This document shows positions 1-64,000 of a stretch of DNA of 64,000 nucleotides, piece by piece. A model generated the notes under the pieces. It saw only the letters and a program-made list of their open reading frames with translations. It was not told the origin of the DNA and did not search any database. Source of the DNA: Tepidamorphaceae bacterium. GTDB lineage: Bacteria; Pseudomonadota; Alphaproteobacteria; Rhizobiales; JAKSCL01. The position numbers were made by a program, and so were the translations under genes. The stretch is taken from the NCBI GenBank assembly GCA_028289445.1, contig JANQPO010000017.1, positions 413,537-477,536 on the forward strand. Reading direction: 5' to 3'. Numbering within the stretch: the stretch's first letter is position 1; the number at the start of each line of letters is the position of its first letter.

Positions 1-42
1 CATAAACCCATTAAAAGGGCGCCGCATCGCCCGAACTCCGGT

Positions 43-56
43 TTGTAACGTTACAA
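43..56. promoter_or_regulatory. Perfect 14-bp palindrome upstream of zwf (LacI-type operator candidate)
   Basis: TTGTAACGTTACAA is a perfect palindrome centred on CG, about 90 bases upstream of the zwf start codon. A central CG with AAC/GTT flanks is the usual architecture of LacI-family operators that control sugar and gluconate genes. No LacI-family gene lies in the window, so the regulator is unknown. The rest of positions 1-143 holds no gene I can support and no confident -35/-10 pair. Confidence 0.5.
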
Positions 57-143
57 GTTCGCCTTGCGTGGTCCTCGCGGCAGACTCTGCTGTGAGCGAC
101 ACGATGCGCGCCGGTGATATCCGCGACTTGAAAGGCATAGTCC

Positions 144-1610
144 ATGGCCGCACGCATCGTCCCCGTCGAACCCTTCGATTTCATCGTTTTGGGCGGTACG
201 GGCGATCTCGCCCGCCGAAAACTCTTGCCAGCGCTTTATCACCGCATGCGCGACGCGCAGATACCGGACGACGCCCGCATCATCGCGGCCGCACGCTCGT
301 CTCTGACCCGCAAGGCCTATCAGACGCAGGCAATGGAGGCGCTGAAGGAGTTCGTGCCGGACTTCGACAAAGACATCGCGGCCCGCTTCGTTAAATGCAT
401 CGACTATGTCCGCGTCGATGCGGAGAGTGGCGATGGTTTTTCCGAGCTCAAGAAGAAGGTTGAGAAAGACCCGCGGCCAATTCGCGCGGTCTATCTCGCG
501 GTCGGTCCGAGCTTCTTCGCGCCGATCAGCGAGCAACTGAAAAAGGCCGGCGTTCTGACCTCCAAGACACGATTGGTCGTCGAAAAGCCCATCGGCCACG
601 ACTTGGAAAGCGCCAAGGAACTCAACGCGCGCCTGGCGAAGGTGATCGCCGAGCGCAACATCTACCGGATCGACCATTATCTCGGGAAAGAAACGGTTCA
701 AAACCTGATGGCGCTGCGGTTCGGCAATGCCTTGTTCGAGCCGCTTTGGAACCGCTACCACATCGACCATGTGCAGATCACCGTCGCGGAGAGCGTCGGG
801 GTGGAGGGCCGGGGCGGGTATTACGACAAGTCCGGCGCGCTGCGCGACATGGTGCAGAACCACATCCTCCAACTCATCTGTCTGACCGCCATGGAGCCGC
901 CCTCTCATTTCGATCCGAACGCCGTTCGCGAAGAGAAGCTCAAAGTGCTGCGTTCGCTGGAGCCGTTGCGAAACGGCTCGCTTGGCGACGTCGTCATTCG
1001 CGGTCAGTACCGGGGCGGGAAGGCGGAAAGCGGCTATCTTGAAGACGCGGCGCTGGAGGAATCGAGCACTGAGACCTTCGTCGCCATGAAGGTCGAGGTC
1101 GCCAACTGGCGCTGGTCCGGCACGCCGTTTTATCTGCGCACCGGCAAGAAGCTGCGCGCCCGCATGTCCGAGATCGCCGTCGTTTTCAAGGACACGCCGC
1201 ACTCGATCTTCGATGAGGACGCCGGCTCCGTTCGCCAGAACGTGCTGGCGATGCGGCTACAGCCGGACGAGGGCATTACGCTGTCGATGAACATCAAGGA
1301 CCCGGGACCGGGCGGGATGCGGCTGACGTCCGCGCCTTTGGACATGACGTTCGCGGAATCGCTCGGCCGCGACGACCTCCGCTTGCCGGACGCCTATGAG
1401 CGCCTGGTTATGGACGTGATCCGCGGCGACCAGACGCTTTTCATGAGCGGTGACGAAGTCGAGGCGGCCTGGACCTGGGTCGATCCGATCATCGAGACTT
1501 GGGCGGCGAACACCGATGCGCCACACCCTTACGATGCCGGCGGATCGGGTCCTGAGGAAGCGCTGGCGCTCATGCACCGCGATGGCCGGCGCTGGCGGGA
1601 CATCGAGTAG
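144..1610 (+). CDS. zwf: Glucose-6-phosphate 1-dehydrogenase
   Basis: Oxidises glucose-6-phosphate to 6-phosphogluconolactone with NADP+ (or NAD+) in the cytoplasm, the entry step of the Entner-Doudoroff route. The 488-residue length is normal for bacterial Zwf. The N-terminal Rossmann motif GGTGDLARRK is at residues 17-26, EKPIGHD at about 147-153, and the active-site signature RIDHYLGKE, with its substrate-binding histidine and lysine, at 175-183. It is the first gene of an operon: its TAG stop shares one base with the GTG start of pgl. A perfect palindrome at 43-56 is a candidate operator. Identification is secure. Confidence 0.97.
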   Translation: MAARIVPVEPFDFIVLGGTGDLARRKLLPALYHRMRDAQIPDDARIIAAARSSLTRKAYQTQAMEALKEFVPDFDKDIAARFVKCIDYVRVDAESGDGFSELKKKVEKDPRPIRAVYLAVGPSFFAPISEQLKKAGVLTSKTRLVVEKPIGHDLESAKELNARLAKVIAERNIYRIDHYLGKETVQNLMALRFGNALFEPLWNRYHIDHVQITVAESVGVEGRGGYYDKSGALRDMVQNHILQLICLTAMEPPSHFDPNAVREEKLKVLRSLEPLRNGSLGDVVIRGQYRGGKAESGYLEDAALEESSTETFVAMKVEVANWRWSGTPFYLRTGKKLRARMSEIAVVFKDTPHSIFDEDAGSVRQNVLAMRLQPDEGITLSMNIKDPGPGGMRLTSAPLDMTFAESLGRDDLRLPDAYERLVMDVIRGDQTLFMSGDEVEAAWTWVDPIIETWAANTDAPHPYDAGGSGPEEALALMHRDGRRWRDIE

Positions 1611-2293
1611 TGGGTGTCGATCGCCACATCTTCGCCGACCGGGAGTCGCAGGCGCAGGCTTTGGCTGACGCAGTTACCGATTGCTTGCGCGCGGCGCTTA
1701 CCAGGCGCGGCCGCGCCGCGCTGGCAGTGCCCGGCGGCACGACGCCGGGTGCCTTTCTGACAGCGCTCGGCGGCAGAGACGATATCGATTGGACCTGTGT
1801 GACGATAACACTGACGGACGAGCGCCAGGTTCCGGCAACCGATGAACGCTCCAATCAGCGCCTTGTTCGCGAGACGCTGCTTGCGGCGGGTGCGGCGCCG
1901 GACTTCGTTTCGCTTTATGATCCAGATGGCGATCTGGCGTCGGTCGACACCGCGCTTAAGGAGCGTGCATTGCCCTTCGACGCGGTCGTGCTGGGCATGG
2001 GGAATGACGGTCACACGGCATCGCTTTTTCCCAGTGCCTACCGGCTTGACCAGGCCCTAGACCCGGATGGCGAGGCCGCCGTCATTGCGCTCATCGCGCC
2101 GGGTGCGCCGGAGCCACGAATCTCGCTGACGGCGCCGGCGCTCCTTTCGGCGGGTCATCTCTTTGTCTTGATCGCCGGCGAAGACAAGCGGCAGACGTTG
2201 GACACCGTCTTGGGCTCGGGACCGGTGGCGGATGCGCCGATCCGCGCCATCCTCAATGGACCCAAGCCGGTCGCTGTTTACTGGGCGCCGTGA
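1610..2293 (+). CDS. pgl: 6-phosphogluconolactonase
   Basis: Hydrolyses 6-phosphogluconolactone to 6-phosphogluconate, between Zwf and Edd. The protein has 227 residues, typical of the DevB/SugarP-isomerase-fold lactonases. It carries the family signature around LTDERQVP (about residues 65-72) and the GMGNDGHTASLFP motif (about 129-141), which lines the active site. The GTG start overlaps the zwf stop codon by one base, implying translational coupling. A 34-base gap separates it from edd. Confidence 0.94.
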   Translation: MGVDRHIFADRESQAQALADAVTDCLRAALTRRGRAALAVPGGTTPGAFLTALGGRDDIDWTCVTITLTDERQVPATDERSNQRLVRETLLAAGAAPDFVSLYDPDGDLASVDTALKERALPFDAVVLGMGNDGHTASLFPSAYRLDQALDPDGEAAVIALIAPGAPEPRISLTAPALLSAGHLFVLIAGEDKRQTLDTVLGSGPVADAPIRAILNGPKPVAVYWAP

Positions 2294-2327
2294 TCTGCCG
2301 CCCTAGGTAATTGGAAGGACCAGACAC

Positions 2328-4142
2328 ATGTTGAATCCGACCGTTGAAGCGGTCACTGACCGCATTTTGACGCGCAGTCGCGACGCGCGCGCTGCCTACG
2401 AGGACGGTATGGCCCGCGCGCGCGATGCCGGGCCGACGCGTGGGTCCCTGTCGTGCGGCAATCTTGCCCATGTCGTGGCCGCCTGTCCGGCAGGCGACAA
2501 GTCGGCGCTTGCCGACGGTCACGCCGGCAATATCGGCATCGTTACCGCCTATAACGACATGCTGTCTGCGCATCAGCCGTTTGCGACCTTTCCCGACATC
2601 ATCAAGGATGCGGCGCGCGCGGCGGGTGGAACGGCACAGGTGGCTGGTGGCGTTCCGGCGATGTGCGATGGCGTCACACAGGGTCAGCCCGGCATGGAGC
2701 TGTCGCTCTTTTCCCGCGACGTAATTGCGCTGGCGGCCGGCGTCGCGCTTTCTCACAACGCTTTCGACACGGCGATCTATTTGGGCGTGTGCGACAAGAT
2801 CGTGCCGGGTCTTGTGATCGCGGCCGCGACGTTCGGCCATATCCCCGCCGTGTTCGTGCCGGCCGGACCCATGCCATCGGGCCTGCCTAACGACGAGAAG
2901 GCGAAGGTGCGCCAGCAATACGCAGCCGGTGAGGTCGATCGTGCAGCGCTCCTCGACGCCGAGATGCAGTCCTATCACAGTGCCGGCACGTGTACCTTTT
3001 ACGGCACGGCCAACACGAACCAGATGCTGATGGAGTTCATGGGCCTGCATCTGCCGGGCGCCAGTTTCGTCAATCCGAACACGCCGCTGCGCGATGCGCT
3101 GACCCGCGCCGGCGCCAAGCGAGCGCTTGAGATAACCGCGCTTGGCAACGACTATACGCCGGCCGGCGACGTCTTGGACGCCCGCGCGTTCGTCAACGGC
3201 ATTGTCGGTCTCCACGCGACGGGCGGCTCGACCAATCTCGCGATCCACCTGGTTGCGATGGCACGGGCGGCGGGCGTGATTCTCGATTGGCGGGACCTTT
3301 CGGATCTGTCCGACGTGGTGCCGTTGATGGCGCGGGTTTATCCCAACGGCATCGCTGATGTGAACCACTTCCACGCTGCCGGCGGATTGGCCTTCATGGT
3401 CGGCGAGCTGCTTGAGGTCGGGCTCCTTCACGAGGACGTCCGCACGGTCGCCGGGCCGGGATTGCGCCGTTACACCGAAGAGCCGAAACTGGATGGAAAT
3501 GGCGAAGTTGGCTGGGGAGAAGGGCCGGCAGAAAGCCTCAATACCGAGATATTGCGGCCCGCCGACGAGCCGTTCGCCGCAACCGGTGGCCTGAAACGGC
3601 TGACCGGCAATCTCGGCGCCGCGGTCATCAAAATCTCGGCGGTAAAGCCAGAGCACCACCTCATCGAGGCACCGGCCCGCGTCTTCGCCGATCAGGAAGA
3701 GGTGATGGAAGCCTTCAAGGCCGGCGAGCTTGATTGCGATTGTATCGTGGTCGTCCGCTTTCAGGGGCCGAGCGCCAATGGCATGCCGGAATTGCACTCG
3801 CTGACGCCGCCGCTCAGCCTGCTTCAAAACAAGGGGTTCAAGGTCGCGCTGGTCACCGATGGCCGGATGTCCGGCGCGTCCGGCAAGGTCCCGGCCGCCA
3901 TTCATCTGTCACCGGAAGGCATGAAGCGTGGACCGATCGCCAGACTGCGCGACGGAGACATCATTCGTCTTGACGCGACGACTGGAACCCTTGAGATATT
4001 GATAGCGGAAGACGAATGGGCAGCCCGCGACGCGGTCGTCGCGGATCTCACAGCCAATCAAACCGGCATCGGACGCGAGTTGTTTCGCGCCTTCCGCGAG
4101 CGTGTCGGCGCGGCTGAAACGGGTGCTGCCGTCGTGGTATAA
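2328..4142 (+). CDS. edd: Phosphogluconate dehydratase
   Basis: Dehydrates 6-phosphogluconate to 2-keto-3-deoxy-6-phosphogluconate, the committing Entner-Doudoroff reaction. At 604 residues it matches Edd of the IlvD/Edd Fe-S dehydratase family. Seen directly: a glycine/alanine-rich core with [19 protein letters not shown] (about residues 107-125), GVCDKIVPG (about 150-158, one of the iron-sulfur cysteines), [17 protein letters not shown] (about 217-233) and the C-terminal [18 protein letters not shown]. It lies between pgl and eda; the eda start is 16 bases downstream. A second IlvD/Edd paralogue at 7.9 kb belongs to the xylonate dehydratase subgroup. Confidence 0.96.
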
Positions 4143-4157
4143 GGAGAACCGGGAACA

Positions 4158-4790
4158 ATGCCGGCAACATATGAAATCTGCGTCATCGCTCCGGTTATCC
4201 CGGTCCTCATCATCGACGATCTCAACCATGCCGTTCCACTGGCTAAAGCCTTGGTGAAGGGCGGCCTCCCTGTCCTCGAAGTGACATTGCGCACCCCGGT
4301 CGCGCTCGATGCGATCCGCATGATGGTGGATGCCGTTCCCGACGCGATTGTCGGAGCCGGCACGCTGTTGTCGGCCGAAGACGTGAGCGGTGTCGTTGCG
4401 ACCGGCGCCCGTTTCGGTGTCAGTCCGGGTTCGACGCCGCATCTCATCGATGCGGCGCTTGACGCGGGTCTGCCGCTCTTGCCGGGCGTCGCGACGGCGT
4501 CTGAGGTGATGACGGTGCTTGATCGCGGGATCACGACGATGAAATTTTTCCCCGCCGAACAGGCGGGCGGTAGAGCGATGCTGAAAGCCTGGTCGAGTCC
4601 GCTCGCGGCGGTCAGCTTTTGTCCAACGGGCGGCATCTCGCCCACAAATGCCGCCGATTATCTGGCGCTGCCCAATGTGGTCTGCGTCGGCGGGTCATGG
4701 GTCGCGCCCAAGGATGCCGTCCAGGCCGGCGATTGGGATCGCATCGAAGAGCTGGCGCGCGAGGCTACGGCGCTTCGGAAATCAGACTGA
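4158..4790 (+). CDS. eda: KDPG aldolase (2-keto-3-deoxy-6-phosphogluconate aldolase)
   Basis: Cleaves KDPG to pyruvate and glyceraldehyde-3-phosphate and completes the Entner-Doudoroff operon. The 210-residue class I aldolase has the EVTLRT motif (catalytic Glu41, phosphate-binding Arg45), the Schiff-base lysine Lys129 in TMKFFPAE, and the phosphate loop PTGGIS. A ribosome binding site AAGGAGAA precedes the ATG. Its last 26 bases overlap the 3' end of the convergent monooxygenase-like gene. The aldolase may also split 4-hydroxy-2-oxoglutarate, as other Eda enzymes do. Confidence 0.96.
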   Translation: MPATYEICVIAPVIPVLIIDDLNHAVPLAKALVKGGLPVLEVTLRTPVALDAIRMMVDAVPDAIVGAGTLLSAEDVSGVVATGARFGVSPGSTPHLIDAALDAGLPLLPGVATASEVMTVLDRGITTMKFFPAEQAGGRAMLKAWSSPLAAVSFCPTGGISPTNAADYLALPNVVCVGGSWVAPKDAVQAGDWDRIEELAREATALRKSD

Positions 4791-5058
4791 AGGTTTCAAC
4801 CGTCTTGGTCCGGATCCACGGCGCGACAATGCGGTCGAAGGCAGCGAAATGCTGGGTTTCCAGATGGGCGTCGAACGCATCCTTGGATGCGTAGATCTCC
4901 CATAGCACGAAGCGCGATGCGGCTTCGTCCTCGGCGACGTCAAAGCGTAAACAATCCGGTTCTTCGTTGAGTGAGGCGTGGGCCTGCGCCAGGACAGCGC
5001 GGCGAAACCGGTCGACCGATTCCGGTTCCACGTCGAAGATGACGTAAACGACGAACAT
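4765..5058 (-). CDS. Putative antibiotic biosynthesis monooxygenase (ABM) / quinol monooxygenase-like protein
   Basis: A 97-residue ferredoxin-like ABM-domain protein of the YgiN type: an N-terminal strand MFVVYVIFDVEPES, ASLNEEPDCLRFDVAEDE in the middle, and LWEIYASKDAFDAHLETQHF near the C-terminus (the family's W/Y-E-x-W/Y and H-x-x-x-x-H/F region). Members act as dimeric cofactor-free oxygenases or have unknown roles. It is transcribed towards eda and the two genes overlap by 26 bases at their 3' ends. No substrate can be assigned. Confidence 0.75.
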   Translation of the reverse strand: MFVVYVIFDVEPESVDRFRRAVLAQAHASLNEEPDCLRFDVAEDEAASRFVLWEIYASKDAFDAHLETQHFAAFDRIVAPWIRTKTVETFSLISEAP

Positions 5059-5098
5059 GCGTTGAGCCTAGCGTTGCGCCCCCGCTACGGGCAAGGGG

Positions 5099-5545
5099 TC
5101 AGCTTCCCTTGCGGCGCGCTTCCTCCGCGGCGGCCCGTTCTTGAAGGGTCGCGCCGCCGACCGTCTCTTGATGGGTGGCGAACCACCACATCGTGCCGTT
5201 GGTATCGCAGACACCGCCGTCACGGGCGCCGTAAAAGCGATCGTCCGGCGGCATCACCGGATTGGCGCCGTGGTCGACGGCCTTGGCGTAGGTCGCGTCG
5301 CAGTCTTCGACATAAACATAGAGAAACCCTGCCATTTCGAAGGGCCCGTCAGCGCTCGATATGAAGAACCGGCTGTCGCCAAGGCGCATTTCCGCGTTCC
5401 AGATCTGGCCATTGCCGCGCAGAAGCGGCTCGCTGACAAGCTGGGCGCCAAGCACGGTTTCAGCGAATGCGATGGTCTGCCTGGGATCCTTGACCACCAG
5501 GAAGGCCAGGATGTCTGGGCTGCCCTCGGGCTTGTGCCCGGTCAT
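5099..5545 (-). CDS. VOC-family (glyoxalase/bleomycin-resistance, PhnB-like) protein
   Basis: A 148-residue vicinal-oxygen-chelate protein beginning with a proline/glycine-rich tail and FLVVKDPRQTIAFAETVLGA, a typical first beta-alpha-beta unit. It continues with LYVYVEDCDATYAKAVDHGA and ends with DRFYGARDGGVCDTNGTMWW, which matches PhnB/YkcA-like proteins. Likely a small metal-dependent enzyme of unknown substrate. It overlaps the upstream GFA-domain gene by 4 bases (ATGA), so the two form an operon. Confidence 0.8.
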   Translation of the reverse strand: MTGHKPEGSPDILAFLVVKDPRQTIAFAETVLGAQLVSEPLLRGNGQIWNAEMRLGDSRFFISSADGPFEMAGFLYVYVEDCDATYAKAVDHGANPVMPPDDRFYGARDGGVCDTNGTMWWFATHQETVGGATLQERAAAEEARRKGS

Positions 5546-5985
5546 GTAGCGTCACCGCCTGGCTCGATCCCGAACTCGACCATGAGTTCTGCCTCCGTCA
5601 CACGCGGTCGGTCATCGGCGAAAACGTAGCGATCCGGCATCTCGTCGACATAGATGTGGCGATGGAGCGTGATGTCGGAGGCATCGTCCAATGAGTCCAC
5701 TGAAGCGACGATCAACATCTCCGGCTGATTGGCGAGGCGGTAGAAGATGCTCGACCCGCATTCCTTGCAGAAGCCGCGCTCGGCCCATTTCGACGAGCGA
5801 TACCAGGTCAGCCCCTCGTCGACATCAAAGGAGACGTCGTCGCCCTTGCCGTGAACGGACATGTACGGCCCGGCGGTCCATTTCCGACACATGGCGCAGT
5901 GGCAGATGCTGTAGGTCGGCTCCTCTAGTGTCACCGTGTAGCGGACTTTGCCGCACAAACAGCCGCCGGATCGTCTCTCACGCAT
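5542..5985 (-). CDS. GFA/Mss4-like zinc-binding protein
   Basis: A 147-residue protein of the GFA family (glutathione-dependent formaldehyde-activating enzyme fold, an Mss4-like beta-tent). Zinc ligands are visible as GGCLCGKVRY near residue 8, CHCAMCRKWTAG near 29, and FCKECGSSIFYR near 73. Most members with this pattern are uncharacterised, so formaldehyde detoxification should not be assumed. First gene of a two-gene operon with the VOC protein. Confidence 0.82.
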   Translation of the reverse strand: MRERRSGGCLCGKVRYTVTLEEPTYSICHCAMCRKWTAGPYMSVHGKGDDVSFDVDEGLTWYRSSKWAERGFCKECGSSIFYRLANQPEMLIVASVDSLDDASDITLHRHIYVDEMPDRYVFADDRPRVTEAELMVEFGIEPGGDAT

Positions 5986-6117
5986 TGTCGCTCTCCAAAA
6001 TTGTTACTGACCCAGATCGTAGGGGCTTCGCCCAGCCCGACCAAGACCATAGGTCATGAATGGTGACAGGAGATGTCAGTTAGGCGATCATGAGCGCGCA
6101 AAGACGGGAGGAGCAAG

Positions 6118-6387
6118 ATGACATCTGTGGTGTTGACCCACCCGGTGGGCGACATGGACACATGGCTCGGCGGTGCGTCCAATCGTGAACGCGTATTCGC
6201 GTATTTCTGCACGAGCCATCGCATCTATAGGCATGCCGAAGCTGACAAGGTTTCGATCGTCGCCGAGGGCGTCGACCTGGAGAAGATGCGCGCGACGCTG
6301 AGCACCCCGGAAGCCGACGCGGCGAAGGCCGAGGACACCGTGCTTGAACCCATCGACCTTTATGTCGAGGTCGCCGGCGGGAAGTAG
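6118..6387 (+). CDS. Hypothetical protein, 89 aa
   Basis: A small acidic protein with no signal peptide or membrane segment. A strong ribosome binding site (GGGAGGAGC) lies 4-10 bases before the ATG, and the reading frame is open from there. Residues such as HPVGDMDTWL, ASNRERVFAYF and TLSTPEADAAKAEDTVLEP suggest a compact alpha/beta fold; the final segment IDLYVEVAG looks like an edge strand. I do not recognise a family. The neighbours give no functional hint. Confidence 0.6.
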   Translation: MTSVVLTHPVGDMDTWLGGASNRERVFAYFCTSHRIYRHAEADKVSIVAEGVDLEKMRATLSTPEADAAKAEDTVLEPIDLYVEVAGGK

Positions 6388-6516
6388 CCAACGACGACGG
6401 CGCGGTTCAGCCGCTCAACGCCTGACATCGCCATCACGCAAGCGTGACGGCGAGGGTCTTTTTGTGCCCAATTGAGTGGATAGGGTTCAGGTATCTGATA
6501 TCGATTGGAGAGCCCT

Positions 6517-6999
6517 ATGGTGCGCCTTATCCTGACATCATTTGTCGTCGCATTCATCGCCCTTGCTGCCTTGCCTGCCGTCGCGAACGACCTTGCGCCG
6601 CGCGAGGGATGGATCGTCCTACCGACAACCAAAGATTTCAAAACGCTGGTCGCCGACACGCAAGCGGTGGTGAAGGGCAACAAGATGGGGCTGGTGACCC
6701 AGGCATCGGCGTCGGATGGCGCGCGCGCGCAAGGTCATACGATCGCCGGAAACCGCGTGCTTGGCGTCTATCGCAACGATTTCGCGCGCCGGATGCTGGC
6801 GGCGAGCGTCGCGGCCGGGATCGAAGCGCCGATCCGCCTCTACGTCACCGAAAACGACGATCAAACGGCAACGCTCTCCTACAAGACGCCAACGTTTGTG
6901 TTTTCGCCCTACTTTGACGAAGGTGGCGATGAGTTGACCGCACTGGCCACCGAACTCGACGGTATTTTCAAGACGATTGCCGATCAGGCCGTTCAGTAG
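6517..6999 (+). CDS. Secreted DUF302-domain protein
   Basis: A 160-residue protein with a clear signal peptide (MVRLILTSFVVAFIALAALPAVA, cleaved after about residue 23) and a DUF302-like domain: ARRMLAASVAAGIEAPIRLYVTE followed by ATLSYKTPTFVF matches the family's dimerisation and ligand region. The ATG at 6517 is preferred over the TTG at 6505 because the TTGGAG at 6505-6510 is itself the ribosome binding site. Predicted periplasmic; function unknown. Confidence 0.75.
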   Translation: MVRLILTSFVVAFIALAALPAVANDLAPREGWIVLPTTKDFKTLVADTQAVVKGNKMGLVTQASASDGARAQGHTIAGNRVLGVYRNDFARRMLAASVAAGIEAPIRLYVTENDDQTATLSYKTPTFVFSPYFDEGGDELTALATELDGIFKTIADQAVQ

Positions 7000-7014
7000 C
7001 GTCGCGACCCGCAC

Positions 7015-7767
7015 CTAGTGAATATGGCTGCCGCCGTTCACGTCGACCTCCGTCCCCGTCACATAGGTCGACAGGTCCGACGCAAGAAATAGGGCGCAGC
7101 CGGCGACCTCATTCGGCTCGCCGGCGCGGCCCATGGGGACGCCGGCGATGATGGTCTCGATCCGGTCGGCTGGTATCTGCCCCGCGGCAATGTCGGTGGC
7201 GATGAAGGACGGGCAGATCGCGTTGGCGCGGATGTTGTCGGGCGCCAACTCACGCGCCGTGGCTTTCGTGAGCCCAAGAATGCCGGCTTTGGAGGCGGCG
7301 TAGTGAGGTCCGCCGAAAATGCCGCCGCCGCGCTGCCCGGCGACCGATGCCAGGTTCACGATCGATCCTGATTTTTGTGCTCGCATGGTCGGGATCACCG
7401 CCTGGCTCATTTGGAGCATTCCACGCAGATTGATATCGATGATCTTGTCGAAATTGGCCTGATCGATCTCCATGATCTTCAGGGGTTGGGCAATGCCGGC
7501 ATTATTGACGAGAATGTCGATGCGACCCCATTTCTTAAGCGCGCGGGCGGCGACCCTTTCACAGTCCTTGGCCTTCGTGACGTCGCATTTGACGCCCAGA
7601 TGACCGCGCCCTTTCAGGCTTTTGGCGGCTGCGCGCGCGCCTTCGGCATCGATGTCGAGAATCGCAACTTTGGCTCCGTGTTCAGCAAAGAGTTCGGCCG
7701 TTGCGCGTCCGATACCGCGCGTTGACGCCGCGCCCGTGATCAGTGCGATGCGGTTTTTCAAGAGCAT
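7015..7767 (-). CDS. SDR-family NAD(P)-dependent oxidoreductase
   Basis: A classical short-chain dehydrogenase of 250 residues. The cofactor motif [12 protein letters not shown] begins near residue 10, NNAG is near 90, the catalytic Ser is in NLASVAGQ, and Tyr-Lys are in HYAASKAG near 155-160. PG of the usual PGxxxT is replaced by CPSFIATD. The start at 7767 is chosen for the GGGGGAACGACGG ribosome binding site; an upstream ATG at 7809 has none. It is divergent from the xylonate dehydratase gene, which suggests a sugar (for example aldose 1-) dehydrogenase role, but substrate is inferred from context only. Confidence 0.88.
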
Positions 7768-7927
7768 CCGTCGTTCCCCCTGTCTGCGCCGGCTTTGCGG
7801 CCATCGCATTCGTATTCATCCGCCTTGCCTTAGGCGCGCCCGCCCATCTATGTATAGGACGCTGGCCTTGTTCAAGGGCGCGGCTAACAGCAAAACGTCT
7901 CGCACATCATGGGTAGGGAGCGTCGAC

Positions 7928-9763
7928 ATGGCGGATCAGCCGAAGGGTGGGTCGACTCAGTTGCGCAGTCAGCTTTGGTTCGACAACCCCGATAACCCCG
8001 GAATGACAGCGCTTTATATCGAGCGCTATCTGAACTACGGGCTGACGCGCGACGAATTGCAGTCCGGCAAGCCGATCATCGGGATTGCGCAGACTGGCTC
8101 GGACCTTTCGCCCTGCAACCGGCACCATCTGGAGCTGGCGAAGCGGGTGCGGGAGGGCATTCGCGCAGCGGGCGGCATCTGTTTCGAGTTTCCCGTTCAT
8201 CCGATACAGGAGACCGGCAAGCGGCCGACGGCGGCGCTCGATCGCAATCTCGCCTATCTCGGTTTGGTCGAGACGCTCTACGGTTATCCGATTGACGGTG
8301 TGGTACTGACCATCGGCTGCGACAAGACCGCGCCGGCCTGTTTGATGGCGGCGGCGACCGTCAACATTCCAGCTATCGCGCTCTCCGTCGGGCCGATGCT
8401 GAACGGCTGGTGGAAGGGCGAGCGGACAGGCTCCGGCACCATTGTCTGGAAGGCGCGCGAGCTGCTCGCCGCCGGCGAGATCGACTATGACGGTTTCATG
8501 GACATCGTCGCGTCGTCGGCGCCGTCGACCGGGTATTGCAACACGATGGGGACGGCGACCACGATGAATTCGCTGGCCGAGGCGTTGGGCATGCAGTTGC
8601 CAGGCTCCGCCGCCATTCCGGCGCCTTACCGCGAGCGTGGACAGATTGCTTACGAAACCGGACAGCGGATCGTCGGCATGGTGCATGAAGATCTCAAACC
8701 TTCCGACATCCTGACCCGCGAAGCGTTCGAGAACGCCATTGTCGTCAACTCGGCGATCGGCGGTTCGACCAACGCGCCGATCCACTTGAATGCGGTGGCG
8801 CGCCACATCGGCGTCAAGCTCAACAACGACGACTGGCAGGCGGTCGGCCTCGACATTCCGCTTTTGGTGAATCTCCAGCCGGCTGGCGAGTATCTCGGCG
8901 AGGACTACCATCATGCCGGCGGTGTGCCGGCCGTGGTGGGCGAACTTTTGAGGCATGGCAAGCTGCCGCATCCCGATGCCATCACCGCGAATGGCCGCTC
9001 TATCGGCGAAAACTGCGGCGACGCCGAGATCGCCGATGACAAGGTGATCCGCGCCTTCGACCATCCGCTTGTCGAGGCCGCCGGCTTCGTCAATCTGAAG
9101 GGTAATCTCTTCGATTCCGCGATCATGAAGACCAGCGTGATCTCCGACGAGTTTCGCGACCGGTACCTCTCGAATCCGGACGATCCGGACGCCTTTGAGG
9201 GGCGTGCGGTCGTTTTCGACGGACCCGAGGACTATCACGCGCGCATCGATGATCCGGAACTTGAGATCGACGCACATACGTTGCTGTTCATGCGCGGTGC
9301 AGGGCCTATCGGCTATCCGGGGTCGGCCGAGGTCGTCAACATGCAGCCGCCGGCCGCGCTCATCAAGCAGGGCGTTCACGCGTTGCCCTGCATCGGCGAC
9401 GGGCGCCAGTCAGGCACGTCCGGGTCGCCGTCGATCCTGAATGCCGCGCCGGAGGCGGCCGTCGGCGGTGGCTTAGCGCTGCTGAAGACCGGTGACCGGG
9501 TGCGCATCGATCTGCGCAAGGGAACGGCCGATATTTTGATCTCCGATGCGGAGTTGGCCGAGCGTCGCGCGGCGCTTGAGGGCAATGGCGGTTATCCCTA
9601 TCCGGACCACCAAACGCCGTGGCAGGAAATTCAGCGATCCGTCGTCGGTCAACTCGACGAGGGCATGGTTCTGAAGCCGGCTGTCCGCTACCAGGATGTG
9701 GCCCATGGCGGAGGCTTGCGCGAGCGCGGCAATGTGCCGGCCGCACCGCGCGATAATCACTGA
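7928..9763 (+). CDS. xylD: D-xylonate dehydratase-type IlvD/Edd family dehydratase
   Basis: Dehydrates a sugar acid (D-xylonate or a close relative) to the 2-keto-3-deoxy acid. The 611-residue protein follows Caulobacter XylD closely: [18 protein letters not shown] near the N-terminus, [53 protein letters not shown], and [18 protein letters not shown]. The cysteines in SPCN, GCDK and GYCNT are the expected Fe-S ligands. The ATG at 7928 follows GGTAGGGAG, whereas the open frame extends 300 bases further upstream without a good start. First gene of a rightward run with the epimerase and SDR genes. Substrate could also be L-arabonate or D-fuconate. Confidence 0.88.
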
Positions 9764-9774
9764 GGCATTCGCCA

Positions 9775-10830
9775 ATGCCCAAAACCCTGGTCCCGCCGGA
9801 GGGCGCCCGCGATCACTACGGGATGATCGACCACATGCCGGTCGATGCCGTCACCATTCGCAACGCGAATGGTCTGACCGCGCGCCTGATCTCCTACGGG
9901 GCTCGGCTGATCGAATTCTGGGCACCGGATCGCGACGGCCGGTTCGCCGACCTTACTCTGGGGTGGGACACGCTTGGGGATTACGTCGCCGAGCGTGGCT
10001 GTTTCGGGGCCACGTGCGGGCGCTATGCCAACCGCATTGCCAACGCCCGGTTCCCGCTCGATGGCGAGACAGTCGTGCTTGATCCGAACGAGGGCAAGAA
10101 CCAACTCCACGGCGGGCCGCGCGGCTTCGACAAGCGAATCTGGGATATCGTCGCGAATGACGAGTCTGCTGTTGTCTTCGCGCTGGCGTCGGGCGCTGGG
10201 GATCAGGGGTTCCCAGGCAATCTCAGGGCTGAAGTCGCCTACCGGCTGACCGATGACGATGTTCTTGAAATCGCCTTCTCGGCTGAGACCGATACGCCGA
10301 CCGTGGTGAATCTGGTCAATCACGCCTACTGGAATCTGTGCGGTCATGACTCCGGGGACATTCTCAATCATGATCTGAGGATCGATGCGGATGCTTATCT
10401 GCCGGTCTCGGACGAAAAGATCCCGCTCGGCGAGCCAGCCTCGGCCGCCGGCACGCCGTTTGATTTCAAGGCGCCGACGCGGATCGGTGACAGTCTGAAC
10501 GCTGTTCCTGCCGGTTATATCGACCACAACTATTGCCTGAATGGACGGCGAGGCGACGTGCGCGACGTCGCGGTTCTGTCCGACCCGGTCTCCGGGCGCC
10601 GGATGGTGCTCTCGACGACCGAAGCCGGCGTTCAAGTCTATACGGCCGCCCATCTGGACGGCACGTCAATTGGCAAGGGCGGTGCGCGCTATCCGCGTGC
10701 GGCCGGCTTGGCATTGGAAACCCAGACTTGGCCGGACGCACCGAACCAATCGTCCTATCCGAGCGCGCGGCTCGATCCGGGCGACACCTACGATCATCGC
10801 ATGGCACTGAAATTCACGACGGACACATAG
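9775..10830 (+). CDS. galM: Aldose 1-epimerase family protein
   Basis: Interconverts alpha and beta anomers of aldoses, supplying the right anomer to a sugar dehydrogenase. The 351-residue beta-sandwich protein shows GCFGATCGRYANRIANARF (substrate-binding Arg/Asn), NQLHGGPRGFDKRIWD with the catalytic-region histidine, VNLVNHAYWNLCG with the second histidine, and the C-terminal ALETQTWPDAPNQSSYPS, in which the catalytic base glutamate of the family is found. It starts 12 bases after the dehydratase stop and lies 20 bases before an SDR gene, in an evident operon. Confidence 0.9.
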   Translation: MPKTLVPPEGARDHYGMIDHMPVDAVTIRNANGLTARLISYGARLIEFWAPDRDGRFADLTLGWDTLGDYVAERGCFGATCGRYANRIANARFPLDGETVVLDPNEGKNQLHGGPRGFDKRIWDIVANDESAVVFALASGAGDQGFPGNLRAEVAYRLTDDDVLEIAFSAETDTPTVVNLVNHAYWNLCGHDSGDILNHDLRIDADAYLPVSDEKIPLGEPASAAGTPFDFKAPTRIGDSLNAVPAGYIDHNYCLNGRRGDVRDVAVLSDPVSGRRMVLSTTEAGVQVYTAAHLDGTSIGKGGARYPRAAGLALETQTWPDAPNQSSYPSARLDPGDTYDHRMALKFTTDT

Positions 10831-10849
10831 ACGTCCACCAGGGGGAAGC

Positions 10850-11593
10850 ATGGCAAAACGACTGGCGGGTAAGACAGCCGTGGTGACGGCGGCGGGGCAG
10901 GGGATCGGTCGGGCCATCGCCGAGGCCTTCGTGGCGGAGGGCGCAAAGGTCTGGGCGACCGACGTCGACGTTCAAAAGCTCGCGGACCTGAAACGGGTGA
11001 AGCGCCGCAAACTCGACGTGATGAAGACTCGCGCTGTGGAGACCTTCGCCGAGAAGGTCGGACCCATCGATATCCTTGCCAATGTCGCCGGCTTCGTACA
11101 CCACGGCTCGGTGCTCGACTGTGACGAGGCGGCGTGGGACTTTTCGTTCGATCTCAACGTGAAGTCCATGCACCGGACGATCCGCGCCTTCCTGCCGGGC
11201 ATGTTGGAGACCGGGGGCGGATCGATCATCAATCTGTCGTCCGGCGCATCGTCGCTGAAGGCGACTGCCAACCGCTATGTTTACGGCGCGACCAAGGCGG
11301 CCGTCATCGGGCTGACCAAGTCGGTCGCAATGGATTTCATTCGCGATGGGGTTCGCTGCAACGCGATCTGCCCCGGCACGGTTCGCTCGCCCTCGTGGGA
11401 AGACCGGGTTGAGGCGCTTGGCGAAGAGGTTGGCGGCAAGGACAAGGCGCTTGAGATGTTCGTTGCCCGCCAGCCGATGGGCCGGGTCGGCACGGCGGAG
11501 GAAATCGCCGCGCTCGCTGTCTACTTGGCCGGTGACGAAAGCGCCTTCACGACCGGGGTCGCGATCCCGATCGACGGCGGCTGGACACTCTAG
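10850..11593 (+). CDS. SDR-family oxidoreductase, 2-keto-3-deoxy-sugar-acid dehydrogenase-like
   Basis: A 247-residue classical SDR with VTAAGQGIGRAIAEAF (cofactor loop, residues 11-26), NVAG, catalytic Ser in NLSSGASS, YGATK (Tyr-Lys) and a long C-terminal stretch ARQPMGRVGTAEEIAALAVYLAGDES ending in IPIDGGWTL. This pattern fits the DHRS6/2-keto-3-deoxy-L-fuconate 4-dehydrogenase subgroup, whose bacterial members make 2,4-diketo-3-deoxyonates. That role agrees with the FAH-family hydrolase at 17.1 kb, but it is inference. A ribosome binding site GGGGGAAGC precedes the ATG. Confidence 0.82.
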   Translation: MAKRLAGKTAVVTAAGQGIGRAIAEAFVAEGAKVWATDVDVQKLADLKRVKRRKLDVMKTRAVETFAEKVGPIDILANVAGFVHHGSVLDCDEAAWDFSFDLNVKSMHRTIRAFLPGMLETGGGSIINLSSGASSLKATANRYVYGATKAAVIGLTKSVAMDFIRDGVRCNAICPGTVRSPSWEDRVEALGEEVGGKDKALEMFVARQPMGRVGTAEEIAALAVYLAGDESAFTTGVAIPIDGGWTL

Positions 11594-11602
11594 GGTCACG
11601 CA

Positions 11603-12583
11603 ATGCACGTTCTCATCATCGGCGCCGCCGGCATGGTTGGGCGCAAGTTTCTGGCCCGTCTCGCCGCTGACGGGGCACTCGGCGAGCGCGCGGTGGACCG
11701 AGTCACCGCCTATGATTGCGTTACTGCCGATCCGCTGGACGCGCCTTTCCCTGTCGAGACGATTGCCGGCGATTTCCCGGCCGATGGCGAGGCTGAGCGA
11801 TTGATCGCCGGTCGTCCAGACTTGATCGTTCATCTGGCGGCGATAGTTTCCGGCGAGGCGGAGCAGGATTTCGACAAAGGCTACCGGATCAATCTCGACG
11901 GATCGCTGAAGCTGTTGGCCGCCATTCGCGCCGCCGGCGAGCGCTATCGCCCCCGTCTGGTCTTCGCCTCGTCGATTGCGGTCTATGGCGCTCCGTTTCC
12001 CGACACGATCCCGGATAGCTACTTTCACACACCGCTCACCAGCTATGGCACGCAAAAGGCGATCACCGAGCTGCTCCTGCACGACTATGTGCGAAAGGGT
12101 TTTCTCGACGGGATCGGATTGCGACTGCCGACGATCGTCGTGCGGCCGGGCGCCCCAAACAAAGCGGCGTCCGGCTTCTTCTCCAATATCCTGCGCGAGC
12201 CCCTGGCGGGGCGGGAGGCCGTTCTTCCGGTTCCAGACACTGTGCGCCATTGGATGGCGAGCCCGCGCGCGGCCGTTGGTTTTCTCGTTCACGCGGCGAC
12301 GATGGGTCTGCCGGATGATGTGAACGGTCGCAGCTACGCGATGCCGGGGCACGCGGCGACCGTCGGCGAGATGATCGCAGCGCTGGAGCGCGTCGCCGGA
12401 CCAGGTCCGGTGGGGCGTATCCGCCGTGAGCCCGATCCCTTTGTTGCCGGCATCGTCGCCGGCTGGCCGCAGGCTTTTGAGGCAAAGGTGGCGCAAGCTC
12501 TCGGCTTTGAAGCCGAGTCCGATATGGACACGATCATCCGTATTCACATCGAGGATGAACTCGGCGGAAGCTTCGTCGCTTAG
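11603..12583 (+). CDS. denD: NAD-dependent epimerase/dehydratase family, D-erythronate dehydrogenase-like
   Basis: An extended-SDR protein of 326 residues with the NAD motif GAAGMVGRKF at residues 7-16, HLAAIVSGEAEQDF near 80, SSIAVYGAPFPDTIPD and the YGTQK catalytic Tyr-Lys pair near 150. The sequence pattern (VRPGAPNKAASGFFSNI, HWMASPRAAVGFL) resembles DenD, which oxidises D-erythronate at C2 to 2-oxotetronate, the substrate of OtnI and of OtnK-type kinases. A DUF1537 kinase gene is 1.3 kb away on the other strand, supporting a four-carbon acid pathway. OtnI and OtnC are not in the window. Confidence 0.78.
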   Translation: MHVLIIGAAGMVGRKFLARLAADGALGERAVDRVTAYDCVTADPLDAPFPVETIAGDFPADGEAERLIAGRPDLIVHLAAIVSGEAEQDFDKGYRINLDGSLKLLAAIRAAGERYRPRLVFASSIAVYGAPFPDTIPDSYFHTPLTSYGTQKAITELLLHDYVRKGFLDGIGLRLPTIVVRPGAPNKAASGFFSNILREPLAGREAVLPVPDTVRHWMASPRAAVGFLVHAATMGLPDDVNGRSYAMPGHAATVGEMIAALERVAGPGPVGRIRREPDPFVAGIVAGWPQAFEAKVAQALGFEAESDMDTIIRIHIEDELGGSFVA

Positions 12584-12593
12584 GGTCCTGACG

Positions 12594-13562
12594 CTAGTCC
12601 CAGCCGTTGAACGGCGTTTCGGGAACGGGCGTCGGCGGTGGCTGATTGCCCGTATAGGCGAGCAGGTTGTCGACGACGAGCTGTCCCATCCCATCGCGGG
12701 TGTGCACGGACGCGGAGCCGACATGGGGCAGGAGCGTCAACCGCTCCATGGCGATCAACTCATCTGGAACCTCTGGTTCGAACTCGAAGACATCGAGACC
12801 GGCGCTCAGGATCACGCCGTGCTGTAGAGCTTCTATAAGCGCGGCTTCGTCGATGACAGAGCCGCGGCCGATATTGATGACGACTCCGTTCGGGCCGAGC
12901 GCGCGCATGATATCCATGTTGATGAGGTGATGGGTTTGTTCCGTGCCAGGCAACACGCTCACCAACGTATCGACGGCCTCTGCCATGCCGGTCAAGGAAT
13001 CGTAGAAGGTGTAAGGCACGTCCGGCTGTTTCCGCCGCCCGAAATAGGAGATCGGGACGCCGAACGCCTCGAGCCGATGGGCAATCGCCTTGCCGATGCG
13101 GCCGAGGCCCAGGATGCCGACGGACCGCGTGCGCAATGTCATCGGCGTGAGCGGATAGTTGCCGGCCGGCCATTTCCCCTCGCGCAGATGTCGCTCCGCC
13201 GCACCCAGTTCACGCACTGTCATCAGGAGGAGGCCAAGCGTCGTGTCGGCGACTTCTTCTGTCAGAACGTCGGGTGTGTTGGTCACCACGATGCCGTTTT
13301 GGCCGGCCCAAGCCGCGTCGACGGAATCGTAGCCTACGCCGAAATTGGCGACGATGCGGAGATTGGGAAGGCTGCGCATTAGCGTCGCGTCAACCCGGAT
13401 TTGCCCGCCCGTGGCAACCGCCTCGATGCTGTTGGCGATCTCGGGCTTGATGGCGTTCGCTTCGCCCAGTTCCCACACGCGGCGAACGGTGAAGGTGTCG
13501 CCGATTGCCCTCTCGATTATTGGCAACAGCGGACCTGTTTGCAGCAATCCCGGCTTGATCAT
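12594..13562 (-). CDS. 2-hydroxyacid dehydrogenase (glyoxylate/hydroxypyruvate reductase-like)
   Basis: A D-isomer-specific 2-hydroxyacid dehydrogenase of 322 residues. Seen: NAD motif GLGRIGKAI, catalytic Arg in INIGRGSVIDE, Glu in DVFEFEPEVP and His in LPHVGSASVHTRD, i.e. the full Arg-Glu-His set. It probably reduces glyoxylate or hydroxypyruvate, or oxidises a hydroxyacid, and could deal with the two-carbon product of the nearby sugar-acid genes. Start at 13562 is favoured by the GGGGAGG upstream; an in-frame ATG at 13598 has no such site. It is convergent with denD. Confidence 0.88.
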   Translation of the reverse strand: MIKPGLLQTGPLLPIIERAIGDTFTVRRVWELGEANAIKPEIANSIEAVATGGQIRVDATLMRSLPNLRIVANFGVGYDSVDAAWAGQNGIVVTNTPDVLTEEVADTTLGLLLMTVRELGAAERHLREGKWPAGNYPLTPMTLRTRSVGILGLGRIGKAIAHRLEAFGVPISYFGRRKQPDVPYTFYDSLTGMAEAVDTLVSVLPGTEQTHHLINMDIMRALGPNGVVINIGRGSVIDEAALIEALQHGVILSAGLDVFEFEPEVPDELIAMERLTLLPHVGSASVHTRDGMGQLVVDNLLAYTGNQPPPTPVPETPFNGWD

Positions 13563-13619
13563 CAGTGCCTCCCCGCAGCTCCCGATTTTTTGGCGCAATT
13601 CCGCCTCGCTGACAATCGC

Positions 13620-14882
13620 CTATGTCAGCCGAGACCACGCTTTCAGGAAGAAATCCGGGGCCCCGAAATTTCCGGACTTTAGCGCCAAGGCCAGTTGTCC
13701 GTCGGATGTGCGGGTCCAGGGGACGCCCGGATCGATCTCCGGGCCGATTTCCAGTGCGGCAATGTCGAGCGCGGGGACAACAGCGCCGGAGGTCTCGCCG
13801 CCTGCAACGATGATTCGCGTAAAACCAGAGCCGACGAGGCGTTGGGCCGCATCGGCAAGAAGGGTTTCGATCAGCGCTCCGGCTTCGGCGCGACCGAGGC
13901 GTTCGTGAACGGCCTCGACGGTTGTCGGATCATCGCTGGAGTAGATCAAGATCGGTTGGCGGTCCGGTTGTGCTTGAGCCCAGGCATGGATGCCGTCGGC
14001 GTCGACCAGGCCCTTGGCGACGGCGATCGGATCAATCTTCAAGGTGGGCATGCCGGACGCGGCGGCGGCCTTGACCTGTTCGCGCGTCGCTGCCGAACAG
14101 CTCCCGGCCAGGATCGCCGCCCGCCCGGCTGGCGCTGGCAGCGAAGCAGGCGGCGGCGACAAGTCCAAAAGCCCGGCGAAATGGAAGTTGTCCGGAAGTC
14201 CGAGCGCAATGCCCGACGCGCCGGTGATCAGCTTGAAGTCGGATGCCGCGGCGCCGATGGTTTTTAGATCGTCGTCATTGATCGCGTCGACGACGACGAT
14301 TTTCTTCTTCTGCTCGACCGCTGCGGCGAAGGCTTCGCGCAGCGCGGCCGGGCCGGTCGCGACGGTTTTGTGAGTGATCCGCCCGACGGCCATTGCCGTT
14401 TGCGCCTGGAGGAGGCGAACGAGATTGGCATCGCGCATCGGCGTGAGCGGATGATCCTTCATCGGACTCTCGTTCAGGAGCATGTGGTCGACGAAGAGAT
14501 AGCCGTTGTAGACCGTGCGACCATTGGTCGGGAACGCTGGGCAGACAATCGCCAAAGGCGCGCCACAGCGGGTGGCCAAGGCTTCAATAACGGGACCGAT
14601 ATTGCCGGTCTCGGTCGAATCGAAGGTCGAGCAATACTTGAAGATCAGCTGATAGTAGCCAGCGCGCGCCAGAAGGTCCTCGGCCATCAGGCTTTGAGCC
14701 ACAGCCTCGACAGGATCGATCGTGCGGGACTTGAGTGCGACGACGACAGCGTCATAGCCCGACAGCGCGTCGACATCATCGCGGGCACCGATCACCTGAA
14801 GCGTGCGCATGCCACCGCGTGCCAGGTTCAGGGCAAGGTCCGTCGCGCCGGTCAAGTCGTCGGCGATCGCTCCGATCAACAT
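13620..14882 (-). CDS. Four-carbon acid sugar kinase family protein (DUF1537)
   Basis: A 420-residue protein with the N-terminal DUF1537 substrate domain, beginning IGAIADDLTGATDLALNLARGG (the invariant ADDLTGA), and a C-terminal nucleotide-binding domain with IIVAGGETSGAVVPAL. Family members (OtnK, DtnK, LtnK) phosphorylate 3-oxotetronate, D-threonate and similar acids with ATP. With the DenD-like gene nearby, 2- or 3-oxotetronate is the likely substrate, by inference. It is transcribed in the same direction as the 2-hydroxyacid dehydrogenase, 57 bases upstream of it. Confidence 0.85.
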   Translation of the reverse strand: MLIGAIADDLTGATDLALNLARGGMRTLQVIGARDDVDALSGYDAVVVALKSRTIDPVEAVAQSLMAEDLLARAGYYQLIFKYCSTFDSTETGNIGPVIEALATRCGAPLAIVCPAFPTNGRTVYNGYLFVDHMLLNESPMKDHPLTPMRDANLVRLLQAQTAMAVGRITHKTVATGPAALREAFAAAVEQKKKIVVVDAINDDDLKTIGAAASDFKLITGASGIALGLPDNFHFAGLLDLSPPPASLPAPAGRAAILAGSCSAATREQVKAAAASGMPTLKIDPIAVAKGLVDADGIHAWAQAQPDRQPILIYSSDDPTTVEAVHERLGRAEAGALIETLLADAAQRLVGSGFTRIIVAGGETSGAVVPALDIAALEIGPEIDPGVPWTRTSDGQLALALKSGNFGAPDFFLKAWSRLT

Positions 14883-14918
14883 GGTCTGGTTAGGTGCGCC
14901 GACGCCGGGCGGGAATTG

Positions 14919-14928
14919 GTGTATACAC
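14919..14928. promoter_or_regulatory. Perfect 10-bp palindrome between divergent kinase and lactonase genes (GntR-type operator candidate)
   Basis: GTGTATACAC is a perfect palindrome in the 89-base gap between the DUF1537 kinase and the SMP-30 gene. A TATAC core with TGT/ACA flanks is common for FCD-type GntR regulators of hexuronate and sugar-acid genes. Short palindromes occur by chance, and no regulator gene is adjacent. Confidence 0.35.
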
Positions 14929-14971
14929 GGTCTATCCTCTCCAAACTGTCCCCCAAGCGGATAGGCGTCCG

Positions 14972-15988
14972 ATGGACAAATCGTCTCACCCGGCGGTCGC
15001 GCTGGACACCGTCACATGTTTTGGCCACGGCCTCAACCGGCCTGAATGCGCGCTGGCCCACCGGTCCGGTCTTCTCTTCGTTCCGGACTGGACTGATACC
15101 GGTGGGATTGCTGTCTTGTCGCCCGGCGGAGGGGTGACGCGCATTCTTACGCGCGACCCGCCGGAGCCGCTGCGGCCGAACGGGATTGCGCTGCTCGACG
15201 GCGGCGCTTTCCTCTTTGCTCATCTGGGTGCGACGAGCGGCGGTCTCTATCGCATGGACGCCGACGGCGCGATTACCCCGGTTCTGACCGAGATCGGCGG
15301 CCAGCCTCTCCCGCCGTGCAACTTCGTTCATTGCGACCGCGACGGGCGCATCTGGCTGACTGTCAGTACACGCCGCGTGCCGCGTTCCAACGGATACCGG
15401 CCCGACGTTGCCGACGGGTTCATCGTCCTTACCGATGAGGCCGGCGCTAGGATCGTTGCAGACGGCCTCGGTTACACAAACGAGGCGGTCGTCCATCCCG
15501 ACGGACAGTCGCTTTGGGTCAACGAAACCTTTGCCCGACGGTTGACGGCCTTTACAATCGCGACCGATGGGGCGCTGACCGACCGGCGCACGGTCACCGA
15601 ATTCGGCGCCGGGACATTCCCCGACGGGCTTGCCTTTGACAGCGAGGGCCACGCCTGGGTGACCAGTATCGTATCCAACCGGGTGATCCGTGTCGCGCCT
15701 GACGGCACGCAGTCGCTGATCCTCGAAGATTGCGACCCGGCGCATATCGCATGGGTCGAGACCGCCTTCCAGGACGGCACCATGGGACGGCCGCATCTCG
15801 ATGGGATCAAAAGTCAGCGACTGCGCAATATCTCCAATCTCGCTTTCGGCGGTGCAGATCTCAGAACCGCCACCCTCGGCTGCTTGCTGGGTGACCAAAT
15901 CGCATCGTTTCGTACATCGGTTGCCGGCGCGCCATTGGCGCACTGGACCGCTGATCTTGGCGCATTGGAGCGCTTGCTTGATGATTGA
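14972..15988 (+). CDS. SMP-30/gluconolactonase/LRE family protein
   Basis: A six-bladed beta-propeller lactonase of 338 residues. Seen: GLNRPECALAHRSGLLFVPDW (metal-ligand Glu in RPE), LRPNGIALLDGG, NFVHCDRDGRIWLTVSTR and YTNEAVVHPDGQSLWVNETF, with FPDGLAFDSEGHAWVTSI carrying the metal-binding Asp. Likely hydrolyses the sugar lactone made by an aldose dehydrogenase, upstream of the XylD-like dehydratase. The start at 14972 is inferred from the domain boundary; the ribosome binding site is weak. Begins a rightward run with the Gfo/Idh/MocA gene. Confidence 0.83.
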   Translation: MDKSSHPAVALDTVTCFGHGLNRPECALAHRSGLLFVPDWTDTGGIAVLSPGGGVTRILTRDPPEPLRPNGIALLDGGAFLFAHLGATSGGLYRMDADGAITPVLTEIGGQPLPPCNFVHCDRDGRIWLTVSTRRVPRSNGYRPDVADGFIVLTDEAGARIVADGLGYTNEAVVHPDGQSLWVNETFARRLTAFTIATDGALTDRRTVTEFGAGTFPDGLAFDSEGHAWVTSIVSNRVIRVAPDGTQSLILEDCDPAHIAWVETAFQDGTMGRPHLDGIKSQRLRNISNLAFGGADLRTATLGCLLGDQIASFRTSVAGAPLAHWTADLGALERLLDD

Positions 15989-16037
15989 GATGTAAGGCGC
16001 CGTTCGATGCTTGCTCATGCGCTGACGTGGATCGATC

Positions 16038-17066
16038 ATGACTGACACCATGACTGTCGCGACGCTGGGTGCGGGCTTCTTCAGCCAGTTCCATCGCGAC
16101 GCCTGGGATCGGCTGCCGGGTGCGCGGCTGACTGCCGTTTGTGACCAGGATGCCAAGCGCGCGGAAGAGGCGGCCGCGCATCACGCCGATGTCGCGGTGT
16201 TCTCCGATCTCGACACGATGCTGACAACGGTGAAGCCGGACCTTCTCGACATCATCACGCCGCCGCCGACCCATCTGGACGCCATTCGATGCGCCGCGGA
16301 CCATGGCGTCGCGACGATCTGCCAGAAGCCGTTTTGCGCCGATCTGGACACCGCCCGTCGTGCTGTAGACATCGCCGCGGCTGCGGGCACTCTTCTTGTG
16401 GTCCACGAGAACTTTCGCTTCCAGCCCTGGTATCGGGCGATGAAGGCAGCGATCGACGACGGTGTGCTCGGCGAGCTCTACCAGGCGACGTTTCGCTTGA
16501 GACCGGGCGACGGGCAGGGGCCGGACGCCTATCTCGCGCGCCAGCCCTATTTCCAGGCGATGCCGCGCTTTCTGGTGCACGAAACGGCGATCCACTTCAT
16601 CGATGTCTTTCGCTATCTCCTGGGTGAGGTGACGAGCGTTCAGGCGCTGCTGTCTCAACTCAACCCAGCGATTGCCGGTGAAGATGCCGGGCTGATTACG
16701 TTCGAGCACGAGCGCGGTGCCCGCTCGCTGTTCGATGGCAATCGGCTTGCCGATCACGCGGCCGGAAATCGGCGGCTGACGATGGGCGAGATGATGGTGG
16801 AGGGTTCGAAGGGCACACTTGCCCTCGATGGCGAGGGCCGCGTGCTCATCCGCCCGTTTGGCGAAAACACAGCGTGGCCGCTCGATTTCTCATGGCAGGA
16901 TCGCGGTTTCGGTGGCGATTGCGTCTATCGCTTTCAAAGCCATGTTGTCGACCATGTGCGGACCGACACGCCAATCGAAAACCAAGCCAGCGACTATCTC
17001 CGCAACATAGAAGTCGAGGACGCGGTTTATCGCGCGCACGACGAAGGGCGGCGGATTTCTTTGTAG
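16038..17066 (+). CDS. Gfo/Idh/MocA family oxidoreductase
   Basis: A 342-residue NAD(P)-dependent dehydrogenase with a Rossmann start (VATLGAGFFSQFH), DIITPPPTHLDAIRCAADHGV, ICQKPFCADLDTAR (the EKP-type lysine motif, here QKP) and HETAIHFIDVFRYLLGE, with the catalytic-region Asp/His. It could be the aldose or cyclitol dehydrogenase of the cluster. The Glu of the usual EKP motif is replaced by Gln at about residue 96. A second member of this family lies at 29.7 kb. Confidence 0.85.
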   Translation: MTDTMTVATLGAGFFSQFHRDAWDRLPGARLTAVCDQDAKRAEEAAAHHADVAVFSDLDTMLTTVKPDLLDIITPPPTHLDAIRCAADHGVATICQKPFCADLDTARRAVDIAAAAGTLLVVHENFRFQPWYRAMKAAIDDGVLGELYQATFRLRPGDGQGPDAYLARQPYFQAMPRFLVHETAIHFIDVFRYLLGEVTSVQALLSQLNPAIAGEDAGLITFEHERGARSLFDGNRLADHAAGNRRLTMGEMMVEGSKGTLALDGEGRVLIRPFGENTAWPLDFSWQDRGFGGDCVYRFQSHVVDHVRTDTPIENQASDYLRNIEVEDAVYRAHDEGRRISL

Positions 17067-17140
17067 GCCAGCGATGCGCTCTTGCGCTCCTGCGGCAAAT
17101 GCAGTTCATACCAGAGCGACTTTCGACGGGGAGATGTTTG

Positions 17141-17986
17141 ATGAAATTGTTGCGTTTTGGTGAGCCGGGATCGGAGCGACCGGGATTGGTCGACGCACAG
17201 GGCGTGGTCCGCGATCTGTCGGGGCATGTCGACGACATCGCCGGTGATGTGCTCCTGCCCGCCGGCTTGGCAAAGCTGGCAGCCATCGACCCGGCCAACC
17301 TGCCCGCCGTTGAGGGCAATCCCCGCCTTGGCCCCTGTGTCGCTGGAACCGGCAAAATGATCTGCATCGGCCTCAACTACTCCGACCACGCGGCGGAGTC
17401 GGGCATGGAGGTGCCGCCGGAACCGATCATCTTCATGAAGGCTACCAGCGCCATCGTCGGTCCGAATGACACCGTCGAGATTCCCCGCACCTCGACGGCG
17501 ACGGATTGGGAGGTCGAGCTTGGTGTCGTCATCGGCGCGACCGCGAAATACGTCTCCGAAGCCGACGCGATGAACCATGTCGCTGGCTACTGTGTCGTCA
17601 ATGACATCTCGGAACGGGATTTCCAGGCGAAACGCTCCGGCCAGTGGACCAAGGGCAAGTCGAGCGACACGTTCGGCCCGACGGGACCGTGGATGGTGAC
17701 CGCCGACGAAGTGCCGGACCCGCAGGCGCTCGATATGTTTTGCGAGGTGAACGGCCATCGCTACCAGGATGGCAATACGCGGACCATGGTCTATGGCGTC
17801 CGTTTCCTCGTCCACTACCTGTCGCAGTTCATGTCGCTCCAGCCCGGCGACATCATCTCCACTGGGACGCCGCCCGGCGTGGGCATGGGCGTCAAGCCTG
17901 AGCCGGTTTACCTGAAGCCCGGCGATACGATGCGGCTGGGAATTGCGGGTCTCGGCGAGCAGCAGCAGACCTGCGTAGCCGCTTGA
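17141..17986 (+). CDS. Fumarylacetoacetate hydrolase family protein (2,4-diketo-3-deoxyonate hydrolase-like)
   Basis: A 281-residue FAH-superfamily enzyme: KMICIGLNYSDHAAESGMEVP, IFMKATSAIVGPND, the metal ligands in DWEVELGVVIG and YCVVNDISERDFQ, the basic loop GQWTKGKSSDTFGPTGPWMVT, and TGTPPGVGMGVKPEPVYLKPGD. Its size fits the L-fuconate/L-rhamnonate pathway hydrolases that split 2,4-diketo-3-deoxyonates to pyruvate plus a hydroxyacid; ureidoglycolate lyase is another common label for this subgroup. ATG at 17141 follows GGGGAGATG. Confidence 0.85.
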   Translation: MKLLRFGEPGSERPGLVDAQGVVRDLSGHVDDIAGDVLLPAGLAKLAAIDPANLPAVEGNPRLGPCVAGTGKMICIGLNYSDHAAESGMEVPPEPIIFMKATSAIVGPNDTVEIPRTSTATDWEVELGVVIGATAKYVSEADAMNHVAGYCVVNDISERDFQAKRSGQWTKGKSSDTFGPTGPWMVTADEVPDPQALDMFCEVNGHRYQDGNTRTMVYGVRFLVHYLSQFMSLQPGDIISTGTPPGVGMGVKPEPVYLKPGDTMRLGIAGLGEQQQTCVAA

Positions 17987-18028
17987 CGCCAACAGCGCTT
18001 GCGATGATTGGAGCCTTCGCCTAGAAGG

Positions 18029-18056
18029 CGCCTGACTTCCCTTAAACGGTCAGGCG
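18029..18056. other. 8-bp hairpin just upstream of ettA
   Basis: CGCCTGAC (18029-18036) and GTCAGGCG (18049-18056) form a perfect stem around a 12-base loop, ending 12 bases before the ettA ATG. A second small stem, GCCTTC/GAAGGC, lies at 18013-18029. There is no T-tract, so this is not a clear terminator. It may affect translation initiation of ettA, but evidence is only structural. Confidence 0.3.
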
Positions 18057-18068
18057 GCGGAGCCACGA

Positions 18069-19721
18069 ATGGCGCGGCAATTCATCTATTTCATGCAGGG
18101 TCTGTCGAAGACCTATTCGGGCGGCAAGAAGGTTCTCGATAACATCCATCTGTCGTTTTATCCCGACGCCAAGATCGGTGTGCTCGGCCCGAACGGCGCC
18201 GGCAAGTCGACGCTGCTTCGGATCATGGCGGGGCTCGACACGGAGTTCAACGGCGAGGCCTGGCTCGCCGAGGGCGCGACCGTCGGCTATCTGCCGCAGG
18301 AGCCCGAGCTAGACGCGTCTAAGGATGTGCTCGGAAACGTCATGGAAGGCGTCGCCGAGAAACAGGCGATCCTCGACCGCTACAACGAGCTGATGATGAA
18401 CTACTCCGACGAAACGGCGGAGGAGGGGGCAAAGCTCCAGGACATCATCGACGCGCAGAACCTTTGGGACCTCGACAGCCAGGTGGAGATGGCGATGGAC
18501 GCGCTGCGCTGTCCGCCGGGCGATGCCGATGTGACGGTTCTGTCGGGCGGCGAGAAGCGCCGCGTGGCGCTCTGCAAACTCCTACTCTCGAAGCCGGACC
18601 TGTTGCTTCTCGACGAGCCGACCAACCACCTGGATGCGGAGACCACGGCGTGGCTGGAAAACCATCTGCGCGAGTTCCCGGGCGCTGTCTTGATCATCAC
18701 CCACGACCGCTATTTCCTCGACAATGTGACCGGCTGGATCCTCGAACTCGATCGCGGCCGGGGCATTCCATATGAGGGCAACTACTCCGCCTATCTGGAA
18801 AAGAAGGCCAAGCGCCTCGAACAGGAGGGCCGCGAGGAGGCCGCCCGCCAGAGGGCGCTTGCGCGCGAGCGGGAGTGGATGGCGGCGAGCCCGCAGGCAC
18901 GGCGTACGAAGTCGAAGGCCCGCATCTCAGCCTTCAACGACTTGGTCGAAAAGGCAAACGAGCGCGGTCCGACAAACGCACAGATCATCATCCCGACCGC
19001 CGAACGGCTCGGCGACAAGGTGATCGAGGTCAAGGGTCTGAAGAAGGGTTTCGACGACCGGCTGTTGATCGACGACCTGTCGTTCAACCTGCCGCCCGGC
19101 GGCATCGTCGGCGTCATCGGCCCGAACGGCGCCGGTAAGACAACGCTGTTCAATATGCTGACCGGCGCGGAGCAGCCGGACGACGGGTCGATCTCGCTCG
19201 GCGATACGGTACAGCTTGGCACGGTCGACCAAAGCCGCGACGCGCTCGACGGGTCGAAGACGGTCTGGGAGGAAATCTCCGGCGGCGCCGAAATCATCCA
19301 TCTCGGCAAGCGGGAGATGAACTCGCGCGCCTATGTCGGGGCGTTCAACTTCAAGGGTGGCGACCAGCAGAAAAAGGTCGGCGGCCTGTCGGGCGGTGAG
19401 CGCAACCGGGTGCATATGGCTAAGCTCCTGAAATCCGGCGCCAATGTGCTCCTCCTCGACGAGCCGACAAACGATTTGGACACCGAAACGCTGGCAGCGC
19501 TCGAAGACGCGTTGGAGGAATTCGCCGGCTGCGCCGTTGTCATCAGCCACGACCGCATGTTCCTCGATCGCCTTGCCACTCATATGCTGGCGTTCGAAGG
19601 CGACAGTCATGTCGAGTGGTTCGAGGGCAATTTCGAGGACTACGAGGCCGACAAGATTCGTCGGTTGGGGCCGGATTCCGTGCTGCCGAAACGGATCAAA
19701 TATAAGCGCTTTACGCGTTAG
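18069..19721 (+). CDS. ettA: Energy-dependent translational throttle protein EttA (ABC-F)
   Basis: An ABC-F ATPase that binds the ribosomal E site and gates the first elongation cycle according to the ADP/ATP ratio. The 550-residue length matches EttA. Two ABC cassettes are visible: GPNGAGKST near residue 39, [10 protein letters not shown] and [15 protein letters not shown]; then GPNGAGKTT near 354, GLSGGERNR and [14 protein letters not shown]. Between them lies the charged P-site tRNA-interaction linker rich in Arg/Glu ([18 protein letters not shown]). No membrane segments. Single-gene unit. Confidence 0.95.
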
Positions 19722-19801
19722 CTGTCTCGCTTCCCGCTGGCCGATCGTTTCGCTAGACTGCGTGCGCTGATCGATCGTTGCAACCGGGGAGCGCGCCAAG
19801 C

Positions 19802-20701
19802 ATGAACGCCGATGTCACGCCGGCCTTTCTGTCGCTTTCCGAACTCGTCAAGTTTCTGGAGTACGGCCTGATCGGGCTGATCGCGATCATCGTCATCATC
19901 CCCGCCTTTCTCATCTTCACCTTGATCTTCCGGCAAAAGGTAAAGGCCGAGACCGTCCATCTCTTCAAGGTGTTCCTCACCTTCGTCGGCGGCCTGGTGG
20001 TTCTCCTCTTCGGTTTCACCTATTTCGCCGACAACACGGTGGTGACCAAGGTGTCGGCGGAGATCGACGTGACGCAAACGCGGATCGAAGACCTCACCAA
20101 AACGATTGAGGCGATGGAGGTATCAGGCGCCGAGGCAGGCACACGACAGCGGCTTGAGGCGGCGCGGGCGGCGCTCAATACCAAGCTCAATGAGCTGAAG
20201 CGCATCACGGGCGACGGCGCGGACTTCGTGCTTTTAAAGGACGAGCGCCCCTATAAGGGTATGCCGACCGGCGACCGCATCGTCGAAATCGCCAAGAGCC
20301 GGCTTGGCACGAAATGGGTCTATGGCAAGCGGGCACAACTCACCAATCCCGATTACGAGGGGCCGTGGGACAATAGCGAGTTCATGGGCTGGGTGGTCTA
20401 TCAGGCGACCGGGGAGGTGATCGGCTGCGAACCGCCCGATGCGGGCCTGGCGGACTGCTATACCGGATTTTGGGGCAATGAGCCGGGCGAGGCGGGACTC
20501 GAGAAGACCGTCGATTGGGGCGTCGCCTATGCCGGTGCGATCCTCGTGCGCCTGCCCAATCCAGGGGTTGAGCGCGCCGGCAAGGTCGGCGTATCCCTTG
20601 GCGATGGGCGTTTCGTTGAGTCGAACGGCGAGATCGAAAAGGTGATGATCAGTGACGCCCAACCAAACGATTTCTGGGACTTTGCCATTCAGCTCTACTG
20701 A
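19802..20701 (+). CDS. Membrane-anchored protein with degenerate NlpC/P60-like domain
   Basis: A 299-residue protein with two hydrophobic segments (about residues 22-44 and 54-76), a predicted coiled coil (about 84-136) and a C-terminal domain that follows the NlpC/P60 plan: RIVEIAKSRLGTKWVYG, then WDNSEFMGWVVYQATG where active enzymes have D-C-S-G, and KVGVSLGDGRFVESNG where active enzymes have H-V-G. Asn191 and Lys261 therefore occupy the positions of the catalytic Cys and His, so it looks like a non-catalytic peptidoglycan-binding or scaffold protein. Start 19802 follows GGGGAG; the domain assignment is by eye. Confidence 0.62.
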   Translation: MNADVTPAFLSLSELVKFLEYGLIGLIAIIVIIPAFLIFTLIFRQKVKAETVHLFKVFLTFVGGLVVLLFGFTYFADNTVVTKVSAEIDVTQTRIEDLTKTIEAMEVSGAEAGTRQRLEAARAALNTKLNELKRITGDGADFVLLKDERPYKGMPTGDRIVEIAKSRLGTKWVYGKRAQLTNPDYEGPWDNSEFMGWVVYQATGEVIGCEPPDAGLADCYTGFWGNEPGEAGLEKTVDWGVAYAGAILVRLPNPGVERAGKVGVSLGDGRFVESNGEIEKVMISDAQPNDFWDFAIQLY

Positions 20702-20710
20702 GGCCGCGCC

Positions 20711-21289
20711 GTGTTGGACATAACGCCTGCCAAGAAGCTCACCGCCACGATCGACGGTCTCTACAAGACCTTCGGCGAAGGTTTCGAGACCGCGCCGACG
20801 GAGACGCTCGATCTGACCTTTGAGGGTATCTCCGGCGACCGCCATGCCGGACTGACGCGCGGTTCGGGTGGGCGCGAACCGTGGTATCCGCGCGGCACGG
20901 AGGTCCGCAACGAGCGGCAGATCACGATCCTGTCGCCCGGCGATCTGGCCGCGACCGCCGCCGGCATGGAGATCGATCGCGTTGCGCCGGAATGGATCGG
21001 CGGCAATATCCTCATGTCCGGTGTTGCGAACCTGTCCTTTCTGCCGGCCGGGACGCTCATGTATTTCGATGGCGGCGTGACGCTCGCCGTTCAGGCGATG
21101 AACGGCCCGTGCCGCTTCTCAGGCGCATCGATCGCCAAGCATTATCCCGACCGCGAGGGTTTGGACCTGTTGTTTCCGAAAGTCGCCAAACGTTTGCGCG
21201 GGCTGTTGGCCTGGGTTGAGAAGCCCGGCACGCTACGTGTCGGCGAGGTGGCCAAGGTCGCCATTCCAGAACAATGGATTTACGCGTAG
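20711..21289 (+). CDS. MOSC domain-containing protein
   Basis: A 192-residue protein with the MOSC (molybdenum cofactor sulfurase C-terminal) pattern: LTFEGISGDRHAGLTRGSGG, NERQITILSPGDLAATAAGM, WIGGNILMSGVANLSFLPAG and AVQAMNGPCRFSG, which includes the conserved cysteine near residue 137. Such proteins may transfer sulfur or bind molybdopterin cofactors. GTG start, 9 bases after the NlpC/P60-like gene; probably co-transcribed. Confidence 0.85.
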   Translation: MLDITPAKKLTATIDGLYKTFGEGFETAPTETLDLTFEGISGDRHAGLTRGSGGREPWYPRGTEVRNERQITILSPGDLAATAAGMEIDRVAPEWIGGNILMSGVANLSFLPAGTLMYFDGGVTLAVQAMNGPCRFSGASIAKHYPDREGLDLLFPKVAKRLRGLLAWVEKPGTLRVGEVAKVAIPEQWIYA

Positions 21290-21331
21290 ACTTGCCGCGC
21301 GATTCGCAGTCGGTCTGGGGGAAGGACGCGC

Positions 21332-21718
21332 TTGGAAGCTTACGGCCTACGCATTTTCGTCGATAATCTCGACGCGGCGCGGCGGTTTTATGGGCGCACG
21401 CTCGGGATGTCCGAGGAGTGGGCGATGCCCGAATTCGGCGCCGTTGGCTATCGCGCCGGCGGCATTCGCATCATCATCGAGGAAGAGGATCCGAACGGTG
21501 AGGATGCCGCCCTGATTGGACGCTTCGTGGGCGTTTCATTTTCCGTCGACGATATCGAGGTGGCTTACCGTGACCTTTTCAATCGCGGGGTCAGTTTCGC
21601 CGGGCCGCCCGTCGAACAGGCCTGGGGCGGTACGCTGGCGCATTTTCGCGATCCGGCCGGCAATATGCTGACGCTGGTCGAGACGCCGCGCATTCGCATC
21701 ATTCATGCAGTGAGCTGA
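21332..21718 (+). CDS. VOC-family (glyoxalase-like) protein
   Basis: A 128-residue single vicinal-oxygen-chelate module: RIFVDNLDAARRFYGRTLGM at the N-terminus, FSVDDIEVAYRDLFNRGVSF in the middle and LAHFRDPAGNMLTLVE at the C-terminus, with the usual Glu metal ligand in the last motif. The TTG at 21332 is the best start because of the GGGGGAAGGA sequence 6-15 bases before it. Substrate unknown. Confidence 0.8.
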   Translation: MEAYGLRIFVDNLDAARRFYGRTLGMSEEWAMPEFGAVGYRAGGIRIIIEEEDPNGEDAALIGRFVGVSFSVDDIEVAYRDLFNRGVSFAGPPVEQAWGGTLAHFRDPAGNMLTLVETPRIRIIHAVS

Positions 21719-21779
21719 GATGGGACGCCGCCGCGCCCGGGGCGGTCGCGGCGCTTGATCTAGCTTGAGTTGCGTTGCC

Positions 21780-21999
21780 CTTAGATCGGAATGCGTTCAA
21801 GTTGAATCATTCTCTTCATCGTCATCCCGGGCGCGGCGCAGCACTCCAGTGATGCGCCGCAGAACCGGGACTGCGTTGTCAACGACGCAGGTGGCCGACC
21901 TTGAAAGATCCCGGATCAGCGCAGCGGCATGTCATGCCGCAGCGCGTCCGGGATGACGCGTGAGGTAGGTGAGTAAACCTAATCTCATTCCGCTTTAGG
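21780..21999. repeat. Dispersed structured palindromic repeat, copy A (full length)
   Basis: A 220-bp element. Outer inverted arms CTTAGATCGGAATG (21780-21793) and CATTCCGCTTTAGG (21986-21999) enclose inner arms CGTCATCCCGG (21820-21830) and CCGGGATGACG (21948-21958). Inside are further stems such as GCGGCGCA/TGCGCCGC and GCGGCATG/ATGCCGC. The right outer arm contains the stop codon (21995-21997) of the leftward DUF899 gene. Related copies lie at 32104-32243 and 39630-39800. No coding capacity is seen. Confidence 0.8.
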
Positions 22000-22690
22000 C
22001 GACCGCTGCCTCTCTCGGAGCATGGTAGCTCAGACGCGGCCACCACTCGCCGCGACCGTCCGGCGTCAGGTCGAGAATGTTCCAGACCGGCGACAGCAGA
22101 TCGAGACCCCGGAAGCCGAGCTCGTCCATGATCGCAGAGCCGGTATAGGTGCGCATCGGCTTGCCGCCATCCAATCTAAAGACGTTGACGACCGGCATCA
22201 GACTGCCCTTTTCGTCCTCGACGCCGAAGTCGCGGGCCATGGCGCTTGGCGCCGTCGACGCCAGGCGTAGATTGGACCATCCGCGGTCCCGCGCGAGCGC
22301 CCGCAGCTCTGTCAGCGGCGCCCTGGACGCGATGACGAGATCGACGTTTTGCTCCACATGCGGCGCGACCGCGTTCCAGCCGTCCATCCACATCGTGCAC
22401 ATGGCACAGGCGTTTTCCTGCGCGGCGCCCAGCATGAAGTGGTAGAGGACCAGCGTGCGATCCGAAGCGGAAAAGAGCGCCGAAAGGGGCTTGGTCTCGA
22501 TCGGGCCGTCACGCCCCAGGTCTGCCTGGCCGGTCTCAAAGGGGTAGTCCTCGACGGGCGTGCCTTCAGGCAGGGCGCGTCTGAGTTCGGCAACTTTTTC
22601 GCGCTGATCGCGCAGGGCGGCCTCGGCTTCAAGCAGGTCGCGACGGGCCTTGCTATAGGCCTCGGTGTCGTTGCTGAGTGTTCCTATCAT
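21995..22690 (-). CDS. DUF899 family thioredoxin-like protein
   Basis: A 231-residue protein with an N-terminal helix (KARRDLLEAEAALRDQREKVAELRR) followed by the DUF899 thioredoxin-like domain: LVLYHFMLGAAQENACAMCTMWMDG carries a CAMC-type cysteine pair, and FRLDGGKPMRTYTGSA and FRGLDLLSPVWNILDLTPDGRG are typical of the C-terminal half. Function not established. The start at 22690 follows GGAGGGCAAG. It is the last gene of the ArsR/AHSA1/GST operon. Its stop codon is supplied by the end of repeat copy A. Confidence 0.83.
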   Translation of the reverse strand: MIGTLSNDTEAYSKARRDLLEAEAALRDQREKVAELRRALPEGTPVEDYPFETGQADLGRDGPIETKPLSALFSASDRTLVLYHFMLGAAQENACAMCTMWMDGWNAVAPHVEQNVDLVIASRAPLTELRALARDRGWSNLRLASTAPSAMARDFGVEDEKGSLMPVVNVFRLDGGKPMRTYTGSAIMDELGFRGLDLLSPVWNILDLTPDGRGEWWPRLSYHAPREAAVA

Positions 22691-22716
22691 CTTGCCCTCC
22701 CTGGTTTCTTGGCAGC

Positions 22717-23349
22717 TTATGCGTCTGGCTGCGGCGGGACCGTATCCTTGAAGCTTTGGCGCTCGCACAGCCGGTCGACATAGGCCGCAAGGTTGGGCGC
22801 CGCGTCGAACAGCGGTTTGGCGTCTGGCATGTCGCGCACATAGCCAAAAATCGGCATCAGGTTGATATCGGCAATGCTGAGGTCGTCGCCGGCAAGGAAG
22901 GGTGAAGCTGCGAGCGCCTTGTCGAGCGCGGCGACCTGGGTCTTCAACTCCGGCATCGCTGCGTCGATCTTCTCGCGATCCGGGCTCTTGTCGTCGGTGT
23001 TCGGGAAGAGATAGGCGAATAGGTAGTCCCGGATCATCGTCTTATCGAGATAGGTGTTGGTGAGCGACACCCACTCTTCGGCCCGGGCACGCTTGACCGG
23101 GTCCGACGGCATCAAGGCCGGGCCGTCGAAATTGTCGTCGATATAGCCCATGATCGCGCGTGACTCGCACAGTTCGACATCGCCGTGACGCATGACCGGG
23201 ACGCGACCGGGCGGAGAGATTCGGTTGACCGTCTCGGTGTGTGGCATGTCGGGCGTCAGGCTGTAGTCGACGCCCTTTTCGTGCGCGGCAATGCGCGCCG
23301 CGCGGGTAAAAGTGCTTTGCGGAATTCCGATGATTTCCAACGTTGCCAT
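22717..23349 (-). CDS. Glutathione S-transferase family protein
   Basis: A 210-residue cytosolic GST: N-terminal thioredoxin-fold LEIIGIPQSTFTRAARIAAHEKGVDY with Ser/Thr at the catalytic position, GRVPVMRHGDVELCESRAIMGYID (the cis-Pro and the ES glutathione-binding motif) and an all-helical C-terminal half with FLAGDDLSIADINLMPI. Likely conjugates or reduces electrophiles. It lies 12 bases downstream of the AHSA1 gene, in the same operon. Confidence 0.9.
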   Translation of the reverse strand: MATLEIIGIPQSTFTRAARIAAHEKGVDYSLTPDMPHTETVNRISPPGRVPVMRHGDVELCESRAIMGYIDDNFDGPALMPSDPVKRARAEEWVSLTNTYLDKTMIRDYLFAYLFPNTDDKSPDREKIDAAMPELKTQVAALDKALAASPFLAGDDLSIADINLMPIFGYVRDMPDAKPLFDAAPNLAAYVDRLCERQSFKDTVPPQPDA

Positions 23350-23361
23350 CGTGTCCTCCCG

Positions 23362-23805
23362 TTAGGCGAATTTGGCTTCGAGTTTGTTGAGCGTCGATGA
23401 CCAGCCTTCGAAGTGCATGTCGCAGGTTTCCTGTTTGCTGAAGCGTTCATGCAGAAGGGTTAGCGCGGTATTCGATCCTTGCGGCTTGAACGTGACGGTC
23501 ACCAGCGTCTCTTCTCCGCGCACGCCGTCGTTCTCCCAGGCCCAGGTGAACACAAGCTCCTTGGGCGGATCGACGCGGACATATTCGCCGGACGTCGTGT
23601 GTTCGCCATTGGGTCCGCGCATGACGGCGCGCCACTGGCCCCCGTCGCGCACATCTAGGTTGCACTCGGCGCCGGTCATACCCTCAGGCCCCCACCATGA
23701 ACTCATCACTTCAGGGTTCGTCCAGGCCTGAAAGACCTCCTCAGGCGACCCGGTGATCGTTCGCGTGATCGTCAGGGACGGTGCGGTTACGGCTGCGTCC
23801 ATCAT
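23362..23805 (-). CDS. SRPBCC/AHSA1 (START-like) domain protein
   Basis: A 147-residue protein of the Aha1-C/CalC-like group: SLTITRTITGSPEEVFQAWTNPEVMSSWWGPEG at the start, VRDGGQWRAVMRGPNG, TSGEYVRVDPPKELVFTW and TLLHERFSKQETCDMHFEGWSSTLNKLE at the end. These hydrophobic-cavity proteins are typically coded next to an ArsR repressor. The start overlaps the ArsR stop by 4 bases (ATGA). Confidence 0.9.
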   Translation of the reverse strand: MMDAAVTAPSLTITRTITGSPEEVFQAWTNPEVMSSWWGPEGMTGAECNLDVRDGGQWRAVMRGPNGEHTTSGEYVRVDPPKELVFTWAWENDGVRGEETLVTVTFKPQGSNTALTLLHERFSKQETCDMHFEGWSSTLNKLEAKFA

Positions 23806-24143
23806 GAGTCCTTTGCCTCCCTTTGCTTTTTCATCTGTTCCTCAAGGCGATCCAGCGATTGGCTCCAGAACGCGCGGTGGCGCGACAGCCAATCGTCGAT
23901 GTTCTCGAAGGCGCCTGGCCTCAACCGGATCAAGCGCTGCTGACGATGAGCGCGGCGTTCGACGACACCGGCCTTCTCCAGGACACGGATGTGATGAGTC
24001 ACGGCCGGCGCGGTAACGGGCAGGGTTTTGGCAAGCTCACCGACGGGCCGCTCGCCCTCCGCTAGGAGGCGTTCGACGATGGCGAACCGTGTTTGATCCG
24101 CAAGCGCGCCGAATATGGCAGAGAGATCGGACGTGCGGTCCAT
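23802..24143 (-). CDS. ArsR-family transcriptional regulator
   Basis: A 113-residue winged-helix protein with FGALADQTRFAIVERLLAEGERPVGELAKTLPVTAPAVTHHIRVLEKAGVVE, a complete ArsR helix-turn-helix. No CxC metal motif is visible, and this class with a downstream AHSA1 gene usually senses no metal. It heads the operon ArsR, AHSA1, GST, DUF899 and likely represses it. The AT-rich stretch upstream (24155-24190) probably holds the promoter. Positions 24144-24349 otherwise show no gene. Confidence 0.9.
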   Translation of the reverse strand: MDRTSDLSAIFGALADQTRFAIVERLLAEGERPVGELAKTLPVTAPAVTHHIRVLEKAGVVERRAHRQQRLIRLRPGAFENIDDWLSRHRAFWSQSLDRLEEQMKKQREAKDS

Positions 24144-24349
24144 TGGGCAACCTTTTCCTTTATTTCAATAGTCATTTAATTAAGATAGCGTGGCGATGAT
24201 TGCAAGGGGGAATTCGCGGTATCTGCACGCCCGCCCGACAGCGTTAAGCAATTCGGTCGCTGATCGTTCAAATTTTTCGAAAACGGGTGCGAGTGAGTTT
24301 GCGGAAAGTTCATGGGAATGCTGCATAGTGCAGGATCAGCACAATTGGG

Positions 24350-25447
24350 ATGCGGACCTGTTACATGCACTTCTTGGCGAAAACCGAGCTCATCGACTTT
24401 GAGCGCGTTTCGGACGAATTGTCAGCCGAGCGTAAGGAAAGCTTGTTGGACAATTTGGCGTCGCTGTTTGCGATGACGCACGCGTCGTGCACTGCCGAGC
24501 AGCTCGAAACCTACGACAACGTTCTTTTGAACCTCGTTGAGATGGTTGCCGAGGAAGCGCGCGCCAAGTTGGCCGAAATCCTGGCGCCGCTCCCCGATGC
24601 GCCGTCCTCGACCGTGCGTCGGCTTGCTGGTGACACCATTCTCGTTGCCCGTCCGGTGCTGGTGAAATCGCCTGTCCTGGACGACATCGATCTGCGGTAC
24701 ATCTGCGAGACCCACGGCGATGACCACATGCTTGCCATCTCCGAGCGTGACGTCGTCAACGAGCCGGTGTCCGATGCAATCATCGCGCGCGCGGGAAGTC
24801 TTGTCTTGCGCTCGCTTGCGGCAAATCCCGGTGCCCGGATTTCGGAGTTCGGGTTCAAGACGCTTCTCGACCGAGCACGTCCGGATGAGGACCTGCAAGA
24901 TGCGCTGGCAACGCGCGCTGACTTCCCAAGCGACCTCGTTGCCAGCCTTGCGGCATTCGCATGCGAGCGCGTGCGCGACAAGCTCGGCCCGGAGGCGCCG
25001 CCCGCGACGGACGCCCTGATTGCCGAGGCCGGCGATATGGTTCTGTCCCAAATGTGCCAGGAGGCCGCGCAAGCGCACTATGACTTCAATGAAGCGCTGC
25101 GCGATATCGAAGCGATGTCGAACAAGGGCGCATTGACGGCGCACTCCATTTTAGAGTTCGCCAACGACGATCGGTTCGCCCATGTCGTTTGGGCACATAG
25201 CCGATTGACCGGTCTTTCGCCCAGACAGGCGCTAGCTGATCTCACGGCGACCAAGCCGACCGATTTCATCATCGCTGCGCGCGCGTATGCTTACTCAGAA
25301 ACCGCCGTGACCGCGGTCATGATGTGCGGGCCTTGGAAAGGTATGCTGTCACCGACGACACGGATGAAAGCCGCGGCGCAGTTCCGCAGCATGTCGATCG
25401 ATGTGGCCGCTCGGCTCTTTGCGCCACGGGGCAAAGCCCAAGACTAG
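24350..25447 (+). CDS. DUF2336 domain-containing protein
   Basis: A 365-residue, mostly helical protein of the alphaproteobacterial DUF2336 family: RKESLLDNLASLFAMTH near the start, then HEAT-like helices such as DTILVARPVLVKSPVLDDIDL and DHMLAISERDVVNEPVSDAIIARAG, and the C-terminal AIYA-type segment replaced here by GLSPRQALADLTATKPTDF. No signal peptide or membrane segment. Function unknown. An ATG at 24365 is an equally possible start. Monocistronic. Confidence 0.78.
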   Translation: MRTCYMHFLAKTELIDFERVSDELSAERKESLLDNLASLFAMTHASCTAEQLETYDNVLLNLVEMVAEEARAKLAEILAPLPDAPSSTVRRLAGDTILVARPVLVKSPVLDDIDLRYICETHGDDHMLAISERDVVNEPVSDAIIARAGSLVLRSLAANPGARISEFGFKTLLDRARPDEDLQDALATRADFPSDLVASLAAFACERVRDKLGPEAPPATDALIAEAGDMVLSQMCQEAAQAHYDFNEALRDIEAMSNKGALTAHSILEFANDDRFAHVVWAHSRLTGLSPRQALADLTATKPTDFIIAARAYAYSETAVTAVMMCGPWKGMLSPTTRMKAAAQFRSMSIDVAARLFAPRGKAQD

Positions 25448-25565
25448 ACGCAAGACGCACGCACCCGAAACCGCCGCATCATCCGCTGGCACGCTTTCTT
25501 TCAAGCCGCCTTGTTGAAGCCATCATGCACAGGGCGGTCGATTTCGCTTGACCAATTCAATGTTA

Positions 25566-25587
25566 GATATAAACATATCTTTATGTC
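25566..25587. promoter_or_regulatory. 22-bp imperfect palindrome over the start of the ArsR-methyltransferase gene (SahR-type operator candidate)
   Basis: The stretch reads GATATAAACAT on the left half and ATCTTTATGTC on the right; 18 of 22 positions are symmetrical. A nested perfect repeat AGATAT-AAAC-ATATCT is at 25565-25580. AT-rich ATAAA...TTTAT palindromes are typical of ArsR-family sites, and the regulator encoded here is SahR-like. The palindrome covers the presumed ATG at 25583, so binding would directly block initiation of transcription or translation of its own gene. Confidence 0.55.
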
Positions 25588-26617
25588 TATCAAAAGACCA
25601 GCGACGACCGGCGGAAGCGAACTGAGTCCCGATGATGTGCTATCGGCACTAAGGGCGATCGGCGAGGAGACGCGCCTTCGCATTCTCCTGCTTCTCATGG
25701 ACGGCGAACTGAACGTCACCGATTTGACCCAAATCCTGGGGCAAAGCCAACCGCGCATCAGCCGCCATCTGAAACTGTTGGTCGACTGCCATTTGATCGA
25801 GCGGGTCCGCGAGGGCAGCTGGGCCTTCTATCGCCTGAACGACGCCCAGGCCGTGACGGCGCTTGCCCGGCGGGTCGTCGAGGAAATCGACATCGATCAC
25901 CCCGCTGTGGCGCGCGATTTTCAGCGCCTGGAAGAGGTGCGGCAACAACGGTCCGAAAAGGCGGCCGCCTACTTCGCCACCCATGCATCAGACTGGAACC
26001 GCATCAGGGCTCTGCACGTTGAGGAGTCGACGGTCGAAGAGGCGATCTTGGACATCCTGGGAGAGGGCGATTTCGACGTCGCCATCGATTTGGGAACTGG
26101 GACCGGGCGCATCCTCGAACTCCTGGCGCCGCGCGTGAATACGGGGATCGGGTTGGACCTGAGCCATGACATGCTGTCGGTGGCGCGCGCCACGCTTGAC
26201 CGGGAGGGCTTGCGACACTGCCGCATTCGCCATGGCGATATTCTCAACGTGCCGTTCGATCGGGACTGCGCCGACCTGATCGTCGTCCACCAGGTGCTTC
26301 ATTATCTGGACGATCCGGCCCGGGCGATCCAGGAGGCGGCCGGTCTTCTGCGTCCGGGCGGCCGGATTGTGATCGTCGATTTCGCGCCGCATACGCTGGA
26401 GTTCTTGCGCGATCAACATGCCCATCAGCGCCTTGGCTTCGAGACCGACCAGATCGTTCGGTGGGTTCATGCGGCCGGCCTCGTGTTCGAAAAGAACCAG
26501 GACCTGGTTCCGGCCAGCGACGGCGACAAGGAGCGGCTGACGGTTTCGATCTGGCTTGCGCGCGATCCAAGACCAGCCAAGCTAAGCGGTGCGGATTTGA
26601 GCGAGGCGGTTGCATGA
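25583..26617 (+). CDS. ArsR-family regulator fused to a SAM-dependent methyltransferase domain (SahR-like)
   Basis: A 344-residue fusion. Residues about 15-100 form an ArsR winged helix (EETRLRILLLLMDGELNVTDLTQILGQSQPRISRHLKLL). Residues about 140-320 form a class I methyltransferase fold with motif I VAIDLGTGTGRILELL and LIVVHQVLHYLDDPARAIQEA. In Proteobacteria such fusions (SahR) sense S-adenosylhomocysteine and control methionine-cycle genes. The metF start overlaps its stop by four bases, fitting that role. No ribosome binding site is visible before the ATG at 25583, and a palindrome overlaps it, so the transcript may be leaderless. Confidence 0.85.
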   Translation: MSIKRPATTGGSELSPDDVLSALRAIGEETRLRILLLLMDGELNVTDLTQILGQSQPRISRHLKLLVDCHLIERVREGSWAFYRLNDAQAVTALARRVVEEIDIDHPAVARDFQRLEEVRQQRSEKAAAYFATHASDWNRIRALHVEESTVEEAILDILGEGDFDVAIDLGTGTGRILELLAPRVNTGIGLDLSHDMLSVARATLDREGLRHCRIRHGDILNVPFDRDCADLIVVHQVLHYLDDPARAIQEAAGLLRPGGRIVIVDFAPHTLEFLRDQHAHQRLGFETDQIVRWVHAAGLVFEKNQDLVPASDGDKERLTVSIWLARDPRPAKLSGADLSEAVA

Positions 26618-27528
26618 GCGACATGTTTGCGAACAGCAACCAGGCGCACCAAAGCAATGAGGTGCGCGCCTCCTTTGAGTTCTTTCCGGCCAAGACCGAC
26701 CAGGCGTCCGATCGGTTGATTGAGACGGTCGAGCGGCTTGCGGTTTATGAGCCGGCATTCGTATCCGTGACCTACGGTGCCGGCGGCTCCACGCGCGACC
26801 GAACGCTCGATACGCTGACACGGATTGCCGCCGAGACGGCTCTGCCGGTTGCGGGGCACCTGACCTGTGTCGATGCGGCGCGTGCACAAGTCGATGCCGT
26901 GATCGATGCCTATGCCGCCGCCGGCATTCGCCGCATTGTCGCCTTGCGCGGCGATCCGCGCGAAGGTGTCGGCGCGAAATATGTGCCGCCGGTCGACGGC
27001 TATCGAAACGCTGCCGACCTCGTCGCCGGAATTAAGGCGCGGGGCAATTTCGACATCTCCGTGTCGGCTTATCCGGAAAAACACCCGGAATCAGCGGACT
27101 TTGATGCCGATCTCGATATGCTCGCCGCCAAAGCCGACGCGGGCGCCGACCGGGCGCTGACCCAGTTCTTCTTCAACACCGATCATTTCTATCGCTATCT
27201 CGACCGCGTCGCGGCGCGCGGCATTTCCATCCCGATCGTGCCCGGCATCATGCCGATCGGCAACTTCACGCAGGTCAGCCGCTTCGCCACGGCCTGCGGC
27301 ACGGAGGTGCCGTCCGCGCTGCAGCGTCGCTTCGACGATCAGGACGACGACGAGGCCCGATTCGCGACGTCTGTCGCGGTTGCCAGCGAACAGGTCATCG
27401 ATCTTTACGACAACGGCGTGCGCCAGTTCCATTTCTACACGATGAACAAATCGCCGCTGGTCGCGGCGGTGTTGGATGCCTTGGCGCGCCACCTGCGCGG
27501 CGAAACACTGGACATCGCCGCCGCCTAG
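26614..27528 (+). CDS. metF: Methylenetetrahydrofolate reductase [NAD(P)H]
   Basis: Reduces 5,10-methylene-THF to 5-methyl-THF for methionine synthesis, using FAD. The 304-residue protein shows SFEFFPAKTDQA (catalytic Glu region), FVSVTYGAGGSTRDRT, HLTCVDA, GIRRIVALRGDPREG, VSAYPEKHPES, ALTQFFFNTDHFYRYLD and IPIVPGIMPIGNF, the full FAD and folate set. ATG overlaps the regulator stop (ATGA). A strong terminator hairpin follows at 27548-27574. Confidence 0.95.
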   Translation: MSDMFANSNQAHQSNEVRASFEFFPAKTDQASDRLIETVERLAVYEPAFVSVTYGAGGSTRDRTLDTLTRIAAETALPVAGHLTCVDAARAQVDAVIDAYAAAGIRRIVALRGDPREGVGAKYVPPVDGYRNAADLVAGIKARGNFDISVSAYPEKHPESADFDADLDMLAAKADAGADRALTQFFFNTDHFYRYLDRVAARGISIPIVPGIMPIGNFTQVSRFATACGTEVPSALQRRFDDQDDDEARFATSVAVASEQVIDLYDNGVRQFHFYTMNKSPLVAAVLDALARHLRGETLDIAAA

Positions 27529-27547
27529 GCTGTTCGATCTTAACAGA

Positions 27548-27574
27548 AACGGGCGGTCCGATGGACCGCCCGTT
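27548..27574 (+). terminator. Terminator hairpin after metF
   Basis: Perfect 12-bp stem AACGGGCGGTCC / GGACCGCCCGTT with a 3-base GAT loop, followed by CCCTTTAT, 20 bases after the metF stop. The following tract is not a long T run, but stem strength and location fit an intrinsic terminator. It may also terminate leftward transcription of the small peptide gene. Confidence 0.8.
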
Positions 27575-27694
27575 CCCTTTATCCCCTAAGCCCGCTTGTT
27601 CTTCCGTTCTTCGCGGCTTTTTTTGTCTTGTCCCCAATTCTGTGTTCAGTGCTTCGGCCGATCTCCCTTCAGCCGTATGTCAGAATTTCTGGGT

Positions 27695-27778
27695 TCAAAT
27701 CACTCCGAGAACAATTGCACCCACAAAAACGAAAACAGCACCGATCACGATGAGGTTCAGTTTCTTGGTCAGATGCAT
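27695..27778 (-). CDS. Small hydrophobic single-pass membrane peptide, 27 aa (unannotated-type smORF)
   Basis: An ATG at 27778 opens a 28-codon frame ending TGA at 27695. The peptide begins MHLTKKLNLIVIG and ends AIVLGVI: a short basic N-terminus (KK), then about 20 uninterrupted hydrophobic residues, one membrane segment. An ideal ribosome binding site (AAGGAGG, 7-base spacing) precedes it, but that site lies inside a perfect 18-bp hairpin. A 10-codon leader frame overlaps it by one base (TAATG). Hydrophobicity, size and buried ribosome binding site recall type I toxins and other small membrane regulators; no family is recognised. Confidence 0.6.
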   Translation of the reverse strand: MHLTKKLNLIVIGAVFVFVGAIVLGVI

Positions 27779-27810
27779 TATCGGGCCTCCTTCTTCCCGG
27801 TGACACCCAT
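27778..27810 (-). CDS. Possible 10-aa leader peptide overlapping the small membrane peptide gene
   Basis: The ATG lies in the loop of the hairpin at 27784-27831; the frame reads MGVTGKKEAR and stops at TAA, whose last A is the first base of the next ATG. Ribosomes translating it would melt the downstream hairpin arm and end exactly at the peptide start, a classic coupling layout. There is no clear ribosome binding site of its own, so whether it is translated is uncertain. Confidence 0.35.
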   Translation of the reverse strand: MGVTGKKEAR

Positions 27811-27831
27811 GCTACCGGGAAGAAGGAGGCC
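27784..27831 (-). promoter_or_regulatory. Perfect 18-bp hairpin sequestering the ribosome binding site of the small peptide
   Basis: On the minus strand, GGCCTCCTTCTTCCCGGT is followed by a 12-base loop and then its exact complement ACCGGGAAGAAGGAGGCC, ending 5 bases before the ATG at 27778. The complement contains the AAGGAGG ribosome binding site, fully paired. Neither side has a T tract, so it is not an intrinsic terminator. It should lock translation unless opened by leader translation, a helper RNA or processing. Confidence 0.7.
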
Positions 27832-28090
27832 GGCTAAAGCGAATTCGTTGCTGCGGTGCGGAAATTTGAGCGTGCAGTGCGGTAACCAACTCTACTTATG
27901 CGATTATCACCGAATATTTCTAATTGTGTACAGGTGTGCGTATCGACGCTTGACCGAAGGTCATGGTGTCAAATGGGGCGAAATTGAGATTAGTGGATGC
28001 CCGCACCGATCGGTCGAATCACCATGCACAACGTCGATTGTCACCGAAGCGTGTCTAGCCTGAGCCGCACGGGCGGTGTTTGAATGGCGC
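27832..28090. other. Non-coding stretch upstream of two divergent genes
   Basis: This 259-base stretch separates the small peptide gene (leftward) from the DUF1194 gene (rightward). It has a lower GC content than its surroundings (runs such as CGAATATTTCTAATTGTG). It must contain both promoters, but I see no confident -35/-10 pair and no open frame with a ribosome binding site. Confidence 0.4.
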
Positions 28091-28900
28091 ATGATCAAAA
28101 CGCTGGCGATCGTCCTTGCGGTCCTTGCCATCGGAGTATGGGCCGCTCCGGCTGTGGCGGAACAAGAGGTCGATCTCGAACTCGTTTTGGCAGTCGATAT
28201 CTCTCTGTCGATGGACGAGGACGAGTTGGAGTTACAGCGCGAGGGTTATGCCAACGCGTTTCGTGACCCTGAGGTTCTAAAGGCCATCAGATCGGGTGGC
28301 TACGGGCGGATCGCCGTCACTTACCTCGAATGGGCCGGTGTGGCGTCCACTAATCTGATTATCGATTGGGCGGTCATCGACGGACCGCGCTCGGCTGAGC
28401 AGTTTGCCGCGGCTCTCGAGGCGGCACCATTGAACCGACGGCGCAGAACCTCGATCTCGAACGGATTGGAAACGGCGGCCAAGCTCTTTGAAGACAATGG
28501 CGTTTTCGGGCTGCGTCGCGTCATCGATGTGTCCGGCGACGGGCCTAACAATCAAGGCGAACGCGTCGATATCATGCGCGACCGACTGGTCTCCCAGGGC
28601 ATTATCATCAACGGGCTCCCGCTTTTGCTCAATCGCGGCCGGACAGGGTTTTTCGATATCCCCAATCTCGACGAATATTACACCGACTGCGTGATTGGCG
28701 GGACGGGTGCTTTCGTGCTGCCGGTGCGGGATATCAAGCGTTTCGGCGCAGCCATCCGGCAAAAGCTGGTCCTGGAAATTGCCGGTCGCGTTCCCCTGGT
28801 CGTCCCGGCACAGGCGACAGAGACCGTTGGTGGCGCCGATTGCCTGGTTGGCGAAAAGATCTGGCTCGATTGGCGAAGCCGAGGGTTCGGCGACCCGTAG
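28091..28900 (+). CDS. Secreted DUF1194 (VWA-like) protein
   Basis: A 269-residue protein with a signal peptide (MIKTLAIVLAVLAIGVWAAPAVA, cleavage near residue 23) and a DUF1194 domain of von Willebrand A type: LVLAVDISLSMDEDELELQREGY has the DxSxS metal-site motif, followed by RRRTSISNGLETAAKLFEDNG and RRVIDVSGDGPNNQG. Likely periplasmic, metal-ion dependent adhesion or assembly role, unproven. GTG at 28076 is an alternative start. Confidence 0.85.
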   Translation: MIKTLAIVLAVLAIGVWAAPAVAEQEVDLELVLAVDISLSMDEDELELQREGYANAFRDPEVLKAIRSGGYGRIAVTYLEWAGVASTNLIIDWAVIDGPRSAEQFAAALEAAPLNRRRRTSISNGLETAAKLFEDNGVFGLRRVIDVSGDGPNNQGERVDIMRDRLVSQGIIINGLPLLLNRGRTGFFDIPNLDEYYTDCVIGGTGAFVLPVRDIKRFGAAIRQKLVLEIAGRVPLVVPAQATETVGGADCLVGEKIWLDWRSRGFGDP

Positions 28901-28957
28901 AACGCCTCCACCTTCCGGGTTTACGGATTGTTTTCCATAACCCGGCAGGATGTGGCC

Positions 28958-29641
28958 ATGTCGCGCGTATCCATCCTTTTCCGCATTGCCTTCGTCACGG
29001 TCGCTGTCGCCGTTGGGCTGTCCGCCTGTGGCAAGTCGCCGACGCCATACTTCGTGGCGACCCATGAAGACTGGCGCGACGATCGCGAGAGGGCCTGTCT
29101 CAAGTCGCGCCAGGTGCGTGAAACGGCGCATATCACGCGTATGTCGCGTCTCAAGGGTCAAAGCCTATGCGGGGCTCGAGCACCCTATCAGGTCACGGCG
29201 CTCGGCGACGGCGCCGTCGCCATGAGTGCCCCTGCGACGTTGCGCTGTTCAATGGTACCGGCGCTTGAGAATTGGCTGCGCACCAGCGTCCAGCCCCAGG
29301 CCTATGCGGCGTTCGGCGAACCGGTGGTCGAAATGACGGTAGCCGCCAGCTATTCCTGCCGTCCGCGCAACAATGCGCGGGGCGCCAAGCTGTCGGAACA
29401 TGGCTACGCCAATGCCTTCGACGTGTCGGCCTTCACGCTCGCCTCGGGCCGAAAGGTCTCGGTCGAGACCGGTTGGCGCGGCCGTTCGGACGAGCAGGCG
29501 TTTCTGCGCGGTGTCCATCGCGGTGCCTGCCAGACATTCACGACGGTGCTCGGTCCCGACGGCGACCGCGCCCATCACAATCACTTTCATTTCGACCTTG
29601 CCCGACACGGCCGGGACGGCAACTATCGCGTCTGCAAATAG
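28958..29641 (+). CDS. Extensin-family lipoprotein
   Basis: A 227-residue protein with a lipoprotein signal (VAVGLSAC, lipidated Cys near residue 24) and an extensin-like C-terminal domain, which folds like a D-Ala-D-Ala carboxypeptidase (M15-like): AASYSCRPRNNARGAKLSEHGYANAFDVSAF contains the S-x-H-x-x-x-x-A-x-D zinc-type motif, and DRAHHNHFHFDLA the C-terminal histidines. Probably cell-wall associated. ATG 28958 follows GGCAGGA. Confidence 0.87.
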   Translation: MSRVSILFRIAFVTVAVAVGLSACGKSPTPYFVATHEDWRDDRERACLKSRQVRETAHITRMSRLKGQSLCGARAPYQVTALGDGAVAMSAPATLRCSMVPALENWLRTSVQPQAYAAFGEPVVEMTVAASYSCRPRNNARGAKLSEHGYANAFDVSAFTLASGRKVSVETGWRGRSDEQAFLRGVHRGACQTFTTVLGPDGDRAHHNHFHFDLARHGRDGNYRVCK

Positions 29642-29674
29642 CCGATCAAACGATCGGGTGCAGGGGGCGAGCAT

Positions 29675-30718
29675 TTGGCCGCGCTGGAGATTGCCGTTGT
29701 CGGCGCTGGTCTGATCGGTCGCCGGCACATCGAATTGATTGGCGACGCGCGTGACTGCCGGTTGTCAGGCGTGGTCGAACCGTCGCCGGAGGCGCGGTCG
29801 AAACTCGCGTTCGATGCACCGGTCTTCGAGACGCTCGACGATCTCCTTGGCGCGCAGCGCCCGGACGGTCTCATCATCGCGACCCCCAACGCGCTGCATG
29901 TTCCGCAGGCGCTGGCGTGTGTCGACGCAGGGATTCCGGCCTTGATCGAAAAGCCGGTCGCGGTCACGGTCGACGAGGGTCGCACGCTCCAGAGCGCCGA
30001 TGAAGCGGCCGGCGCGATGCTGCTCGTCGGTCACCACCGCTTGCACAGCCCGATCGTCGCCAAGGCGCGTAAGGTCGTCGCGTCGGGCGCGCTTGGACAA
30101 GTGGTGACCGTGAACGCGAACGCCATGGTCATGAAGCCGAAGGCCTATTTCGCTGCCGCCGACTGGCGCGCCAAGCCAGGCGGCGGACCGATCCTCATCA
30201 ATCTGATCCATGATATCGCGACACTGCGCGCCTTGATGGGTGAGATTGTTACGGTTCAGGCGATGGCGAGCAATGCGGCGCGCGGGTTTAAGGTCGAGGA
30301 CACGGTCGCGATCACGCTTCGCTTCGAAACCGGCGCGCTTGGAACGATCCTGTTGTCCGACAGCGCGGCAACCGCACAAAGCTGGGAACTGACGTCGGGT
30401 GAAAACCCAATCTACGCCCATTGTCCGGGCGAAGACAGTCTGACCGTGGTGGGCACTGCAGGCTCGCTGTCGATCCCGACAATGAGGCTTCGGACCTATG
30501 CCACCGGCGTTGAGCCGTCATGGACCGAGCCGTTCGAGACCGAGATCATCGCCGTCGAGCGTGCCGACCCGCTGGTTCGCCAGTTGGAGCACTTTTGCGC
30601 CGTCATTCGCGGCGCGGCCGAGCCGCTCGTCACCGTTGAGGACGGCGTGCGTAATCTGGCGGTGATCGAAGCGATCCTGGAGGCCATACGCACCGGTGCC
30701 GTCACGGCTTTGACATGA
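29675..30718 (+). CDS. Gfo/Idh/MocA family oxidoreductase
   Basis: A 347-residue NAD(P)-dependent dehydrogenase: AVVGAGLIGRRHIELI (Rossmann), ATPNALHVPQALACVDAGIPALIEKPVAVTVDEG with the complete EKP motif, LLVGHHRLHSPIVAKARKVV and PGGGPILINLIHDIATLRALMGEI with the Asp/His pair. TTG start. Substrate unknown; it stands alone between the extensin-like gene and chrA and is not close to the sugar-acid cluster. Confidence 0.87.
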   Translation: MAALEIAVVGAGLIGRRHIELIGDARDCRLSGVVEPSPEARSKLAFDAPVFETLDDLLGAQRPDGLIIATPNALHVPQALACVDAGIPALIEKPVAVTVDEGRTLQSADEAAGAMLLVGHHRLHSPIVAKARKVVASGALGQVVTVNANAMVMKPKAYFAAADWRAKPGGGPILINLIHDIATLRALMGEIVTVQAMASNAARGFKVEDTVAITLRFETGALGTILLSDSAATAQSWELTSGENPIYAHCPGEDSLTVVGTAGSLSIPTMRLRTYATGVEPSWTEPFETEIIAVERADPLVRQLEHFCAVIRGAAEPLVTVEDGVRNLAVIEAILEAIRTGAVTALT

Positions 30719-30787
30719 TGATCTGCTTCGCCTCGACGCCGTCATGATGTTTGGTCCAGCAACCTCCTACCTCCAGGTCTCGGCGTA

Positions 30788-32107
30788 GTGGACAGTCCAG
30801 TGGACTCTCGTGGACCGTCACTGTCGGAGTCCACCCGTGTGTGGGCGAAGATCGGGGTTCTGTCCTTCGGCGGACCGGCCGGTCAGATCGCCCTCATGCA
30901 TCGGATCGCCGTCGACGAAAAACGCTGGATTTCCGAACCGCGTTTTCTGCATGCGCTCAACTTCTGCATGCTTCTGCCGGGACCGGAAGCGCAGCAGCTC
31001 GCGACCTATATCGGCTGGCTGATGCACGGCTGGCGCGGCGGCATCATTGCCGGCACGCTATTCGTCCTTCCGGGGTTTTTCGTTATCCTCGCGCTAGCGC
31101 TTGCCTATGCTCTTTTGCAGGACACGGCGTTTGTCCCGAGTCTGTTCTTCGGACTGAAGGCGGCGGTGCTTGCCATCGTGCTGCAAGCGCTTTTGAAGAT
31201 CGCATCCCGTGCATTGATATCGCGCCTGTCCTGGGGGATCGCGGCGGCGGCCTTCATAGGCATCTTCGCCTTCGGCCTGCCGTTTCCGCTGATCGTGTTC
31301 GCGGCGGCGCTCTTCGGCTTGGCGATGTCGAAAGCCCTCGTCGATCCGATTGAGGAGAGCGCAAGCGAGGCGGAACCTGGGATCAGGACGGGACCGGCGC
31401 GCACGCTCCGTCTTATGGGAGTCTTCGGCGGTCTCTGGGCGGCGCCGATTGTTCTTGCCGGAAGCATCGCGGGCTGGGGCGACGTGTTCGCCCAGCTTGG
31501 CATCTTCATGTCGCAAATGGCGGTGGTCACCTTCGGTGGGGCCTATGCGGTTCTGGCCTATGTGGCGCAACAGGCGGTCGAGACCTTCGGCTGGCTGGAA
31601 CCGGGCGAGATGCTCGACGGTCTGGCGCTCGCCGAGACAACGCCGGGACCGCTGGTTTTGGTGCTGACCTTTGTCGGCGCGCTGGCGGCCTTTCGCGAGG
31701 CGACCGGCCTATCACCGGTCACGGCGGCCGTGCTCGGCGCCGCGATCGCGACATGGGTCACCTTCGTGCCCTGCTTCTTATGGATCTTTCTGGGCGCGCC
31801 CTACATGGAACGCCTGCGCGCCAATCGCCGGCTGGCCGGCGCGCTGGCGGCGATCACCGCGGCGGTCGTCGGCGTCATCCTCAACTTGGCGCTCTGGTTT
31901 GCCACCCACGCACTGTTTCGGTCGGTCGGCGTGCTTGCCACCGGGCCGTTCCACATGCTCTGGCCCGATGTCGCCAGCCTCGATCCGTGGGCGCTGGCGC
32001 TGTCGATCCTGGCAGTGATCCTGATCTTCGCCGCCCGGTTCGGGATGCTCTCGACACTGGCGATCTGCGGTGCGCTCGGAATTCTTGTCAGTGGCGCGAC
32101 CGGCTAG
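30788..32107 (+). CDS. chrA: Chromate transporter, long-chain ChrA type
   Basis: A 439-residue inner-membrane protein with two homologous halves, each with a GG(P/A)-type motif: LSFGGPAGQIALMHR near residue 25 and VTFGGAYAVLAYVAQQA near 245, and about ten to twelve membrane segments (EMLDGLALAETTPGPLVLVLTFVG in the second half). It exports chromate by proton exchange in characterised members. GTG start. No ChrB regulator nearby. The stop codon (32105-32107) lies inside the outer arm of repeat copy B. Confidence 0.9.
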   Translation: MDSPVDSRGPSLSESTRVWAKIGVLSFGGPAGQIALMHRIAVDEKRWISEPRFLHALNFCMLLPGPEAQQLATYIGWLMHGWRGGIIAGTLFVLPGFFVILALALAYALLQDTAFVPSLFFGLKAAVLAIVLQALLKIASRALISRLSWGIAAAAFIGIFAFGLPFPLIVFAAALFGLAMSKALVDPIEESASEAEPGIRTGPARTLRLMGVFGGLWAAPIVLAGSIAGWGDVFAQLGIFMSQMAVVTFGGAYAVLAYVAQQAVETFGWLEPGEMLDGLALAETTPGPLVLVLTFVGALAAFREATGLSPVTAAVLGAAIATWVTFVPCFLWIFLGAPYMERLRANRRLAGALAAITAAVVGVILNLALWFATHALFRSVGVLATGPFHMLWPDVASLDPWALALSILAVILIFAARFGMLSTLAICGALGILVSGATG

Positions 32108-32243
32108 AGCGGAATGGGATTGAGTCTGCTCACCTACCTTGCGCGTCTTCCCGGACGCGCTGCGGCGCTTCACCAAGGTGCTGCACCGCGCCCAGGATGA
32201 CGAAGTACGGGAACGATCTAATATGAACGCATTCCGGTCTAAG
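32104..32243. repeat. Dispersed structured palindromic repeat, copy B (short form, inverted orientation)
   Basis: 140 bp with outer arms CTAGAGCGGAATG (32104-32116) and CATTCCGGTCTAAG (32230-32243). The reverse complement matches copy A at both flanks and keeps only the first inner hairpin; the middle of the element is absent. The two outer arms contain the stop codons of the converging chrA (32105-32107) and oxoprolinase (32239-32241) genes. Confidence 0.75.
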
Positions 32244-35200
32244 CCGCGCCGTATCCCCCAGGCGTCGGCGTGAACACCGAGACCGTTTCGCCGGCCTCCA
32301 GCTCCGTCTGATCGCAGCCCTCAAGCTGCTCAATGGTGCCATCCAGCCGGCGCACGACCGTCTTGCCGACCTGGCCCGGTTCGCCGCCTTCAAGGCCGTG
32401 CGGCGGGATCTTGCGGTGTGAGCCCAAAATGGCGCACGACATCTTCTCCAAAAACCGCAACGACCGGATCGTGCCGTCGCCGGCCGTCCACTTGCCTTTG
32501 CCGCCCGTGCCCGGCCGAATGGAGAACTCCTCCAACAGGATCGGATACCGGACCTCCAACACTTCCGGGTCGGTCATGCGGGTGTTGGTCATGTGGGTGT
32601 GGACGCCCGACGTGCCGTTGAAGCCCGGACCCGCCGGCGAGCCGGAGCAGATGGTCTCATAGTTTTGATAGCGGTCATTGCCGTAGGTCAGATTGTTCAT
32701 CGAGCCTTGGGCACAGGCCATCGCGCCCAGCGCGCCGAGCAGACAGTTGGTGACGTGCTGGCTGGTCTCCGTGTTGCCGGCGACTACGGCCGCCGGATAT
32801 TGCGGCGACAGCATTGAGCCGTTCGGAATGACGATGTTGATTGGCCGCAGGCACCCGGCGTTCATCGGGATGTCGGTATCGACCATCAAACGGAAACAGT
32901 AGAGCACCGCCGCGCGGGTCACCGGCTCCGGTGCGTTGAAGTTCGTACCTTGCTGCGGCGAGGTGCCGGTGAAGTCGACGGTCGCCTCGCGCTTCGCCTT
33001 GTCGACGGTGATCTTCACCTTGATGACGGCGCCTTGGTCCGTCGGATATTCGAACTGGCTGTCCTTGAGCACATCCAAGACGCGGCGCACACTTTCGGCC
33101 GCATTGTCCTGGACGTGGCCCATATAGGCTTGCACCACGTCGAGCCCGAAATAGGCGATCATCTTGCGGACTTCCTGGACGCCCTTTTCGTTGGCGGCGA
33201 CCTGGGCCTTCATGTCGGCGATGTTGTTGTCCGGATTGCGCGCCGGCCAGGGGTGGTCGGTCAGGAGGGTGTGGAGCGCTTCCTCGCGGAAGCCGGTCTC
33301 GTCGACGAGCTTGAAGTTGTCGATCAGGACGCCTTCCTGCTCGACCGAGGTCGCGCGCGGGGTCGCTGAGCCGGGCGCCATGCCGCCGATATCGGCGTGG
33401 TGGCCGCGCGAGGCGACGTAAAAGAGGATCGCTTCTCCCGCTTCGTCGAAGACCGGGGTCACAACGGTAACGTCCGGCAGGTGGGTGCCGCCGTTGTAGG
33501 GGGCGTTCAGCATGTAAACGTCGCCGGGTTTGATCTTGCCCCGGTTCAGCTCGATGACGGTCTCGACCGACCGGTCCATGGACCCCAGGTGCACCGGCAT
33601 GTGCGGGGCATTGGCGACCAGCGCGCCGTTCGCGTCGAAGATGGCGCACGAAAAGTCGAGCCGTTCCTTGATGTTGACGGAATAGGCGGTGTTTTGCAGC
33701 GCCACGCCCATCTGCTCGGCAATCGACATGAAGAGATTGTTGAACACCTCCAGCATGACCGGATCGGCCTTCGTGCCGATCGCGGCGGCGCGGGGCAGGG
33801 GGATCACCCGGCGCAGGACGAGGTGATCCTTTGCGGTCAGTTCCGCCTGCCAGCCCGGCTCGACGACGATCGTCTGGTTCGGCTCGATGATGAGCGCCGG
33901 TCCGTCCACCCGGTGGCCTGGCGCCAATTGGGCACGGGTGAAGACGGCGGCATCCCGCCATTCTCCGCCGGTGAAGATCGGGCGCGTCGTGTCCGGTGAG
34001 GGCAGCGGGGCATCGGTCAGGGCCTGGTTGGGTTCGCTTAACGTCGATGCCGCATGGATCGTCTCGATCTCAAGGGCCTCGACCACGATCTCCTTGCCGG
34101 TGAAGACGAAGCCGAAGAGCTTCTTGTGCTGCGCCTCGAAGGCGGCGCGCATCTCGTCGACGGTGGCGAGCGGCACGGCCAGCGCCGTGTCGGTGCCGGC
34201 GTAGCGCAAATGGGCGCGGTCGAAGGTTTGCGTGTCGCCGGGCGCGATGTCCTGTTCCGCTAATTCCTCGCGGTTGGCGGCGGCCAGATCATCGGTAACG
34301 AAGGCGAGTTCGGTCATCACCGCCTCGGCCAACGGCTTTTCGACCGCCTTCGACCGGCTGGCCCGGATATCGGCCAGGCCCATGCCGTAGGCCGACAGCA
34401 GGCCGGACAGCGGGTGGATGATGACCGTCTCCATGCCGAGCGAGTCGGCAACCGCGCAGGCATGCTGCCCGCCGGCACCGCCGAAACAGGTGAGCGCGTA
34501 GTCTGTGACGTCATAGCCGCGCTGGACGGAGATCTTCTTGATCGCGTTCGCCATGTTTTCGACCGCGATCTGAAGGAAGCCCTCGGCGATCTCTTCCGCC
34601 GAACGCCCGTCTCCGATCTCTTTCGTCAAAGCGGCGAAGTGACCGGCGACCATATCGCGGTCGAGCGGTTGGTCCTGGTTCTGGCCGAAAATCGCTGGGA
34701 AGTAGTCGGGGAGAAGCTTGCCGACCATGACATTTGCGTCGGTGACGGCAAGCGGTCCGCCCTTGCGGTAGCACGCCGGGCCGGGGTGCGCGCCGGCCGA
34801 CTCCGGGCCGACCCGATAGCGCCCGTCCTCAAAGTAAAGGATCGAGCCGCCGCCGGCCGCGACAGTGTGGATGCGCATCATCGGCGCGCGCATGCGCACG
34901 CCGGCGACTTCGGTTTCGAACGCTCGTTCGTATTCGCCGTCATAGTGTGAGACGTCGGTAGACGTGCCACCCATGTCGAAGCCGATGATCTTCTCGAAGC
35001 TGGCCATTTTGGAGGTTTCGACCGCGCCGACCACGCCGCCGGCCGGACCGGACAGGATCGCGTCCTTGCCGCGAAACTGGTCGGCCGCCGTCAGGCCGCC
35101 GGACGACTGCATGAACATGAGCCTGGTGTCGCCGCCGCTGTCGGCGCCGAGCTTCGAGGCCACCCGGTCGACATAGCGTTTGAGGATCGGCGAGAGATAG

Positions 35201-35850
35201 GCGTCGACGACGGTCGTGTCGCCGCGCCCCACCAATTTCATCAGCGGCGACACTTCATGGCTGGTGGATATTTGCGTGAAGCCGATCTCGTGCGCCAGAG
35301 CGGCGACCTTCGCCTCATGCTCGGTATAGCGATAGGCGTGCATGAAGACGATGGCGACGGCGCGAATGCCGTCGTCGAAGGCGGCCTGGAGCGCGGTGCG
35401 GGCGTCGTCGAGATCGAGCGGTGTCTCGACCGTGCCGTCGACCATCACCCGTTCTTCGACCGCGTGAACGCGCTCGTAGAGCATGTCCGGCTTGATGATC
35501 TCGGTCGCGAAGATATAGGGCCGCGCCTGGTAGCCGATTTTGAGCGCGTCGTGGAAACCCCTGGTGATCATCAACAGGGTACGGTCGCCCTTGCGCTCCA
35601 AAAGCGCATTGGTGGCGACCGTGGTGCCCATTTTGACCGCGCCGATTTGGGTCGTCGGGATAGCGTCGTCGGACGGCGCATCCAGGAAGCGGCGAATGCC
35701 CTCGACCGCCGCGTCTTCATAGACACCGGGGTTCTCCGACAGGAGTTTCATCGGCGTGATTGCGCCGTCGGGTGCCCGCGCGACAACGTCGGTGAACGTG
35801 CCGCCCCGGTCGATCCAGAAATCCCAAGTGTTCGTTTGGAACGCCGTCAT
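32239..35850 (-). CDS. 5-oxoprolinase / hydantoinase A-B fusion
   Basis: Opens 5-oxo-L-proline to glutamate at the cost of ATP, or acts on related hydantoins. The 1203-residue protein contains, in order, a Hydant_A_N domain ([19 protein letters not shown] near residue 11), the ATPase-fold HyuA part ([19 protein letters not shown] near 295, [21 protein letters not shown]), and, from about residue 690, the HyuB part ([48 protein letters not shown]-like [12 protein letters not shown]). Full length for the fused OplAH type. Divergent MarR-like regulator upstream with a palindrome between. Confidence 0.92.
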
Positions 35851-35912
35851 CGGTCCGCATCCTCGCTAGAAATTTTCGGATTGAAGACACACGTCCTTGA
35901 TTTCGTCAACAA

Positions 35913-35924
35913 TTTATCGATAAA
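35913..35924. promoter_or_regulatory. Perfect 12-bp palindrome between oxoprolinase and MarR-like gene
   Basis: TTTATCGATAAA sits in the 104-base divergent promoter region, and a related half-site ACCGAT follows at 35927-35932. MarR-type dimers bind such AT-rich palindromes, so it is a reasonable operator for the adjacent winged-helix regulator controlling both directions. Confidence 0.45.
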
Positions 35925-35954
35925 ATACCGATGAAAAGTTTTGGGAGGATCGTC

Positions 35955-36470
35955 ATGACCGCGAAGACGCTTGGACCGATCGTCTCATCGGCACATTTGG
36001 CGACGGGTGCCATGCCGGCATTGTCGGAAGTCGAGTTCGGCATGATCCTGGCCATGCACGGCTTCAATCGCTGGATGGTCCGCTGCATGACGGCGGCGGG
36101 CGTCGAGGGCATGGGGCCGCTCGATGTCCTGGTGCTGCACTCCGTCAACCATCGCGGGCGAGCGAAAACGCTGGCCGATATCTGCCTGGTGCTGAATGTC
36201 GAGGACACCCACACGGTGACCTATGCCTTGAAGAAGCTGGAGCGCGCCGGGCTCATTCAGGGCAGCCGCAAGGGTAAGGAAAAGACGATTGAGATAACGA
36301 AGGCGGGCGAGGCGGCCTGCACCGCCTATCGCGAGATTCGCGAGGCACTCTTGACCGGCCCGGCGTCGGAGACCGGCCTTTCGCCGAAGGCCCTGTCGGA
36401 AACGGCGTCGCTGCTTCGAACGCTGGCGGGTCAGTATGACCAGGCGGCGCGATCGGCCGCGAGTTTGTGA
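35955..36470 (+). CDS. MarR-like winged-helix transcriptional regulator
   Basis: A 171-residue protein with a dimerisation helix region (SEVEFGMILAMHGFNRWMVRCM) and a winged helix: GPLDVLVLHSVNHRGRAKTLADICLVLNVEDTHTVTYALKKLERAGLIQGSRKGKEKTIEIT. Likely controls the divergent oxoprolinase gene and the following RraA-family gene. ATG 35955 is chosen because GGGAGG lies 6 bases before it. Confidence 0.82.
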   Translation: MTAKTLGPIVSSAHLATGAMPALSEVEFGMILAMHGFNRWMVRCMTAAGVEGMGPLDVLVLHSVNHRGRAKTLADICLVLNVEDTHTVTYALKKLERAGLIQGSRKGKEKTIEITKAGEAACTAYREIREALLTGPASETGLSPKALSETASLLRTLAGQYDQAARSAASL

Positions 36471-36479
36471 GGGCTTGCC

Positions 36480-37169
36480 ATGATCGAAGACCCACCGATC
36501 CTGACCGTTCGCCGCAATTTCCCGCGCCCCGCTGCCGACGATGTCGCCGCGCTGGCCGGAACGCCGACGGGTTTCATCGCCGACGCCCTCGGCGGTCGCG
36601 CCGGGCTCGGCAAAACGGTCAAACCGGTCGATGCTAGGGCTGCGCGCTTTTGCGGCGTCGCGGTGCCGTGTCACACGGGTCCGGCCGACAATCTGGCGTT
36701 CTTCGCCGCGCTCCATATCGCGGCGCCGGGCGATGTCATCGTCATCGCTGCAGACGGCTATACGGGAACGGCGGTGATCGGCGATCTGGCGCTTGGCATG
36801 GCGAAGAACAAGGGCGTCGCGGCGGTGGTGACCGATGGCGCGGTTCGCGATCTCGACGGGATCGAAGCCGTCGGTCTGCCGTGTTTCGCGGCCGGGATCG
36901 TACCGGATTCTCCGGCCCGAAGCGGTCCGGGCACGGCCGGCCTGCCGGTGACAATTGCCAGCGCAGCCGTTGATGCGGGGGACGTGGTGATCGGCGATCG
37001 TGACGGCGTTGTCGTGATCCCACGTGAAAAAATTGGAGTGGCCCTTGCCGCGCTCCCCGCGATCGAAGCGGCGGAGGTCGAGCGGGAGGCCAGCGTCAAG
37101 GCGGGATCCGTCCAGATCGACGCAGTCGCAGCACTTTTGTCGAGCGATCGCGTTCGCGAGGTTGAGTGA
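36480..37169 (+). CDS. RraA-family protein (HMG/CHA aldolase or regulator-like)
   Basis: A 229-residue RraA-fold protein: GFIADALGGRAGLGKTVKPVDA near the N-terminus, PADNLAFFAALHIAAPGDVIVIAADG, AVIGDLALGMAKNKGVAAVVTDGAVRDLDGIEA (substrate Arg-Asp pair in VRDLDG) and GDVVIGDRDGVVVIP. Members are either class II 4-hydroxy-4-methyl-2-oxoglutarate/oxaloacetate lyases or RNase E regulators; the VRD motif favours an enzyme. Nine bases downstream of the MarR-like gene, likely co-transcribed. Confidence 0.85.
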   Translation: MIEDPPILTVRRNFPRPAADDVAALAGTPTGFIADALGGRAGLGKTVKPVDARAARFCGVAVPCHTGPADNLAFFAALHIAAPGDVIVIAADGYTGTAVIGDLALGMAKNKGVAAVVTDGAVRDLDGIEAVGLPCFAAGIVPDSPARSGPGTAGLPVTIASAAVDAGDVVIGDRDGVVVIPREKIGVALAALPAIEAAEVEREASVKAGSVQIDAVAALLSSDRVREVE

Positions 37170-37226
37170 CGGATTGGCCGAGGTTCGGTCGGCGCGGCGC
37201 AGCTCTGTTCGGGCCGATATCCCTGG

Positions 37227-38006
37227 CTACAGTGCTCGCTCGGCAATCCAGTCGCGCCATTCGGCGCGCGAACCGGAAAACGCGTTGATATCGGTGTTGC
37301 CGTCAATCCCCGGGACGACACCCGTGCCGGTATATTGCCAAAACGTCCAGTCCTGGTTCGGGTAGACTTTCGAGGGATGTCCGGCAACGGAGCGAAGCCA
37401 GAACTCGTGTCCCTTAAGGCGCCACAACTCGTTGTCGGTGTAAAAATCGACCGTCGTGTAGATGATCGGCTTTTGACCGTAGTGACGCGACAGTCGCTTG
37501 AGAAACACAGAGAATTCACGGCGCACGACCTTGGGGTCGGGCCGCAGCTTGCAGGTGGGCGATTTGTGGTTCCATTCCGCGTCGAGAACCGGCGGTAGCG
37601 CCCCCTTTTCTCTGGGAGCGTGATCGATGAACCACCGGGCCTGTTCGATGGCGGGACGGCAGAAATAGTAGAAGTGATAGGCGCCGCGCGGAACGCCGGC
37701 ACGGCGCGCGGCGGCCCAGTTTTGACGGAAGCGCTCGTCAAGCCGGTCGCCGCCTTCCGTCGCCTTGATAAACGCAAAAGCGACGCCCGCCGCCTTCGCC
37801 CGGCGCCAGTCGATCTCACCCTGATATTTGGCAACGTCGATGCCGTGGACGGCGTAGCGCCAGGGTTTAATGCCCGTCCAGTCAAAGGGGTCGGTGTCGC
37901 CGAACCTGGGATTGGTCGCCGCGACCCGGAACGATGTCTCACTGGACGGGGGACCGGCGCAGGCGCCCAAGACCGCAACCATGGCGATGGCAAGAAGGCG
38001 ATGCAT
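37227..38006 (-). CDS. GH25-family lysozyme lipoprotein
   Basis: Probably cleaves the glycan chain of peptidoglycan. The 259-residue protein has a lipoprotein signal (MHRLLAIAMVAVLGAC, Cys16 lipidated) and a GH25 (Chalaropsis-type) barrel: GIDVAKYQGEIDWRRAKAAGVAFAFIKATEGG, GVPRGAYHFYYFCRPA, PPVLDAEWN (the catalytic Asp-x-Glu), and WQYTGTGVVPGIDGNTDINAF. Start at 38006 is set by the signal peptide; the frame is open to 38054. Its 5' side abuts the MITE-like element. Confidence 0.9.
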   Translation of the reverse strand: MHRLLAIAMVAVLGACAGPPSSETSFRVAATNPRFGDTDPFDWTGIKPWRYAVHGIDVAKYQGEIDWRRAKAAGVAFAFIKATEGGDRLDERFRQNWAAARRAGVPRGAYHFYYFCRPAIEQARWFIDHAPREKGALPPVLDAEWNHKSPTCKLRPDPKVVRREFSVFLKRLSRHYGQKPIIYTTVDFYTDNELWRLKGHEFWLRSVAGHPSKVYPNQDWTFWQYTGTGVVPGIDGNTDINAFSGSRAEWRDWIAERAL

Positions 38007-38053
38007 GGTGTTTGAAATCCGATCCGAATCCGATGATAAGAATCGCCGGGACA

Positions 38054-38325
38054 CTAGGGTCCAGACCCAATTATGTCACGCGTTCTGTTTGAGGAGAGCC
38101 GTTCAGGTGCAAGCAAGCCGAACGAAGGACAGGCCGAAGTCTATGCAAGAGAGGCTTGCGTGGCAGATGGATGGCTCTGGTCAAACCCTTTGCGCGCGGC
38201 GGATTTCGCCCCTGACGGCGTTGCAAGCCCTTGAAAGTCATCCAGACTTCCGGCGGTCTTGCGCCTTGTCAGAGACGAAATCCGACACGCGCAGAACGCA
38301 TGACATAATTGAGTCTGGACCCTAG
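38054..38325. mobile_element. MITE-like element with 34-bp terminal inverted repeats
   Basis: 34-bp ends at 38054-38087 and 38292-38325 are inverted copies with 32 of 34 identical positions; both start CTAGGGTCCAGAC on their outer side. CTAG at each end could be the YTAR-type target duplication made by IS5-family transposases, or part of the repeat. The 272-bp interior has no transposase frame with a start and ribosome binding site. It sits between the divergent lysozyme and MltB genes and would shape their promoters. Together with the flanks it fills the 38007-38437 gap. Confidence 0.75.
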
Positions 38326-38437
38326 GCGAAAGGCGTCGATTCGTTACCCCATGTGGTCTTGTTTCTGCCGTTTTGGCGTGCGCGTTTCTCGTATCTGTAT
38401 CGATCGATCCGGGTTCAGCCTCTCGAAAGGGCGAATA

Positions 38438-39616
38438 ATGCGGAGCTTTTTTCTGGCCTTTGCCTTGGTGTTCGCCGCCGGGTTGCCGGCCGAGGCCGCC
38501 AGCTTCTCCCAATGCGTGGCCGGCTTGAAGAACGCGGCGATCAAAGCCGGTGTCAGTCGCGGGACGGTGCGCAAGGCGCTCGACGGCGCGAAGGAAAGCG
38601 AGAAGGTTCTTCGCTTCTCCCGCCAGCAGCCGGAATTCACAACGCCGATATGGGACTACATGGCCTTTTTGGTCGACGAACAGCGGGTCGCCGACGGCAA
38701 GCGGATGATGCGCAAGTATGATCGCGTCTTGCGGCGGGCGGAGAAGCAGTTCGGCGTCAATCGTTACGTGATTGCCGCTGTCTGGGGCGTTGAATCGGAT
38801 TACGGCCGCGAAACCGGCGACAACTTCCTGCCGCACGCGCTTGCGACCCTTGCCTGCAACAGTTCGAGACGCCGCGATTTCTGGCGCGGCGAGTTGATCG
38901 CGGCGCTCAAGATCGCCGATCGCGGCGAGATCCGCATGAAGGACCTCTACGGGTCTTGGGCGGGCGCCTTTGGCCAGACCCAGTTCATCCCCTCCACCTA
39001 TCTGCGGCTGGCCGTCGATTTCGACGGCGACGGGAAACGCGATCTGGTGAATTCGGCCGCCGATGCGCTGGGTTCGACCGCCAACTACTTGAAGAATGCC
39101 GGATGGCGGCGCGGCGAAACCTTCATGATCGAGGCGAAGGTCAAGCCCGGCTACAAAGGCCCCAGCGGCCGAAACAAGCGGTCAAGCCTTGGCACCTGGA
39201 CGCAGCGCGGTGTCACCAAGGCGGATGGGTCCAGGCTCTCCGGCGGCGGCTCGGCGGGCCTATTGCTGCCGGCCGGCCCGCGCGGACCGGCGTTCCTGGT
39301 GTTTCGCAATTTCAATGCGATTTATTCCTACAACAACGCGGAAACTTACGCGCTCGCCATCTCGCACCTAGCCGACCGCTTGGCTGGCTATCCGGCGCTG
39401 AGAACGTCCTGGCCAACCAACGATCCGGGCTTGTCGCGCGCTGAGCGGCTGCAGCTTCAAAAACTGCTTCTGGCGAACGGCTATGACATCGGCAAGGCCG
39501 ATGGAAAGATCGGCCCGATCACCAGGCGGGCGATTGCAGCCGCCGAGCGCAGTTATGGCATGAAGCCGACCGGACGGGCCGGGCGGACGATCTACCGCAA
39601 GCTCGGCGGCCGGTAA
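38438..39616 (+). CDS. Lytic murein transglycosylase, MltB family, with peptidoglycan-binding domain
   Basis: A 392-residue secreted enzyme with signal peptide (MRSFFLAFALVFAAGLPAEAA). Residues about 25-320 form the SLT-2 domain, with the catalytic Glu in VIAAVWGVESDYGRETG and AGAFGQTQFIPSTYLRLAVDFDGDGKRDL. Residues about 325-390 form a PG_binding_1 domain (LQKLLLANGYDIGKADGKIGPITRRAI). ATG 38438 follows GAAAGGG. Its product degrades peptidoglycan without water, forming 1,6-anhydro ends. Repeat copy C lies directly after the stop. Confidence 0.92.
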   Translation: MRSFFLAFALVFAAGLPAEAASFSQCVAGLKNAAIKAGVSRGTVRKALDGAKESEKVLRFSRQQPEFTTPIWDYMAFLVDEQRVADGKRMMRKYDRVLRRAEKQFGVNRYVIAAVWGVESDYGRETGDNFLPHALATLACNSSRRRDFWRGELIAALKIADRGEIRMKDLYGSWAGAFGQTQFIPSTYLRLAVDFDGDGKRDLVNSAADALGSTANYLKNAGWRRGETFMIEAKVKPGYKGPSGRNKRSSLGTWTQRGVTKADGSRLSGGGSAGLLLPAGPRGPAFLVFRNFNAIYSYNNAETYALAISHLADRLAGYPALRTSWPTNDPGLSRAERLQLQKLLLANGYDIGKADGKIGPITRRAIAAAERSYGMKPTGRAGRTIYRKLGGR

Positions 39617-39629
39617 CTAGCGCGAGCTT

Positions 39630-39800
39630 AAGTTTAATCACTCGCCACCTTCGTCATCCCGGGCGCGGTGCAGCACTTTGGTGATGTGCCGCAGAACCGG
39701 GATCGTGTTGTGGATGATGCGAGTGCCCGAACTCGAACGATCCCGGATCAGCGCGGCAGCATGTCGTGCTGCAGCGCGTCCGGGATGAGGGTTGGGTGAG
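39630..39800. repeat. Dispersed structured palindromic repeat, copy C
   Basis: Core 39652-39789 aligns with copy A (CGTCATCCCGGGCGCGG... to ...GCGTCCGGGATGA) with flanks also related (AAGTTTAATCA versus AAGTTGAATCA). Stems persist where the bases differ: GCAGCA/TGCTGC here against GCGGCA/TGCCGC in copy A, a paired substitution. Outer arms are degraded. It lies between the MltB and patatin genes, both of which end at it (convergent). Confidence 0.75.
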
Positions 39801-39810
39801 CAGAGCCGAC

Positions 39811-40650
39811 CTACTTGCCGAACTCCGAGAGTTTGGCATCGAGCGCGCGGCGCAGCTCGTCCTTGATCGGCTCGCTCGCCTTGAGAATGGCGCGGATACG
39901 GAAGAACTCCAGGACGCGAAAAGCATCGATGTTCGGCGTAAGCAGAATGTCGGGCGCGTTGGTCTTGAGGCGCTCCCGCGTGATCGTCCGCATCATCACC
40001 TGCGAAGTCCCGAACGCCAGGTCGACAGCCTTTGGAACCCGCGAGGCCTCGCCCTGCGGGCCGCCCACCACATCGACGGCAATCACGATATCCGCGTTCG
40101 CGCCGGCAATATCGATGGGTAAGGGGTTGGTCAGTCCGCCGTCGATCATGACGCGGCCATCGACGACGACCGGCCGAAAGAGAATGGGAATGGCGATCGA
40201 GGCGGCGATCGACGGGCGCAACGCCCCTTCGGTCAACGCCGCCGCGGTGCCGTCGTAGAAATCAGATGCGACGGCCGTGAACGCCGTGGGTAGGTCTTCA
40301 ATCGTCTTTGGAAGCTGGTCCGGCAGGAAGAGGTCGACGATGCGCTCCGCGTTGAGCTGTAGCGAGACGCCGCTGAAGCCGGATACCAAATCGCCGAACG
40401 AGCGCGGGCGTTGGTCCCAGATGCGCGCCAAAACGGCGCTCCGGTCGGAAAAGAGGTCCTGCGCGTAGGCACGGATCTCCTTGCCGGACATACCGCCGGC
40501 ATAGCCAGCGCCGATGAAGGCGCCAATGGACGTGCCGGCGACAACCGACGGGGTGATATCGAACTCGTCAAGCACTTCCAGCACGGGGATATGCGCCAAG
40601 CCGCGGGCGCCGCCGCCGCCAAGGGCCAATCCGATGCGCGGGCCGCTCAT
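39811..40650 (-). CDS. Patatin-like phospholipase
   Basis: A 279-residue serine acyl hydrolase of the RssA/patatin type: oxyanion loop GLALGGGGARGLAHIPVLEVLDEF, nucleophile elbow GTSIGAFIGAGYAGG (Ser in G-x-S-x-G) and the catalytic Asp in MIDGGLTNPLPIDIA. Last gene of the operon beginning with purD; overlaps the preceding phosphotransferase gene by 4 bases. Confidence 0.92.
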   Translation of the reverse strand: MSGPRIGLALGGGGARGLAHIPVLEVLDEFDITPSVVAGTSIGAFIGAGYAGGMSGKEIRAYAQDLFSDRSAVLARIWDQRPRSFGDLVSGFSGVSLQLNAERIVDLFLPDQLPKTIEDLPTAFTAVASDFYDGTAAALTEGALRPSIAASIAIPILFRPVVVDGRVMIDGGLTNPLPIDIAGANADIVIAVDVVGGPQGEASRVPKAVDLAFGTSQVMMRTITRERLKTNAPDILLTPNIDAFRVLEFFRIRAILKASEPIKDELRRALDAKLSEFGK

Positions 40651-41741
40651 CGCACCGCGCCGGCCCGTTCGGCATAGCGCCAGGCGGTCTCGGCCATCGG
40701 CCGAACCTGATTGGCGAGCGTTGCGGCGTTTTCGTTGGTTGCCGTGCCATCGCGGACGCGGCCGACGATTCCCTGGAAAATCGCCGCCATGCGGAAGAAA
40801 TTATAGGCGAGATAGTAGTCCAGGTCGGCAACGCCGGACCGTCCCGTGCGGGCGCAATAGGCGGCGACATAGGCGTGCAGCGTCGGGATGCCGAGCGTTT
40901 CAAGATCGTGGCCGACGAGGCTTCCAACGCCCGATCCGTCGGGGGACGGCGGCATCACCCACTGCATGAGGTGATAGGTGAAATCGCCGAGCGGATCGCC
41001 GAGGGTCGCCAACTCCCAGTCGAGGACAGCGACGATCTCCGACCGGTCGTTGGCGAGGACGATGTTGTCGAGCCGGAAATCGCCATGAACCACCGACGCG
41101 CCGGCGTCCGGCGGCAGGTGGTCCGGCAGGAATGTCATGAGGCGCTCCATCTCGACGATTTCCTCAGTCGCGGAGGCACGGTACTGCTTCGACCAGCGGT
41201 CGATCTGGCGGCCGACATAGCCTGTCGGCTTGCCGTAATCCTCCAGGCCGAGCGCGGCGATGTCAAAGGTATGCAGGCGGGCGATGGTTGCGTTCATGGC
41301 GTCGTAGATCGCACGGCGCTCGCTCGCGTCCATGCCGGGGCAGTGAGGCTCCCAAACGACACGTCCGTCGGCGAAATCCATGACGTAGAACATGGTGCCG
41401 ATGACGGTCTCGTCAGCGCACAAATGCCGCACCCGCGGCACGGGGAACCCGGCTTCGCCGAGCGCCGCCATGACCCGATATTCCCGGTCGACCGCGTGGG
41501 CGGAGGGAAGGAGCTTGCCTGGTGGCTTTCGCCGCAGAACATAGCGGCCGGATGATGCGGTTAGCAGATAGGTTGGGTTCGACTGGCCGCCCTTGAACTG
41601 TTCGACGACAAGCGGTCCGGCGTAGTTGTCGATCGCTGTCTTGAGGTAGGCATCAAGGCGCGCGATATCGAAGACAAGGGCGGCTGCGACCGGCTTGGTG
41701 CCGGAAAACGCGCTTTGCCGGTCGAGCCGCGTCGCCATCAC
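40647..41741 (-). CDS. APH-like phosphotransferase family protein
   Basis: A 364-residue protein with the aminoglycoside-phosphotransferase/ACAD10 kinase fold: QFKGGQSNPTYLLTASSGRYVLRRKPPG (nucleotide-binding Lys), VVHGDFRLDNIVL (catalytic HGD-x-x-x-x-N) and VLDWELATLGDPLGDFTYHL (the D-x-D-type metal site). ACAD10-type members act on hydroxyacyl-CoA; substrate here is unknown. Overlaps both neighbours by 4 bases within the purD operon. Confidence 0.88.
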   Translation of the reverse strand: MMATRLDRQSAFSGTKPVAAALVFDIARLDAYLKTAIDNYAGPLVVEQFKGGQSNPTYLLTASSGRYVLRRKPPGKLLPSAHAVDREYRVMAALGEAGFPVPRVRHLCADETVIGTMFYVMDFADGRVVWEPHCPGMDASERRAIYDAMNATIARLHTFDIAALGLEDYGKPTGYVGRQIDRWSKQYRASATEEIVEMERLMTFLPDHLPPDAGASVVHGDFRLDNIVLANDRSEIVAVLDWELATLGDPLGDFTYHLMQWVMPPSPDGSGVGSLVGHDLETLGIPTLHAYVAAYCARTGRSGVADLDYYLAYNFFRMAAIFQGIVGRVRDGTATNENAATLANQVRPMAETAWRYAERAGAVR

Positions 41742-42634
41742 CGCTTCATGAACGGCAAAAGATGGTCGAGCACGGCGTCAGGCGCCTCTTCGCACATGAA
41801 ATGGCCGCAGGGAACGGTCCCGGCGGTCACGTCCTTGGCCCAACGGCTCCAGATCGCCTTTCCGTCGATGTTCTCAGGCGGAATGCCATCGACGCCGAAG
41901 ACAGCAAGCAGCGGTGCGGCAATTTGATGTCCAGCATCGATGTCCGCCTGATCGGCGTCCCGGTCATAGCCGGCGCCGGCGCGATAGTCCTCGCATGTCG
42001 CGTGAATGGTCGATGGGCGCGCGAAGGCGCGGCGATAGGCGGCAAGGGCGATCGGATCGAAGGCGTCGAGCGTCTTGTCGCCAGTCCAGCTCGCGAGCGT
42101 ATAGTCGAGAAAGGCCTCCGGCGCCTGGGCGAGCAGCATTTCCGGCAAGGGCTCCGGTTGCGCCAGGAAGGCCCAATGATAGGTGTCGATGGCGTAGGCC
42201 CAATCGAACGCGTTCCAGGTGTCGAGGGTCGGAATGATGTCGAGACAGGCGACGCGCACGACGTGTTCTGGAAAGTCGAGTGCCAGGCGATAGGCGACAC
42301 GGCCGCCGCGATCGTGGCCCGCAAGGCGAAACTGGTCGTGACCGAAGGCCGCCATGAGGTCGAGCATGTCGCGGGCCATGGCGCGTTTGGAATAGGCGGC
42401 ATGGTCGTCGCCGGAGGCCGGTGCGGAAGACGCGCCATAACCCCGAAGGTCCGGCATCACCAAGGTGAAGTGCTCCGCCAGCGCGGGCGCCACCTTGTGC
42501 CACATATGATGAGACTGCGGATAACCGTGGATGAGAAGCAGCGCAGGTCCGCGGCCGCCCGTGCGGCAAAAGAGCGTCGCCTCCTCCGTGTCGATCGAGT
42601 GGTTGTCGAAGCCGGGAAAGAGGTCGTCGCTCAT
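41738..42634 (-). CDS. Fluoroacetate dehalogenase-like alpha/beta hydrolase
   Basis: A 298-residue alpha/beta hydrolase with the residue set of fluoroacetate dehalogenases (haloacetate dehalogenase H-1 family): nucleophile Asp108 with Arg109 and Arg112 in [11 protein letters not shown], halide-site His153-Trp154 in TYHWAF, Trp183 in ASWTGD, Tyr217 in CEDYRAG, and base His278 in CGHFM. In the Rhodopseudomonas enzyme these are D110, R111, R114, H155, W156, W185, Y219 and H280, a constant offset of two. Conserved residues suggest, but do not prove, C-F bond cleavage. Co-transcribed with purD (4-base overlaps). Confidence 0.85.
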
Positions 42635-43914
42635 TGGCCCTTCGTCTCCCGTTCGACCGCCCGCCAGCCGATATCGCGGCGGCAGAAGCCGCCGCGCCAG
42701 TCGAGCGTGTCGACGGCGTTGTAGGCGCGATGCTGCGCCTCCTGGACGGTGTTGCCGAGCGCGGTCACGTTCAGCACGCGTCCGCCATTGGCGACTATTT
42801 GATCGCCGTCTCGCTTCGTTCCCGCATGGAACACGGTGACGTCGCCGAGCGCATCGATCTTTTCAAGGCCATCGATCGACACGCCCTTATCGTAAGCGCC
42901 TGGATAACCCTGGCTCGCTACCACTACGGTCAAGGCCCAGGCCTCGCGCCAGCGCACAGACATGTTGGACAAGAGGCCATCCGCCGTTGCCTTCAAGAGC
43001 AGGAGCAAATCGTCCTTCAAGCGCGGCATCAGAACCTGGCATTCAGGGTCTCCGAAGCGGACATTGTATTCGATCAGTTTCGGTCCGGCCTCGGTGATCA
43101 TCAGCCCGGCATAGAGCACGCCGCGATAGGGCGTGCCGCGCGCCGCCATCGTGTCGAGCGTCGGCTGAATGATCTCCGCCATCACCTGGTCGCGCAGGGC
43201 GTCGGTCAGAACGGGGGCGGGGGAGTAGGCGCCCATGCCGCCGGTGTTCGGGCCGGTGTCGCCATCGAACGCCCGCTTGTGGTCCTGGGCCGAGCCGAAA
43301 AAGAGCGCGCATTGGCCGTCGCACAGTGCGAAAACGGAGACTTCCTCGCCTTCCATGGCCTCTTCGATGAGGATTTCGCCGCCGTCGCCGTCAAAGGTGC
43401 CGGCGGCGACCGCGTCGATGGCGTCTTCGGCCTCGTCGACGGTAGACGCAACGACGACGCCCTTGCCGGCGGCCAGTCCGTCGGCCTTGACGACAATCGG
43501 TGCGCCCTGATCTCGGACATAGGCCTTCGCGGCATCCGGATCGGTGAACGTGGCGAATGCGGCCGTTGGGACGCCGGCCTCTGCGCAGAGCGTCTTGGTG
43601 AAGATTTTCGACGATTCCAGCTGCGCCGCCGCTTTGGATGGCCCGAAGACCGCGAACCCGGTTGCTGTGAGCTCATCGGAGAGACCGGCCGCCAGCGGTG
43701 CTTCGGGACCGACAACGATCAGATCGATCGCTTTGTCGCGGCAAAACGCAACCACGGCCGGGTGGTCCGCCGGGTCGATCGGCGCAATCTCCGCCTCATC
43801 CGCGATGCCGGCATTGCCGGGTGCCGCATAAAGCGCGGTCAGCATCGGCGAAGCGGCGATCGCCCATGCCAAGGCGTGCTCCCGGCCGCCGGAGCCGATC
43901 AAAAGCACCTTCAT
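42631..43914 (-). CDS. purD: Phosphoribosylamine-glycine ligase
   Basis: Adds glycine to phosphoribosylamine with ATP in de novo purine synthesis. The 427-residue ATP-grasp protein has [17 protein letters not shown] at the start, [16 protein letters not shown] (P-loop-like ATP site), [19 protein letters not shown] and [26 protein letters not shown]. Divergent from xseA, as in many Rhizobiales. Overlaps the downstream hydrolase gene by 4 bases. Confidence 0.96.
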
Positions 43915-44045
43915 GGATGGGTCCTGCTAGGACGTGGAATCAAGCGGTCACGCATGACCGATATGTTGCGGGTTTGACCCGACCGCGCAAGGGGCGGATC
44001 GTGCCGCTGATGGCATGCGTGCGACGAATCGGACTAAGTGCGGAC

Positions 44046-45590
44046 ATGTCCACATCCTCCAACATCGCCGAGTACTCCGTTTCGGAGATTTCGGCCGCCG
44101 TAAAGAACGCGATCGAGGACAATTTCGCCTATGTTCGCGTGCGCGGCGAGATCGGCCGTGTGTCGCGCCCGGCGTCGGGTCATGTCTATCTGGACTTGAA
44201 GGACGAACGCGCCGTTCTTGCCGGCGTGATCTGGAAAGGAACGGCGTCGCGCCTTGGCATTCAGCCGGAACAGGGGCTGGAGGTCATCGCGACCGGCCGG
44301 CTGACGACGTTTGCCGGGCAATCCAAATATCAGATCGTCATCGAGGCCATCGAACCGGCTGGTCTGGGCGCCTTGATGGCCCTCCTAGAGGAGCGGCGTA
44401 AGAAACTGGCGGCGGAAGGCCTTTTCGAGGACGCGCACAAGCAGGCAATCCCTTATCTCCCACGGGTGATCGGCGTCGTGACATCGCCCTCGGGTGCCGT
44501 CATTCGCGATATTCTCCACCGCCTGGCCGACCGGTTTCCGACCCATGTGCTGGTCTGGCCCGTGCGAGTCCAGGGCGAAACGAGCGCGGCGGAGGTTGCG
44601 GCCGCCATTCGCGGTTTCAACGCGCTTGATCCGACTGGCACCATTCCGCGTCCCGATCTCCTCATCGTCGCGCGGGGCGGCGGAAGCTTGGAGGACCTTT
44701 GGTCGTTCAACGAGGAAGAGGTCGTGCGCGCCGCCTTCGATAGCGCCATTCCGCTGATTTCGGCGGTTGGGCACGAGACCGACTGGACGCTGATCGACCA
44801 CGCAGCCGATGAGCGCGCGCCAACACCGACGGCGGCGGCGGAGCGCGCCGTCCCGGTGCGCGCCGACCTGTTGGCGCAGGTCGACGATTTGTCGCGCCGG
44901 CTGCGGTTGGCTGCGCGTCGCGGGATCGACACAAGACGGACATCGCTGCGGGCAGCGGAGCGTGGCCTGCCGCGTCTGGCCGATCTGATGGCGATGCCGC
45001 GCCAGCGTCTCGATGTGGCGGACGCGCGGCTGATCCAAGCGCTGAAGGCGGGGATGGAGCGGGCGCGGGCGCGCATCGATAAGGCTTCGGCCGGGCTCAG
45101 ACCGTTGACATTGCGACAGGCCGCGCAGCAGAGACGAACGGCGCTGGATACGCTCGACAAGCGGTTGGTGCGAGGATTGACGGCCGGCGTTGCCAATCAA
45201 CGGATTCGCTTTCAAGGACGCGCGGAACGGCTTCAGCCGGCAATCGTCGCGAGACGACTGGCGGACCGCCGCCGCGTCTTCGATGAACGCGCGGCGCGCC
45301 TTTTACCCGCCTATGGCCGCAGGGTTTCGCATCTGCGTGACAAGCTAGGGAGCACCGCCGGCCTTTTGACCGCGCTCGGTTATCAAGGCGTCTTGGAGCG
45401 CGGATTTGTCCTCGTGCGCGACCAAAAGGGTGCCGCGGTCCGTTCGGCAAAGGCGGCTTCGCCCGGCACGGCCCTTTCGCTGCAATTCCATGACGATACG
45501 GTCCAGGCGACCGTTGATGGCGCCCCTGTCAAGCGGGTCTCGAAACCGCGCGCCGCCGGCGGCCAGCCAACCCTGTTCGATGACGAATAA
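44046..45590 (+). CDS. xseA: Exodeoxyribonuclease VII large subunit
   Basis: Degrades single-stranded DNA together with XseB. The 514-residue protein starts with an OB-fold (YSVSEISAAVKNAIEDNFAYVRVRGEIGRVSRPASGHVYLDLKDE), continues with the catalytic domain (IGVVTSPSGAVIRDILHRLADRFP, LLIVARGGGSLEDLWSFNEEEVVRA, ISAVGHETDWTLIDHAADERAPTPTAAAE) and ends with a long helical arm. ATG 44046 was chosen by homology of the OB-fold start; the open frame reaches 116 codons further upstream. xseB is not in the window. Confidence 0.95.
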   Translation: MSTSSNIAEYSVSEISAAVKNAIEDNFAYVRVRGEIGRVSRPASGHVYLDLKDERAVLAGVIWKGTASRLGIQPEQGLEVIATGRLTTFAGQSKYQIVIEAIEPAGLGALMALLEERRKKLAAEGLFEDAHKQAIPYLPRVIGVVTSPSGAVIRDILHRLADRFPTHVLVWPVRVQGETSAAEVAAAIRGFNALDPTGTIPRPDLLIVARGGGSLEDLWSFNEEEVVRAAFDSAIPLISAVGHETDWTLIDHAADERAPTPTAAAERAVPVRADLLAQVDDLSRRLRLAARRGIDTRRTSLRAAERGLPRLADLMAMPRQRLDVADARLIQALKAGMERARARIDKASAGLRPLTLRQAAQQRRTALDTLDKRLVRGLTAGVANQRIRFQGRAERLQPAIVARRLADRRRVFDERAARLLPAYGRRVSHLRDKLGSTAGLLTALGYQGVLERGFVLVRDQKGAAVRSAKAASPGTALSLQFHDDTVQATVDGAPVKRVSKPRAAGGQPTLFDDE

Positions 45591-45666
45591 ATCAGTCGCC
45601 CGACGCCGACGCATGCTGTTAGATTGCGTTAGGTTTCAGCTAACACTTGGCCACTAGCGTTTGGTC

Positions 45667-46728
45667 ATGGGTCGGCGACTCACCCCGAATCTCGACCAAA
45701 CCCAAAGGTTCAATCCATTGACCAACCTCACACATAGCGGCGCGCGCGACTGGGCGGCGACGCTTGCGCCTTATCGCGACGCCAACGATATGCGCGCGCT
45801 CTTCGAACTCGCCATTTCCTTTATTCCGCTTGCGGCCATCTGGACCGCCATGTGGGCGGCGCTTTCAATCAGCCCGTGGCTGACTCTGGCATTGGCGATC
45901 CCGGCCGCTGGTTTTCTGGTGCGCTTGTTCATGATCCAGCACGACTGCGGCCACGGATCCTTCTTCTCCTCGCGTCTCGCCAATGACTGGACCGGGCGGG
46001 TGATCGGCGTCTTGACGCTGACCCCCTATGGGCTGTGGCGGCGGACCCACGCGGCACATCACGCCACGTCCGGCTGTCTCGACCGGCGGGGCAAGGGCGA
46101 CGTGACGACGATGACCGTCGAGGAATACCAAAACGCATCGGTCTGGGGGCGCCTTCGCTACCGACTCTATCGGCATCCGTTGGTCCTGTTCGGTCTGGGG
46201 CCGGCTTACCTGTTCATTTTGCAGCATCGTTTGCCGGTCGGGATGATGCGCAACGGTTGGCAGCCCTGGCTGTCGACCATGGGCACCAACCTGTCGATTG
46301 CGGCATTGGTCACGGTTTTCGTCTGGCTGATCGGCATTAAGGCCTTTTTGATCGTCTACCTGCCGGTGATCGTCATCGGTGCTTCGATTGGGGTCTGGCT
46401 GTTCTTCGTTCAGCACCAGTTCGAGGAGACGGTCTGGGACGAGGAGAGCGATTGGAACTGGCACGATGCCGCCATGCATGGCAGCTCGCATTTCGATTTG
46501 CCGCCGATCTTGCGCTGGTTCACGGCCAATATCGGCATCCATCACGTCCACCATGTCGCCAGCCGGATTCCGTTCTATCGATTGCCGAAAGTGCTCAAGG
46601 ATCATCCCGAGCTGCGTGACGTCAGCCGACTGACGCTCCGGGACAGCCTTGGCTGCGTCCGCTTGGCCCTTTGGGATGAGACCCAGCGCCGGCTGCTCTC
46701 CTTCCGCGAGGCGCGTGCGCTCGGCTAG
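45667..46728 (+). CDS. Fatty-acid desaturase family protein
   Basis: A membrane di-iron desaturase of 353 residues with three histidine boxes: HDCGHGSFF (about residues 94-102), HAAHHA (about 127-132) and HHVHH (about 291-295). Hydrophobic segments surround the boxes. It resembles the delta-12/omega-6-type group in the spacing between the first two boxes, but position of desaturation cannot be fixed. Starts about 76 bases after xseA. Confidence 0.88.
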   Translation: MGRRLTPNLDQTQRFNPLTNLTHSGARDWAATLAPYRDANDMRALFELAISFIPLAAIWTAMWAALSISPWLTLALAIPAAGFLVRLFMIQHDCGHGSFFSSRLANDWTGRVIGVLTLTPYGLWRRTHAAHHATSGCLDRRGKGDVTTMTVEEYQNASVWGRLRYRLYRHPLVLFGLGPAYLFILQHRLPVGMMRNGWQPWLSTMGTNLSIAALVTVFVWLIGIKAFLIVYLPVIVIGASIGVWLFFVQHQFEETVWDEESDWNWHDAAMHGSSHFDLPPILRWFTANIGIHHVHHVASRIPFYRLPKVLKDHPELRDVSRLTLRDSLGCVRLALWDETQRRLLSFREARALG

Positions 46729-46822
46729 GCTACCAACTCCGGGATTCGACAGTCCCGCGCCAATGATGATAACGAAGACGTCTTGAGACCTGGGCTTTTC
46801 GGATGCCTATTTGAGCGTTGCC

Positions 46823-47044
46823 ATGAACAGATTTGATCGGGGTATCGGCCCCGCGAAGGAAGCGCGGCTGGAATATCTGCACAGCGACTATCACGTCGTG
46901 TCGCCGGGCTCTTTCGTGCGGTGCGCGGTGACCGGCCAGCCGATCCCACTCGACGAATTGAAGTATTGGAGCGTCGACCGACAGGAAGCCTATGCCTCGG
47001 TCGAGATCGCCTTAAAGCGGCACCAGGAGATCAACGGCCGCTGA
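46823..47044 (+). CDS. DUF2093 domain-containing protein
   Basis: A 73-residue protein of the alphaproteobacterial DUF2093 family: ARLEYLHSDYHVVSPGSFVRCAVTGQPIPLDELKYWSVDRQEAYAS. Function unknown; regularly found next to lpxK/waaA genes, as here. An upstream TTG (46811) is in frame. Its last 14 bases overlap the convergent lpxK 3' end. Confidence 0.88.
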   Translation: MNRFDRGIGPAKEARLEYLHSDYHVVSPGSFVRCAVTGQPIPLDELKYWSVDRQEAYASVEIALKRHQEINGR

Positions 47045-48005
47045 CTGCCTTTTCAAGCTGCTGAGACAGCGCGTCGGGGTCTTCGAAGGCAAGGCCGACG
47101 TCGAGAGCCAGCGTGAATTCCCGCAACCGTTCAAGCGCCGGGTCGCCGACCATGCGAACGGCATCCTTTGCCGTTGTCACAAGGGCGAGATCATCGCGCT
47201 CGGCCAGCGAAAGAAGCTGCATTGCGTCGTCCGGCGTATAGGCGTGGTGGTCGGGAAAAGGTCTGCCGATGGCGACTTTGGCGCCGCGCGCCTGGAGCAT
47301 GTCGAAGAATTTCTCCGGCCGGCCGATGCCGGCGAAGGCCAGTACCGAGCGGCCATAAAGTGTCTCGACGAGCGGATCGGGCACGACGCGCGTGCGGTAG
47401 ACTGGTGGACCGTCGACCGGCACCGGCCCGTCGCCGATGGCGATGATCCCATGTGCGTGGCGCACTTGCGTGTCCAGCGGCGCGCGCAACGGGCCGGCCG
47501 GAATACAGAGGCGGTTGGGTAAGCCGGCATCTGTGTCGATGACGATCAGGTTGAGATCCTTCTTCAGCGACGGGTTTTGAAAGCCGTCGTCCATGATGAT
47601 CACGTTTGCCGAACGCGCCAGTAGCGCGGCGCCAGCAACGCGGTCGCGGGCGATCACCGTTGGGCCTTGTCGCGCCAACAGCAGCGGTTCGTCGCCGACA
47701 TCGACGGCGGTATGCATGGCAGGGTCGACGCGCACCGGCCCGGGCAAGCGTCCGCCATAGCCGCGCGACAGAAATCCGACGCTTCGGTCGGGTGTCCGCA
47801 GGAGATCGGCAACCGCCTGTGCGGTCGGGGTCTTGCCGGCGCCGCCGACAGTGAAATTGCCGATGCAGATCACCGGACCCGATGCTTGGCCGCGCGGTCG
47901 GGCCGTCATGCGCCAGCCGGCGATGACACCGTAGAGCGCTCCAAGGGGGGAAAGCGCCTGCGCTGATGGGCCTGGACTCTTGGACCAGAATTCAGGCGCG
48001 CGCAT
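47031..48005 (-). CDS. lpxK: Tetraacyldisaccharide 4'-kinase
   Basis: Phosphorylates the lipid A disaccharide precursor at the 4' position, at the inner face of the inner membrane. The 324-residue protein has FTVGGAGKTPTAQAVADLL (Walker A) near residue 50, SRGYGGRLPGP, GDEPLLLARQGPTVIARDR and IIMDDGFQNPSL with the catalytic DDGFQ. Starts 3 bases after the waaA stop; the two are co-transcribed. Confidence 0.94.
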   Translation of the reverse strand: MRAPEFWSKSPGPSAQALSPLGALYGVIAGWRMTARPRGQASGPVICIGNFTVGGAGKTPTAQAVADLLRTPDRSVGFLSRGYGGRLPGPVRVDPAMHTAVDVGDEPLLLARQGPTVIARDRVAGAALLARSANVIIMDDGFQNPSLKKDLNLIVIDTDAGLPNRLCIPAGPLRAPLDTQVRHAHGIIAIGDGPVPVDGPPVYRTRVVPDPLVETLYGRSVLAFAGIGRPEKFFDMLQARGAKVAIGRPFPDHHAYTPDDAMQLLSLAERDDLALVTTAKDAVRMVGDPALERLREFTLALDVGLAFEDPDALSQQLEKAVSGR

Positions 48006-48008
48006 GGC

Positions 48009-49298
48009 TCACCGGTCCCGGCCGTTCAGAAAGGGTTGCAAGATGGCCATCGTGCGCTCCGTCGCGCCGGTCTGCCGGGCGACTTCGCGCTGGGCAGCCC
48101 GACCCATTGTCTCTGCTCGCTGTGGATCGCTCAAGAGCGCGGCGCATGCGTCTGCCAATTCGGATGCATTATCGACTGAAACCGCGCCACTGGCCTGCTG
48201 GAGATCTGAATAGACATCGGCGAAGTTATACGTGCTCGGACCGGTCAGGATCGCGACTCCCTCCCGTGCCGGCTCCATGGGGTTTTGACCACCCCTTGGG
48301 GTCAGGGAACCGCCGCAAAAGGCGAAGGCGGCGACACTATAAACAAGACCGAGATCGCCGACCGTGTCGATCAGCCAGACATCGGTCTGCGCATCGGGAT
48401 AATTGCCGTTCGAGCGCCGCTTGGCATTCAGTCCGGCGGCGGAGAGGGTCGCGGCCACGTCGTCGCCGCGCTGAGGATGACGCGGCGCAAGAACGGTCAA
48501 GAGTCCTGGAAATCGATCCCGAAGCACGCGATGCGCATCGATGACGGCATCTTCCTCGCCGGGATGGGTACTGGCCGCCGCGATGATCGGTCGACCGGCG
48601 ACCGCGTTCTTGGCCTTGGCCAGGTCATCGGCGTCGACGGGCACAGGGTCGGCATCGAATTTGAGATTGCCGGTGACGGTGACCGATGTGCCGGTCAACG
48701 TCCTCAGCCGCTCCGCATCGGCCTCGCTCTGTGCCGCGATGGCATCGAAAGTATCGAAGACGGCACGTGTAGCCGTCCCCAGCTTGGCCCAATTGGTCGC
48801 GGAGCGCTCCGATATGCGCGCGTTGACGAGTGCGGCCGGGATCTGGCGCGCGGCCAGAGCCGACAACAAGCCGGGCCAGATCTCCGATTCAATGAAGATG
48901 GCCAGGTCCGGTTGCCAATGATCGAGAAATCGGCTGGCAGGTCCGGGCAGGTCCAGGGGAACGAATTGATGGACGGCACCCACCGGCAGACGCTTCTCTA
49001 AAATCGCCGCCGATGTCACCGTTCCGGTGGTGAACACGACCGAGGTGCCCGTTTCTTCCAGCAATCTCGCACACAGGGGCAGGGCCGACAGCGCTTCGCC
49101 GATCGAGGCACCGTGGAGCCAAATGACCGCGCCGTCCGGTCGCTGTGTGCGTGCATAGCCGAGCCTTTCGCCGCGCCGTGACGGGTCTTCCTTACCGCGC
49201 CGCGCCCGCCAGGACAAAAGCGCCGGGGCAAGCGGTGTCAGGAGGCGGCCGACCGCGCGATAGAGGGAAATGGCAAACGTAGGCGATCGTGGCGCCAT
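48009..49298 (-). CDS. waaA: 3-deoxy-D-manno-octulosonic-acid (Kdo) transferase
   Basis: Attaches Kdo to lipid IV-A. The 429-residue GT30 enzyme has an N-terminal membrane-associated helix (FAISLYRAVGRLLTPLAPAL), the catalytic Glu region IWLHGASIGEALSALPL, VPLDLPGPASRFLDHWQPDLAIFIESEIWPG, and LTPRGGQNPMEPAREG in the nucleotide-sugar site. Start at 49298, four bases after the upstream stop, gives normal length; ATG 49331 is in frame too. Confidence 0.93.
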   Translation of the reverse strand: MAPRSPTFAISLYRAVGRLLTPLAPALLSWRARRGKEDPSRRGERLGYARTQRPDGAVIWLHGASIGEALSALPLCARLLEETGTSVVFTTGTVTSAAILEKRLPVGAVHQFVPLDLPGPASRFLDHWQPDLAIFIESEIWPGLLSALAARQIPAALVNARISERSATNWAKLGTATRAVFDTFDAIAAQSEADAERLRTLTGTSVTVTGNLKFDADPVPVDADDLAKAKNAVAGRPIIAAASTHPGEEDAVIDAHRVLRDRFPGLLTVLAPRHPQRGDDVAATLSAAGLNAKRRSNGNYPDAQTDVWLIDTVGDLGLVYSVAAFAFCGGSLTPRGGQNPMEPAREGVAILTGPSTYNFADVYSDLQQASGAVSVDNASELADACAALLSDPQRAETMGRAAQREVARQTGATERTMAILQPFLNGRDR

Positions 49299-49302
49299 GG
49301 CA

Positions 49303-50004
49303 TCATCGTCCGGATACGCCGACAAGGTCATAAGCGCGGCTCGTCGCCCGATCCAGCGCCTGCTTGACCTCCTCACGAACCGTGTCGAGATCATCCTCGG
49401 CAAGGTCCGGATCAACGAACACCGGCTCGCCGAGCACCAGCGCCATCTTGCCGAACGGCAGGTTGATGTCGGCTTTGTCCCAGGAGTTCAGCGTGATGGA
49501 ACGGCTGGTTGCCGGTGCGATCGGTATGATTGGCCGGCCCGACAGTCGTGCCAGTGTAACGATGCCGGCGCCGGCGACCCGCGCCGGTCCTTTCGGCACA
49601 TCGGCCGTGAGCGCCACGGTTGCGCCTTCTTCAAGCGCACCGAGCAGGTTGCGCAGGGCCGCGACGCCACCCTTCCGGTGCATCTTCTTCGGTCGCCCGC
49701 CGGATCCGCGAACCAAACCCAATCCAAGCTGGCTTGCCGCAATCGCATTGATCTCGCCGTCGCCGTGCCGCGAGATGAGGACACGCACGTCGTGCTCGGC
49801 GCGCCGAAAGAAGGGTGCCAAGAAGTGCTGGCCGTGCCACATCGCGGCGATGAACGGCCAGTGTTGTGACGCGATGTCGTAGAGGTCCGGCGGATCGACG
49901 ATGACGCGATTGGTGCGGTGAACGAAGCGCAGATAGGACGCCAGAAACGATCCCAGGGCCAGATGGGAGAACTTCGAGCGATCAGCCTTTTTGACGTCGG
50001 ACAC
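49303..50004 (-). CDS. DUF374 lysophospholipid acyltransferase family protein
   Basis: A 233-residue protein of the LPLAT-like DUF374 group: AAMWHGQHFLAPFF (the H-x-x-x-x-D/H region as WHGQHF), RVLISRHGDGEINAIAASQLGLGLVRGSGG, VALTADVPKGPARVAGAGIVTLARLSGRPIIP. Likely membrane associated, role in lipid A or phospholipid acylation inferred from its place before waaA and lpxK. GTG start; the gene lies in the leftward pmbA-to-lpxK operon. Confidence 0.87.
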   Translation of the reverse strand: MSDVKKADRSKFSHLALGSFLASYLRFVHRTNRVIVDPPDLYDIASQHWPFIAAMWHGQHFLAPFFRRAEHDVRVLISRHGDGEINAIAASQLGLGLVRGSGGRPKKMHRKGGVAALRNLLGALEEGATVALTADVPKGPARVAGAGIVTLARLSGRPIIPIAPATSRSITLNSWDKADINLPFGKMALVLGEPVFVDPDLAEDDLDTVREEVKQALDRATSRAYDLVGVSGR

Positions 50005-50023
50005 GGGAACTCAGCGCCGCCGT

Positions 50024-50257
50024 TCAATCCGTGTCGGGTTCGAGCAGGCGGTGCATGTGGACGACGAAATAGCGCATGTGAGCGTTATCTACGCTGCGCT
50101 GGGCGGCGGCCTTCCAGGCATCGTAGGCCGTGGCGTAATTGGGGTAGATACCGACGATGTCGAGATTTTCGAGATCGCGAAAGCGAAGCTCGGAAACATC
50201 GTCCAACTCGCCACCGAAGACGAGGTGGAGCAGTTGCGGGTCGCCTGTTTCGCTCAT
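50024..50257 (-). CDS. DUF4170 domain-containing protein
   Basis: A 77-residue alphaproteobacterial protein: LLHLVFGGELDDVSELRFRDLENLDIVGIYPNYATAYDAWKAAAQRSVDNAHMRYFVVHMHRLL. Function unknown; its place between the phosphatase and acyltransferase genes is conserved in Rhizobiales. ATG 50257 is preferred over 50263 because AAGGA is then 8 bases away. Confidence 0.88.
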   Translation of the reverse strand: MSETGDPQLLHLVFGGELDDVSELRFRDLENLDIVGIYPNYATAYDAWKAAAQRSVDNAHMRYFVVHMHRLLEPDTD

Positions 50258-50268
50258 ATCCATTGTCC

Positions 50269-51081
50269 TTAACGCGATGCGGCGGCTATGTCGGTTCTCG
50301 AAAGCGCCGCAAGAAGTGCATCATGCAGTCTGGGGTTGGCCGCGGCGACGGTGGCGTGGCGGCGATGCCGGCCGACGCTGATCGGCGTCCCGGCACTGTC
50401 GGTGACCAGCCCGCCTGCTTCGTGCACCAAAAGCATGCCAGCCGCAAGGTCCCAGTCCGACTTGGCGGAAAGCGCCGCCGTTGCGTCGCATGAACCGTCG
50501 GCCACCAGGCATAGCCGAAGTGCCATCGATGTTGCCCCGATAAACTCGACTGGCGGCGTCAGGTCCGAGAAATGCGGCGCCAGGGCATAAACGCCTTGTC
50601 CGCCTGCCAGTTTCGCGCCGGCGATTTCGGCGTGATGGCTGACCCTAAGCGGGTTGCCGTTCAAATGCGCTCCGCTGCCCCGCTCGGCAGTGTAGATATC
50701 ACCGCGCACCGGGCGCGCGATCGCGGCGCTTTCAATGCCTTGATTGTCGGCGACCGCGATGCAGATGGTCCAGGTGTCGCGGCCGTTGAGGAAAGCCCGC
50801 GTGCCATCGATGGGATCGACGATGAACGTTCGTCCGCCAGGCCGCCCCGGTGCCCGGTCGCTTTCCTCCGACAACCAACCATAATCGGGTCGCTCCGCCT
50901 GGAGCCGTTCGCGCAACAGGTCATCGACGGCCAAGTCGGCGTCGGAGACCGGCGTGTTATCGTCCTTGTGCCAATGCCCCACGCCTTCGGACTGGAGCCT
51001 GAGGGCGAGATTGGCCGCCTCCCTGGCCACGGCGGCGATGAAGGGAAGATCGTTTGACCGTGTCGGCTCACTGCCCGGCAA
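50269..51081 (-). CDS. Inositol monophosphatase family protein (3'(2'),5'-bisphosphate nucleotidase-like)
   Basis: A 270-residue Mg-dependent phosphatase: DNTPVSDADLAVDDLL, GWLSEESDRAPGRPGGRTFIVDPIDGTRAFLNGRDTWTICIAV (the E-E and D-P-I-D-G-T metal motifs) and KSDWDLAAGMLLVHEAGG. Likely CysQ-like or inositol/fructose bisphosphate phosphatase; subgroup uncertain. Its start overlaps the 3' end of pmbA by 14 bases. Confidence 0.88.
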   Translation of the reverse strand: MPGSEPTRSNDLPFIAAVAREAANLALRLQSEGVGHWHKDDNTPVSDADLAVDDLLRERLQAERPDYGWLSEESDRAPGRPGGRTFIVDPIDGTRAFLNGRDTWTICIAVADNQGIESAAIARPVRGDIYTAERGSGAHLNGNPLRVSHHAEIAGAKLAGGQGVYALAPHFSDLTPPVEFIGATSMALRLCLVADGSCDATAALSAKSDWDLAAGMLLVHEAGGLVTDSAGTPISVGRHRRHATVAAANPRLHDALLAALSRTDIAAASR

Positions 51082-52417
51082 TGGTCATTTCTCCAACGAG
51101 AAGGCTCGGCGCGTTGACAGCCCCGCGAATAACGAGATCGCCGGCGGCCTCCAAGGCTTTGAACATCGTGGTCAAATGACCGGCGATGGTGATCTCGCTG
51201 ACAGGATAGGCGATCTCACCATTTTCGAACCACAGGCCGGAAACGCCGCGCGAGTAGTCGCCGGTCACGAGGTTGACGCCGCGCCCAAAGGCCGAGGTGA
51301 CCAACAGACCGGTCCCGATGCGGGCGATCATGTCTTGAAGCGAGCCGTCTCCGCCCAGAAACGTCACATTGGTCGCGCTTGGGGACGGTGCCGTCGATAC
51401 GGTGCGCGTGGCGTGGCCGTTGGTGTCCAGGCCGAGTTCGCGCGCGGTCGCGGAATCCAGAAGCCAGCTTGTGAGCTGGCCGTCTTGAACGACGTCAAGC
51501 GGCTGCGTGGCCACGCCCTCGCCATCGAACGGCCGCGAGCCCAGTCGTCGCGGGGCGCCTGGATCGTCGCGCACGGTGACATCCGCCGGCATGATCTGCT
51601 GACCGAGCTTGTCGGCTAGGAACGACGCGCCGCGCACGATTGCCGAACCGTTGATCGCGCCGGAAAGATCGGAGAGGAGGCCCGACGCCACACGATTTTC
51701 GAAGATCACGGGCGCGGTGCGCGTTTCGACCTGACGCGGGTTCAAGCGGCGCAATGTGCGGTCCGCGGCGCTGCGGCCGATATTCGCCGGGTCATCCAAC
51801 TCGTCGAAATGAACGGTCGCCGAAAAGTCGTAATCGCGTTCCATCCCGGTTCCCTCGCCACCGATCGCGGTGGCCGACAGGCCGAAGCGCGAGCGCTGAT
51901 AGGCGCCTGCGAACCCTGCGCTGGTTGCCAGACCGACACCGGCCAACCCGGTGCTGGCGGTTGCGCCGCCGCTCTTGGTGATCCCCTTCGTGCCGAGTGC
52001 TGCCGCTTCGGCCGTTTTGGCCATGTCTATCAAGTGGTCGGTGTTCAGCTCGGTCGGGTCGAGAAGGTCGAGATCGCTTTCGCCATTTGCCAGATGTGCC
52101 GGATCCGCGAGGCCGGACATGGGATTCTCCGGCGCGACGCGCGCCATGGCGACGGCACGCTCCGCCAGGGCGGGGAACGCCTTCCGGTCCATGTCATTGG
52201 TCGAGACGATCGCTGAACGCGCGCCGATGAACACGCGCAGACCCAGATCGTCGTTCTCGGCGCGCTCGCTTTCTTCCACAACGCCTTCGCGGATCTCGAC
52301 ACTCTCAGAGACACCGTGAATGGCCACTGCGTCAGCGGCATCGGCGCCTGCGGCCTTTGCCGCATCAACCAAAGCGCTCGCGCGGTCGACAAGTGCAGAG
52401 GGATCGAATGGAGCCAT
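51068..52417 (-). CDS. pmbA: TldD/PmbA family metalloprotease subunit (TldE)
   Basis: With TldD, forms a heterodimeric zinc protease that degrades unfolded peptides and processes some peptides. PmbA lacks the metal site. The 449-residue protein shows IREGVVEESERAENDDLGLRVFIG, MARVAPENPMSGLADPAHLA, VIFENRVASGLLSDLSGAINGSAI and a C-terminal TGDYSRGVSGLWFENGEIAYPVSEITIAGHL. First gene of the leftward operon. Positions 52418-52636 upstream show no gene. Confidence 0.92.
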   Translation of the reverse strand: MAPFDPSALVDRASALVDAAKAAGADAADAVAIHGVSESVEIREGVVEESERAENDDLGLRVFIGARSAIVSTNDMDRKAFPALAERAVAMARVAPENPMSGLADPAHLANGESDLDLLDPTELNTDHLIDMAKTAEAAALGTKGITKSGGATASTGLAGVGLATSAGFAGAYQRSRFGLSATAIGGEGTGMERDYDFSATVHFDELDDPANIGRSAADRTLRRLNPRQVETRTAPVIFENRVASGLLSDLSGAINGSAIVRGASFLADKLGQQIMPADVTVRDDPGAPRRLGSRPFDGEGVATQPLDVVQDGQLTSWLLDSATARELGLDTNGHATRTVSTAPSPSATNVTFLGGDGSLQDMIARIGTGLLVTSAFGRGVNLVTGDYSRGVSGLWFENGEIAYPVSEITIAGHLTTMFKALEAAGDLVIRGAVNAPSLLVGEMTIAGQ

Positions 52418-52636
52418 GATTGGGTCGTGTCCAGGGCCGTGAGACGGGCGTCAAATCTTCAACAAACGCTTACCGGGCGCATCACGGATTATTAAGCGAG
52501 ATCAGCGGAATCGCCGCCTTACTCTCTCTTAACCGCGCTCCTTAAGCGCATTCAAACGGATATCGGGCATCATCCCCACAACAAAGCCCGGCCAATATAC
52601 AAAAAACCGGATCGGGCGGCTCGGAGAGCGAAGCAG

Positions 52637-53194
52637 ATGCGTCAGACACCCGAAACGGCTGCGGGCTATTGCCCGCGGCCTCAACCAGAGCCGTGCCCGG
52701 GCCAATTGCCGGCGCACATCACCGTCGACGACCCGGGCGTCGGCCCGATCGCCATTCGCATCGATCAGGCCCACGTTCGCTTGACCTGGTGCGAGAACGA
52801 CACGGAAATCGTTCGTCTCGTTCCGATCGACGACTATATGGGTCTGGTCATCGCTGTGCGCAACGCGCCCGGCGGCGAGGAGGCCTATGTCGCGCTGCGC
52901 CATGCCGACCCTAGCCTGACCGTTCAGCTCAGCACGGTGTTTGAGGACCATGAGGTCGATGACTTGATGCGGGCCTGGCAGATCTGGGCCGAGAGCCTTG
53001 GCGTCGAGCAGTTGGTGGAGATGGCGAATGGCATCCTGGAGCCCGTGCCCGGCCGCGCGAAAGCGCGCACGGTGGCGCGGCGCCCGGCGCCCCGGCGCGT
53101 CAATCCGCACTTCAGGAGCCGGCGGCCCAATCCAATGACCGGTGCGCGCCCGGGCGCTCCAATGTCTGGTGCGGAGATTATTGCCAGGCGTTGA
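52637..53194 (+). CDS. Hypothetical protein (DUF6101-like)
   Basis: A 185-residue protein, beta-rich at the N-terminus (HITVDDPGVGPIAIRIDQAHVRLTW), with a helical stretch (DDLMRAWQIWAESLGVEQLVEMANG) and a long basic, proline-rich tail (KARTVARRPAPRRVNPHFRSRRP). No signal peptide. The position facing ubiA matches a conserved Rhizobiales hypothetical, DUF6101. The 3' end overlaps the convergent ubiA 3' end by 17 bases. Confidence 0.65.
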   Translation: MRQTPETAAGYCPRPQPEPCPGQLPAHITVDDPGVGPIAIRIDQAHVRLTWCENDTEIVRLVPIDDYMGLVIAVRNAPGGEEAYVALRHADPSLTVQLSTVFEDHEVDDLMRAWQIWAESLGVEQLVEMANGILEPVPGRAKARTVARRPAPRRVNPHFRSRRPNPMTGARPGAPMSGAEIIARR

Positions 53195-54128
53195 GCAGGG
53201 CGACGGCGACCAGTGCCGCCATCATCAGCCAACCGAATTGCGTATTTGACCGAAAGAGCGCCAGGCAGCGTGCGCTGTCGCCGATCTTGAGGCGTGCGAC
53301 CTGCCACACCGCGTGGCCGGCGGGTGCTGCGATGAACAGCACGAACGGCCAGCCGGCTCCGGCCGTCAGCCCCGCCGCCAGAAAAAGTCCGAGTGCGGCG
53401 GCAAAGAAGACCGAAATCCAAAACTTGGTGTTGTGCGCGAACAGCCGCGCCGTCGATTTGACACCGATGATGGCGTCGTCCTCGCGGTCTTGATGGGCGT
53501 AGATCGTATCGTAGGCAATCGTCCAGGCGATCCCGCCGACGTAGAGCAAGAAGGCGGGAGCGGCGAGGCTGCCGAACGCCCCGGCCCAACCCATGAGCGC
53601 GCCCCAGGAGAAGGCGAGACCCAGCACTGCCTGGGGCCACGACGTGATCCGCTTCATGAAGGGATAGATCGCGACAACGAGCAGCGAGCAGAGCCCGACC
53701 AGGATGGCAAACGGGTTGAACTGCAGGAGCACGATCAGCCCGACCAGCGACTGCGCGACCATGAAGATCTTGGCATTCCGCACGGAGATCGCACCGGAGG
53801 GAATCGGTCGCATTTTGGTTCGCGCGACATTGGCGTCGATGTCGCGGTCGACGATGTCGTTATAGGTGCAGCCGGCGCCGCGCATGGCGATCGCGCCGAT
53901 CATGAAAAGCGCCAGATGCCACAGATTCGGGAGCGGATGACCGGCGGCGATGGCGGCGAGTGCTGCCGACCACCAGCACGGCCACATCAACAGCCACCAC
54001 CCGATCGGCCGGTCCCAGCGCGCCAGCGAGGCATATGGGCGCAACCCGGCAGGCAGGACGCGTAGTGTCCAATGACCGGCCACGGCATCGGCCGGTGTCG
54101 GGGCGGCGGGGCGGTCCATTTCGCTCAT
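53178..54128 (-). CDS. ubiA: 4-hydroxybenzoate polyprenyltransferase
   Basis: Attaches the polyprenyl tail to 4-hydroxybenzoate in ubiquinone synthesis, in the inner membrane. The 316-residue protein has the two Asp-rich motifs, NDIVDRDIDANVARTKMRP near residue 90 and DREDDAIIGVKSTARLF near 215, and about eight membrane segments. ATG 54128 is taken as start; the frame extends 19 codons further. Divergent from rsmE. Confidence 0.94.
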   Translation of the reverse strand: MSEMDRPAAPTPADAVAGHWTLRVLPAGLRPYASLARWDRPIGWWLLMWPCWWSAALAAIAAGHPLPNLWHLALFMIGAIAMRGAGCTYNDIVDRDIDANVARTKMRPIPSGAISVRNAKIFMVAQSLVGLIVLLQFNPFAILVGLCSLLVVAIYPFMKRITSWPQAVLGLAFSWGALMGWAGAFGSLAAPAFLLYVGGIAWTIAYDTIYAHQDREDDAIIGVKSTARLFAHNTKFWISVFFAAALGLFLAAGLTAGAGWPFVLFIAAPAGHAVWQVARLKIGDSARCLALFRSNTQFGWLMMAALVAVALLNAWQ

Positions 54129-54287
54129 GCCTGTCCTTGCCCGAACTGCCGGGTGAGGATCAAGGGGATTTGTCTGCCCTTCCAACGCGCATCCTCCGCA
54201 AGGCCGGCACGTCCATTGATGCGCAAACGATTGCGGATATTTGCAAGTCTGGACGCCGGCGTGCTATCGGCGGCCGATCCGACAACC

Positions 54288-55067
54288 ATGGCGCGCGGTT
54301 TCGTCTTGTCCGACTTCATTTCCCGTCCGTCTCGCTCCGCGCCGCGGCTTTTTGTCGATGCGCCGCTGTCGGCTGGGGCCGAACTGACCGCGTCCGGCGA
54401 TCACACCCACTATCTGCTGGGCGTGTTGCGACGCAATCCGGGCGATCCCGTCATCCTGTTCAACGGCCGCGACGGCGAGTGGTCCGCGCATATCGCCCGG
54501 ACCGGGCGGCGTGAGTGCGTTCTTGCGGTCACGACACCGCTTCGGGCACAGGCCTCGCCTCCGGACCTCACATTCCTGTTCGCGCCGCTCAAGCGCGCGC
54601 GGCTCGACTATCTGGTGCAAAAGGCGACCGAACTGGGGGTTGGCCGGATCGTGCCGGTGATCACACAGAACACCAATGTGGAGCGCATCAAGCAGGAGCG
54701 CATGTACGCGAACATGGTGGAAGCGGCCGAACAATGCGGCGCGCTCTATGTTCCGGGCCTCGATGCGCCAAAGCCGCTTGAGGCCGCGCTCGACGCGCTT
54801 CCGAAGACCTGTACGCTGGTGTTTTGCGACGAAGCCGCGCCGATCGCCGATCCAATCGAAGCGCTTGGCGGGATCGCGCCTGGGCCGGTGGCGGTCCTGA
54901 TCGGTCCCGAGGGCGGGTTTTCGCCCCAAGAGCGGGAGCGCCTGCGCACCGATCCGCGCACGATTTTGATCTCGCTCGGTCCGCGCATCCTGCGCGCCGA
55001 TACCGCCGGCGTTGCGGCGCTTGCGCTGGTGCAGGCGATCGCCGGCGATTGGGCAAAGCGCGATTAA
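54288..55067 (+). CDS. rsmE: 16S rRNA (uracil(1498)-N3)-methyltransferase
   Basis: Methylates U1498 of 16S rRNA. The 259-residue SPOUT protein has the N-terminal PUA-like domain (PRLFVDAPLSAGAELTASGDHTHYLLGVLRRNPGDPVILFNG), then KRARLDYLVQKATELGVGRIVPV, LIGPEGGFSPQERE and LGPRILRADTAGVAALA, which form the trefoil knot and SAM site. ATG 54288 is chosen by the length of the family; the frame is open upstream. Confidence 0.93.
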   Translation: MARGFVLSDFISRPSRSAPRLFVDAPLSAGAELTASGDHTHYLLGVLRRNPGDPVILFNGRDGEWSAHIARTGRRECVLAVTTPLRAQASPPDLTFLFAPLKRARLDYLVQKATELGVGRIVPVITQNTNVERIKQERMYANMVEAAEQCGALYVPGLDAPKPLEAALDALPKTCTLVFCDEAAPIADPIEALGGIAPGPVAVLIGPEGGFSPQERERLRTDPRTILISLGPRILRADTAGVAALALVQAIAGDWAKRD

Positions 55068-55123
55068 GCGACTTGCGGTATGTTCTCTCTTTGTTCTAAG
55101 GTGATCGAAAGGGGAGACAGACC

Positions 55124-55804
55124 ATGCGCAGCCTGAAAGAGATCGAAGCCCTGGCCGCCGAGCGTCACGGCGGCGCCAAGGCGCTGGCCGCGCGCCTGGC
55201 GGAGTTCGACGCGAGCCAGCCCGAACACCCTGAAAAACGCCCGGACGATCGCTGGCTGTCGACTTTCACGCGGTTCGTCTTCAGCGCCGGCTTCAACTGG
55301 AAGGTGATCGAGACCAAGTGGCCGGGTTTCGAGGAGGCTTTCGAAGGCTTCGAGCCCAGGCGTTGGGCAATGATGTCGGACGATGATCTGGACAGCCTGG
55401 TCAAGGATACGCGGATCGTGCGCCATGCCGGCAAGATCCTTTCCGTGCGCGACAATGCGATCTTCTTGCGCGATCTGGCGGAGGAGCATGGGAAGCCGGC
55501 GGGCGCCGTGCTCGGTACCTGGCCGCAGACCGATTACTTCGGCCTTCTCCGGCTCTTGAAGGAGCGTGGCAACCGGCTAGGCGGCAATTCCGCGACCTAT
55601 GCCTTGCGACAGCTCGGCGTCGAGTCGTTCATCCTCTCCCGGGATGTCGTGGCAGCGCTGGTCCGCGATGGCGTGGTCGACAAGCCGCCGACCGGCAAGG
55701 CGGCGCAAAAGAAAGTTCAGGAGGCGCTGAACGCTTGGATGGACGAAAGCGGCCACGGCCTGTCGCGCATTTCGCGGACGCTGGCGCTGTCGATCGATGC
55801 TTAG
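55124..55804 (+). CDS. DNA-3-methyladenine glycosylase I-like protein
   Basis: A 226-residue helix-hairpin-helix protein of the Tag superfamily: LSTFTRFVFSAGFNWKVIETKWPGFEEAFEGFEP (the family W-K-x-x-x-x-K motif), KDTRIVRHAGKILSVRDNAIFL and LLKERGNRLGGNSATYALRQLG. Zinc-site cysteines of E. coli Tag are not seen. The last 39 codons and 25 bases beyond belong to a 142-bp sequence repeated at 57664-57805. A ribosome binding site AAGGGGAG precedes the ATG. Confidence 0.8.
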   Translation: MRSLKEIEALAAERHGGAKALAARLAEFDASQPEHPEKRPDDRWLSTFTRFVFSAGFNWKVIETKWPGFEEAFEGFEPRRWAMMSDDDLDSLVKDTRIVRHAGKILSVRDNAIFLRDLAEEHGKPAGAVLGTWPQTDYFGLLRLLKERGNRLGGNSATYALRQLGVESFILSRDVVAALVRDGVVDKPPTGKAAQKKVQEALNAWMDESGHGLSRISRTLALSIDA

Positions 55805-55829
55805 GGCGTCGAGGGCCGCTTAGAGCCGA
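55688..55829 (+). repeat. Direct repeat, left copy (3' end of the Tag-like gene)
   Basis: 142 bp, identical to 57664-57805 except for two C/T differences, both at third positions of AAC/AAT and CAC/CAT codons. It covers the last 39 codons, the stop and 25 bases beyond. The composition drops sharply immediately to its right, at 55830. Confidence 0.95.
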
Positions 55830-56033
55830 GTTTTTGACATATACTGTGCTTTTCATGAATGTCTGGTTGTCCCGGGGGCGATTCAGTCACATCCTTGGCC
55901 CAACCCTGCCCAGAAATACAGGATCGGACAACAGAAACAGAAGCTACGACACCAAGCACGACCATCGGTGAGCAACTTGACATCTGGCACAAGTCTTGTA
56001 CTCGCTCCATCTTTCAGGATCGCGCGAGCCGGC

Positions 56034-57497
56034 CTAAGGCCAATAGATGCAGGCTTGTCCGTGCCAGGTTGTAGCGCACTGCGCCACAATCGCCAAAAAG
56101 GCTGTGAATCCGGGCACCCCCCACAGCACGAAAACACCAAGCATTGTGAGTACGATCACCGCAAGCACTCCCCAGATCAACAAACGTAAGTTATAAACGC
56201 GGATAGCAGAGATCGCCCGGTCTTCCAGATCGGGCAACACATCCTTTCCATCCTCGACGGCCTCTAGAGCGGTTCCAACCTCATGCATGCCCGCCAAGGG
56301 CGTTGCAAACAATCCTCGCAACCCATCCCACAGGTGGATGCAAGTGGGAATAAAGGTTGTCACAAGCATTCCGGTAACCACCAACCCATCGCCAAAGGGA
56401 TCCATCACACTCCTTTCCAAAAGGACACTGAAGGTGACCTCAAGCGAATCCCCAAACCATAGGTCGCTAAGAGCAACGACATTGGCGATCAGCGCCGTCA
56501 GGACGACGAGGCACAACAAAGCAAAGGCGAAATCCAGGATCGCCTCAATCAGTACCAGCCAGGTGGTGCCTCGCTTAGCTGCGCTGTCAACAAAAGCTCG
56601 GGTAACAGACCAACTGATCGCGTCCATCAACGCGTTGATGATGGGCAAGAGGACAAAGAAGAGGAGCATTGCTGGAGAGATCCAGCCAAGGCCGTAAGCT
56701 AAGGCGAACTGTGCAGTGATGGACAGTCCCAACATGAAAAAGGTCATGTTTTCTGGTAGTTGTGGCGCGTCCCTCTTTGCAAAAAACGAAAATGACCCAA
56801 ACCAGACTATAGCAGAAAGTGTCGTAAACAATACGAACCAGAACGGGGCCAATGCGACGGCTGCAATGGGAGCCCCGTAGCCCAAGGACATCATTGCAGG
56901 CGTTCCGAAGTAAAGCGCTGGCAAAGGCAACAGATATACGGCTAAACCCAATCGCTTTTTCCAACCGCTTGGTTGCCACATCCAGTCTTGAAGAATAGAA
57001 AGAACAAGTGCACCTGTAATGACTGTTGATGCGGGGACAGCCACCCACCAAAAGCGCTGCAGAATAGTTGCGGCTTCGGGCATCAACGGTATCCCAGCAA
57101 AGTCCGCTTGTCCCGAAATTAGATAGGTCAGCATCACCAGAACAATCGGGTAGACCGTGGCGACCATCAGATAGAAGCCAAAGGATGGCAGGCTGAGAGT
57201 CGGGCCACCAAAAAATGTGTCCCACCCATTCTTTCGCGCCTCAAGAGCAGCTTTGTAGCGCTGCCGCCAACCTCCACGTACCTTCAGCTGCCTCGCCCAA
57301 TAGGCCCGCCGATCAACGCTCTCAAAATCTCGACGTAGACGGTCTGCTCGGCTTACCAAATGGGTATAGGTTGTTAAAACCAATGCGGCTATGCCTGAAA
57401 GAGCACCCACCATTCCCCAATCTACGCTTCCCATGCAATCCACCGCCCCCATATGGTTCGAGCTCTGACTTGGGCTTTTGTTGTTCGCAGCCGACAT
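56034..57497 (-). CDS. Multi-pass membrane protein of unknown function (islet cargo)
   Basis: A 487-residue protein with about ten hydrophobic segments, for example VGALSGIAALVLTTYTHLVS near residue 30, FYLMVATVYPIVLVMLTYLI near 110, then AALYFG-type and ISPAMLLFFVLLPIINALMDA. A basic loop RRDFESVDRRAYWARQLKVRGGWRQRYKAALEARKN lies between the first two. A cytosolic or periplasmic segment with LEAVEDGKDVLPDLEDRAISAI precedes the last helices. No recognised family. Lower GC and different codon use mark it as acquired. Alternative starts at codons 16, 22 and 28 are possible. Confidence 0.7.
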   Translation of the reverse strand: MSAANNKSPSQSSNHMGAVDCMGSVDWGMVGALSGIAALVLTTYTHLVSRADRLRRDFESVDRRAYWARQLKVRGGWRQRYKAALEARKNGWDTFFGGPTLSLPSFGFYLMVATVYPIVLVMLTYLISGQADFAGIPLMPEAATILQRFWWVAVPASTVITGALVLSILQDWMWQPSGWKKRLGLAVYLLPLPALYFGTPAMMSLGYGAPIAAVALAPFWFVLFTTLSAIVWFGSFSFFAKRDAPQLPENMTFFMLGLSITAQFALAYGLGWISPAMLLFFVLLPIINALMDAISWSVTRAFVDSAAKRGTTWLVLIEAILDFAFALLCLVVLTALIANVVALSDLWFGDSLEVTFSVLLERSVMDPFGDGLVVTGMLVTTFIPTCIHLWDGLRGLFATPLAGMHEVGTALEAVEDGKDVLPDLEDRAISAIRVYNLRLLIWGVLAVIVLTMLGVFVLWGVPGFTAFLAIVAQCATTWHGQACIYWP

Positions 57498-57639
57498 AGC
57501 CGAGCTAAATCAATCAATAAGTTTAAATTTCGCGTCAAGCAGTATAGTTCAAAACTCGTTTGTTCCTGACTGGGTAGGAAACGACCTTTATTAGCGGACT
57601 TCTTGAGAGCGGTCATTGCCATAGCCGTAGCGGATCTCA

Positions 57640-57662
57640 CTTTGTCCGCATTGCCGCCATGC
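57640..57662 (+). repeat. Short repeat at left edge of the antiporter segment
   Basis: CTTTGTCCGCATTGCCGCC plus ATGC recurs at 59560-59582 with two mismatches (CTTTGTCCGCACTGCCGCC plus CTGC). The left copy lies just before the right 142-bp repeat; the two copies bracket the antiporter gene. Meaning uncertain. Confidence 0.45.
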
Positions 57663-57663
57663 A

Positions 57664-57780
57664 CCGACCGGCAAGGCGGCGCAAAAGAAAGTTCAGGAGG
57701 CGCTGAATGCTTGGATGGACGAAAGCGGCCATGGCCTGTCGCGCATTTCGCGGACGCTGGCGCTGTCGATCGATGCTTAG
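57664..57780 (+). pseudogene. Orphan 3' fragment of the Tag-like glycosylase gene
   Basis: The last 39 codons of the Tag-like gene (PTGKAAQKKVQEALNAWMDE... to LSIDA and TAG) with no upstream part in frame. No start codon or ribosome binding site. It is the original or incoming gene end left by the event that created the islet. The following 57806-57984 is non-coding. Confidence 0.85.
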
Positions 57781-57805
57781 GGCGTCGAGGGCCGCTTAGA
57801 GCCGA
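57664..57805 (+). repeat. Direct repeat, right copy
   Basis: Second copy of the 142-bp sequence at 55688-55829 (140 of 142 identical). Contains the gene-end fragment 57664-57780 listed separately. Confidence 0.95.
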
Positions 57806-57984
57806 TCGCAGACCCTATCGCGCTCCCTCAAACACGGTCGATTGAGCGGGGTGCAGACGTTCTTTCTATGTGCGGGAGGAACAATTCACCGCGCTGGAAC
57901 AGCGTGTCAGTAAACACGAGCTTACCTTGGTTTTTGTAAATGATTTCGCGCTAGGCTTTGCATCACAGCAGAGGAGAACGGCGC

Positions 57985-59538
57985 TTGTTTTTCGAAGTCT
58001 TTGCCGTCGGGGCGGCTTTTGTTCTGGGACTGGCGGTCAAGCCCCTAGGGCTGCCGCCGCTTGTCGGGTTTCTCGCCGCAGGCTTTCTGATCAATGCGCT
58101 GGGACCGAGCGTTGGCATGCCGGCCTCCACCGGGCCGATCCTCGACTACCTGGCCAATCTGGGTGTGCTGATCCTCCTGTTCACCGTGGGGCTGAAGCTG
58201 AAGCTGAAACAGATCGGGGAGCCCCATGTTGTGGGCTCTGCGCTGTTGCATTTCGCGCTCTCAGTGGCGCTCTTCACACCGGTGGCGCGAGCGTTTTTCA
58301 CCGACGATTGGACGGTTGCGCTTCTGGTCGGCATCGGGCTGGCGTTCTCATCGACGGTGCTCGCGGCCAAGATGCTGGAATCCAAGCGGGAAATGGGCAA
58401 TTTTCACGGCCGCGCAGCGATCGGCATTCTGATCGTTCAGGATATCATTGCTCTGGTGGTGTTGGCGGTGTTCTCGGGTAAAGTGCCCGGACCCTGGGCG
58501 CTCTTGGTCTTTGCCACCCCGGTTCTGCGGCCTGTCCTGCACCGGATTCTCGATCTCGCCGGTCATGACGAAGTGCTGGTGCTGGCGGGTCTTGCGTTGA
58601 CGTTCGTCATCGGCGGCTACGGGTTTGAGATCATCGGGCTCAAAGGGGAGATCGGTGCGCTGGTCATGGGGCTTCTTCTGTCGAACCACCCGCGCGCAAG
58701 CGAGTTGTCGAATTCTCTATGGTCACTGAAGGAGGTCTTTCTGGTCGGCTTCTTCCTCTCCATTGGCATGGCCGGCCTGCCGGATTGGACAGCACTTTGG
58801 TTCGCCGTTGTCATGGGCGTGCTGCTGCCGGTCAAAGGGGTCTTGTTCTTCTTTCTGCTCATCGCCTTTCGCCTCAGAGCGCGGACGGCGTTTTTGTCTG
58901 CCTTATCGTTGACGGCCTATAGCGAGTTTGGGCTGATCGTCGCCGCGGGTATTCCGGCGGCCCAAGAGTTTCTGGTGCCACTCGCGATCGCGGTGTCCCT
59001 GTCTTTCCTGGTAGCGGCCCCGCTCAACCGCGCGGCGCATCCGCTCTTTGAGCGGTTTGAGGCGTGGCTACAGGGCTTCGAACGGGCAACGCGCCATCCC
59101 GATGAGCAACCCACGGATCTAGGCGATGCCGACACGCTGATCTTTGGCATGGGGCGGACTGGCACGGCGACCTATGAGGAGCTGAAAGCGGACGGCTTCA
59201 GGCCAGTGGGTCTTGATGCCGATACGTACAAGGCTGCGGCACATGCTGGGGCTGGTCGCAATGTGGTCTTTGCCGATGCGGAGGACAGCAATTTCTGGAA
59301 TTCCGTGAACCTGGGGCGCATTCGGGCGGCGGTGCTCGCGATGGATGACCTGGAGGCTAAGCTGATTGCTGCCCGCATGCTGCGCAAAAAGGGCTTTCAG
59401 GGCCCGATTGTCAGCCATGCGCTGCATGAGGATCATGTCGATCTGATCAAGGACGCTGGTGCCAGCCAGACCTACTTGACCATGCAAGAGGCTGGGCGGA
59501 GCCTGGCCCATCACGCCGTTGAAGCCACGCAGGGTTAA
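57985..59538 (+). CDS. Cation:proton antiporter, CPA2 family with TrkA-N domain (KefB/C-like)
   Basis: A 517-residue inner-membrane protein: about twelve hydrophobic segments (GLPPLVGFLAAGFLINALGP, LIVQDIIALVVLAVF with the ion-site Asp in VQD) and, from about residue 385, a Rossmann-like TrkA-N domain (DTLIFGMGRTGTATYEELKADGFRPVGLDAD). Likely K+/H+ or Na+/H+ exchange controlled by nucleotide. TTG at 57985 is chosen because AGAGGAG lies 8 bases before it; an in-frame TTG at 57958 lacks one. Monocistronic. Confidence 0.87.
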   Translation: MFFEVFAVGAAFVLGLAVKPLGLPPLVGFLAAGFLINALGPSVGMPASTGPILDYLANLGVLILLFTVGLKLKLKQIGEPHVVGSALLHFALSVALFTPVARAFFTDDWTVALLVGIGLAFSSTVLAAKMLESKREMGNFHGRAAIGILIVQDIIALVVLAVFSGKVPGPWALLVFATPVLRPVLHRILDLAGHDEVLVLAGLALTFVIGGYGFEIIGLKGEIGALVMGLLLSNHPRASELSNSLWSLKEVFLVGFFLSIGMAGLPDWTALWFAVVMGVLLPVKGVLFFFLLIAFRLRARTAFLSALSLTAYSEFGLIVAAGIPAAQEFLVPLAIAVSLSFLVAAPLNRAAHPLFERFEAWLQGFERATRHPDEQPTDLGDADTLIFGMGRTGTATYEELKADGFRPVGLDADTYKAAAHAGAGRNVVFADAEDSNFWNSVNLGRIRAAVLAMDDLEAKLIAARMLRKKGFQGPIVSHALHEDHVDLIKDAGASQTYLTMQEAGRSLAHHAVEATQG

Positions 59539-59559
59539 ACGATCTGTGGACACGTGCGG

Positions 59560-59582
59560 CTTTGTCCGCACTGCCGCCCTGC
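59560..59582 (+). repeat. Short repeat at right edge of the antiporter segment
   Basis: Matches 57640-57662 in 21 of 23 positions. Located 21 bases after the antiporter stop codon. Confidence 0.45.
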
Positions 59583-59627
59583 GACGACGGGCTTGTTTTT
59601 GCCAAAATGCCTTAGCCCAATCCTGGC

Positions 59628-60308
59628 CTAGATGGGTGCCTGTACATTCAACACGATTGCCAGTTCCGCCATCGTATCGGCGATGACGGCTGCGCCGACA
59701 GCCGTCAGCCGCTCGGGGTGATCATGCAGCGTGTGGCTGGCGCCGGTGAAGCCGATGACGGTCATGCCGGCGGCGACACCGGCCTTTGTACCGGCGATGG
59801 AATCCTCAATCACCAGGCAGCGGTTCGGCGCATAGCCCATGGTTTCGGCCGCCAGTAGAAAGAGGTCCGGATCGGGTTTGCCGCGCTCCACCTGGCTGGC
59901 GGAAAAGACATGCGGATCGAAATGATGGAGCAGATCGACCTTGGTCAGGTTGCGCCGGAGTTCGGGCATCTGGGTCGAGGAGGCGACGCATTTCGGGCGA
60001 TCGACACGACTTAGAAGATCGGCAACGCCGGGGATCGCTTCCAAATCGGATTCGAAATGCGCGGCTATGCGGGTATTGAGATTATCGACGAAACCGTCGG
60101 GCAGGGGGCGGCCCATATCCGCCTCGATCTCCGCGAACATGGTCTTATAGGGGACGCCGGTAAAGCGATGGATCAGCTCGTCGGACGAGGCCTCATAGCC
60201 GATTTCCGCGAGCGCCTCGATATTGGCGGCGTTGTAGATGTGTTCGCTGTCGACGAGGACGCCGTCGCAATCGAAGATGAAACAGTCGAAGCGGGCGGCG
60301 TCGATCAG
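59628..60308 (-). CDS. HAD-family phosphatase (beta-phosphoglucomutase-like)
   Basis: A HAD subfamily IA phosphatase of about 226 residues: FIFDCDGVLVDSEHIYNAANIEAL (nucleophile Asp in DCDG), RFTGVPYKTMFAEIEADMGRPLP in the cap, CVASSTQMPELRRNL (Ser/Thr), GKPDPDLFLLAAETMG (Lys) and CLVIEDSIAGTKAGVAAGM (the ED motif). No ATG, GTG or TTG lies in frame between the HAD motif and the atpF gene. A CTG at 60308, which overlaps the atpF TGA, is the most plausible start, with AAGGCG upstream. Substrate is a small phosphate ester, unknown. Confidence 0.8.
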   Translation of the reverse strand: MIDAARFDCFIFDCDGVLVDSEHIYNAANIEALAEIGYEASSDELIHRFTGVPYKTMFAEIEADMGRPLPDGFVDNLNTRIAAHFESDLEAIPGVADLLSRVDRPKCVASSTQMPELRRNLTKVDLLHHFDPHVFSASQVERGKPDPDLFLLAAETMGYAPNRCLVIEDSIAGTKAGVAAGMTVIGFTGASHTLHDHPERLTAVGAAVIADTMAELAIVLNVQAPI

Positions 60309-60784
60309 TTGAGGTTCGCCTTGATCTGGGCGAGGCTGTCCTTGAACAGATCGTCGCCGGCCTTGCCGCCGACGGCATCCGCCAGGACCGATCCGGCCGC
60401 CGTGATCGCCGCATCGGCCGCCGCCGCGCGCACGTCGGCAATCGCCACGGCTTCCGCCTGCGCGATCTTGTCCTCGGCCAGCTTGGTGCGCCGTTCGACC
60501 ATGTCGTCGAGCGCCGCCTTCGCCTCGCTGGCCATCGCCTCGGCATCCGTCTTGGCCTGCGCCACGATGCCGGCGGCCTCGTCCTCCGCGTCGCGGGCGC
60601 GGCGCTGATAGTCGGCCAGAAGCGCCTGGGCTTCCTCGCGCAGCCGGCGCGCGTCTTCCAGCTCGGTCTTGATCTGATCGGCGCGCTTGTCGAGCAGGCC
60701 GCCCAAAAGGCCGGGCACCTTGTAGTAGATCAGGATCCCGAAGAAGAGGATGAAGGCGATAAAGGCGATAAAGGTAGCGTCCAT
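60305..60784 (-). CDS. atpF: ATP synthase F0 subunit b
   Basis: Peripheral stalk subunit of F1F0 ATP synthase. The 159-residue protein has an N-terminal membrane helix (FIAFIAFILFFGILIYYKVPGLL) and a long charged helix (ADQIKTELEDARRLREEAQALLADYQRRARDAEDEA). Together with the b' subunit it forms a heterodimer, as in alphaproteobacteria. Its stop overlaps the presumed CTG start of the HAD gene. Confidence 0.92.
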   Translation of the reverse strand: MDATFIAFIAFILFFGILIYYKVPGLLGGLLDKRADQIKTELEDARRLREEAQALLADYQRRARDAEDEAAGIVAQAKTDAEAMASEAKAALDDMVERRTKLAEDKIAQAEAVAIADVRAAAADAAITAAGSVLADAVGGKAGDDLFKDSLAQIKANLN

Positions 60785-60795
60785 CGGTCCGTGTC

Positions 60796-61344
60796 CTATC
60801 GCCCGTCAAGTGCGGTGCTGACCGCCTTGTCGATATCGGCCCGCTTGGCGCTGCCGATGATCTTGGTGACCACGGCCTCCGCCGCGTCGCCGGCAATCGT
60901 GCCGACCTCGGCCATGGCAGCGGCGCGCACCTCGTCGATGCGGGCCTCTGCGGCTTGCGTCTTCTCGGCGAGTTCGGCGTCGACTTCGGCGCGTTTGGCT
61001 TCGAGATCGGCGTTGATCTTGTCGCGGGTGTCTTGGGCGATGCCGTGGGCCTTCGCCTTGGCTTCCGCCAAGGCTTGCTCGTAGGCCGCGATCGCTTCGT
61101 CGGTTTCCGTCTTCAGCCGCTCGGCTTCAGCGAGGTCGTTGGCCACCCGGTCGCGGCGGTCCTCGATGATGCCGCCGATACGCGGCGCGATGAATCGGCT
61201 CATCAGGTAGTAGAGGAGGCCAAACGTGATCGCCAGCCACAGAAGCTGCGACGGGAACGTCGAGGCATCGAACGGCGGAAACGCGCTGCCGCTTTCCGCC
61301 GCGGCTTGCGCCGCCTCGCCCGCTGTTTGGGTTGTCTCAGCCAT
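60796..61344 (-). CDS. ATP synthase F0 subunit b'
   Basis: The second peripheral stalk subunit: 182 residues, a short acidic N-terminus, membrane helix FPSQLLWLAITFGLLYYLMSRFIAPRIGGII and a long coiled-coil-like helix (DLAEAERLKTETDEAIAAYEQALAEAKAKAHG). Presence of distinct b and b' is typical of alphaproteobacteria and phototrophs. Start at 61344, with GAAAGAGG upstream; 61350 (GTG) is in frame. Confidence 0.93.
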   Translation of the reverse strand: MAETTQTAGEAAQAAAESGSAFPPFDASTFPSQLLWLAITFGLLYYLMSRFIAPRIGGIIEDRRDRVANDLAEAERLKTETDEAIAAYEQALAEAKAKAHGIAQDTRDKINADLEAKRAEVDAELAEKTQAAEARIDEVRAAAMAEVGTIAGDAAEAVVTKIIGSAKRADIDKAVSTALDGR

Positions 61345-61406
61345 CGACACCTCTTTCCGGCCGGGGATAGGCCATCCCCGGCACGTCGGTCAATCCTGGT
61401 CGTGTC

Positions 61407-61634
61407 TTAGACGACGAACAGCAGGATCAGCGCGACGACGAGCGAGAAGATGCCCAGACCTTCCGCCAGGGCCGCGCCGATCAGCGCGTTCGTGAACTGC
61501 GCTTGGCTGGCCGACGGGTTGCGCAGGGATCCGGCGAGATAGTTGCCGAAAATGATACCGACGCCGATGCCGGCACCGCCCATGCCGATACAGGCCAATC
61601 CGGCTCCGATCAGTTTCGCGGCTTCTGCTTCCAT
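61407..61634 (-). CDS. atpE: ATP synthase F0 subunit c
   Basis: Proton-carrying ring subunit: 75 residues, two membrane helices ([37 protein letters not shown] and [26 protein letters not shown]) with the RNP loop and the essential carboxylate Glu in the second helix (ALAEGLG). Located between a and b' genes. Its ribosome binding site AAGGAGCAAG precedes the ATG. Confidence 0.96.
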
Positions 61635-61698
61635 GGACTTGCTCCTTCAAACGGTGGTGTTGGTTGCAATCGGGTGAGGTGTAGGTGTCGGCCTGTCG

Positions 61699-62451
61699 TC
61701 AATGATGCGGATGCAGCGCATCGTTGAGGTAGACACAGGTCAAGACGGTGAAGACAAAGGCTTGCAGCCCGGCGATCAGGAATTCGAACGCGGTGAGGAT
61801 GACGGTCATCGCGAACGGCAGCACGCCACCGACCGCGCCGACAACGCCGGCGGCGCCCATGGTGACGACAAAGCCGGCGAAGACCTTCAAGACGATATGG
61901 CCGGCCAGCATGTTGCCGAACAAGCGCAGCGACAGCGAGATCGGCCGCGACAGGAACGAGATGACTTCAATCAGCGTGATGAAGGGCAGGATCGGCTTCG
62001 GCACGCCATGCGGCACGAAAAGTTCCAAAAACCGCACGCCGTGGCGCGCGAACCCGACGACCAGGACCATGGTCATGACCGCCATAGCCAGTGCGAACGT
62101 GACCACGAGATGGCTGGTAACGGTGAAGAAATAGGGGAACATGCCCAGCAGATTGCAGGTCAGGACGAACAGGAACAGCGTGAAAATGAAGGGAAAGAAC
62201 TTCATTCCCTCCGTGCCGGTGGTACTTCGCACCGTATTGGCGATGAAGCTGTAGAGCAGTTCCGCCACCGATTGGGCGCGTGTCGGCACCAGGGTCCGCC
62301 CCCGTGTCGCGCCCATCAGGAATCCGCTGATGACGGCCACGGCGGCGATCATGAACACCGATGAGTTGGTCATGGCGAATTCCATGCCGCCGATCTCACC
62401 GAAGCTGAAGATTTCGACGATCTGGAATTGCTGGATCGGATCGTTCGCCAC
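61699..62451 (-). CDS. atpB: ATP synthase F0 subunit a
   Basis: Proton channel subunit: 250 residues, about five or six membrane helices, with the essential Arg in LSLRLFGNMLAGHI near residue 170 and a C-terminal ALHPHH. It contacts the c ring. It lies between atpI and atpE in a leftward F0 operon. Confidence 0.96.
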   Translation of the reverse strand: MANDPIQQFQIVEIFSFGEIGGMEFAMTNSSVFMIAAVAVISGFLMGATRGRTLVPTRAQSVAELLYSFIANTVRSTTGTEGMKFFPFIFTLFLFVLTCNLLGMFPYFFTVTSHLVVTFALAMAVMTMVLVVGFARHGVRFLELFVPHGVPKPILPFITLIEVISFLSRPISLSLRLFGNMLAGHIVLKVFAGFVVTMGAAGVVGAVGGVLPFAMTVILTAFEFLIAGLQAFVFTVLTCVYLNDALHPHH

Positions 62452-62518
62452 GCGCCGTTTCCCTCAGTCTAAGACGTCCGCGCGTTTGGCGGCGCCACCC
62501 CGTTTGATCCCGTTCTAT

Positions 62519-62845
62519 CTAGCGCCCGCCCGGCTCGTCGTCTGTCCGCTCGGCGTTTGCCGCATTCGCGGCGCGCACCATGTTCAGCATTCCGGCACCG
62601 AAGCCCAGAAGGAGGAAGACGATCAACCCCCAAGGCGTGGTGCCCAGAAACCGGTCGAACGCCCATCCCAAAAGGGCGCCGACCAGGACGCCAGCGACGA
62701 ATTCGCTGCCGAGCCGAAACGCCAAGCCGATGCCAGCGGCGCCCTTTTGTCCGGTGTCCCGGATTTCCTGAGGGCGGGTCTTCTCCGCAACCTTCGACTT
62801 CAGCGCTTCCAGGCGCTTTTCGAGATCGTCCCGATCCGTTGCCAT
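62519..62845 (-). CDS. atpI: ATP synthase assembly protein AtpI/AtpZ family
   Basis: A 108-residue protein with a charged N-terminal helix (DRDDLEKRLEALKSKVAEK) and two hydrophobic segments (FRLGSEFVAGVLVGALLGWAF and LIVFLLLGFGAGMLNMV), as in alphaproteobacterial AtpI. It assists c-ring assembly or Mg/Ca transport in studied members. First gene of the F0 operon; a promoter lies upstream at 62877-62905. Confidence 0.88.
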   Translation of the reverse strand: MATDRDDLEKRLEALKSKVAEKTRPQEIRDTGQKGAAGIGLAFRLGSEFVAGVLVGALLGWAFDRFLGTTPWGLIVFLLLGFGAGMLNMVRAANAANAERTDDEPGGR

Positions 62846-62876
62846 ACGTCACAGTCCGCGCTCGAAAGTCGGGCGC

Positions 62877-62905
62877 AACGTAGTTTTTGCCCCGGCCGCT
62901 GTCAA
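62877..62905 (-). promoter_or_regulatory. Sigma-70-type promoter of the atp operon
   Basis: On the minus strand, TTGACA (62900-62905) is followed after 17 bases by TACGTT (62877-62882), about 30 bases upstream of the atpI start. Perfect -35 box, weak -10 box. The AT-rich stretch at 62910-62960, including an eight-base A/T run, could hold the end of the smc transcript. Confidence 0.55.
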
Positions 62906-62982
62906 GCAATCGGTGATGACAATTAAACTATTGAAAAATATGAAAAAAAAGGACTTCAATTGGGGAAAAGCCGGATCGCCCG

Positions 62983-64000
62983 TCAGACCGCCTCGCGGAA
63001 GCGCTCCGCCGTCTCCAGATCGACGGACACGAGTTGGCTTACGCCGCGCTCGGCCATGGTGACGCCGTAAAGGCGATCCATCCGCGCCATGGTGATCGGA
63101 TTGTGCGTGATGACGAGGAACCGTGTCGTCGTGGTTTGCGCCATCTTGTCGAGCAGATCGCAGTAGCGTTCGACATTGGCGTCATCCAGCGGCGCATCGA
63201 CCTCGTCGAGGACGCAAATCGGCGATGGATTGGTCAAGAACACCGCGAAGATAAGGGCGATTGCCGTCAATGCCTGCTCGCCGCCGGAGAGCAGCGTCAA
63301 CGTTTGCGGCTTTTTGCCGGGCGGCCGCGCCACGATTTCCAGACCGGCCTCCAGCGGATCGTCCGATTCGATGAGCTGCAATTCCGCCGCACCGCCGCCG
63401 AACAGCAGTGTGAACAGCGTCTTGAAGTGATCGTTGACGGTGTCGAACGCCTCCAGAAGCCGGGTGCGGCCTTCGCGATTAAGATTGCCGATCGCGCCGC
63501 GCAGTTTGCGGATCGCCATTTCGACGTCTTCGCGCTCCGCGACCATGGCATCGTATTGGCTTTGAACCTCTTGCGCTTCTTCCTCGGCGCGCAAATTGAC
63601 GCCACCCAGGCGTTCGCGGTCGCGCTTCAGCCGCTCCAGCTCCATTTCAACGTCGCCCAGAGCGGGCAGATCTTCGCCAAGTTCCCGACCGGCAAGGGCC
63701 AGAACGGCATGCGGTTCCGTGTCGAGCACCTCGACGATCTGCGCTGCTAAATCCTCGCGGCGCGCCACGGCGGCCTCAAGCCGGGCTTCGGCGCTGGCGC
63801 GCGCTTCGCGTGCTTCTGAGAGCGCGCTTTGGGCCGTGCGCTCGGCGCGGTCGCAGTCGCGCTGACGGTTCTCCGCCGCAGCGAGCGCGTCGGCTGCCGT
63901 TTTCCGGTTTGCCTCGGCTGTTTCGATCTCCTGCGAAAGCGTCTTGCGCTTCTCGGCGATCTCCGACGGCTTGTCGGCCAACTGCGCGCGCTCGGTCGTG
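62983..64000 (-). CDS. smc: Chromosome segregation protein SMC (C-terminal part, cut by window edge)
   Basis: The last 339 or so codons of SMC; the frame runs off the right end without a stop. The visible part is a long coiled coil ([23 protein letters not shown]... rich in Glu/Arg/Ala) followed by the C-terminal head domain with the ABC signature [16 protein letters not shown], Walker [25 protein letters not shown] and the D-loop. It dimerises and condenses DNA with ScpA/ScpB. The upstream part, hinge and Walker A, is outside the window. It is followed by atpI in the same direction. Confidence 0.94.

Follow-up and report, generated by a model that had tools for sequence, protein, structure and literature searches.

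Our analysis of this Tepidamorphaceae genome revealed a palindromic repeat whose copies lie mostly between converging genes, with stop codons of the neighbouring genes often exactly at the ends of the repeat. The data suggest that this is a non-autonomous, formerly mobile palindromic element that inserted into YTAR ([CT]TA[AG]) at stop codons, duplicated the site and persisted at gene 3' ends, a reading to which we give a probability of roughly 0.57.

In this scenario, the element would be a REP-like dimer with a CGTC tag, framed by imperfect terminal inverted arms. It may have inserted into the four-base YTAR, which is often a stop codon itself (Y-TAA or Y-TAG, on either strand), and the site would have been duplicated. 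The reverse complement of a YTAR is again a YTAR, and converging genes may share one as overlapping stops; insertion with duplication at such a shared site would give each gene a stop of its own and leave both proteins unchanged. Copies would then have persisted at 3' ends, in most cases where converging genes are tightly packed; once transcribed, the structure may there form a barrier at RNA 3' ends or insulate in both directions. That the element once transposed, that 4 bp were duplicated and that its transposase is lost or absent are inferences, as is any function of the RNA. A long paired RNA immediately after the stop codon on both strands could now protect 3' ends, halt head-on polymerases or slow ribosomes.

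Architecture and copies of the element

The window (the whole stretch of 64,000 nucleotides analysed, G000:C18:413537-477536) belongs to a genome (G000) of 26 contigs and 3.95 Mb and holds no Rfam match above gathering score. With one of its repeats (copy A) and flanks as query, BLAST gave 46 matches in the genome. Sixteen full-length copies were used to build a covariance model (R1). It gave 79 matching rows in the genome, merged by hand into 42 places, which include copies A, B and C of the window; E was ≤ 0.01 at 40 of the 42, the remaining two being near chance. The counts below use the 37 places scoring at least 60 bits. The five lower-scoring places (C5:10336, C1:64255, C8:305684, C8:332714 and C26:26456) were left out, and among them only C8:332714 has a stop at +4 (element bases 2-4).

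A full-length element is about 215 bp long and consists of a CGTC-tagged double palindrome within imperfect outer arms, with ends of the form YTAR-ANCGGAATGAG...CTCATTCCGNT-YTAR. From the outside inwards, the left half comprises YTAR, the arm ANCGGAATGAG, about 25 bases, CGTCATCCCGG, a hairpin and the middle stem, after which the right half continues with a second hairpin, CCGGGATGACG, about 25 bases, CTCATTCCGNT and YTAR. The CGTC tag adjoins a stem starting with A-T (CGTCATCCCGG ... CCGGGATGACG; conserved alignment columns), and the two units are oppositely oriented, with GACG at the far end and reverse-strand R1 matches hitting the same places. RNAalifold gave unit stems of 7 pairs on the left (columns 46-52 with 88-94) and 8 on the right (136-143 with 175-182); the unit loops measure 34 and 31 nt in copy L011, with an inner hairpin in each. 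Internally deleted copies of about 130 bp, copy B among them, also exist.

Copy A (21781-21998, plus strand; G000:C18:435317-435534; 232 bits with R1) is full-length, including both YTAR ends, and carries a direct repeat of TTAG at both ends. Its core, the CGTC-tagged double palindrome delimited by sequence, conserved columns and fold, occupies 21820-21958 (plus strand). The left TTAG (21781-21784, plus strand) is a putative target-site duplication and does not stop the left gene, whose end lies 62 bp upstream. The right TTAG (21995-21998, plus strand) reads CTAA on the minus strand, and its TAA (21995-21997) is the stop of a DUF899 gene (assigned by Pfam), just as the preliminary description had it. 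Copy B (32104-32242, minus strand; 84.9 bits; fold z -4.62) is internally deleted and lies between converging chrA and oxoprolinase genes, its ends reading CTAG and CTAA on the plus strand. Both ends carry stops, again in agreement with the preliminary description: the left CTAG contains the TAG (32105-32107, plus strand) of the chromate-transporter gene (30788/30800-32107; Chromate_transp by Pfam), and the right CTAA contains the TAG (32239-32241, minus strand) of the hydantoinase/oxoprolinase gene (32239-35850), whose Hydantoinase_B match runs to profile position 518/519.

Copy C (39617-39826, plus strand; 174.5 bits, model span 39612-39826) has eroded ends, and its right limit is that of the R1 match, there being no sharp boundary. 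The TAA stop of its left gene (39614-39616) abuts CTAG and lies outside the tetramer, and the stop of the right gene (39811-39813, minus strand) falls in the eroded right arm. The three copies had been described as sharing one plan: they are indeed related and lie where they had been placed, but copy C is without intact outer arms. Likewise, the supposedly common inner arms CGTCATCCCGG/CCGGGATGACG are those of copy A, whereas copy B has CGTCTTCCCGG and CCCAGGATGACG, not exactly those.

Folding is strong, with z values of -7.9 for copy A (-116 kcal/mol), -4.6 for copy B and -9.2 for L011. Helix 1, formed by the terminal inverted arms, has 17 pairs, and 75.9% of its cells are paired. In the RNAalifold structure, 6 of 43 pairs change on both sides; the covariation term is +0.45. 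Compared with 500 shuffles, the L011 fold was above all of them in cells paired (83.9 vs 82.8%), cells changed on both sides (29 vs 15.5) and covariation score (0.133 vs 0.113), above 495 in pairs with two-sided change (19 vs 12.2) and above 464 in further pair types (62 vs 57.5), though related sequences can score so without structure and the fold was derived from one of the aligned sequences. Slid structures scored far below it. Covariation among the copies is thus modest, and their kinship may inflate the support. An earlier proposal that compensating changes point to selection on structure is borne out to this modest degree, but the pair cited for it (GCGGCA/TGCCGC versus GCAGCA/TGCTGC) is poor evidence: of 16 aligned copies, 9 have G-C and 2 have A-T at this pair, and the other 5 have A and C, which do not pair.

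Two further copies are mosaic elements that run at one end into another palindrome (L003:1481-1520 and L021:1680-1724; in the latter, GCATGGTCCCGAAAAGTGC...TTTTCGG...CATGCTC).

Placement relative to genes and stop codons

Genes were called with a home-made coding-potential caller (131 training ORFs; retrained with 260), and gene-end distances were measured from the end of the R1 model. The 37 copies occupy 28 convergent, 9 tandem and 0 divergent spacers, against 33 convergent among 244 background spacers (p = 2e-14) drawn from fifteen 20-kb stretches (300 kb) of the same genome picked by position. Stops lie at exactly element bases 2-4 in 28 of the 65 flanking 3' ends; two further stops lie one base on (+5), one of them that of copy C, which abuts its CTAG, and one lies at +14. 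The 28 exact stops comprise 24 in Y-TAG or Y-TAA tetramers (CTAG 12, TTAG 6, CTAA 5, TTAA 1) and four in non-YTAR tetramers (TTGA, CTGA, GTAG and ATAG). With the retrained caller, 30 of the spacers were convergent and 7 were tandem, and the corresponding stops numbered 29 + 2 among 67 ends. Five copies, including B, had a +4 stop on both sides in both caller runs, with both stops in YTAR in 3 of the 5.

The genome-wide profile scan with a stop count against expectation that had been proposed from the window was thus run with R1 and put stop placement above background, and the suggestion that these elements sit at gene 3' ends with stops in their outer ends extends to the whole genome. An exact YTAR stop was found at an end of 21 of the 37 copies, eroded-end copies being counted as misses, versus 59 of 196 background YTAR sites in convergent and tandem spacers (p = 7e-4). 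A looser count of 25/37 stop-bearing copies (p = 3e-6) was set aside because it included TGA, non-YTAR stops and copy C.

Such a distribution might also be left by an ordinary YTAR MITE or REP with no stop preference, whose copies elsewhere were purged because the hairpin is polar in operons and promoters. We find this alternative doubtful, though the best of those considered. The lack of copies in divergent spacers (0/37) agrees with it, as does the use of YTAR by known IS5-type elements (PMC10359306, PMC2266754). The stop excess in tandem spacers, 4 of 9 copies against 44 of 148 YTAR sites, was not significant (p = 0.26). Even within convergent spacers, exact YTAR stops were over-used (17/28 copies vs 15/48 YTAR sites, p = 0.001), which speaks against purging.

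Relatives of the core bear on the same question. R1 matched 8 of 61 genomes. Among 397 genomes sampled from the order, 15 gave matches; the genome under study is included in both counts. In the 14 other genomes of that sample no full element appeared among the listed matches (at most two candidates per genome scored), which cover the core only (query 37-182). Genomes G035 and G050 hold CGTC/CGTG-type double palindromes without YTAR arms (loci L146-L185), at about 20 or more copies per genome. Convergent spacers held 1 of 21 core places examined in G050 and 5 of 20 in G035, and at the 20 places in G035 there were 12 gene 3' ends 2-15 bases outside the core, on gene calls for which the caller was trained on 34 and 41 ORFs and several of which overlapped the repeat. 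Nearness to 3' ends therefore needs no YTAR arms, which counts against the YTAR reading, favours purging and resembles what has been published for CGTC-1 (PMC3733652).

A second MITE-like family occurs in the same genome (L127:9527-9802, L270, L271, L272, L273 and L274), with copies of about 270 bp that are 89-94% alike and have TA/CTAG-type ends (TAGGGTCAGGAC...GTCCTGACCCTA). In the stretches compared, its six copies lie in 4 tandem, 2 divergent and 0 convergent spacers, and for 2 of the 6 a stop falls at +3 or +4 relative to the edge. Since none of the six is convergent, neither the site nor general purging drives every such repeat to converging ends, a further point against purging as the explanation.

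Going beyond insertion at YTAR, we tentatively raise the possibility that integration was steered to stops, above all the overlapping stops of converging genes, by YTAR together with a further cue, so that duplication would hand each gene a stop. Candidate cues would include 3'-end transcription, a terminating ribosome, an R-loop or neighbouring sequence. If true, this would amount to a built-in safe-site strategy that lets a repeat spread through a gene-dense genome without protein change.

Tetramer repeats, empty sites and the order of events

Both arms could be scored in 23 copies, and left and right tetramers were identical in 7 of these (3.0 when shuffled, p = 0.01). Among the 18 copies with recognisable tetramers, a filter chosen after the fact, they were identical in 7 (3.1 when shuffled, p = 0.009) and unequal in 11. 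Where both were non-palindromic (TTAG or CTAA), all four pairs were direct and none inverted, as duplication would give and unlike an inverted arm. Position 4 alone showed no association between left and right (10/18 equal, p = 0.41). The putative duplication may have been 4 bp long or TA alone, and the four-base direct repeats fit slightly better.

The copy at C1:153486, between converging truA and membrane-protein genes, allowed a comparison with relatives. The gene pair was convergent without this element in 5 of the 10 relatives whose locus was compared. In G016, which has no element, both stops overlap in one CTAG (overlap -4), and by coordinates the same -4 overlap results when the element and one tetramer are subtracted from the G000 junction. 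Elsewhere the stops are 8 bases apart (G014), overlap by 31 (G007) or are separated by spacers of 113 (G001) and 125 bases (G013). The length of the TruA tail varies among these relatives, so its stop has moved during evolution. The G016 junction thus matches a predicted empty site, at one locus and in another family of the order.

At the G001 truA junction (L260, ~2478-2596), the spacer is occupied by a different palindromic sequence (GTGTCCAGGAAAAGTGGGCACCGATTTTCC...), which is compatible with either tolerance or use of such structures there.

Comparisons at other loci were coarser. For the chrA protein of the window 80 relatives were kept, of which the top ones, at 70-71% identity, come from Rhodobiaceae and Tepidamorphaceae MAGs; on this basis we place the genome in the Hyphomicrobiales. 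The relatives listed include no congener and one genome of the same family (G001). None of these 80 loci had an oxoprolinase homologue facing chrA, the arrangement of an empty site for copy B; homologues (E ≤ 1e-10) were found in 2 of the 80, on the same strand and downstream, and some loci end at contig ends. For three copies in locus L127 the gene ends align with relatives, the spacers being too diverged for a base-level empty site. In the 300-kb sample of the genome itself, two element-free double-stop YTAR sites were present.

It is conceivable that the repeat is instead a selected 3'-end module (a two-way terminator, mRNA stabiliser or hairpin slowing ribosomes at the stop) that was not recently mobile and spread by recombination or conversion. 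The convergent bias, the strong folds and the three pair measures above all 500 shuffles would suit such a module, as would the filling of the G001 truA junction by a different palindrome and reports that E. coli REPs at most 15 nt from a stop stall ribosomes (PMC5082802, PMC12306157). We nevertheless judge it unlikely: no intrinsic-terminator pattern (a G+C-rich stem followed by a T run) was found around copy A or copy B, and an origin by insertion is suggested by the sharp ends with their tetramer repeats and by the existence of internally deleted copies.

If insertion is accepted, the stop codons could have come from the genes or from the element. Stops within the element fall at +4 in 28 of 36 cases, versus an expected one-third (p = 6e-8). 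Landing in random frames would lead to the TGA at +14 being used about as often as +4, and the counts differ, with one stop at +14. The stops at +4/+5 are TAA in 7 of 30 and TGA in 2 of 30, so what is conserved is a stop and not the element's TAG.

The proteins that end at these stops appear whole where the model is informative. Of the 31 proteins that end in this way, 20 were checked at the C-terminus, and in 11 flanking proteins the model match reached the C-terminal end: enolase (422/425), pyruvate carboxylase (1143/1143), TruA (228/228), adenine deaminase (552/552), CobT (334/334), phosphoglycolate phosphatase (Gph, 212/213), Hydantoinase_B (518/519), GDH_C (338/339), GCV_T_C (78/80), PfkB (300/302) and a methylguanine methyltransferase domain (80/81). 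DUF899 (211/224) and AA_permease_2 (401/427) stopped short of the model end; of the other proteins checked, one had no NCBIfam match and the rest belong to broad families or domains, which are less informative. In an alignment of L127 genes with G001 and other relatives, gene ends agreed within a few residues for three genes.

Taken together, the excess of one frame, the C-termini that proved complete wherever a model was informative and the empty overlapping-stop CTAG in a relative indicate that the genes' own stop codons were probably the insertion target, subsequently duplicated, and not a gift of the element. The preliminary description, in which the arms provide stop codons for flanking genes, therefore probably had the relationship reversed. 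That portable TAG ends of the element landed at random near gene ends, with genes shortened or lengthened to them, is the least probable account: it is true that stops can be read in the ends and that GTAG REPs reportedly often supply TAG to ORFs (PMC3733652, where the remark concerns GTAG repeats), but the 28 stops at +4 (and 2 at +5) against one TGA at +14, the retained C-terminal ends of proteins with an informative model and the TAA and TGA stops at +4/+5 all speak against it.

Kinship with known repeats

The closest published counterparts are the CGTC-tagged REPs, mostly alphaproteobacterial repeats in which CGTC is followed by a stem starting with A-T (PMC3733652, Di Nocera et al. 2013). 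Their dimers lie mainly between converging or tandem ORFs, and in S. wittichii most conv-REPs are within 20 bp of both 3' ends; stems are 8-9 bp and loops 4-5 nt long, Bradyrhizobium CGTC-1 having deviating loops, and these REPs have a short unpaired tail of CCA type (PMC3733652). No transposase is known for them, and all H. neapolitanus CGTC-1 dimers lie within a 41-bp palindrome (PMC3733652). The element shares with these dimers the CGTC tag, the A-T-starting stem, the opposite units, the location at 3' ends and, for the five transposase families searched in the genome, the lack of a dedicated transposase. It differs from them in its loops, which are 31-34 nt long (L011) and hold a hairpin of their own in contrast to the described 4-5 nt, and in its outer arms of other sequence, YTAR ends that are often exactly on stops and direct tetramer repeats. 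Judged by sequence features, the element would be kin of the CGTC-tagged REP dimers that falls, by loop length, outside their four described families.

Other repeats resemble it in part. Bradyrhizobium Br-REP2 contains CCGGAATGA, near the element arm's CGGAATGAG; Br-REP1 and Br-REP2 have other cores than the element, and the available part of their description does not mention stop-codon placement (PMC5082802). YTAR serves as the target-site duplication of IS5 (PMC10359306), and Brucella IS711 has a YTAR target of which TA is duplicated and reportedly favours the palindromic Bru-RS repeats (PMC2266754). IS5-type insertion sequences and MITEs thus have the YTAR target and terminal inverted arms in common with the element, and IS711 is also alphaproteobacterial. 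We take IS711 to be of IS5 type. The element departs from this group in its bias to stop codons and convergent spacers and in that no transposase gene or parental IS was found. RIME/BOX-type repeats are, like this one, interspersed palindromic intergenic repeats, a likeness by description only.

A search of the genome for transposase families PF13358, PF01609, PF01797, PF13340 and PF13586 gave no matches. An IS630/Tc1-mariner origin was considered first, such elements having a CTAG target and TA duplication, and was rejected as PF13358 is absent from the genome. A RAYT/REPIN system (GTAG tag with a Y1 transposase) was also rejected, the ends here being YTAR and PF01797 being absent from the genome. 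The absence of PF01609, PF13340 and PF13586 likewise left no autonomous IS5-type relative in the genome itself. A scan for the end pattern hit 37 places; 24 coincide with known copies, and the other 13 do not exceed the control's 16. In G050, there were five Y1 transposase matches.

Much of the setting has been described before, including CGTC dimers at converging 3' ends, CGTC dimers in longer palindromes and GTAG REPs that give TAG (PMC3733652). What seems new is that ends and stops coincide exactly, as tested by frame, that the tetramers are repeated and that a relative has overlapping stops with no element between them; a literature search for bacterial MITEs that target stop codons or CTAG/YTAR and for similar repeats, mostly outside subscription journals, found nothing closer. 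Bacterial genomes have little spare DNA, and harmless landing sites decide a repeat's fate. A four-base target that is YTAR on both strands and is often a stop would explain in simple molecular terms why REP-like repeats pile up at 3' ends, as has been published. It would also make that pile-up testable, with empty sites, target duplications and fresh insertions predictable to the base, and would give a lead on how CGTC repeats, with no known transposase, might have moved.

The window also holds a 142-bp direct repeat (55688-55829 and 57664-57805) whose two copies are 99% identical. The first copy spans the end of a called gene and the second lies 2 kb further on, between genes; the repeat looks like a recent duplication.
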